A stretch of 32,036 nucleotides of DNA, from positions 1-32,036 of the forward strand of contig MPNE01000039.1 of the NCBI GenBank assembly GCA_002238865.1, written 5' to 3'. Each line of letters begins with the position of its first letter. The stretch's first letter is position 1. Positions 1 to 32,036 of this stretch are shown here, piece by piece. The notes below the pieces were generated by a model, which had not been told where the DNA came from, ran no database searches, and saw nothing but the letters and a program-made list of their open reading frames with translations. Source of the stretch: Gemmatimonadetes bacterium bin94 (GTDB taxonomy: Bacteria > Gemmatimonadota > Gemmatimonadetes > Longimicrobiales > Gaopeijiaceae). A program made the position numbers and the translations under genes.

Positions 1-1159
<1,159 letters not shown>

Positions 1160-1163
<4 letters not shown>

Positions 1164-2212
1164 GCCCGCGCCGGTTCACCACCCCGAGACAGGCGGCCGA
1201 CAGGAATCAGCAGGTCGCCGACGGCCTCGTCGCCTGGCGGGGAGCCGCGCCACGCCCCTCGACCGCCCTTGCCATGCGACGTACCCTGTCCCGGGAGCGC
1301 GTCGACCCTCAATTCCGCGACACGGCGACGCACCCGGGCCAGCAATTCCCGGTCCAGCGCGGCCATGTCATCGGCCGAGAGTCCCCGGACCGGCACTCTC
1401 AGGAGTTTCCCGTCGATGCCCCCGGGGACGCCTGCCAAAGCCTCGTTCAGCCGGCGGGCCACCGTCGCCGCCCCCCCTCCCGTCGCCTCTACGGGGGCGA
1501 GGCTCACGGCCGCCCGCGCCTGTACCGGCCAGAAGCGAACCTCGCCCGAGTCCAGCCGTGCGGTGATGAAGCCCTTGTCCGTCGCCGCCTCTTCCCAGGG
1601 ATCCTGGCCTATGCGCTCCAGGGATCCCGAGTAGCTGATCCGATCCGCGACCCGGGTGTGGGCATGATTGGAGCCTAGCGCCACGTAGTCCCAGCCCCGG
1701 GTCCGGACCCCGTGCGCGTGAGAGGCTTCGGAGGCCAGAGCCGCGTGGATCACCAGGACATTCCACCTGGCCGCCGGATCGGGGGCCAGCTTCAGGTTGC
1801 CCGAGGTCATCAACGCCGCGTGGGGAACGAGAGTGACGCTGACCTCGCCGTCCCGCAGGCCGAGGCGCCTCACCCTCGTGGACGCGACCTCTACACGGTC
1901 CTGGGCGCCGATCACCGTCAACGGCCCGTGCCGGCGCGGATCCAGGGGTGTGTCGCGCACTCCCGCCACTACCGCGACGACAACTTCGGGGAGGGTGTCG
2001 CGAAGTCTGCGGACCGCGCTTGTGAACGTGGCGATGGGAGAAGCCGTAACGTCGGGATGGTCGAACACGTCTCCCGCGATGACCACCAGCTCCGGGCGGA
2101 GTTCGGCGACTCCCTGAAGGGTGGATTCGAAGATCCGCAGCACATCCGCACCGCGCTCCGCCCCCTGACCATCGTAACCCAGGTGCAGGTCCGAAAGGTG
2201 AGCCACTTTCAC
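1160..2212 (-). CDS. SbcD/Mre11-like metallophosphoesterase with altered GNHD motif
   Basis: The 350-residue protein matches the calcineurin-like fold of SbcD/Mre11/YhaO nucleases. Motif I is DLHLG (D8, H10). Motif II is GDVFD (D48). Later ligands appear as H156 in VLVIHAAL and H183/H185 in GSNHAH. The family signature ISYSGSLERI follows at 192-201, then KGF. Motif III, normally GNHD, reads GVRD at 84-87, so the Asn metal ligand and the catalytic His are replaced by Val and Arg. The C-terminal 130 residues form the usual variable capping region, ending in a basic, disordered-looking tail. The start is GTG at 2212, overlapping the upstream stop as GTGA; the stop overlaps the next ATG. Known family members work with an SMC-like ATPase in processing DNA ends. 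Nuclease activity here is doubtful, so no gene symbol is assigned. Confidence 0.85.
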
Positions 2213-3552
2213 GAGACGCTCCGTTCTCCTGAAGCATCACCCGGTACCGGGGCCATCGTCATCCCCGCAAGGGGTCCCGGTGACTGCGACGGCTGGCTGA
2301 AGCACCAGAGTTCGTCCCCCCGCGCCGCCAGGCGAGGAGGACCCGCCACCGCGGGCACGGCGCCCAGGTAGCGTGAAACATCAAGGCCCGCCTGCCGGCC
2401 CGCTTCCACCAGCATGTCGGGATTGCCGCCGCGGCGCCGGCGGATCCACACCCGGAAGACCTCCGCTTCGCATAGCGCGGCCAGCAACTCTCCGAGTGGA
2501 AGCGTGTGTGCCAGCGAGTCTCCCAGCGCCCCCCACTCTGCGACCACGGTATGGCCGGGAACCTCCGGAACGGGTGACCGGACCAAAGCACCCTCGCCCC
2601 AGCGGAAGCCTTTCGCGGCCAGCTCCGCAACTGCGGTGTCCGTCTCGTACACGCTCCACTCGCGGTCTTCCCCGGGAATAAACCAGCTCCCGGCGCCGAT
2701 GAACAATACGGGTTCGTCGGGCCTCAGCGTACCAGCCACGGCTCGCCTCCAGTCTCCGCCGGGAGGCGGATCGACCGCAAGGTCGCGTCCGGATTCGACG
2801 AGCAGCCGTACCGCCTCTTCGGGAACCGCCGTCTGCCACACTTCGAAACGAAGCTCGGGACGTCCGGGCTCCCGCAACACCAGCCGCCGCCGAGGCACAC
2901 GATCAAAGATCCAGCCCTGAAACCGTGCCCCGGCCGACGCCAGCACCGTTGCCCCCAGGAAGGCGGTGACCGCCAACAACGGCTGGCCCAGAAAGGCGTC
3001 GACCAGCACACAGCCGATGACGACCCCCAGGATCCCGGCTGCACCCACCTGCCTCTTTGCGCGGATTCCCAGAGTCTCGGCAAAGCTGCCGAGGCCGGCC
3101 CATACGCCCCCGGCAAAGTACGCGGGCAATGCGGCGGTCAGGGCGAGTCCCGCCCCCTGAGCGGCCGCCGTCCCGCCGAACCCGTCCAGCGCTTCCCACA
3201 GAGCCGCATAGCCGGCTCCGAGGAGGAGTGCGACCAGGAGCCCCATCCATCCGCGGGCCGCCGAGGTAACAGTCTCGTCGTCCCGGGAGACCGTGCCCAC
3301 CCAAAGTCCGGCAACAAGCGAAGTCGCAGCCACGCCGAGCAGCACTCCGAACGCGCGCAACAAGCCCTGGGAATCGCCCAGAAGGAGACCCGGCAGGGAC
3401 CCCGAGTCGCCTTCGGTGCTCAACACCTGCCGGACCTCCCGCAACAGGCCCTGGTCATCGTAGAGGAGGACACCGGCAGCGGTGCCCAGCGCGGTCGCGA
3501 CGGCGATCCCGACCAGCAGCGATGGGATCCAGATGGTCCGCCGCGCATTCAT
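2209..3552 (-). CDS. Six-TM hypothetical membrane protein with cytosolic C-terminal domain
   Basis: I do not recognise this 447-residue protein. The N-terminal half is hydrophobic, with about six predicted membrane segments near residues 10-31, 67-88, 101-122, 132-155, 170-188 and 190-208. The C-terminal half (about 215-447) is soluble, with alternating hydrophobic and charged stretches and a short glycine-containing FIGAGSW at about 286-292. That motif faintly recalls a nucleotide- or SAM-binding turn but is not enough to name a family. The start is ATG at 3552, overlapping the stop of the flavin-reductase-like gene as ATGA; its own stop overlaps the GTG of the SbcD-like gene. Fixed overlaps on both sides make it an obligate member of this operon, so it may tether or regulate the Mre11/Rad50-like pair at the membrane. 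That role is speculation. Confidence 0.75.
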   Translation of the reverse strand: MNARRTIWIPSLLVGIAVATALGTAAGVLLYDDQGLLREVRQVLSTEGDSGSLPGLLLGDSQGLLRAFGVLLGVAATSLVAGLWVGTVSRDDETVTSAARGWMGLLVALLLGAGYAALWEALDGFGGTAAAQGAGLALTAALPAYFAGGVWAGLGSFAETLGIRAKRQVGAAGILGVVIGCVLVDAFLGQPLLAVTAFLGATVLASAGARFQGWIFDRVPRRRLVLREPGRPELRFEVWQTAVPEEAVRLLVESGRDLAVDPPPGGDWRRAVAGTLRPDEPVLFIGAGSWFIPGEDREWSVYETDTAVAELAAKGFRWGEGALVRSPVPEVPGHTVVAEWGALGDSLAHTLPLGELLAALCEAEVFRVWIRRRRGGNPDMLVEAGRQAGLDVSRYLGAVPAVAGPPRLAARGDELWCFSQPSQSPGPLAGMTMAPVPGDASGERSVS

Positions 3553-4148
3553 CGGCCTTCCACCCCCCTCCTTGTGGTGGTCAGCGCCGCGTCGAGGGTC
3601 TCATATCGGCTTCGGAAGAAGAGGAGGGGATCACCCTCGGCACCGGCGCCGTCCAGTACCTTGCCGACCAGGATGAGGTGGTCACCGGCTTCGAACGTCC
3701 GGTAGAGGCCGCACGCGATCCAGGCCAGCACCCCTTCGAGGATCGGACCACCACCCTCCTTGACGGTGTAGGCGATGCCGTCGAAGCGGTCCTCCCGGTC
3801 CATTCCGGCAAAGCGCACGGCCGTTTCCGCCGCGCCGCCGCCCAGGATGTTCACCGCGAACGTGCCGCTGGCGAGGATGGCGCCCAGGGAGGCCGACTGC
3901 TCCGACACGCACACGAGGACGAGCGGCGGATCCAGCGACACGGACGTCACCGAGTTCGCCGTGAGCCCCACGGGAGCGCCGTCCCGATCCACCGCGGTCA
4001 CGACTGTCACACCGGTGGGGTAGTGGCCCATGATCTCGCGGAAGCGGTTGGAATCCAGCAACGTGTGCGACGGATCCTCGCCCCCCGCACGATGCCGTGG
4101 TGTGCCGACTGCTCTCGGTTCGCCGGGCATTGGAGGTTCGTGGTTCAT
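3549..4148 (-). CDS. Flavin reductase-like FMN-binding split-barrel protein
   Basis: The 199-residue protein fits the flavin reductase-like domain family (FMN-binding split barrel), which reduces free flavin with NAD(P)H or serves as the reductase partner of flavin monooxygenases. Diagnostic stretches are MGHYPTGVTVVTA near residue 40, then GLTANSVTSVSLDPPLVLVCV, the Ser-rich SEQSASLGAILASGTFAVNIL, and GDHLILVGKVL near the C-terminus. The first 35 residues are Pro/Arg-rich and lack the family pattern, so a downstream start is possible. The ATG at 4148 is supported by its ATGA overlap with the rsgA stop. No monooxygenase partner is encoded nearby. The gene sits between rsgA and the membrane protein, so its physiological partner cannot be read from context. 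Confidence 0.88.
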   Translation of the reverse strand: MNHEPPMPGEPRAVGTPRHRAGGEDPSHTLLDSNRFREIMGHYPTGVTVVTAVDRDGAPVGLTANSVTSVSLDPPLVLVCVSEQSASLGAILASGTFAVNILGGGAAETAVRFAGMDREDRFDGIAYTVKEGGGPILEGVLAWIACGLYRTFEAGDHLILVGKVLDGAGAEGDPLLFFRSRYETLDAALTTTRRGVEGR

Positions 4149-5041
4149 GCTAACTCCGAGAGTATCGTCCGGTAGCTCCGATAGCGGAGCCTCTGAATGC
4201 GCCCCTCCTCGACCGCCGTCCGAACGGCGCAGTTGGGCTCATGAGCGTGCCGGCAGTCCTTGAAGTGACACTGCCCAAGGAAAGGACGGAAGTCCACGAA
4301 ACATCGGTCGAGTGCCTCCGGTGCGACATCCCCGAGCCCAACATCGGAAAACCCCGGGGTGTCCGCCACATGGCCGCCTCCGGCCAGGGGAATCAGGGAG
4401 CTGGAAACCGTCGTGTGCTTACCCGTCTTCGACCGTTTTCCGACGCGCCGCGTCCTCAGTGCGAGCGCGGGCTCCACCGCGTTGAGGAGTGAAGACTTCC
4501 CCACCCCCGACGGCCCCGCCAGCGCCGACGACCCGGCGTGGATCACCTCGCGGAAGGCGTCGATCCCTTCGCCGCTCACCACCGACGTCGACAACACGGC
4601 ATAGCCCGCCGTCCGATACTCCCTCGACAGATCGGCCGCCACGGCGCGGCCCGAACTCAGATCCACCTTGTTGAGGACGAGACAGCTCTCCATCCCACCC
4701 GAGTCGCCCATGACCAGCATGCGATCGATCACGCTGCGAGACGGAGGCGGGTCCGCAACCGACGCCACCACCAGAAGACGGTCGAGGTTGGCCGCCACCA
4801 CCTTGGCCATCCGGCCCCCCATGGCCCGCCTGACCAGATGCGTCTCCCTTGGCAGCACGGACTCGATGACGTGTCCGCCCCCATACACGGCCTCGACCCC
4901 GACCCGGTCCCCCACAACCACCTTGCCCGGGACCGCCCCCGAGTGCTTGAGCCGGCCCCTCAGAGACGCCTCTACCGTGCCCGCGGCGGTGCGGACCGTG
5001 TACACGCCGCCCACGGTCTCGATGACCTGCCCGGTCGTCAC
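4145..5041 (-). CDS. rsgA: Small ribosomal subunit biogenesis GTPase RsgA
   Basis: RsgA is a circularly permuted GTPase that checks late 30S subunit maturation in the cytoplasm. The 298 residues show an N-terminal OB-fold (about 1-75, with VVVGDRV). The permuted GTPase motifs follow in the expected order: G4 NKVD at 124-127, G1 GPSGVGKSS at 176-184, and G3 DTPG at 227-230. A C-terminal zinc site is formed by C258, C263, His265/267 and C271. Length and order are typical. The start is GTG at 5041; a GAGGG stretch lies 6-10 nt upstream, and an ATG a few codons further up is out of frame. It is the first gene of the five-gene overlapping operon. A 14-bp perfect palindrome lies about 43 nt upstream. 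Confidence 0.96.
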   Translation of the reverse strand: MTTGQVIETVGGVYTVRTAAGTVEASLRGRLKHSGAVPGKVVVGDRVGVEAVYGGGHVIESVLPRETHLVRRAMGGRMAKVVAANLDRLLVVASVADPPPSRSVIDRMLVMGDSGGMESCLVLNKVDLSSGRAVAADLSREYRTAGYAVLSTSVVSGEGIDAFREVIHAGSSALAGPSGVGKSSLLNAVEPALALRTRRVGKRSKTGKHTTVSSSLIPLAGGGHVADTPGFSDVGLGDVAPEALDRCFVDFRPFLGQCHFKDCRHAHEPNCAVRTAVEEGRIQRLRYRSYRTILSELA

Positions 5042-5083
5042 GCGGCCCTCATGTGCCCGCCCGCAGGTGACGCGGCCCGCTGA

Positions 5084-5097
5084 CCTGGCGCGCCAGG
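5084..5097. promoter_or_regulatory. 14-bp perfect palindrome upstream of rsgA (candidate operator)
   Basis: The sequence CCTGGCGCGCCAGG is a perfect inverted repeat with no spacer. It lies between the sigma-factor terminator and the rsgA start, where the promoter of the rsgA operon should be. Dyads of this size are common operator forms, but GC-rich palindromes also arise by chance in a genome of this composition. No -10/-35 pair could be assigned with confidence next to it. Confidence 0.35.
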
Positions 5098-5121
5098 CCG
5101 TGCCGCCCGTGGTCCCAACGA

Positions 5122-5160
5122 GAACACCCCCGCGCCGGCTGGGCCGCCGCGGGGGTGTTC
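5122..5160 (-). terminator. Strong hairpin terminator downstream of the sigma-factor gene
   Basis: A perfect 13-bp stem (GAACACCCCCGCG at 5122-5134 pairing with CGCGGGGGTGTTC at 5148-5160) encloses a 13-nt loop. It begins 35 nt after the sigma-gene stop codon. On the minus strand it is followed by TCTCGTTGGG, so the U-tract is weak. Position and stem strength support a transcription terminator separating the sigma gene from rsgA. Confidence 0.75.
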
Positions 5161-5194
5161 GAGCGCTGGAGCTGTCAACGCGTTGGTCGGGAGC

Positions 5195-6106
5195 CTACGC
5201 CGCGAAGGACTTCAGGGCCTTGCCCCGATCCCCCTCGCGCAGGCGCCGCAGCGCCCGGTCCCTGAGCTGTCGGATACGCTCCCTGGTGACGCCCAGGAGG
5301 TTGCCGATCTCCTCCAGGGTGTGCTCGCGCTCGCCCTCGAGTCCGAAGTACAGCCTCAGAACCCGCGCGTCGCGCGCCTCCAGCGACCCAAGCGCGTTGG
5401 TCACGGCCTCCGTCAGAAGCCGGTTTTCGACCTCCACCTCGGGCTCCGCCGCTTCCTCGGTGATGAAGCGCTCCACCAACTGGGAGTCTTCGCTGTCGCC
5501 GATCGGCGCGTCGAGCCGAATCTCCGCGGCGTTGAGGGTCTGGAGCGATTCCACCAAAGCCGGGGTGAGGAACGTCGCCTTGCCCAACTCCTCGCTGGTC
5601 GGGTCCCGCCCCAGCTCCTGCTTGAGTCGCTCCTTCTCGCGGAAGATCCGGGCAAGGTCCGACGCCCGGTTCAGCGGCACCCGCACCGGCCGGCCGTGGT
5701 TGGCCAGCGATGCCAGGATGGCCTGCCGGATCCACCAGACCGCATAGGAGATGAACTTGACGCCCTGCTCGGGATCGAACTTCCGGGCCGCGGTAACCAG
5801 GCCGACGTTCCCCTCCTGGATCAGGTCCGTGAGGGAGACGCCCCGGTTCTGGTATTTCTTCGCAACGCTGATGACGAAACGCAGGTTCGCCTTGGCAAGC
5901 GCCTGGATCGCTTCCTCGTCCCCCTTCTGCGCACGTGCCCCCAGAATTTTCTCCATATCCGGGGTGATGAGCTCGTGACGGCTCACGTCCCGCAGGTACT
6001 GATCCAGCGCCGTCTGCTCGTCCAGGCTTGCATCGAAGCCCGTTAGAGGATTTACACGCCCCTTCTTGCCGACCCGCCGTTTCCTGCGCTTCGTTGTGCT
6101 GGCCAT
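5195..6106 (-). CDS. RpoD-family RNA polymerase sigma factor (sigma-70, no region 1.1)
   Basis: The 303-residue sigma factor has a basic N-terminus (about 1-25), region 1.2 (DQYLRDVSRHELI at about 35), and region 2 with LIQEGNVGLVTAARKFDP and the -10-reading helix GVKFISYAVWWIRQAI. Region 3 (about 150-205) and region 4 follow; region 4.2 shows HTLEEIGNLLGVTRERIRQLRDRAL near 255-285. It lacks region 1.1, so it may be the primary sigma factor of a lineage with a short RpoD or a group 2 factor. The second sigma gene in this window (30393-31253) is clearly different in sequence. The ATG at 6106 lies downstream of a good sigma-70 promoter, with a purine-rich GGAGAAT region before the start. It is transcribed alone and ends at the hairpin at 5122-5160. 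Confidence 0.93.
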   Translation of the reverse strand: MASTTKRRKRRVGKKGRVNPLTGFDASLDEQTALDQYLRDVSRHELITPDMEKILGARAQKGDEEAIQALAKANLRFVISVAKKYQNRGVSLTDLIQEGNVGLVTAARKFDPEQGVKFISYAVWWIRQAILASLANHGRPVRVPLNRASDLARIFREKERLKQELGRDPTSEELGKATFLTPALVESLQTLNAAEIRLDAPIGDSEDSQLVERFITEEAAEPEVEVENRLLTEAVTNALGSLEARDARVLRLYFGLEGEREHTLEEIGNLLGVTRERIRQLRDRALRRLREGDRGKALKSFAA

Positions 6107-6180
6107 TTGTCTCTCTCTATTCTCCGTTCCGAGCAGACACGAGGTCCGTCCGGTCGAAAACGCGGCATGTACAGCCTTTA

Positions 6181-6209
6181 ATCGTATGGCTGCAATTGCC
6201 TTGTGTCAA
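6181..6209 (-). promoter_or_regulatory. Sigma-70 promoter of the sigma-factor gene
   Basis: On the minus strand TTGACA (6209-6204), a 17-nt spacer and TACGAT (6186-6181) form a near-consensus promoter inside a locally AT-rich intergenic region. The predicted start of transcription is about 6174, giving a leader of roughly 68 nt. The -35 is a perfect consensus match and the -10 matches four of six. Confidence 0.75.
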
Positions 6210-6224
6210 TATCAATTCCAGAGG

Positions 6225-7577
6225 TCATCCGGGATCACTCCCGCCTCCACTTGTGTCTACTGCCACCGGCTCCCTTACGTTCCCGCCAGCCACCCGGGTT
6301 CCCGCCAACCGATCCAACAGCCAATCCGGCTCCACGTGGCGCCGCTCGAAGGTGAACAGACGCAGCACACGGGCGGTACGGTAGAGCTCCTCCGCCAGTT
6401 TCGGCAGATCGATCAGCCCCGGGATCCCTTCGCGTCCGAGGCGCAGCACCCGACCTGAGCGCTCCACCAGCAGATCGAGCTGGAACATCGCCTTCTTGAC
6501 GGGGAAGTCGAGGATAACTTCGCCGGGCGCGAGCCCGAGTTCCGCCGCGATCTCGTCTTCCCATCGCCGCTTCTCCGGGGTGTCGCCGCTGACCCACTCC
6601 GGCACAGTCCTCCCCTCGAGCTGCCAGGCAGGCACCTCGGCCGCCCGCTTTGGCAGCCTGCGTTCCCTGAGCGCCGGCAGCCAGCGCCGGGCCAGGCGAG
6701 CGGCGACCTCACCCGACCCCGCGCGCGCTCTGCGCCCCAGTTCGTAGAGCAGCTCCTCGTCCGTGGGGCCGATCAGGTCCAATGGCGACAGCAACCCGGC
6801 CGCCACCGCCGTCTCGACGATCCGCTTGTACAGTCCGGTGCCCGCCCTCACCGCGTGGTGCCAGTATACGGTTCGGAACATCTGGTACTTGGAGAAGAGC
6901 AGCGTCTCCATGGTGCTCAGGGCCTTCTGGTGCACGCCCACCTCCCAGGCACCGGTGACGGGATCCCGCAGCACGGCCAGGCCCTGGAGGAGCCTCTCCA
7001 CGTCGACCTCTCCGTACGGCACGCCACAAAAGCGCGCGTCTCGGCGCAGGTATTCCATCTTGTCGAGGTCGAGGCTGCCGCTGACGAGACCGCGCAGCGC
7101 GTTGTCGCCCTCCCCCTTGATGATCCGGAAGATGTCGTCGGCTGCGTTCGGGCCGAGGGGCGCCAGCACCGCCTTGAGCGGGGCCGAGTCGAAGAACCGC
7201 GCGCTCATCTCCTCGTGGTCGCCGGCAATGCGTTCGGGCTCCAGCTCCTCCAGCGCGTGTGAAAAGGCGTAGTGGCCGATGTCATGAAGCAGCGCCGCGT
7301 AGGGAATCAGGCTGGCGCCCCGCCAAACTTCGTCGGGAAGACGGGGTCCCCCACGCAGGGTTCGCAGCGCCCGGACGGCGAGGTGGTAGACGCCCAGCGC
7401 GTGATCGAAACGGGTGTGGGTGGCGCCGGGGTAGACCAGGTGCGCCAGACCCAGTTGGCGGATATAGCGCAGGCGCTGAAAGGCGGCTGTATCCATGATC
7501 GCCGCAGCCACGGGATCCAGACTGATCGTGTTCCAAACCGGATCGCGAATGACGAGAGAACGCCCATGCCTGACCAT
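6225..7577 (-). CDS. HD-domain phosphohydrolase (dNTPase/SAMHD1-like)
   Basis: The product resembles the broad HD phosphohydrolase family that includes bacterial dGTPase-like and SAMHD1-like enzymes, which hydrolyse nucleoside triphosphates. From the chosen start the protein has 450 residues. It opens with IRDPVWNTISLDP, the usual family opening. The metal site is H54 in THTRFDHALG and H98-D99 in LLHDIGH; a later Asp lies in LDLDKMEYLRRD. The C-terminal half is the helical accessory region. The ATG at 7577 was chosen because the family homology begins just after it. The frame extends upstream to 7679, but that would overlap the divergent gene starting at 7669. It shares the strand with the sigma gene, but the latter has its own promoter in the 118-nt gap. 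The substrate is not evident. Confidence 0.88.
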   Translation of the reverse strand: MVRHGRSLVIRDPVWNTISLDPVAAAIMDTAAFQRLRYIRQLGLAHLVYPGATHTRFDHALGVYHLAVRALRTLRGGPRLPDEVWRGASLIPYAALLHDIGHYAFSHALEELEPERIAGDHEEMSARFFDSAPLKAVLAPLGPNAADDIFRIIKGEGDNALRGLVSGSLDLDKMEYLRRDARFCGVPYGEVDVERLLQGLAVLRDPVTGAWEVGVHQKALSTMETLLFSKYQMFRTVYWHHAVRAGTGLYKRIVETAVAAGLLSPLDLIGPTDEELLYELGRRARAGSGEVAARLARRWLPALRERRLPKRAAEVPAWQLEGRTVPEWVSGDTPEKRRWEDEIAAELGLAPGEVILDFPVKKAMFQLDLLVERSGRVLRLGREGIPGLIDLPKLAEELYRTARVLRLFTFERRHVEPDWLLDRLAGTRVAGGNVREPVAVDTSGGGSDPG

Positions 7578-7668
7578 GGAGCGCCACAATAGCGACCTTG
7601 GCGGGACTCGGCAATACGCGGATGGGACAGATTGACGATTACCGAATAAATCGCGAAGTTGAGCCGTC

Positions 7669-8838
7669 ATGGCCAGCACCCCACTCCGAGAACACGTGCG
7701 TTCCCACGCCGAGGACCGCCCCGGGGTCTACCGATGGCTCGGTCCCGACGGGAGGATCCTCTACGTGGGCAAGTCAGTCCGCGTGAAGTCGCGACTTCTC
7801 TCCTACTTTCGGGAAGAGACGGGTAAAGCCGCCCGAATGGTTGCCGGGGCCGAGTCCGTGAACTGGGACTACATCCCCAACGAGTTCGCGGCGGTGGTGC
7901 GGGAAATGCGCCTGATTCGGGCGTGGCAGCCGGAGTACAACGTGCAGCACAGGCGGGACCGACGGTACGGCTTCATCAAGGTCACGCGGGAGCCCGCGCC
8001 CCGGCTCGTCCCCGTGTCCCGGGTCCGGACCGATGGCGCCCGCTACTACGGCCCCTTCGGGCAGACCGGCTGGCTGGCACATGCCGTTCACGACCTGGCG
8101 CTGGCGACCGGTCTGCGCGACTGCTCGGCGGACACCCCGATCCACTTCGGCGACCAGCTGGAAATCTTCGCAACCGGGCGGGTCCCGCGGTGCATCCGGG
8201 CCGACACGGGGACCTGTCTCGCGCCCTGCGCCGGCCGCTGCACGACCGCGGACTACGATGGCCGGATCCGTCTGGTCCGCGCTTTTCTCGAAGCGCGCAG
8301 CCGGGCCCCGCTGGACGCACTCGCGCGCGGCGTGCAGGAGGCGGCCGCGCAGCTTCGGTTCGAGTACGCAGCCACCATCCGCGATCGCATGGAAACGCTG
8401 GAGAAGTTGTGGAACCATCTGTCCGGGTTCCGGGGTCAGGTCGACCACTTCAACTTCGTGTACTCCGTACCCGGTTTCGGGGGTGACGACCGCATCTACC
8501 TCATCCGCCGGGGGCGCCTGTGCGCCGAGCTGCCGTGGCCGAAGTCCGACCAGGCCCGGCTCCGCGCCAACGATGTGGTGGAGGAGGTGTTTCGCCCCGT
8601 CCCCGCCGACCGTGACGGCGAGCTCGAGGCGGACGCGGCGGCCGAGGTGCTGCTGACGGTCGCCTGGTTCAACAAACGGCCCAGGGAGCGAAAGAGGGCG
8701 GTGGCGCCGGAGAGGTGGCTGGCGGGGAAGGGAGGGACCACCCGGACCGGACCCGGCCAGTCTCCGAGGCGCGGGTCCGCGGGCGATCGGGTCACCGCAT
8801 CGCCGGAATCACCTCCCCTTTCGCCGACGATTCGATAA
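7669..8838 (+). CDS. UvrC N-terminus-like GIY-YIG nuclease without the RNase H-like half
   Basis: The 389-residue protein corresponds to the N-terminal part of UvrC, similar in layout to Cho. The GIY-YIG domain (about 15-92) has GVYRW with Y21, LYVGKS with Y32, R42, and the metal-binding Glu in VVREMRL (E79), then EYNV. A cysteine cluster follows (C152, C175, C183, C187, C191) matching the UvrC region that holds its Fe-S ligands. A UVR-like helical pair lies near 215-270. The second endonuclease domain and the HhH tail of full UvrC are absent. The last 45 residues are low-complexity (Pro/Arg/Ser) and overlap the convergent YdeI-like gene by 47 nt. It may make the 3' incision in an alternative excision repair. 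No clear Shine-Dalgarno is visible before the ATG. Confidence 0.85.
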   Translation: MASTPLREHVRSHAEDRPGVYRWLGPDGRILYVGKSVRVKSRLLSYFREETGKAARMVAGAESVNWDYIPNEFAAVVREMRLIRAWQPEYNVQHRRDRRYGFIKVTREPAPRLVPVSRVRTDGARYYGPFGQTGWLAHAVHDLALATGLRDCSADTPIHFGDQLEIFATGRVPRCIRADTGTCLAPCAGRCTTADYDGRIRLVRAFLEARSRAPLDALARGVQEAAAQLRFEYAATIRDRMETLEKLWNHLSGFRGQVDHFNFVYSVPGFGGDDRIYLIRRGRLCAELPWPKSDQARLRANDVVEEVFRPVPADRDGELEADAAAEVLLTVAWFNKRPRERKRAVAPERWLAGKGGTTRTGPGQSPRRGSAGDRVTASPESPPLSPTIR

Positions 8839-9367
8839 GGATGCCCAGTCGTCGCAGGCGGGTGTCCTCGCGCTTCGCGCTCACGACCCACCACGTCACC
8901 TGCTTGCGGTAGGACGGTGGCGCGGCCTGGAAGTAGCTCCACGCGTCCCCTTCGGCCCTGAAGCTACGCTCATACGCGGGCGGGAGCGTCACATCCCCTT
9001 GCTCGTACGCCGCCTTCTTCTGGTTCGCGGGATCGCGCCTGCGGTACGCGGCCAATCCCGCTTCCGTCACGAGTCCATCGGCGAGCAGGTGCTCCATGCG
9101 CCCCAGATTGCGTGCACTCCAGTGGCTGCCCCGGCGGCGAGGGGTGAAGCGGATCCTGTAGCGTTTCTCGTCGATGGACTTGCGGATGCCGTCGATCCAG
9201 CCGAAGCAGAGGGCCTCGTCCACCGATTCCGGCCAGGTCACGCTGGGGAGCCCCGTCGCCTTCTTGTAGTAGCCCACCCACAGCTCGTCCACACGATTGT
9301 GGTTCTCCTCGAACCAGGCGCGCAGGTCGGGAGGGGTGGCGAAGAACCGCGGAGCGGCGGAAGACAC
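8792..9367 (-). CDS. YdeI/OmdA family protein
   Basis: The 191-residue protein matches the YdeI/OmpD-associated family. The N-terminal part has LRAWFEENHNRVDELWVGYYKK and then SVDEALCFGWIDGIRKSID, which is the family hallmark. After that come FTPRRRGSHWSARN and, at the C-terminus, YRKQVTWWVVSAKREDTRLRR, the typical final helix block. The function is poorly defined; some members are linked to bacteriocin or stress tolerance. It starts 10 nt after the penicillin acylase gene ends, so the two probably share a transcript. Its 3' end overlaps the tail of the GIY-YIG gene on the other strand. Confidence 0.9.
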   Translation of the reverse strand: MSSAAPRFFATPPDLRAWFEENHNRVDELWVGYYKKATGLPSVTWPESVDEALCFGWIDGIRKSIDEKRYRIRFTPRRRGSHWSARNLGRMEHLLADGLVTEAGLAAYRRRDPANQKKAAYEQGDVTLPPAYERSFRAEGDAWSYFQAAPPSYRKQVTWWVVSAKREDTRLRRLGILIESSAKGEVIPAMR

Positions 9368-9377
9368 GGCCCCGGCC

Positions 9378-11885
9378 TCAGCGGCCCGGCGTGAGCATCA
9401 GGCGCTCCGCGGCGACAGACTCCACCCGGTCTCGCGAGTAGAACACCGGGAAATAGCGATCGTTCGCCCAGGGCTCGAAGAGATTCTCGTAGAAGGGCGA
9501 GTCCGGGTCGCCCGACTGTCCGGGCGTGTTGGAGCCGACGGCGCGGTCCCAGTCCCCCGTGTCCACGATGATCCGGAACGACGCGCCCGACGTCTGGTTG
9601 TCGCCGCTCCCCGAGTTGTTGAGGGTGTAGCTGTTGCCGCCGCGCGGCAGCGGGCCGACGGTCAAGCGATCGGCCAATTCGCCGGACACGGCCCGCGAGA
9701 GCGGGTGGAAGATCGTGGCGTGCTTGTAGTCGGACTGACCGTACCGCCACCCGTCCATGTCGGCGCCGAGCTTCACGCGCAGCTCGGCAACCGCCTCTTC
9801 CAGGCTGCGCAGCAGCACCGCATCGCGCCCCGCGACGGGATCGTCGCCGAATTCGCCGCCGGGAGCGTTCAGGTGGGCGACGATCTTGACCATCGCCATG
9901 CCGCGCAGGAGACCGCGGGCGTTCGCGGGGATGAAGAGGGCGTTGACGTTGCCTCGCAACCGGGCCTCGAAGGCGTTGTAGATCCCCGCCGGGACGGATT
10001 CGGGAGCCAGCACGAAGTCCCAGGCCAGGAGTAGCTCGCGGGCCCGTTCGGTGTCGCGGTCCGCGGCCGCGACGTGGCGAAGCATGGGCACAATGGTGCG
10101 CGCCGGGATGGAAAGGTAGTCGGTCTGCAGGGCCATCATGTCGGCCATCGTGTGGCGGCGTCCCGAGCCGAGGACCTCGGAAGCGCGTGCCCACCGGTAG
10201 GGGTCCGACCACTCCCAGCCGATCGCGTCCCGGTACGGGTAGTCCGGCGGCGTGACGTGGTTGTTCGCCGTGGCGAAAAAACCCTCTCCCGGGTTGAAGA
10301 CACTGGGCTTGGCCCTGATGGGCAGGTAGCCGTCCCATTCGTAGCGGCCATCGCCCGGCACGGGAACCAGGCCGGACCAGTTGCGGCGCACCGGCGCGAT
10401 GCCCACGGCCTGCCAACCGATGTTCCCCTCCCTGTCCGCCCAGATCATGTTCTCGCCCGGGATGTTGGAGTAGTTGCAGGCCTCCACGAACTCTTCCCAC
10501 GTCTTCGCCTGGTCCATGCGCAGGCTCGCCAGGTAGGGGGCGCCGCCGGGTTCCCGCCACGCCGCGCGCACCGCGTATGCGACGTTGTTGTCGGTGTCCT
10601 CGTAGACGACCGGACCATGGCGGGTGTACTTGAACTCGGCACGGTGCGCGGCCCGACCCTTCACCGGGATCTCCTCGGTGATGACGGTCATCCGCTCCCA
10701 CCCGTCCCTGTAGCGGTAGCGATCCGGGTCGTCCGGGTCCGTTTCGTAGACGTACAGATCCTCGCCGTCAGTACGGAATACGGTCAGGCCCCAGGCCCCG
10801 TACTCGTTGTGGCCGATGCTGACGCCCGGGATTTCGGGCTCTCCGCCGCCGATCACATTCCAGCCGGGCGCGACGAGGTGGACCCAGTAGCGCAGCGACG
10901 GTGACGACTGGGCGCGGTGGGGATCGTTGGCCATGAGGGGGAAGCCGCTTTCGCTCAGGCGGCCGCTGACGACCCAGTTGTTGGAGCCGATGTCCTCCTG
11001 GTCCTGCCAGGCGAGTGCGTCGCGCCAGCTGGGGGCATCCGGCCAGCCGGGCTCCCCGCCGCGCCGATCCCCCGGGCCCGCCGCCGGCCCGCCGCGCCGC
11101 GCCGCCGCCTCCAGCCGTGCGAACGCCTCCTCGTCACCCCGGTGTTCCGCGACGATGTGCTCGGGACGGAACCGGACCTGACTTCGGAAGGCGTTGTAGC
11201 GCCCCAGAATGTCCTGGCCGAGGAGCGCGCCGTCGATCGCGGGATCGAGCGCGATGTCCGGCTCCCCCGGATGGAAGTTGGCCACCCGCTTCACGGCCTC
11301 GTCGCCGAGCGCCGCGACCGCCCGCCCGTAGTTCAGTTCGGCGCCGATGTTCCCGAGCAGGCCCTGATGGCGCGAGATCACGACCTCGGGAGTCCACCGC
11401 TGCGGCCGGATACCCAGCAGTTCGAACTCGACGGTCAGCAGCGACGGGTCGGCCTCGGTCTCCGCGATGTACGCGTTCACCCCGTCCACGTACGCGGGAA
11501 TGATCACCGAACCGCGGTCGTGGTAGTGGTTCATCTCCTGCGTCATGTCGCCCCGGTACTTGAAGAGGCGGAAGCCGATGTCGCGCTCCAGTTCGCCCTC
11601 GCCCAGCATCTCCGCGACGGTCCCGGTTGCCTGCGCCCGCCAAACCTCGAACTGGAAGAGACGGTCGCGCGCGGCCGCGTAGCCCTGCGCGAAGAAGAGG
11701 TCGTACTCGTTGCCGGCGTAGATGTGGTTGATCCCCCACCGGTCGCGGATGATCTCGACCGGCTCGGACAGGCCGGGGACGGTGAGGGCGACGGGGGTGG
11801 ACTCGGTCTGGGCGCTGGCGGCTACCGGCACGGCGAGGATGACTCCCAGGGCGAGCACGACGAGCAGGTGGTCACGATCCGGCAT
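9378..11885 (-). CDS. Secreted penicillin acylase family amidohydrolase (Ntn hydrolase)
   Basis: The 835-residue precursor begins with a signal peptide (LLVVLALGVILAVPVAASAQ, residues 7-26), so it acts in the periplasm or outside the cell. It has the layout of penicillin/AHL/cephalosporin acylases: alpha chain (WGINHIYAGNEYDLFFAQGYAAARDRLFQ), a spacer rich in Gly/Arg/Pro at about 255-295, and the predicted autoproteolytic site DIGSNNWVVS with Ser301 as the new N-terminal nucleophile of the beta chain. FPLMANDPHR, GVSIGHNEYGAWGLT and NNSGSGDNQTSGASFR are further family blocks. Known members hydrolyse amide bonds of beta-lactams, N-acyl homoserine lactones or N-acyl amino acids; the substrate here cannot be told. 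AGAGG lies before the ATG, and a GC-rich hairpin sits in the leader. Confidence 0.93.
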   Translation of the reverse strand: MPDRDHLLVVLALGVILAVPVAASAQTESTPVALTVPGLSEPVEIIRDRWGINHIYAGNEYDLFFAQGYAAARDRLFQFEVWRAQATGTVAEMLGEGELERDIGFRLFKYRGDMTQEMNHYHDRGSVIIPAYVDGVNAYIAETEADPSLLTVEFELLGIRPQRWTPEVVISRHQGLLGNIGAELNYGRAVAALGDEAVKRVANFHPGEPDIALDPAIDGALLGQDILGRYNAFRSQVRFRPEHIVAEHRGDEEAFARLEAAARRGGPAAGPGDRRGGEPGWPDAPSWRDALAWQDQEDIGSNNWVVSGRLSESGFPLMANDPHRAQSSPSLRYWVHLVAPGWNVIGGGEPEIPGVSIGHNEYGAWGLTVFRTDGEDLYVYETDPDDPDRYRYRDGWERMTVITEEIPVKGRAAHRAEFKYTRHGPVVYEDTDNNVAYAVRAAWREPGGAPYLASLRMDQAKTWEEFVEACNYSNIPGENMIWADREGNIGWQAVGIAPVRRNWSGLVPVPGDGRYEWDGYLPIRAKPSVFNPGEGFFATANNHVTPPDYPYRDAIGWEWSDPYRWARASEVLGSGRRHTMADMMALQTDYLSIPARTIVPMLRHVAAADRDTERARELLLAWDFVLAPESVPAGIYNAFEARLRGNVNALFIPANARGLLRGMAMVKIVAHLNAPGGEFGDDPVAGRDAVLLRSLEEAVAELRVKLGADMDGWRYGQSDYKHATIFHPLSRAVSGELADRLTVGPLPRGGNSYTLNNSGSGDNQTSGASFRIIVDTGDWDRAVGSNTPGQSGDPDSPFYENLFEPWANDRYFPVFYSRDRVESVAAERLMLTPGR

Positions 11886-11915
11886 TCGACAGAACCTCTG
11901 GCTGAAGTTGGCGTT

Positions 11916-11935
11916 GCGCCCGGCAACCCGGGCGC
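11916..11935. promoter_or_regulatory. GC-rich 8-bp hairpin in the leader of the penicillin acylase gene
   Basis: The stem GCGCCCGG/CCGGGCGC (11916-11923 and 11928-11935) is perfect with a 4-nt loop. It lies 30 nt upstream of the acylase ATG. It could be an attenuator, an mRNA-stabilising structure, or chance in GC-rich DNA. No U-tract follows on the minus strand. Confidence 0.35.
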
Positions 11936-11990
11936 GAGACTGTGGAAGGTAAATCGCTCCGGATGCGTCACGACAGCCTGGGCGAGCCGC

Positions 11991-12018
11991 TTGTGCCCTC
12001 GATCATCTTCCCTATGAT
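11991..12018 (+). promoter_or_regulatory. Candidate promoter of the cupin-M24-propeller set
   Basis: TTGTGC (11991-11996), a 16-nt spacer and TATGAT (12013-12018) precede the cupin lipoprotein ATG at 12058. The -10 matches five of six consensus bases. The predicted leader is about 33 nt. Confidence 0.45.
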
Positions 12019-12057
12019 CAGGTATCGGTGCCCGGTCTCAAACTCACGGAGCCTCTC

Positions 12058-12444
12058 ATGACGATTGCCAGCCGAGTTACACCGCTCCTCGTCCTCTTCA
12101 TAGCCGCCTGCGGCCAACCCGCGGAGCAGAATGAGGAGCCGGAGCAGACCACCGGCCGAACGCCGCAGTTCGAGAACGAGCACGTCGAGGTGTGGAAGAG
12201 CGTGATCGTCCCGAACCAGCCCCTCGAGATGCACCGCCACGACAACCCACGGGCCATCATCGCGCTCAAGGGCGGCACGCTGACGGTGGTGAACGACGCC
12301 GGCGATCGGCGCGAGATGACCTGGGAGACGGGCAGCGCCTACTGGCTCGACGCCGATCCCCCGGGCGAGCTGCACGGAGACGTCAACGAGGGCACCGAGC
12401 CGGTCGAAGTGATCGTGGTGCAGCTGAAAGGGGTAGGCGAATGA
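12058..12444 (+). CDS. Cupin-fold lipoprotein
   Basis: The 128-residue protein has a lipoprotein signal ending in FIAAC with Cys18, followed by a Gln/Glu-rich linker, so it is probably membrane-anchored in the periplasm. A single small cupin domain follows. It shows MHRHDNPRAIIALKGGTLTVV (the first cupin motif with two His) and a second segment around GELHGDVNEG. Such domains bind a metal or a small ligand. The frame is open from 12028, but the ATG at 12058 is preferred because GGAG lies seven bases upstream and the signal sequence starts there. The TGA overlaps the ATG of the M24 gene (ATGA), so the two are translationally coupled. Confidence 0.8.
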   Translation: MTIASRVTPLLVLFIAACGQPAEQNEEPEQTTGRTPQFENEHVEVWKSVIVPNQPLEMHRHDNPRAIIALKGGTLTVVNDAGDRREMTWETGSAYWLDADPPGELHGDVNEGTEPVEVIVVQLKGVGE

Positions 12445-13844
12445 CACACCTTTCCCAACGGGGGCGCCGCCTCGGCGGCACGGTTCCCTTCGTTCTCGCC
12501 CTGTTGTCCGCGACGGACGGCGATCTGGCGGCCCAGAAGCCGGCGAACGTCCCCGATGACGTACCGGCGCGGATCCATCCGTTGCCTACGCTGCGGGAAC
12601 AGGCAGAGGAGCGGCAGGAGTGGCTGGAACTGCGGATAGGGAGGGTTCTGCCGAGGCTGATGGCGGAATACGACGTACGCATGTGGATCCTGTCGATGCG
12701 CGAATACGCGGAAGACCCCGTCTTCTGGTCCATCACCTCGCCGACGACTTTCGCCGCGCGCCGCCGCTCCCTCTACGTCTTTACCCGGCAGGAAGACGGG
12801 TCGGTCGAGCGCCTGGCTCTCGGTGGGACAAGCCAGGGCGGAGTCTTCGAGGCGTACCGCTCCACCCGGCCCGCGCCCACGCAGCCGACCGCGGAACTGG
12901 TCGGCAACGAGCAGTGGCGGCTCCTGCGTGAACTGGTGGAGGATCGCGATCCTGAGAACATCGTCCTCAATATCGATTCCGACTGGGCGTTTTCGGACGG
13001 CCTGCACGCCGGGGAGCGCGAGGCGCTGGAGGAGGCGCTGGGTCCGGAACTGCTCAGCCGGGTGAAGCGGGAACCACGCCTGGCCATGAACTACATCGCG
13101 CTGCGCCTCCCCGAGATGATGCCGCGCTACCGGAAGATCCAGGAGACCGTTCACGCAGTCATCTCGCAAGCGTTCTCGAATGCGGTGATCACGCCGGGCG
13201 AGACGACCGTCGAGGACGTGGAGTGGTGGATGCGCCAGCGCGTGCGCGACCTTGGCTACACGACCTGGTTCCAGGCCAACGTGGACGTCCAGCGTGCGGG
13301 CGAGGTGCCTTCGTCGGGCCCCGCGGTGATCGAGCGCGGCGACCTGCTCTGGACGGATTTCGGTGTGGTGGCGCTCAACCTCCACACCGACACGCAGCAT
13401 CTGGGCTATGTGCCGAGGGAGGGCGAAGCCGGGGTGCCTGCCGGACTGCGCCGGTGCCTTGCCGCCTCCAACCGGCTGCAGGACATTCTCCTGGAACACA
13501 TGGAGCCCGGGCTGAGCGGAAACGCAATCCTGGCCAACACACTGGCGCAGATGCGGGCGGAGGGGATCAACGGGACGGTCTACACGCACCCGATAGGGGA
13601 CCACGGGCACGGGGCGGGGCCACTCATCGGCCGGTGGGATTCGCAGGAGGGTGTGCCTGTCCGCGGTGACGCAATCCTGTTGCCGTCGACCTGGCATTCA
13701 ATCGAGTTGCAGGCGACGACGCCGATCCCGGAGTGGGGCGACAAGCCGGCCAGCTGCCGACAGGAAGAAGAGGCCTACCTCGACTCCGAGGGAGAGCGGC
13801 ACTGGGCTTTCCGGCGCCAGAGCCGCTTCCACCTGGTCTGGTAG
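12441..13844 (+). CDS. Exported M24 family (Xaa-Pro aminopeptidase-like) metallopeptidase
   Basis: This 467-residue protein has the pita-bread fold layout of M24 peptidases, with an N-terminal creatinase-like domain (about 55-220) and a C-terminal catalytic domain (about 230-467). The expected dinuclear metal ligands can be seen in order: D306 in LLWTDFG, D317 in LHTDTQH, His388/390 in GDHGHGAGP, E422 in HSIELQ, and Glu near 442-444 in RQEEEAYL. Residues 1-31 look like a signal peptide ending near AAQ, so the enzyme is probably periplasmic. The start is the ATG at 12441, within the stop of the cupin gene. The open frame runs further upstream to 12192 but that part overlaps the cupin domain. 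It may cleave Xaa-Pro dipeptides or related amides. Confidence 0.87.
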   Translation: MTHLSQRGRRLGGTVPFVLALLSATDGDLAAQKPANVPDDVPARIHPLPTLREQAEERQEWLELRIGRVLPRLMAEYDVRMWILSMREYAEDPVFWSITSPTTFAARRRSLYVFTRQEDGSVERLALGGTSQGGVFEAYRSTRPAPTQPTAELVGNEQWRLLRELVEDRDPENIVLNIDSDWAFSDGLHAGEREALEEALGPELLSRVKREPRLAMNYIALRLPEMMPRYRKIQETVHAVISQAFSNAVITPGETTVEDVEWWMRQRVRDLGYTTWFQANVDVQRAGEVPSSGPAVIERGDLLWTDFGVVALNLHTDTQHLGYVPREGEAGVPAGLRRCLAASNRLQDILLEHMEPGLSGNAILANTLAQMRAEGINGTVYTHPIGDHGHGAGPLIGRWDSQEGVPVRGDAILLPSTWHSIELQATTPIPEWGDKPASCRQEEEAYLDSEGERHWAFRRQSRFHLVW

Positions 13845-13882
13845 CTGGAATTCGACGAGGACCACAGGGAAGGAGCGACGCC

Positions 13883-15073
13883 ATGAACGTGAAGCGACGA
13901 CACCTCATCGGCGGCGCGATCGCCGGCCTTGCCATTGCGCTCGCGTGCGCTCAGGACGCGATCGATGAAGCGACCTCCACCGGAGCCGGCGGTCCCGAGG
14001 CGCCCAGGTTCGAGGTGGACCCCTTCTGGCCGAAGCCCCTGCCGGAGCATTGGCTGCTCGGCTCCACGATCGGGGTGGGCGTGGACTCTCGCGACCACGT
14101 CTTCATCATCCATCGCCGCGCCTCGATCGACGCGCGCACGGAGTTGGGCGCGGAAGCCGATCCGCCAACTGCCGAATGCTGCCGCGCCGCGCCTGAAGTG
14201 CTCGAATTCGATCCCGAGGGGAATCTGGTCAACTCCTGGGGCGGTCCCTCCGACGAGTACGTGTGGCCCGCCTCGAACCACGGAATCACGGTCGACCACA
14301 TGGACAACCTGTGGATCGGCGGGAACGGGGAAACCGACTCGCACATCCTCAAGTTTTCGCGCGACGGCCGGTTTCTGGCCTCCTACGGGCAACCGGAAGT
14401 GGGGCTGGAACCCGACAGCCACAGCGAGACGCGCTTCAACCGCGTAGCCAAGGTGGCGTTCGACGCCGATGCCAACGAGGCGTTCGTCGCAGACGGTTAC
14501 GGCGGTCGCCGCGTGGCGGTGCTCGATGCGTCGACCGGCGTGTTCAAGCGCTACTGGGGTGCCTACGGCAACGCCCCGGACGACACGCCCACCCCGCCGT
14601 ACGACCCGGACGCGCCGCCTCTCCAGCAGTTTCGCACGCCGGTGCACTGCGCCGAGCCCTCGCTGGACGGTCTGGTGTACGTCTGCGACCGCCCGAACGA
14701 CCGGATCCAGGTCTTCCGAACCGACGGAACCTTCGTGGACGAGGTGATGATCGCACCGCGCACGCTGGGCGGCGGCTCGACCTGGGATCTCGCCTTCTCA
14801 CGCGATCCCGGGCAGCGCTACATGTATGTCGCCGACGGCACCAATCACCGGGTCTACGTGATGGACCGTGCGTCGCTCCAGGTTCTGACGACGTTCGGCG
14901 ACGGAGGTCGGCAGCCGGGCCAGTTCATCGGCGTCCACAGCATCGCCACCGACTCGAAGGGCAACGTCTACACGACCGAGACCTACGAGGGGAAGCGCAT
15001 CCAGAAGTTCGTGTACATGGGCCTGGCTCCGGTGTCCGCCGAAAACCAGGGCCCGCCGTGGCCGACTTTCTAG
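13883..15073 (+). CDS. NHL-type beta-propeller lipoprotein with twin-arginine signal
   Basis: The 396-residue protein starts at ATG 13883, eight bases after AGGAG. Its N-terminus has KRRHLIGG, a twin-arginine pattern, and IALAC with Cys22 as a likely lipidation site. The rest looks like a six-bladed beta-propeller of the NHL / peptidyl-alpha-hydroxyglycine amidating lyase-like type. Repeated blade motifs include GVGVDSRDHVFIIHR, GITVDHMDNLWIGG, VYVCDRPNDRIQVF, YMYVADGTNHRVYVMD and SIATDSKGNVYTTETYEGKRIQKF, with G(Q)F-type strand closures. Two adjacent Cys (ECCRAAPE) lie between the first blades. A precise enzymatic role cannot be given. It follows the M24 gene by 38 nt and is probably on the same transcript. 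Confidence 0.85.
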   Translation: MNVKRRHLIGGAIAGLAIALACAQDAIDEATSTGAGGPEAPRFEVDPFWPKPLPEHWLLGSTIGVGVDSRDHVFIIHRRASIDARTELGAEADPPTAECCRAAPEVLEFDPEGNLVNSWGGPSDEYVWPASNHGITVDHMDNLWIGGNGETDSHILKFSRDGRFLASYGQPEVGLEPDSHSETRFNRVAKVAFDADANEAFVADGYGGRRVAVLDASTGVFKRYWGAYGNAPDDTPTPPYDPDAPPLQQFRTPVHCAEPSLDGLVYVCDRPNDRIQVFRTDGTFVDEVMIAPRTLGGGSTWDLAFSRDPGQRYMYVADGTNHRVYVMDRASLQVLTTFGDGGRQPGQFIGVHSIATDSKGNVYTTETYEGKRIQKFVYMGLAPVSAENQGPPWPTF

Positions 15074-15201
15074 TCCACATCTCGCGCTTGCGTCAATCGA
15101 GCCGTTTCGCCCACGGCCGCCAGGTGGTCGAAATCCAAATCGGCTGACTCCAGATCCGCCCCGTGATGATTCCACGAGACGGACTGGCGGAAGAGGATCA
15201 C
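15070..15201 (-). CDS. Possible 43-residue small protein coupled to the amidohydrolase gene
   Basis: A GTG at 15201 overlaps the amidohydrolase stop as GTGA, the same junction used elsewhere in this window. The frame gives a 43-residue acidic peptide (ILFRQSVSWNHHGADLES, then a run rich in Asp and Leu) and stops at 15070, four bases into the convergent propeller gene. GGGAGG directly precedes the start but is very close to it. Third-position GC is about 72%, lower than I would expect for neighbouring genes. No family is recognised. It could be chance. Confidence 0.3.
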   Translation of the reverse strand: MILFRQSVSWNHHGADLESADLDFDHLAAVGETARLTQARDVD

Positions 15202-16955
15202 CCCTCCCAGGTCACCCTTCCCCCCGCTACCGTCCTGAGCACCGGAATCTCCTTGATCGCATCCGGATCCGCGTCGTGCGGGTCCGCCGCCAACACCACG
15301 AAGTCGGCCAGCTTGCCCACCGTCACCGACCCCTTGCTGCCCTCCTCGAAGGACGCGTAGGCCCCGCCCATGGTGCAGATGCGCATCGCCTCGGGCACGG
15401 TGATCCGCTGGCTCGGACCCCAGACGCGGCCCTCGAAGTCCTTCCGGGTCACCATGCTCTGAATCGCCATCAAGGGCTCGTACGGGCCCGGCGTGTAGTC
15501 CGACGCGGGAGCGACCGGGATGTCGTGGTCGAGGAACGACCGGTGCGGGAACATCCACTCCATCTTCTCGGGACCGTACTCGACCCACTTGTTGCCGTGG
15601 TAGTGGGCGTAGGTGTAGAAGGGCGTCGGGACGGCCCCGGCGGCCTTGATCCGCGCGAGCAGGTCGGGGTTCACCAGCGAACAGTGTTCGATCCGGTGCC
15701 TGGGGTTCGGCCGCGGCCACAGCTCCTGGACGCGCTCGTACGCGTTCAGGACCATATCGATCGTGACGTCGCCGTTGGCGTGAATACCCACCTGCCAGTT
15801 GGCGCGGTGGGCCACCTCGACCGCCTCGTGGATCTCCTCCTGGCTCATGGTGAGGATGCCGAAGTCGTCGGGGCGGCCCACGTACGGAGTGCTCATGCGC
15901 ATGGTCCGCTCGGACGCCGAGCCGTCGGCACCGTACTTGACCCCGCCCACGCGCAGCCAATCGTCGCCGAGTCCGGTCGACACGCCGGCCTGTCGCAGGC
16001 TCTCGTACGGCCCCCGCATCATCATGTACACGCGGCAGCTCAGCTCGCCGTTGCGGTAGGCGGCGCTGTACGCCTCCACGCTGTTGGCAGAGGTCCCCGC
16101 GTCGTGGAAGGAGGTAAGCCCCGCCATTGCCATCAGCTCGGTGATGAGCTTCACGCCCGCACGCCGGTCGTCGTCGGAGTGCGTGTTCGGAATGAGCGAC
16201 GAGAAGACGTAGTTCGCCCGCTCCGCCACCAGCCCGGTCAGCTCCCCGCCTTCGCGGTAGAACTTCCCGCCCTGGGGATCGGGGGTCTCCATCGTGACGC
16301 CGGCGGCCGCGAAGGCCCGCGAGTTGTACACGCTGGTATGCCCGCCGCGGTGACCGACGACCGCCGGGTGGTCCGGCACGGCCTCGTCCAGGTCGAGCCG
16401 GTTCAGGGGCCGCCCTTCGGCCAGCTTGGTGTCGTCGTACTTGAAGCCGCGGATCCACTCGCCGGGCGGGGTCTCGCGGGCGCGGGCAGCCATGCGTTCC
16501 CTGATCTCCGCAATGCTCCGGACATCGACGTTCACGTCCTTGAGTTCGCGCACGCCTGCGCCCGCCGGGTGGGTGTGCGCATCGATGAAGCCCGGTGTGA
16601 TCACGGCGTCCCCGTGGTCCATCACCCGCGTTCCCGCACCGCGAAGAGCCTCGATGTCGCCACGGGAACCGACCGCCACGAAACGACCGTCCCTGACGGC
16701 GGCCGACTCGGCGGTCGGGTTGTCCTCGTCCATCGTGTGGATGACGCGGCCGTGCACGATCAGGTCCGCTGTCGCGGCGTCCCCCTCGCCCTGGTGCGGG
16801 CGGCCGCGCCGGCGCCCGACCGCCCCCGCGGCCGGGCGGCCCGCCGACCCGGTCCGTACAACCACGCCGGGACTGCCCTCGCAACCCGTCAGGAGCCCCG
16901 CGCCCGCCGTGCCTGCGGCCATCCCGAGAAACTGGCCCCGTGTCAATGACTTCAT
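15198..16955 (-). CDS. YtcJ-like metal-dependent amidohydrolase lipoprotein
   Basis: The 585-residue protein belongs to the YtcJ-type amidohydrolase group (amidohydrolase superfamily TIM barrel with a flanking beta-sandwich). The N-terminus RGQFLGMAAGTAGAGLLTGC ends in a lipobox with Cys25, so it is exported and lipid-anchored, probably by a Tat-like route. The metal-binding HTH lies at H127-H129 in GFIDAHTHPAG. Later blocks include VGIHANGDVTID, HRIEHCSLVNPD and the C-terminal EEGSKGSVTVGKLADFVVL, which is typical of this group. Members hydrolyse amides or carbamates, but substrates are mostly unknown. The ATG at 16955 is chosen over one at 16979 because GGAGG lies five bases upstream. It follows lepB by 42 nt and may be the last large gene of the minus-strand block. 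Confidence 0.9.
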   Translation of the reverse strand: MKSLTRGQFLGMAAGTAGAGLLTGCEGSPGVVVRTGSAGRPAAGAVGRRRGRPHQGEGDAATADLIVHGRVIHTMDEDNPTAESAAVRDGRFVAVGSRGDIEALRGAGTRVMDHGDAVITPGFIDAHTHPAGAGVRELKDVNVDVRSIAEIRERMAARARETPPGEWIRGFKYDDTKLAEGRPLNRLDLDEAVPDHPAVVGHRGGHTSVYNSRAFAAAGVTMETPDPQGGKFYREGGELTGLVAERANYVFSSLIPNTHSDDDRRAGVKLITELMAMAGLTSFHDAGTSANSVEAYSAAYRNGELSCRVYMMMRGPYESLRQAGVSTGLGDDWLRVGGVKYGADGSASERTMRMSTPYVGRPDDFGILTMSQEEIHEAVEVAHRANWQVGIHANGDVTIDMVLNAYERVQELWPRPNPRHRIEHCSLVNPDLLARIKAAGAVPTPFYTYAHYHGNKWVEYGPEKMEWMFPHRSFLDHDIPVAPASDYTPGPYEPLMAIQSMVTRKDFEGRVWGPSQRITVPEAMRICTMGGAYASFEEGSKGSVTVGKLADFVVLAADPHDADPDAIKEIPVLRTVAGGRVTWEG

Positions 16956-16997
16956 CTCGTCCTCCAGCTGTGTCCGCACGTCGGCGGGCGTCTTGAA

Positions 16998-17738
16998 CTA
17001 CCGGACCCTGTCCCCGATACGGCTTCCGCGAACCTCCGTGATCCAGGGAAAGGGTCGAAACGAATCTCGGTCGTAGGAGAAGTAGATAAGCGCCACGCGC
17101 CCTCTGAATCGCCACCCCTCGAGAAAGCCCCAGAGCCGCGAGTCGATGCTGTCATCGCGGTTGTCTCCGAGCATGAGGTAGCGGTCCGCCGGGATCGCCA
17201 GGGGCCCCCAGCTGTCCCAGGTGGGCCGATAGTCGTCCATCGAGCCACCCACCAGAAACTCCCTCTGCCACAACATCTGCGGGTCGTGGACGTCACGCGC
17301 GCCGATCGTCACCACATACGGCTCATCCCGCCTCTCGCCGTTCACGTACAGCACCTTGTCGCGCATCTCCACCGTGTCGCCGGGCATTCCGATCACCCGC
17401 TTGACGATGATCATGTCCTCTTCGTGATGAGGATCGAAGACCAGGATGTCCCCGCGCCGGGGCTCCGAATAACCGGGGAGCCGGATGTCGGTGAAGGGGA
17501 TGCCAGGCCCGATCGCCAGCTTGTTGACGGCCAGAAAGTCGCCCACCAGGAGGGTTCCCTCCATGGACCCGGAGTCGATCACGTAGGTCTCAAGCAGGAA
17601 GATCCGAATGAACAGGAAGCCGACGGCCGCCCACGCCAGCGACCTGATCCACTCGGTGAGTCCCGCACGGCTGCGCTCCTTCCGGGGTGCCTTGGGTGCG
17701 CCGCCCCCGCCCTTGCCCGGCTTGCGTTTCCTGGCCAT
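16998..17738 (-). CDS. lepB: Signal peptidase I
   Basis: The 246-residue protein cleaves signal peptides of exported proteins at the outer face of the inner membrane. After a Lys/Gly-rich cytosolic tail (1-25) comes one membrane segment (about 32-49). The catalytic Ser58 lies in DSGSMEGTLLVGD, and the general-base Lys113 in MIIVKRVIGMPGD. The conserved box LMLGDNRDDSIDSRLWG is near 190-206. It starts with ATG at 17738, 66 nt after the symporter stop. A linked supply of signal peptidase is sensible because many neighbours carry signal peptides, although several of those are lipoproteins needing Lsp instead. Confidence 0.96.
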   Translation of the reverse strand: MARKRKPGKGGGGAPKAPRKERSRAGLTEWIRSLAWAAVGFLFIRIFLLETYVIDSGSMEGTLLVGDFLAVNKLAIGPGIPFTDIRLPGYSEPRRGDILVFDPHHEEDMIIVKRVIGMPGDTVEMRDKVLYVNGERRDEPYVVTIGARDVHDPQMLWQREFLVGGSMDDYRPTWDSWGPLAIPADRYLMLGDNRDDSIDSRLWGFLEGWRFRGRVALIYFSYDRDSFRPFPWITEVRGSRIGDRVR

Positions 17739-17804
17739 TCCGCTAGCCCCCGAACCGCACGGGTACGTCTGCCGCTGGCTCGCGCCTCCCGGCGATCCCC
17801 TTCC

Positions 17805-19316
17805 TCACCGGTCCCCCGCGGCAGCCGAGAACGGTCCCCCCACCGCGCGCCTGACCTCGCCCAGCTCGGCGTCGGCGCCCGGCGGCGGCTCGGTGAAAAG
17901 GCTCACGGCGATCGTCACGATGAAGCCCGCGGCAAAGCCCGGAATCATCTCGTAGAGGTCGTAGACGTGCTCCTTGACGAAGAGCACCCAGACCACGGCC
18001 GTCAGGAACCCCGCGATCATGCCCGAAATCGCTCCGGCGCGAGTCGTTCGCCGCCAGAACAGAGAGCACAGCACTACCGGCGTGAAGGCGGATGCCAGCC
18101 CCGACCAGGCGAAGAGTACGAACCAGAAGATCATGCGGCTTTCCGGCAGGGCCACCGCCAGTCCCCCGGCCCCGATCACCACGGTGAGGCTCCGGCCGAT
18201 GAGCGACAGCTGCCGATCCGAGAAGTCCGGTCTGAAGACCTTCTGGAAGACGTCCCGGACCACGGCCGACGACGCGAGGATCAGGAGCGAATCAACCGTC
18301 GACATGATCGCCGCCAGCACCACCACCAGGATCACCCCCGCGACGATCGCGGGGAACAGCTCCGTCGACATGACCGGCAGGATGGTCTCGTGATCGGCAA
18401 GCCCCGGGAACAGCACGCGTCCGGCGACCCCCGTCAGCACCGCCCCGATGTCGAAGACGATGATGCACAGCACCGCGATGACCCCGCCCTCGAGAATCTG
18501 TCCCCGGTTGCGCGCCGACATGAAGCGGGTCAGGAGCTGGGGCGCACCGAGGAAGGCGAGACCGATGCCGATGAAGCTCACGGCGCTCATCACCCCGGTC
18601 ACGGTCAGTCCATGTTCACCCATGGGTCGGAGCAGGGCCGGGTCGGCCGCGCCGATCGCCGCCATCACTTCGCCCCAGCCACCCGCCTGGACGATCCCCA
18701 CGATCGGGAGCACGAGGAGGCACAGGAACATGAGGACACCCTGCAGCACGTCGCTGTACGCCACGGCCTTGAAGCCGCCGATGCTCGTGTACAGGAAGAT
18801 CACGCCCGCGCCGATAAGCACCCCGCCTTCGTAGCTCGTGCCCAGGAACGACGAAAACGCCTTGCCCGACGCGGTGAGCTGGGCCGCCGTGTAGGCCCAC
18901 ACCATGCTGAAGATGATGATCGCGCTCACGATCCGGATCGTGTGGGCCCGGTCCTTGAAGCGGTCGGAGAGGTAGTCGGGGACGGTGATCGCGTCGTAGC
19001 GGTCGGTGAACTCCTTGAAGGGTCGCGCCACGATCGACCAGGCGAGGGCCACCCCGATAACCTCGCCCAGCACGATCCAGAGGGCGTGAAAGCCCACCAG
19101 GTACCCCATCCCGGTGAGCCCCAGCAGCAACCACCCACTCTCGCCGGTGGTGTTCGACGAAAAGGCGATCACCCACGACGGCAGCTTCTTGCCCGCGACG
19201 TAGAAGCCCTTGACCGACCGGCTCTCGCGGCTGGCCCACCACCCGATCCCGATCAGGGCCGCAAAGTAGCAGACGAGGACGCCGATGATCGCGCCGCTGG
19301 CGCCCGCGTCACCCAC
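17805..19316 (-). CDS. Sodium:solute symporter family transporter (SSF, PutP-like)
   Basis: From the chosen start the protein has 503 residues with about 13 hydrophobic segments, as expected for the SSF family that couples Na+ entry to uptake of proline, pantothenate or other organic solutes. Family stretches include GFYVAGKKLPSWVIAFSSNTTGESGW, SIGGFKAVAYSDVLQGVLM, FLGAPQLLTRFMSARN and IMSTVDSLLILASSAVVRD. The open frame begins at GTG 19403, but the first 29 residues lack membrane character. The GTG at 19316 places translation just before the first membrane helix and overlaps the end of the small upstream gene by 8 nt, which suggests coupling. The neighbouring aminotransferase and dehydrogenase suggest an amino acid or beta-amino acid as solute; this is inference. 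Confidence 0.9.
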   Translation of the reverse strand: MGDAGASGAIIGVLVCYFAALIGIGWWASRESRSVKGFYVAGKKLPSWVIAFSSNTTGESGWLLLGLTGMGYLVGFHALWIVLGEVIGVALAWSIVARPFKEFTDRYDAITVPDYLSDRFKDRAHTIRIVSAIIIFSMVWAYTAAQLTASGKAFSSFLGTSYEGGVLIGAGVIFLYTSIGGFKAVAYSDVLQGVLMFLCLLVLPIVGIVQAGGWGEVMAAIGAADPALLRPMGEHGLTVTGVMSAVSFIGIGLAFLGAPQLLTRFMSARNRGQILEGGVIAVLCIIVFDIGAVLTGVAGRVLFPGLADHETILPVMSTELFPAIVAGVILVVVLAAIMSTVDSLLILASSAVVRDVFQKVFRPDFSDRQLSLIGRSLTVVIGAGGLAVALPESRMIFWFVLFAWSGLASAFTPVVLCSLFWRRTTRAGAISGMIAGFLTAVVWVLFVKEHVYDLYEMIPGFAAGFIVTIAVSLFTEPPPGADAELGEVRRAVGGPFSAAAGDR

Positions 19317-19530
19317 GGCTGGAATCCCGGTCCCGCTGCGCCTGCCGGGGCCTGCGGCCCACGCTGTCCGCCTGGTCGCGGCCACGTCCGTCACGCCCTG
19401 CACCCGACCGGGCGCCGCCCCCGAGATCCGCCCGTCTGTGCACGCGATAGGACATCACGACGAGGGCCAATCCCGGTACGGTGCTCACAAGCATCAGCAG
19501 CCAGGTGTCGATGGGCAGCCCGGCGATCAC
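19309..19530 (-). CDS. Small single-TM protein upstream of the SSF symporter (putative accessory protein)
   Basis: The 73-residue frame starts with a GTG at 19530 that overlaps the aminotransferase stop (GTGA) and ends 8 nt inside the symporter start. It has one hydrophobic helix (TWLLMLVSTVPGLALVVMSY, residues about 8-27) followed by a basic RVHRR stop-transfer and a hydrophilic Arg/Gly/Gln-rich tail. Small single-helix proteins encoded directly before SSF symporters are a known accessory class, and size, topology and coupling fit. The tail is longer than usual. Function as a symporter subunit is inference. Confidence 0.6.
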   Translation of the reverse strand: MIAGLPIDTWLLMLVSTVPGLALVVMSYRVHRRADLGGGARSGAGRDGRGRDQADSVGRRPRQAQRDRDSSRG

Positions 19531-20840
19531 CTGGCGGCCTCGACCGCGGCGCATGCCCGCGCAAGCCTCGCGGCCAACTCGTCCACCTCGTCGGCCGAAA
19601 TCAACAGCGACGGTCCCAGGCGGATCACGTGTCCGTTCAGGCCGCTGAGCCCGATGAGGAGCCCCTCGTCCCGGGCCGCGTTGAGCAGCATGCCCGCCAA
19701 TCGGGGGGCGGGTTCCTTCGTGACCGGGTCCTCCACCAGCTCCAGCGCCTGCATCAAACCCATGCCCCGCACCTCTCCGATCCAGTGGAACGTCGCGGCG
19801 AGACCTTCGAGGGCCCCGCGCAGCTGCGCGCCCCTGACGCGGGCGCGGGTCCTCACGTCCTCCCTGCGCATGACCTTCAGCGTGGCCACCATCGCAGCCA
19901 TGCACACCGGATTGCCCCCGAAGGTGGAGATGGTCTTGCCGCGCCAGCTCGCCGCGATCTCGTCGGTCGTGATCGTCGCCGCCGCGGGCATCCCCCCCGC
20001 GATTCCCTTCGCCATGACCATGATGTCGGGCACCACCCCCCAGTGCTCGATCCCGAACCACTTCCCCCCGGTGCGCCCGAAGCCGGCCTGGACTTCGTCC
20101 GAGATGAAGAGGCCACCGTACGAGCGGATGATCTCCGCCATCCGCTGGAAGTAGCCCCGCGGCGGCACGATGTAGCCGCCGACCCCCTGGATGGTTTCTG
20201 CGATGAAGGCGGCCGGCTGCCCGTTGGTGGTCGTTTCGATCACCTCGATCAGGTCACGGGCGTAGATCTCGACCAGCTCCTCGTCGCCGACGTCGCCGAA
20301 CGGCGCGCGGTACGGGTACGGCGACAGCGCGTGGGTGATCCCCGTCACGGTGCTGGGCAGCACCCGCCATGCGGCGTGCGCGGTGACCGCCGCCGCCATG
20401 CTGGTGCGGCCGTGGTACGCCTGGCGAAGCGCGACGATCTCGGTGCGGCCCGTGTGCAGGCGCGCCGCCGCCAGAGCCGTCTCGATCGCCTCGGTGCCGC
20501 TGTTGAGGAAGAAGGTGCGGTTCAGGTCGCCCGGCGCGATCCCGGCCAGGGCCCTCCCCGCCTCGACCTGGCGGTCGTTCACGTAAAGCGTCGACAGATG
20601 TCCCACCCGGGCGACCTGTTCCTGCACGGCCGCCACCACCTCCGGGTGGCAGTGGCCCAGCGACGTCGTGAGGATCCCCGCGAAGGCGTCCAGGTACTCG
20701 CGTCCGTCGAAATCCCTGACCCGGCACCCCGACCCTTCGGCGATCGCCACAGGCTCTTCGTAGAGAGGTTTCACGCAGTCGAAGATGTACTTGCGCTGCT
20801 CGGCGAAGACCTCGGCGCCGCGGCTCGCTACCGTTTCCAT
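19527..20840 (-). CDS. Class III PLP-dependent aminotransferase (AGXT2-like)
   Basis: The 437-residue enzyme is a class III (omega) aminotransferase. The substrate and PLP-binding blocks are FFLNSGTEAIETALAAARLHTGR (about 110-132), AYHGRTS, and FISDEVQAGFGRTG with D248 as the pyridine-nitrogen partner; PLP Lys278 is in VMAKGIAGG. Overall it looks closest to alanine-glyoxylate aminotransferase 2 or beta-alanine/beta-aminoisobutyrate-pyruvate transaminases. The neighbouring mmsA gene supports conversion of a beta-amino acid to a semialdehyde. It starts at ATG 20840; a 99-nt gap separates it from mmsA. Its stop overlaps the start of the small membrane protein. Alternatives such as 4-aminobutyrate or ornithine aminotransferase cannot be excluded. 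Confidence 0.9.
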   Translation of the reverse strand: METVASRGAEVFAEQRKYIFDCVKPLYEEPVAIAEGSGCRVRDFDGREYLDAFAGILTTSLGHCHPEVVAAVQEQVARVGHLSTLYVNDRQVEAGRALAGIAPGDLNRTFFLNSGTEAIETALAAARLHTGRTEIVALRQAYHGRTSMAAAVTAHAAWRVLPSTVTGITHALSPYPYRAPFGDVGDEELVEIYARDLIEVIETTTNGQPAAFIAETIQGVGGYIVPPRGYFQRMAEIIRSYGGLFISDEVQAGFGRTGGKWFGIEHWGVVPDIMVMAKGIAGGMPAAATITTDEIAASWRGKTISTFGGNPVCMAAMVATLKVMRREDVRTRARVRGAQLRGALEGLAATFHWIGEVRGMGLMQALELVEDPVTKEPAPRLAGMLLNAARDEGLLIGLSGLNGHVIRLGPSLLISADEVDELAARLARACAAVEAAR

Positions 20841-20939
20841 ATTCTCGGGATCCAGGTTTGATTGTCGGGTTCGTTCCAGGGCGCGACCTCCCCGGGAATT
20901 GCGGCTGTCATATTCGCGACCGGGGGGCGTCCCGTCCAG

Positions 20940-22400
20940 TTACCAGCGTGAAATCACAACCCGCTGGTCGGTGAAGAACGACACCGCGTCCCGCCCCTGC
21001 GCCTTCAAGTCTCCGTAGAAGGAGTTCCGCGCCCCGCCGAACGGGAAGAACGCCATCGGCGCGGCCACCCCGATGTTGACCCCGATCATCGAGATTCCGG
21101 CGCGGTAGCGGAACTCCCGGGCGGCGCGGCCCGACCGGGTGAAGATCGAGGCGGCGTTGCCGTATGGGCTCTTCGCCAGCATCTCGAGCGCGGCTTCCAG
21201 CGTCGGCGCCCGCGTGAGCCCGGCGACCGGACCGAACACCTCTTCGCGGCCGATCGGCATCTCGGGCGTCACCTCCTCGAAGACGGTGGGGCCGACCCAG
21301 TGGCCGCGCGGGTACCCCGGCACTTCCATGCGGCGCCCATCCATGAGCAGGCGCGCCCCGTCGCGCTCCCCCTCGTCGATGAAGGCATTCACCCGGTCCT
21401 TGTGGGCCCCCGAAATCACGGGCCCCATGTCCACGCCCTCCTCGAGACCCCGCCCCACCTTCAGCGATGACGCGCCGTCCAGGATGCCCTCGCGGATGGG
21501 CTCGTACGCGTCCCCGACCCCCACCACCACCGACCCGGCCAGGCATCTCTGTCCCGCCGAGCCGAAGACCGAGGCGACCACCGCGTCCGCCACCATGGCC
21601 GGATCGGCGTCCGGCAGGACGATCATGTGGTTCTTCGCGCCACCCAGCGCCTGCACCCGCTTCCCGGCCATCCCCGCGCGCTGGTACACGATCCTGGCCA
21701 CCCGGCTCGACCCCACGAACGAAACCCCCGACACGTCCGGATGGTCGATCAGGGCTTCCACCGTTTCGCGGCGGCCGTGCACCACGTTCAGCACGCCGGG
21801 CGGAAGGCCCGCCTGCGCGGCGAGTTCCACCACGCGCTGGTGCGTGAGCGGATCCTGCTCGCTCGGCTTGAGCACGACCGTGTTGCCCGCGGCGACCGCA
21901 TACGGCCAGAACCAGAGCGGGATCATCACGGGGAAGTTGTACGGGGTGATCACCGCGAAGACCCCGAGGGGCTGGCGCACCGTCTCGCAGTCCACGCCGC
22001 GGGCGATGTCTTCCAGGGTGTCGCCCATCATCAGTGTCGGCATGCCGGCGGCGTGCTCCACGTTCTCGATGCCGCGCTGCACCTCGCCCCACGTCTCGGG
22101 GACGTTCTTGCCGTGCTCGCGCGAAAGACGCACCGCGAGATCGTCGTGGTGCTCGTCCAGCAGCGCCTTCAGGCGGAAGAACACCCTCGCGCGTTCCGCC
22201 ACCGGCGTACGCCGCCAGTCCGGGAAGGCGGCGCGGGCCGCCGCGACGGCGCGGTCGACATCGGTCCTCCCCGAGTCGGGGACCGCGCCCAGGGTCTCGC
22301 CGGTCGCCGGGTCCTCGATTGCAAGCCGGCCTCCGGTCTCGGGCACCACCCACTGCCCCGCCACGTAGTTGGCCGAGAGGCCGTGCGCGTCCGTCGCCAT
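20940..22400 (-). CDS. mmsA: CoA-acylating methylmalonate-semialdehyde dehydrogenase
   Basis: The 486-residue protein oxidises methylmalonate semialdehyde (or malonate semialdehyde) with NAD+ and CoA to propionyl-CoA (or acetyl-CoA) and CO2. It shows the general ALDH fold: VFAVITPYNFP at 147-157, SFVGSSRVARI at 227-237, and the catalytic Cys286 in GSAGQRCLAG. ALGGAKNH at 251-258, where the usual catalytic Glu of ELGG is Ala, is the marker of this CoA-dependent subgroup. The enzyme serves valine, thymine, beta-alanine and inositol catabolism; with the adjacent aminotransferase, beta-amino acids are the best guess. The gene starts at ATG 22400, four bases after the EVE gene, so the two are probably cotranscribed. 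Confidence 0.95.
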   Translation of the reverse strand: MATDAHGLSANYVAGQWVVPETGGRLAIEDPATGETLGAVPDSGRTDVDRAVAAARAAFPDWRRTPVAERARVFFRLKALLDEHHDDLAVRLSREHGKNVPETWGEVQRGIENVEHAAGMPTLMMGDTLEDIARGVDCETVRQPLGVFAVITPYNFPVMIPLWFWPYAVAAGNTVVLKPSEQDPLTHQRVVELAAQAGLPPGVLNVVHGRRETVEALIDHPDVSGVSFVGSSRVARIVYQRAGMAGKRVQALGGAKNHMIVLPDADPAMVADAVVASVFGSAGQRCLAGSVVVGVGDAYEPIREGILDGASSLKVGRGLEEGVDMGPVISGAHKDRVNAFIDEGERDGARLLMDGRRMEVPGYPRGHWVGPTVFEEVTPEMPIGREEVFGPVAGLTRAPTLEAALEMLAKSPYGNAASIFTRSGRAAREFRYRAGISMIGVNIGVAAPMAFFPFGGARNSFYGDLKAQGRDAVSFFTDQRVVISRW

Positions 22401-22404
22401 GCTC

Positions 22405-22869
22405 CTACCTGCCCTTCGCCATGCCGAGGATGTGCTCGAATTCGGCCTCGGTCACCGGCTGGACCGAGAGCCGGCTCCGGTTCACCAGAACCATCTCCGC
22501 CAACTCGGGCGTGGCCCTGATCTCGGGGAGGCCCACCTCTTGCGGGAACTTCTCCACGAACCGGATGTCCACCATGAACCAGCGCGGGGTTTCCCTGGTC
22601 GCCTTCGGGTCGTGATACTTGCTGGCCGGGTCGAACTGCGTGTGGTCGGGATAGGACTCGCGCACGACCTCGGCCACCCCCGCGACTCCCGGCGGCCTGG
22701 CGTTCGAGTGGTAGTAGAGGACGCGGTCGCCGATCCGCATCCTGTCGCGCATCAGGTTCCGGGCAGCGTAGTTGCGCACTCCGTCCCAATAGGTGGTGCC
22801 GTCCCGCTCGAGGTCGTCGATGGAGTAGACGTAGGGTTCGCTCTTCATGAGCCAGTACCGGCGCGCCAT
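22405..22869 (-). CDS. EVE domain-containing protein
   Basis: The 154-residue protein is a stand-alone EVE (PUA-like) domain. It begins with RYWLMKSEPYVYSIDDLERDGTTYWDGVRNYAARN, the conserved start of the family, and continues with MRIGDRVLYYHSNARPPGVAGVAEV and WFMVDIRFVEKF. EVE domains bind modified bases such as 5-methylcytosine derivatives in DNA and are often found near or fused to restriction-type defence genes, but no such gene is visible here. The open frame extends to 23115, but only the ATG at 22869 gives the family start; it lies seven nt after the M23 gene. It is probably cotranscribed with mmsA. Confidence 0.93.
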   Translation of the reverse strand: MARRYWLMKSEPYVYSIDDLERDGTTYWDGVRNYAARNLMRDRMRIGDRVLYYHSNARPPGVAGVAEVVRESYPDHTQFDPASKYHDPKATRETPRWFMVDIRFVEKFPQEVGLPEIRATPELAEMVLVNRSRLSVQPVTEAEFEHILGMAKGR

Positions 22870-22876
22870 GCGAGGC

Positions 22877-24067
22877 CTACTCCCTGTCCCCGCCGTCGGC
22901 GTCGGCGACGACACCGACCCGCTCCATGAGCCGGGCCGCGACAAAACCGTCGGACCCGTCCCCAAGGCGCACTCTGAACCAGTCCCCGGCCGCGCCGAGC
23001 ACTCGCACCGGCTCCCCGGCGCCCAGTTCCCGAACCACCTCGCCCCGGCTCCCGGGAGCCGCCCGCAGCCGGATCCCGTCGTTGCGGGGCCGCACGCGGG
23101 CTCCCAGCAACGCAAGGTCGGCCGTCACTTCCGGGAGTGCTCGACGCGGCGGGTCCAGGAACGGATACGGATCCACCGGCCCGCGGGCGTAGAGCCCGAA
23201 GTGCAGGTGCGGCGGTGTGGTGCGCGCGTTCCCGGTGTTGCCAACAAAGCCGATCGTGTCGCCTCGCTCCACCATCTGGCCATCGCTGACGTGCTGGCTG
23301 TCGAGGTGAGCGTAGTACTGGTTGGCCTGATGAACCGTGTCGCGAACCCACACGACCTTGCCGCCGATGTTCGTGACCCGCACGCGGCGCACGCGCCCCG
23401 CAGCCGCGGCCAGCACGGGGGTCCCGCGGGGGGCGAAGATGTCGACGCCGTGATGATCGCGCCGCCCGCCGTCGCGCGCATCTCCGAAGACGCTCTGGAT
23501 CGCGCGCATACCGTGCCCCTCAACCGGGAACCCCAGCTGCGATTCCTCCCTGACGGTCACGCGATAGTTGCCTCCCCGAAGCAGTTCGGGCTGGACGCGC
23601 AGAATGAAGTCGCCACCCCGCCAGGGCTCGTAGATGAAGGTCCGGGACAGCGAATCCGACGACACCACAGGCCTGAAGCGGTCGCCCTCGTCCGCCGGAA
23701 TGCGAAACAGATCGATGAACAGGCGGGTGCCTTCGTCCGAGTCGAGCGAAACCTCGAACTCCAGCTTGCGTCCCCTGGGGATGCTGACCCGGTAGGCCAC
23801 CGCCGAGGGGTGCTCGGCCGTGATGTAGCCCTCTTCCCGGAACGGCAGGGCTACGGTCGTGGGACTGTGGAGCGCCTCGCCGCCGACCCGCGTCCAGTCC
23901 CTGCCGAGCGCCGTCTCGGCGAGCCCGGCGTCCGCGAGCGACGCCTGGTAGGCCTCATGGGGTGTGAGATCACGGAAGCTGTCCTGCAACTGCTCCGCCT
24001 GCTCGCAGGCACCGAGCATGGCGGCACCAGCGAGTGGCCAGAACCGGCGTTGCAGTCGTCGATCCAT
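22877..24067 (-). CDS. M23 (LytM-like) peptidase lipoprotein with C-terminal SH3 domain
   Basis: The 396-residue lipoprotein has a signal ending in MLGAC with Cys21. The M23 domain (about 180-305) keeps the zinc site: H205 and D209 in HHGVD, and H287/H289 in HLHFG, with H254 in YAHLD. An N-terminal beta-rich domain (about 75-175) precedes it, and a bacterial SH3 domain (about 325-385) follows, probably to bind cell wall. It may be a peptidoglycan endopeptidase acting at the envelope. It starts at ATG 24067, 27 nt after pckA, and ends seven nt before the EVE gene, so it lies inside the minus-strand block although its function is unrelated to metabolism. Confidence 0.9.
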   Translation of the reverse strand: MDRRLQRRFWPLAGAAMLGACEQAEQLQDSFRDLTPHEAYQASLADAGLAETALGRDWTRVGGEALHSPTTVALPFREEGYITAEHPSAVAYRVSIPRGRKLEFEVSLDSDEGTRLFIDLFRIPADEGDRFRPVVSSDSLSRTFIYEPWRGGDFILRVQPELLRGGNYRVTVREESQLGFPVEGHGMRAIQSVFGDARDGGRRDHHGVDIFAPRGTPVLAAAAGRVRRVRVTNIGGKVVWVRDTVHQANQYYAHLDSQHVSDGQMVERGDTIGFVGNTGNARTTPPHLHFGLYARGPVDPYPFLDPPRRALPEVTADLALLGARVRPRNDGIRLRAAPGSRGEVVRELGAGEPVRVLGAAGDWFRVRLGDGSDGFVAARLMERVGVVADADGGDRE

Positions 24068-24094
24068 GATCCCCCGGATGTGCGCTGTTCGCCC

Positions 24095-25663
24095 CTACGC
24101 GGGCCCGGCGGCCCCTACCCCGCCCGTCACCTGCCCAGCGAACCGTTGGAAGTTCCCCTTGAACATAGCAGCTAGCTCCCCGGCAGCGGCATCGTACTCG
24201 CTCCCGTCGGCCCAGGTGCCCCGGGGGAAGAGCACCTCCGGGGGCACCCCGGGCACGCACGCGGGAATGCTCAGGCCGAAGGCCGGATCGACCGTTCGGC
24301 CCACGCCGTCGAGGTCGCCGTTGAGTGCCGCGGCCACCATCGCCCGCGTGTACGCCAGCTTCATTCTGGAGCCCACGCCGTAGCGGCCTCCCGTCCACCC
24401 GGTGTTGACAAGCCACGCGCGGGAGCCGTGAGCACGGATCTTCTCGCCGAGCAGGTCGGCATACACCGTGGCGTGCTGGGGCAGGAAGGGCGCGCCGAAA
24501 CACGCGCTGAAAGCGGCCCGGGGCTCGGTCACTCCGCGCTCCGTGCCCGCCACCTTCGCCGTGTATCCGGAAAGGAAGTGGTACATGGCCTGCTCGGGAC
24601 CCAGCCGTGAAATCGGAGGCAGCACCCCGAATGCGTCAGCCGTGAGGAAGACGACGTTCTCCGGGTGGCCGCCCGTGCCCGAGGGCACCGCGTTGGAGAT
24701 GTAGTCGATCGGGTACGAGGCGCGGGTGTTCTCCGTGATTTCCCCCGAATCGTAGTCGATCTCCCGGGTGCGCTCGTCAAGAATCACGTTCTCGAGGATC
24801 GTCCCGAACATGCGCGTTGCGCGGTAGATGTCGGGCTCCCCCTCCGGCGACAGCCGAATCGTCTTGGCGTAGCAACCGCCCTCGAAGTTGAAGACGCCGG
24901 TATCGCTCCAGCCGTGCTCGTCGTCGCCGATCAGCTGGCGTTCCGGATTCGCCGACAACGTCGTCTTCCCGGTGCCCGAGAGGCCAAAGAAGAGAGCCGT
25001 GTCGCCGCGTTCGCCGATGTTGGCCGAACAGTGCATGGGGAGAACGCCCCGGGCCGGCAACATGAAATTCAGCGCCGAAAAGATGGACTTCTTGATCTCG
25101 CCGGCATACGCTGTCCCGCCGACCAGCACCACCCGTTCGCTGAAGTTGACCACGATGAAGGCGCCGGAATTGGTTCCGTGACGCTTCGGCTCGGCCTGCA
25201 TCGAAGGCGCGTGGTAGACGACGAAGCCGGGCTCGAAGCCTTCTTCTTCGCCCGGCGCGAGCCGCAGGAACATGTTGTAGGCGAAGAGATCGTGCCACGG
25301 GCTCTCCGAGATCACGCGCACGTTGATTCCGTAGCGGGCATCGGCTCCGGCTCTGGCGTCGCGGACGTACAGTTCGCTGTCGTTCAGCCGCCTGATGATG
25401 TCCGCCTTCAGGCTCAGGTAGTGCTCCTCGGCGATGGGAACATTGACGTCGCCCCAGTCTATGATGTCGGCCGTTGCGGCCTCTTGCACGATGAACCGGT
25501 CGTTGGGCGACCGGCCCGTGTGCGGGGACGTCAAGGTGACGAGTCCACCCCCACGGGCGATCCTCCCCGTCCCGAGGCGAAGCGTCTCTTCGTAAAGGTG
25601 AGCGGGCGACAGGTTGCGCCGGATGCAGCGCGTCGGTGTCAGTCCCTGTTGTGTAAGGTCCAC
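24095..25663 (-). CDS. pckA: Phosphoenolpyruvate carboxykinase (ATP)
   Basis: The 522-residue enzyme makes PEP from oxaloacetate using ATP, the entry to gluconeogenesis. The ATP-type family blocks are visible: TGRSPNDRF near the N-terminus, GLSGTGKTTLSA (kinase 1a), IGDDEHGWSDTGVFNFEGGCYAKTI, and FLTADAFGVLPPISRL. The frame is open to a TTG at 25735, but homology starts at about the GTG at 25663, which has GGAGG 11 bases upstream; the first 24 residues of the longer form are unlike the family. It lies 90 nt downstream of maeB with which it is probably cotranscribed, linking malate and oxaloacetate to PEP. Confidence 0.94.
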   Translation of the reverse strand: MDLTQQGLTPTRCIRRNLSPAHLYEETLRLGTGRIARGGGLVTLTSPHTGRSPNDRFIVQEAATADIIDWGDVNVPIAEEHYLSLKADIIRRLNDSELYVRDARAGADARYGINVRVISESPWHDLFAYNMFLRLAPGEEEGFEPGFVVYHAPSMQAEPKRHGTNSGAFIVVNFSERVVLVGGTAYAGEIKKSIFSALNFMLPARGVLPMHCSANIGERGDTALFFGLSGTGKTTLSANPERQLIGDDEHGWSDTGVFNFEGGCYAKTIRLSPEGEPDIYRATRMFGTILENVILDERTREIDYDSGEITENTRASYPIDYISNAVPSGTGGHPENVVFLTADAFGVLPPISRLGPEQAMYHFLSGYTAKVAGTERGVTEPRAAFSACFGAPFLPQHATVYADLLGEKIRAHGSRAWLVNTGWTGGRYGVGSRMKLAYTRAMVAAALNGDLDGVGRTVDPAFGLSIPACVPGVPPEVLFPRGTWADGSEYDAAAGELAAMFKGNFQRFAGQVTGGVGAAGPA

Positions 25664-25753
25664 CGTTTTCAGGCCTCCATACTGCTCTAAATGCCGTCTT
25701 GTGAGAATTCGCCGGTCTGCTGGTGCGCCGGACAACCCGGTAATCTGATCTCG

Positions 25754-28009
25754 TCAGCTCCGGGCGTCTACCGATGCAATGCCGATGAGATGCACGACAT
25801 CGAGAACGCTGCAACCCCTTTGAAGGATGTGAACCGGCTTCCTCATGCCCAGCAGAATCGGACCGATCACGTCGGCGTTGCCCAATTGGGCGAGTAGCTT
25901 GTACGAAGCGTTGGAGGCTCCAAGGGTCGGGAAGACGAGCACATTCGCGGGTCCAGTCAGGTCGCTGAACGGGTACTTCCTCGCAATGATGTGCGGGTCC
26001 ACGGCCACATCGGCCTGCATTTCTCCGTCGACGGCGAGATCGGGTGCCAGACGCTTGATCCAGCCCACGGCCTCGCGAACCTTGGCCGCTTCGGGATGCC
26101 GGACCGACCCGAAGTTGGAGAAGGACAGCATGCCGATGCGCGGCTCGATCCCCAGGTCGCGCACGAACCCCGCAGCCGAGATTGCGATCTCCGCCAGCGT
26201 CTCCGGATCCGGATCGATGTTGACGGTCGTGTCGGCGAAAAAGAGGGGGTCGCGGTCGCGGAAAGCGACCATGTGAAGGCCGGAAACACGCCGCACGGAG
26301 TCGGACGTGCCGATGACGCCCAAGGTCGGTCTGAGGATCTGCGGGTAGTTGGAGTCGATCCCCGCGACCATCGCGTCGGCGTCGCCGGCGGCCACCATCA
26401 TCGCGGCGAAGTAGACCGGCTGATAGGCTCGGGCGCGGGCTTCTGCAAGGGTCAGGCCCTTGCGCTCCCGACGTTTGTGAAAGGCGTCCGCATAGGCGTA
26501 GCGCATCTCTTCAACGGCAGGCGGGTGGATGCACTGCGCGCCGTCCAGGTCGATGCCCAGCTCGGAAGCGAAGCGCTGGATCTTTTCGTCCTTCCCGATG
26601 AGCACGATGCGGGCTGTGCCTTCCTCGAGCACCTGCGCGGCCGCCCTGAGTACCCGCTCATTGTAGCCGTCCGCCAGTACGATGCGGGCGGGCTCCTTGC
26701 GGGCCCTCCCCATGATCCTCTGCATGGCTTCCCTTCCCGGGCCGAGGCTGGCCTCGAGACGATCCCTGTAATCCTCGAGATCGAGGCTGACCCGGGCGAC
26801 GCCCGATTCCATCGCCGCCTTCGCGACGGCCGGCGAGACATGGAGAAGCACCCTGGGGTCGAACGGTTTGGGAATCAGGTATTCCGGTCCGAACTCGAAG
26901 CCGTCGTCGCCGTAGGCCTTCACCACGGACTCGGGCACTTCGTCGCGGGCCAGTTCGGCAAGCGCCCGCGTGGCCGCGAGCATCATCCCCTGGTCGATCT
27001 GCCGCGCTCTCACGTCCAGCGCGCCGCGAAACAGGAAGGGGAAGCCAAGCACGTTGTTCACCTGGTTCGGATAGTCCGACCGGCCCGTGGCCATGATCGC
27101 GTCGTCCCGTATCCGTGCCACCTCTTCTGGCGTTACCTCGGGATCGGGGTTGGCCAGCGCGAAGATGATCGGCCGCGGCGCCATCGACGCCACCATCTCG
27201 GGCGTGATCGCGCCCTTGGCGGCCAGACCGACCACGACATCGGCACCCTCCATCGCCTCCGCCAGGGTTCGGGCCGGGCGGGACGTTGCGAACGGTGCCT
27301 TGTATTCGTTCATCCCCTCCTCGCGCCCCTGGTGGATCACCCCGGTCCGATCCACCATCATCAGATTCTCCGACTTCACCCCCAGGCGCAGGCAGTGGTG
27401 GGCGGTGGCCACCGCGGACGCCCCGGCCCCGACGAAGACCACATTGACATCGCCGATGTCCCGGCCCGTGATCTCCAGGGCGTTCACGAGGGCCGCCCCC
27501 GCGATGATCGCGGTGCCGTCCTGATCGTCGTGGAAGACGGGCACCCGCAAGGTCTCCCTCAGCGTCTGCTCGATGAGGAAACACTCCGGAGCGCGGATGT
27601 CCTCCAGGTTGATGCCGCCGACGGTCGGCTCGAGTAACTGGCAGAAACGAATGACTTCGTGGGGATCCCTGGTGTCGATCTCGATGTCGAAGACGTCGAT
27701 CCCCGCAAACTTCTTGAAAAGAACCCCTTTGCCCTCCATCACCGGCTTTGCCGCCAACGCGCCGATGTTACCGAGCCCCAACACCGCCGTTCCATTGGAA
27801 ACCACAGCGACCAGATTCCCCCGGGCCGTGTAGCGGAATGCCTCCTCCGGGTCATGATGGATGGCCATGCATGGCTCGGCCACGCCCGGACTGTATGCAA
27901 GGGTGAGGTCTCTCTGGGTCGCGACCGCCTTCGTGGGAACGACTTCGATCTTCCCCGGGCGGCCCTCCGCGTGATATCTGAGCGCGTCGCTCTCGAATGC
28001 CGACAACAT
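25754..28009 (-). CDS. maeB: NADP-dependent malic enzyme with phosphotransacetylase-like C-domain
   Basis: The 751-residue protein oxidatively decarboxylates malate to pyruvate, yielding NADPH. The malic domain (about 1-175) has [24 protein letters not shown] and [10 protein letters not shown]. The NAD(P)-binding domain (about 180-330) has [12 protein letters not shown] and [12 protein letters not shown]-terminal phosphotransacetylase-like domain (about 430-751) completes the large MaeB form; in known members this part is regulatory (acetyl-CoA) rather than catalytic. The start at ATG 28009 is preceded by AAAGGAGA. It is the first gene of the minus-strand metabolic block and has a candidate promoter about 60 nt upstream. 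Confidence 0.97.
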
Positions 28010-28067
28010 TTGTCTCCTTTGCAGTTTCGGTCGCCGGGGGCCTTTCGCCGACCCGGCGCCGGCTGTG

Positions 28068-28097
28068 ATCCTACCGGAATCCCCGAAGCTCCGTCAA
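28068..28097 (-). promoter_or_regulatory. Candidate promoter of the maeB-pckA transcript
   Basis: On the minus strand TTGACG (28097-28092), an 18-nt spacer and TAGGAT (28073-28068) lie just upstream of maeB, with a predicted leader near 50 nt. The -35 is five of six and the -10 four of six to consensus. Confidence 0.5.
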
Positions 28098-28165
28098 TCA
28101 CCGCGCACTACCGTCTCCGACGAAGTCCCGCCCCGGCCACGGGACAGCGCAAGATGGCCAACCCT

Positions 28166-28194
28166 TTGATCCCCCCTCTGGTTCTAACCATCAT
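28166..28194 (+). promoter_or_regulatory. Weak candidate promoter of the Omp85-like gene
   Basis: TTGATC (28166-28171), a 17-nt spacer and CATCAT (28189-28194) precede the outer-membrane gene. Both hexamers match only four of six consensus positions, so this is tentative. The rest of the 240-nt intergenic region shows nothing else I can name. Confidence 0.3.
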
Positions 28195-28249
28195 TCACTG
28201 ACCGCCCCGCTCCCACTTCCGCGTTTGGAATCCCACCGGCAATGAGACC

Positions 28250-30094
28250 ATGACTGGCGCCTCGCTCCGTTTGACCATGCCCGCAATGCTGGTGTGCGCG
28301 GTGGCCGGAACGCACTCCCGGGTGTCGGCTCAGGAACCCCCGGACTCGTTTTCCGAAGCGGAGTGCGGGGGCCCGGTGATCAGCCACGTGTTCGTGGACA
28401 ACCACAGCATCTATGCCGTGCCCACGGATTCCAGCGGATCCGACGGCTGGGTCCGAAGCGCGGCGGCCAAGGCCCGCGTCATTGCCAACCGGGCGCATCG
28501 CCGGACCAGGCGGAGCTTCATCGAGGCCGAGCTGCTCTTCGCGGTCGGCGACTGCTACGATTCGCTACTCATCGACGAGTCCGCCCGCATTCTGCGTTTA
28601 TTGCCCTTCATCGCCGACGCCGACATCTACCCGATCCACATCAATGGGGACGAGGTCCACGTCGTCGTCGACACGCGGGACGACTGGACGCTCAAACTGG
28701 ACGTGCGTCCCGAGTTCGACAACGGACTGAAGATCACGCGGGTCGGATTCACCGAAGAGAACCTCGGAGGCACGGGGACACTCCTCGGCTTCTATCTGGT
28801 GGAGCGTGACGAGCGGCGCGACCTGGGGCTGGAACTCAGCACGCCCCGCTTCGTCGGGACCCGGGCCGACGCCCGGATCGGCGGCGGCAGAACCCGTACC
28901 GGGATCTTCTTCCACGAGTCGATCACCTATCCGTTCGTAGGGGAGGTCGGTCAGTGGGCGTTCGTCGAATCGTACTCGCTGCGGGAAGACCTTTTCCGCT
29001 ACGCCGCCGCCACGGGCTCTCCCTTCACCAACGTCAGCCTGCCCGTGCAAGTTCGCCGCGCGGCGACAACCCTGGGGCGGCGCTTCGGAACTCCCGGCAA
29101 CCTCACTGTGCTCGGCGCCGGGGTGTCGTGGGAAGATGTCCGTTTCGAGGACTTCCCCGGGGACGTCACGGTCATCACCGGATTCGACTTCTCGAACCCC
29201 GACCCGGCCGACTCCGCCACCGTCGAGTCCGTCCGCCGCCACGTCAATCCCAGAAGGATGGCTCGCCTCCATCTCGTGGCGGGAAAGCGGAATGTCCAAT
29301 TCATCAGGCGCCGCGGTCTCGACGCGATTCGGGGCGAGCAGGACATCCGGGTGGGCACCCAGGCGCTGGTCACCATCGGCACCACGGTGGGGAACCCCAC
29401 TGCCGCTCCGGAGAACCGTTCACACGAGTTGCAAGGCACGGTTTCACTCTTCGGCGGCGCGGCCGGGGAGAGCTGGATCTTCAACTCCGAGCTGACCATC
29501 GAAGCGGCCCGCCTCTTTGCAGGAGGGAACTCCGAGCGGACATTCCGCGACATCCTGGGTGAAGTGGGCGCCTACTTTTATTGGCAGCCCCCGGCGACCC
29601 CCGATCACACCTTCGTCGTCGGGGTGTCCGGGGCCGGCGGCTGGAACACCTCCCTCCCCTTCCAGCTCACCCTGGGGGGACCCTTCGGGGTCCGGGGGTA
29701 CGACAGGGAAGAGCTCCCCGCTGGACAACGGGTCGTCGCACACTTCGAGGACCGCATTGCCCTGTCGGGGCCGTTGCGTGACCTGTTCGACCTCGGCCTC
29801 ACTCTCTTCGTCGACGCGGGAGCCGGCTGGCACGGCGCGGTGCCCTTCGGGGCGGACTCCGGACTGAAGGGGACCGCCGGAGCCGGACTGCGCATGGGAT
29901 TCCCTGCCGGCGCCCGGCGGGTCGTGCGCATGGACGTGGCCGTGCCCATGAGGGAAAGCCCCTTCAGCTCGTTGCAGTTCCGCATCGGCTACGATGCGGT
30001 AAGCCTCCTCAGCGGCTTTGGAGACCGCCAGGTTCGGAGAAGCCGTGGGGTGAACCCCGCCTCCGCGATTCTGGGGGGGCAGTTCAACCGCTGA
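28250..30094 (+). CDS. Omp85-superfamily outer-membrane beta-barrel protein (one POTRA)
   Basis: The 614-residue protein has a signal peptide (to about residue 27, VSAQE). One POTRA-like domain follows (about 75-135, with RRSFIEAELLFAVGDCYDSLLIDESARILRLLPFIADADIYPI). The rest is a beta-barrel rich in alternating aromatic and polar residues. Near 476-483 it has GGPFGVRGYDREE, the conserved VRGY/F motif of Omp85 proteins on loop 6. The C-terminal strands (VRMDVAVPM, SLQFRIGYD) are followed by about 30 extra residues rather than ending in an aromatic, which is odd. BamA has five POTRAs, so this is not the main BamA; a TamA-like or surface lipid/protein transport role is possible. The start codon has only a weak GAGA before it. 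Confidence 0.85.
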   Translation: MTGASLRLTMPAMLVCAVAGTHSRVSAQEPPDSFSEAECGGPVISHVFVDNHSIYAVPTDSSGSDGWVRSAAAKARVIANRAHRRTRRSFIEAELLFAVGDCYDSLLIDESARILRLLPFIADADIYPIHINGDEVHVVVDTRDDWTLKLDVRPEFDNGLKITRVGFTEENLGGTGTLLGFYLVERDERRDLGLELSTPRFVGTRADARIGGGRTRTGIFFHESITYPFVGEVGQWAFVESYSLREDLFRYAAATGSPFTNVSLPVQVRRAATTLGRRFGTPGNLTVLGAGVSWEDVRFEDFPGDVTVITGFDFSNPDPADSATVESVRRHVNPRRMARLHLVAGKRNVQFIRRRGLDAIRGEQDIRVGTQALVTIGTTVGNPTAAPENRSHELQGTVSLFGGAAGESWIFNSELTIEAARLFAGGNSERTFRDILGEVGAYFYWQPPATPDHTFVVGVSGAGGWNTSLPFQLTLGGPFGVRGYDREELPAGQRVVAHFEDRIALSGPLRDLFDLGLTLFVDAGAGWHGAVPFGADSGLKGTAGAGLRMGFPAGARRVVRMDVAVPMRESPFSSLQFRIGYDAVSLLSGFGDRQVRRSRGVNPASAILGGQFNR

Positions 30095-30096
30095 GC

Positions 30097-30207
30097 CCCG
30101 AGGCATCCGGCGCCGACCCGCCGAATGTCCGCCGCCGAACCTCTGATCGCCGGGCTTCCAGTCCCGGATTATGCGGCGCGGAGCCCCCGACTATCCGGCG
30201 TGCAGCC
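30097..30207 (+). repeat. Degenerate approximately 23-nt repeats, two pairs
   Basis: Four imperfect copies share a core CCGA-N-AT-CGGCG-GAGCC. Copies lie at about 30097-30119, 30121-30141, 30163-30185 and 30186-30207, with a 21-nt unrelated gap between the two pairs. A partial fifth begins at about 30207. They fill most of the space between the Omp85 stop and the sigma promoter. Copies differ at several positions, so this could be an old tandem repeat, a protein-binding array or GC-skewed chance. Confidence 0.45.
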
Positions 30208-30239
30208 CCGCAATATTCAATCAGGACGAAAAAAAACAT

Positions 30240-30268
30240 TTGACTTGAGACACCCGTGGCGGTAAAAT
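30240..30268 (+). promoter_or_regulatory. Near-consensus sigma-70 promoter of the second sigma gene
   Basis: TTGACT (30240-30245), exactly 17 nt, then TAAAAT (30263-30268), in an AT-rich patch that includes an A-run just upstream (30229-30235). Both hexamers match five of six consensus positions, making this the best promoter in the window. The predicted leader is about 118 nt. Confidence 0.85.
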
Positions 30269-30306
30269 GTTCCCACTTTCCCCGGATGCCAGGAGCCGTC
30301 GTCCCT

Positions 30307-30352
30307 GAAGGTTGCGACCTTCCATGAGGCGCTGTGGCCCGGAATCCCCGGG
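30307..30352 (+). promoter_or_regulatory. Structured 5' leader of the second sigma gene
   Basis: Two small hairpins lie in the leader: GAAGGT/ACCTTC (30307-30312 and 30317-30322) with a TGCG loop, and CCCGG/CCGGG (30338-30342 and 30348-30352). The ribosome binding site GGAGG (30382-30386) is 30 nt downstream. No known riboswitch class was recognised; a thermosensor or attenuator is possible but unproven. Confidence 0.35.
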
Positions 30353-30392
30353 GAGGATTTGACGCTGGATTCACCCCTACCGGAGGACGGCA

Positions 30393-31253
30393 TTGTTCGC
30401 AGCCTCGCGCGGTCTCGATTCCTTTGATCAGTATCTCCAGGATGTAGAGCGTTACCCTCTGATTTCCGACCCGGAAGAAGAAAGGGCACTGGCGCGAAGA
30501 GCTCGAACAGGTGACAAGGAGGCGGCGGAACGTCTCGTCACCGCCAATCTTCGCTTTGTGATCTCCTACGTGAAGAAGTACCAGGGCCGTGGGCTGGGAC
30601 TCGCGGAGCTGGTCTGCATCGGGAACGAAGGGCTCCTCAAGGCCGTCAAGAAGTTCGATCCCGAAAAGGGCGTCAAGTTCATTTCCTACGCGGTCTGGTG
30701 GATTCGCCAGACCGTGCTCCAGGCGCTTGCGGAGCAAACCCGCTCGGTGCGGATCCCGCTCAACCAGAACTCCAACCTGGCGCGGCTGGCAAGGACCAAC
30801 ACCGCCCTGACACAGCAATTGGGCCGTACTCCGACGGACCAGGAGCTCGCCAGGGAGATGAGCGAACCCCTCGACACGGTTCGTGCGCTGCGGCGCGTGG
30901 CCGCCGCCGAGCTCAGTCTCGACGCCCCCCTCGACCGGGGCGACCGGGACAGCGCCTCCTTCGGCGAACGCTTCGCCGGTGCGGACGCGGAAGAGATCGA
31001 GGAGGACGTAGAGGCGCTTGCTCGCCGCAATTACCTCGAGACCATGTTCGACAGCTACCTGACGGAGCGCGAGCGGAAGATCCTTTACCTGTACTACGGG
31101 CTCGACGACGGCGAAGAGCGCACGCTCGAGGAGATCGGCTCCCTCCTGGGTGTCACCCGGGAACGCATTCGCCAGATCCGCAACCGGGCATTCGAAAAGC
31201 TCCGTGACAGCCCCCAGGGCGACTCTCTCTCGGGCTTCTGGACCGCCAACTGA
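30393..31253 (+). CDS. RpoD-family sigma factor, second copy type (TTG start)
   Basis: The 286-residue sigma factor has region 1.2 (DSFDQYLQDVERYPLI near residue 9) and region 2 with LVCIGNEGLLKAVKKFDP, where the usual QE is CI, then GVKFISYAVWWIRQTV. Region 3 follows, and region 4.2 is RTLEEIGSLLGVTRERIRQIRNRAFEKL near 242-269. It lacks region 1.1 and the basic N-terminus of the sigma factor at 5195-6106. The start is TTG at 30393, with GGAGG six bases upstream; no ATG or GTG fits as well. It has a strong promoter and long leader, and it is probably monocistronic. I cannot tell which of the two is the housekeeping factor. Confidence 0.92.
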   Translation: MFAASRGLDSFDQYLQDVERYPLISDPEEERALARRARTGDKEAAERLVTANLRFVISYVKKYQGRGLGLAELVCIGNEGLLKAVKKFDPEKGVKFISYAVWWIRQTVLQALAEQTRSVRIPLNQNSNLARLARTNTALTQQLGRTPTDQELAREMSEPLDTVRALRRVAAAELSLDAPLDRGDRDSASFGERFAGADAEEIEEDVEALARRNYLETMFDSYLTERERKILYLYYGLDDGEERTLEEIGSLLGVTRERIRQIRNRAFEKLRDSPQGDSLSGFWTAN

Positions 31254-31263
31254 CGATCCGGGT

Positions 31264-31285
31264 GCCGCGCTGACCCACGCGCGGC
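31264..31285 (+). terminator. Candidate terminator between sigma and ssb genes
   Basis: A 7-bp perfect stem (GCCGCGC at 31264-31270 with GCGCGGC at 31279-31285) and an 8-nt loop lie 10 nt after the sigma stop, between convergent genes. No U-tract follows directly, so this is weak. Confidence 0.4.
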
Positions 31286-31326
31286 TGCATTGCCGCTCGA
31301 ATGCCGGGGGTTTCTTCCACCCGCGA

Positions 31327-31662
31327 CTAGCCGTCATTGCGCGGCGTCAGCATCACCATTTCCCGGGCCCTGACCTCCGCCGTCGGAATCGTCACCCCGT
31401 CACGCTCGTAGGAATCGTACTGCAGGTACCCTTCCACGAAGAGCTTATCCCCTTTGGAGACATACTCCTCGGCCACCTGAGCCAGCCTCCCCCACAGGTT
31501 CACCCTGTGCCAGTCGGTTCGCTCCTCGGGGTCTTCTCCTCCCGTCCTCCAGTTCGTGGCGAGTGAGATGCGGGCGACCTTCACGCCGGCACTCGTCGTG
31601 CGCACGTCGGGGTCGCTCCCCACGTTGCCCACCAGAATGATCTTGTTTACCGAACGGCTCAC
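31327..31662 (-). CDS. ssb: Short single-stranded DNA-binding protein (no acidic tail)
   Basis: The 111-residue protein is an OB-fold SSB. Family marks are NKIILVGNVGSDPDVRTTSAG near the start, VARISLATNW, then TDWHRVNLWGRLAQVAEEYVSKGDKLFVEGYL and a C-terminal strand with EVRAREMVMLTP. SSB coats ssDNA in replication and repair. It ends just after the OB-fold with PRNDG. The glycine-rich linker and the acidic tip (DDDIPF type) that recruit partner proteins are missing, so this is probably an accessory or minimal SSB. The start is GTG at 31662, with GGAGG eight bases upstream. Confidence 0.93.
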   Translation of the reverse strand: MSRSVNKIILVGNVGSDPDVRTTSAGVKVARISLATNWRTGGEDPEERTDWHRVNLWGRLAQVAEEYVSKGDKLFVEGYLQYDSYERDGVTIPTAEVRAREMVMLTPRNDG

Positions 31663-31665
31663 GGG

Positions 31666-31797
31666 TCAATCCTCCGTTTTGATTGCGGGACGGGCGACCG
31701 GGACCACCGTGAAGGCGGTGCGCCGGCCGCGCCAGGTGACGTGTCTCGCGGTGAAGATCGGTCCTGCCGCGGGGCGCATACATGGCTGGATGGGCAC
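31666..31797 (-). CDS. Possible 43-residue peptide upstream of ssb
   Basis: A frame opening at GTG 31797 (or ATG 31779, giving 37 residues) ends at 31666, four bases before the ssb GTG. It encodes a basic peptide with alternating hydrophobic residues (IFTARHVTWRGRRTAFTVVP) and GC-rich third positions typical of real genes here. GAGG lies 11 bases before the GTG. Its stop sits inside the ssb ribosome binding region, which would allow coupling. No family is recognised and it may be non-coding. Confidence 0.25.
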   Translation of the reverse strand: MPIQPCMRPAAGPIFTARHVTWRGRRTAFTVVPVARPAIKTED

Positions 31798-32036
31798 CGA
31801 TTTTGTACCTCGTTGATATGATTGGTGTTACACTACCTATGATGATTGTCGTTCCCTTATCAGTTCGTGTTTCCTGAACTGGATGCTGATCGACGGTCTG
31901 GAACGCTCTCGGAGTAACTGTTCGGCCAAGCCGTGGCGAGGTGCTATCGGGCGGGTCGTGGGGGGGGTCTGGTAACATGATCCGGAATGTGGTATCGTCG
32001 GTGGCATGGCGATACGGGACGCGAACGGACAAGTCG
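31798..32036. other. Locally AT-rich intergenic region at the right edge
   Basis: No convincing gene is visible. The stretch 31801-31860 is AT-rich for this genome and contains TTGATA (31813-31818) and TATGAT (31838-31843), separated by 19 nt on the plus strand, a loose promoter-like pair. CAGTTC (31861-31866) and GAACTG (31876-31881) form a 6-bp hairpin. A plus-strand ATG at 32006 opens a frame that runs off the window after ten codons; it may be the start of a gene but cannot be assessed. Confidence 0.4.

Follow-up and report, generated by a model that had tools for sequence, protein, structure and literature searches.

The window, meaning the whole stretch of DNA that was analysed, is one entire contig of 32036 bases from a genome of 4.42 Mb that is 97.5% complete. 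Its first part holds, on the minus strand, genes for an SbcD/Mre11-like protein and its SbcC/Rad50-like partner, whose start codon lies inside the sbcD stop region, together with a membrane protein gene and two conserved neighbours; ordinary housekeeping or metabolic genes lie further along. The features are as follows.

3..1163, minus strand: SbcC/Rad50-like partner without a P-loop, truncated by the contig end; 4-bp overlap with sbcD
342..584, minus strand: zinc-hook apex and flanking helices, WVRERQDAE...VVQDGRWW...QLEYKP; best-conserved segment of the partner family
462-473, minus strand: CGGC of the zinc hook, within the apex 342..584
864..905, minus strand: Q-loop region, degraded, REEYAAIWFGAGPA (canonical REEFFNTYFTGQKEL); register by eye
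1053..1100, minus strand: Walker A region, degraded, GLVAFVAGGDPLWSEF (canonical relatives GLTGIIGPNGAGKST...); register by eye
1160..2212, minus strand: SbcD/Mre11-like protein, 350 aa; predicted Mre11 core fold (nuclease and capping domain) with a degraded nuclease site
1664..1675, minus strand: motif V, GSNH (residues 180-183), GHxH in canonical forms; the first His is Ser181 here
1745..1747, minus strand: His156, corresponding to the motif IV His, kept in 49/70 clade rows
1952..1963, minus strand: motif III, GVRD (residues 84-87), GNHD in canonical forms; a clade-wide change
2060..2074, minus strand: motif II, GDVFD (residues 47-51), kept
2183..2191, minus strand: motif I, DLH (residues 8-10), metal-1 ligands kept
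2209..3552, minus strand: multi-TM membrane protein, 447 aa; degraded MFS/spermidine-synthase-like form, overlapping sbcD by 4 bp
2635-2709, minus strand: degraded SAM-site region of the membrane protein gene
3549..4148, minus strand: flavin reductase, a conserved neighbour that adjoins the canonical pair in other families too
4145..5041, minus strand: RsgA GTPase, a conserved neighbour
9378-11885: penicillin amidase, an ordinary housekeeping or metabolic gene, as are the four below
20940-22400: aldehyde dehydrogenase
22877-24067: M23 peptidase
24095-25735: ATP-type PEPCK
25754-28009: malic enzyme/phosphotransacetylase

Two runs of C, 56 and 20 bases long, lie at 66-149, at the contig start and inside the glycine-rich linker of the partner. 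The contig end cuts the partner within this C-rich, glycine-encoding stretch, and the linker is shorter in relatives; the runs are probably an assembly fault over a genuine GC-rich linker, where the contig ends.

Relatives of the SbcD-like protein were sought directly in 59 related genomes, and a scan of 84,980 species returned 210 of them, of which the best 80 were kept as named loci. By their titles, these best 80 of 210 comprise 79 from Gemmatimonadota and 1 from Armatimonadota; 68 are members of the window's clade (all Gemmatimonadota) and 12 are canonical. The working alignment of 93 rows consists of 70 rows of the window's clade, 21 canonical rows, one intermediate (L066) and one different SbcD (L069), the last two being left out of all clade counts. 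In a 90-row tree, which leaves out L094, L069 and L116, a branch supported at 100 sets the clade apart, and a 50-row tree with 28 clade rows, built after removal of the motif III, IV and V columns, recovers it at 100/100. Both trees point to a single origin of the clade.

The first-pass annotation had drawn attention to GVRD at 1952-1963, and the reading is correct: in the minus-strand ORF 1160-2212, GGA GTG CGC GAC encodes G84, V85, R86 and D87. The Asn and the His of motif III are both replaced, as it had stated, and the replacement extends to the whole clade, in which Asn85 and His86 each occur in 0 of 70 rows. The Asn site is occupied by A, P, E, V, S, L or I in these 70 rows, never by N, and the His site by R in 67, S in 2 and C in 1; all 21 canonical rows carry N and H. 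The flanking D87 and P89 are present in 68 and 69 of the 70 clade rows. The positions of D8, H10, D48 and H156 had also been given correctly, and the first three, from motifs I and II, are kept in 69, 68 and 67 of 70 rows.

Motif V needs revision. It had been called preserved, with H183 and H185 as the GHxH pair; the second His is indeed present as H183, but the first has been replaced by Ser181, and H185 is not part of the pair. From WDYVALG to Y-x-G-x-x-ER, the window's protein and canonical relatives are of equal length and align with no gaps, which makes Ser181 the first His and His183 the second; of 21 canonical rows, 11 carry Tyr at the site of His185, 8 Ala, and one each Cys and His. 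A HMMER pairwise alignment with M. jannaschii Mre11 sets H183/H185 opposite HIH by means of a 2-residue gap. This register was dropped in favour of the gapless family alignment, because L108 (ALGHEH) and L110 (ALGHRH) bridge both forms. Across the 70 clade rows, the first His survives in 6 and is missing in 64, where its site holds G (35 rows), S (27), L (1) or C (1); the second His is kept in 66 of 70.

In Pyrococcus numbering, what has been lost is the metal-2 ligand N84 and the catalytic H85, and what has been kept the metal-1 residues D8, H10 and D49. With H173, H206 and H208 numbered as in PMC3175470, the equivalent of the metal-2 ligand H206 is lost and that of the metal-1 ligand H208 is kept. 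The metal-1 set of D8, H10, D48 and H183 is complete in 66 of 70 rows, the exceptions being L068, L101, L122 and L148. All four exceptions retain Arg86, whose conservation is therefore independent of the metal. In L068 (genome G023), which sits on a long branch, even motif I is gone (DLHLG has become NPRLG), and L122 has lost H10 and D48.

The earlier suggestion that metal site 1 may persist with impaired cleavage agrees with these counts (66/70 for D8/H10/D48/H183, 0/70 for the Asn and His of motif III). Sister genomes were inspected for GNHD, which occurs solely in outgroup lineages, so the claim of impaired cleavage stands. The window's protein scores 39.4 bits against NCBIfam TIGR00619, below the curated score of 77.65. 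In E. coli SbcCD, the H84Q mutant of the equivalent motif III His is described as nuclease-deficient in PMC6265447. A loss of nuclease catalysis throughout the clade is well supported as a prediction from the motifs.

The fold appears to have outlasted the active site. An AlphaFold2 model of the window's SbcD-like protein, built with 66 relatives, reached pLDDT 87.5 and pTM 0.84, and its top Foldseek match is Mre11 (3av0_A, E 7.1e-16). In VIA, the model compared with M. jannaschii Mre11 (5dny_C) gave Z 27.2 and rmsd 3.3 over 280 aligned residues, and against the H85S mutant (3dsd_A) Z 26.2 and rmsd 3.2 over 277; Mre11/SbcD structures as a group matched at Z 22-27 over the nuclease and capping domains. 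By this model, the Mre11 core is retained and its chemistry is not. A model of a fused protein reached pLDDT 86.4, and the fold matches listed for it are Mre11-type chains only, extending over at most residues 1-363.

The partner has degenerated in parallel. In the sister families f2 and f3, SbcC has about 800-815 aa with GPNGAGKST, FTGQKEL, ISGGE and LILDE, whereas the unfused partners of the window's clade are smaller, mostly 426-509 aa. Counts were taken over 65 readable partners, leaving out L085, L087, L094, L116 and L129, in which the hook could not be read. Neither the P-loop pattern nor the SGGE signature occurs in any of the 65, and all 65 carry the CxxC zinc hook; this final count used a looser pattern, after a regular expression had overlooked hooks in some rows, and L093 was confirmed by eye. 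The Q-loop, signature and Walker B have decayed too, the three pattern matches to Walker B among the 65 (L096, L110, L112) all lying away from the Walker B place. Pfam finds no domain in the window's partner, its membrane protein or the L074 partner. MAFFT sets the short N-part of the clade partners against a later part of canonical SbcC, and the registers of the degraded P-loop and Q-loop are a judgement by eye; the missing P-loop pattern is unaffected by register. The sequences show that the clade partners have lost their ATP-binding and hydrolysis motifs.

Constraint is inverted in these partners, from the ATPase motifs to the flanks of the hook. In 17 canonical SbcC proteins, conservation over 20-residue windows peaks at the P-loop (0.95), followed by the signature (0.92), Q-loop (0.90), Walker B (0.86) and H-loop (0.84), and is 0.63 for the hook region. 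In 63 clade partners the top 20-residue windows are the two hook-flanking helices (0.87 and 0.83), the C-terminal 130 residues reach 0.43-0.48 and the N-part is least conserved (0.34). When profiles of 16 clade and 8 canonical SbcC proteins were compared, the hook region alone aligned, over 139 columns with 37% identity and a probability of 99.8.

A third gene has decayed as well. The gene that precedes sbcD in L062, L066 and L067 encodes a spermidine-synthase-like membrane protein in which GGGAY and VELDP are present. The sister loci L062 and L066 score 104 and 110 bits against NF037959 (fused MFS/spermidine synthase; cut-off 40), and these members sit between the flavin reductase and sbcD. 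The clade's coupled membrane protein resembles that family but lacks its SAM-binding motifs. A multi-TM gene lies upstream of sbcD in 58 of 70 clade rows, its stop falling -20..+5 nt from the sbcD start in 57 of 70, and GGGAY and VELDP occur in 0 of the 58. Among 57 scanned clade members, 11 match the polyamine aminopropyltransferase model and 5 match NF037959 at E 0.001 (best 9.2e-05 for the latter); the window's own membrane protein has no family match, NF037959 included. The gene is down to 216-287 aa in L103, L108, L110, L124, L126, L127, L131, L136 and L137, and no such gene turned up in 12 of 70 rows, among them L109, L111 and L113 with less than 800 bases upstream. Within the clade, the membrane gene has lost its SAM motifs or its entire soluble domain. 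The canonical L061 has an upstream 5-TM ORF likewise devoid of SAM motifs, so that decay of the membrane gene is not exclusive to the clade.

The order of these losses can be approached through L066 (genome G054), which is sister to the clade with support 95/86 in the 50-row tree. Its SbcD reads GDRDTP and GHHPVA, and its SbcC has GPNGAGKS, ISGGE and LDE. This combination of degraded nuclease motifs with intact ATPase motifs suggests, as the simplest order, that the nuclease was lost first and the ATPase second. The position of L066 is probable and not certain, because long branches meet there. The same genome also carries another pair, of GGNHES type (L157). A flavin reductase lies upstream in many clade loci, in the canonical L058, L061, L062 and L067 and in L066, and this shared neighbour supports orthology by position.

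Selection on both genes is purifying. Nei-Gojobori dN/dS ranges from 0.05 to 0.26 for SbcD or fused proteins (14 close pairs) and from 0.11 to 0.45 for SbcC (9 pairs). The nuclease and ATPase halves form one ORF in 35 of 70 clade rows, and the fused or split state changed at least 5 times on the tree, with L129 and L085 left out. Purifying selection together with coupling and fusion argues for working proteins that act together.

The same genomes carry other Mre11-Rad50-type pairs. The window's genome (G000) has two further pairs with intact motifs, L153 on contig C77 and L071 on contig C78; it contains an E. coli-type SbcCD with GNHDSS, GHIH and GDTGAGKSS, and a second intact pair with GNHDPG, GHVH and GPNESGKST, which we take to be of the YhaO/YhaN type. 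All 23 genus genomes matched the E. coli-type SbcD, with E values no higher than 2.7e-28. A search with TIGR00619 covered 10 genomes, seven of which were read further (G000, G023, G025, G026, G028, G031 and G054); each of the seven has another GNH-type SbcD adjoining a P-loop gene. Six genomes that carry the module possess an additional GNHD pair whose partner has a P-loop. G021 and G001 have an E. coli-type SbcD above the family cut-off, and in G027 the module stands alone, with no other SbcD found by TIGR00619.

The best explanation, to which we give a probability of roughly 0.6, is that the operon gave up catalysis and has been maintained as a hook-linked structural module, which may sit at the membrane; the structural role is what we infer from the pattern of loss and retention. 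The sequences show that an ancestral canonical SbcD-SbcC pair lost its two-metal nuclease motifs and its motifs for ATP binding and hydrolysis, and that purifying selection has nevertheless kept the genes intact and translationally coupled, in many cases as a fusion. On the SbcC side, constraint came to be strongest at the zinc hook and the helices flanking it, and the adjoining spermidine-synthase-like membrane gene shed its cofactor motifs and became coupled to sbcD in most rows. The products may then form a hook-linked dimer of Mre11 fold and coiled coil, a scaffold that would most likely bind or bridge DNA or another partner without cutting and without ATP, and that in most lineages would lie next to the membrane protein. 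Other competent Mre11-Rad50-type pairs of the same genomes would supply the enzymatic work. DNA is the default guess for the bound partner because of the Mre11 fold.

A hook-only role is plausible since, in PMC6969161, the Rad50 hook is described as a constitutive dimerisation module that can be exchanged with an SMC hinge, although the ATPase heads are kept in the complex described there. The bolder proposition, that three former enzymes (membrane spermidine-synthase-like protein, Mre11 and Rad50) have become one purely structural zinc-hook-linked complex, probably membrane-associated, is put forward with more doubt than belief. Several observations count against the scaffold. The dead site of a pure scaffold would need less conservation than is seen here, with metal-1 ligands retained in 66 of 70 rows and Arg86 in 67 of 70. 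The membrane part of the reading is weakened by the 12 of 70 rows without the membrane gene and by the motif-less ORF upstream of the canonical L061. The module is also dispensable: it was not found in 2 of 23 genus genomes (G009, G011) or in 5 of 12 other family genomes, some of these assemblies being incomplete.

The main rival that keeps enzymology would turn the retained ligands into an argument in its own favour. If the protein were a one-metal phosphoesterase or nuclease working without ATP, with Arg86 in place of the second metal ion and the catalytic His, then retention of the metal-1 ligands alongside loss of the metal-2 ligands, and the near invariance of Arg86 together with D87 and P89, would be expected. 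The four rows that keep Arg86 despite lost metal-1 ligands speak against it, however, as do the nuclease deficiency described for the equivalent His change alone in E. coli and the disappearance of the ATPase that normally gates cutting; we regard a one-metal enzyme as distinctly unlikely. It is unlikely, too, that the module serves as a regulator or decoy of the competent pairs, for example by pairing its zinc hooks with active SbcC. The E. coli-type SbcD in every genus genome, the further GNHD pairs in six module-carrying genomes and the selection that keeps the hook would all suit such a role, but the competent pairs come from diverged families distinct from that of the module, G027 carries the module with no other SbcD found by TIGR00619, and genus genomes without the module still keep their E. 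coli-type SbcD.

Ordinary decay, with the genes as pseudogenes on their way out, draws some credit from the stepwise losses in L068 and L122 and from the family genomes in which the module is missing. Against this, frames are open in dozens of species, the dN/dS of SbcD is low, coupling and repeated fusion have been maintained and hooks are intact in 65 of 65 partners, so that decay is largely refuted and very improbable. Nor is GVRD a base-calling slip, since same-genus and same-family relatives read G-x-R-D there: the C runs near the contig start do resemble an assembly fault, but GNHD is missing from 70 of 70 clade rows in many assemblies, and a sequencing or assembly error of one contig is refuted, with next to no probability left.

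Retirement into a hook-linked structural module would have a parallel in the B subunits of eukaryotic DNA polymerases, in which an inactive calcineurin-like metallophosphoesterase fold has turned structural. The family and the complex are different there, and in the present case a coiled-coil hook partner decays alongside. With SbcCD/Mre11-Rad50 of E. coli and of archaea (MR), the module shares the Mre11 core fold, the gene pairing, the coiled coil and the CxxC hook; unlike them, the clade has lost motif III and half of motif V, and its partner has no P-loop and a degraded Q-loop, signature and Walker B. Fused Mre11/Rad50 proteins are already known from PMC3175470, where Mimivirus R555 joins a nuclease-like and then a Rad50-like domain in a single chain, and the fused forms of the clade resemble it in this order and in their repeated origin. 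According to the same paper, R555 has Walker A, Walker B, the D-loop and most metal ligands, the replacements affecting one motif residue and the counterpart of His206. The clade differs from R555, as described there, in having lost the ATPase motifs and in that its fused forms all belong to one bacterial clade.

If the structural reading is true, the hook and the fold would be worth keeping by themselves, without nuclease or ATP. The structural part, comprising fold, coiled coil and hook, is difficult to isolate in its action from an active enzyme, and in this clade evolution appears to have separated it from catalysis. Intact sisters, L066 with its degraded nuclease motifs and intact-looking ATPase, and the clade itself would form a natural series for the study of hook function. 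Among the open PMC papers that literature searches listed, no title or abstract opening dealt with an inactive or jointly inactive SbcCD pair or with this clade. A caution for annotation also follows, in that any 'exonuclease SbcCD' labels on such genes in these genomes would probably not denote nucleases. Finally, one MAG, LCM1.Bin21, holds two copies of the module (L115 and L116) with GESE as motif III, which could represent two strains or a duplication.
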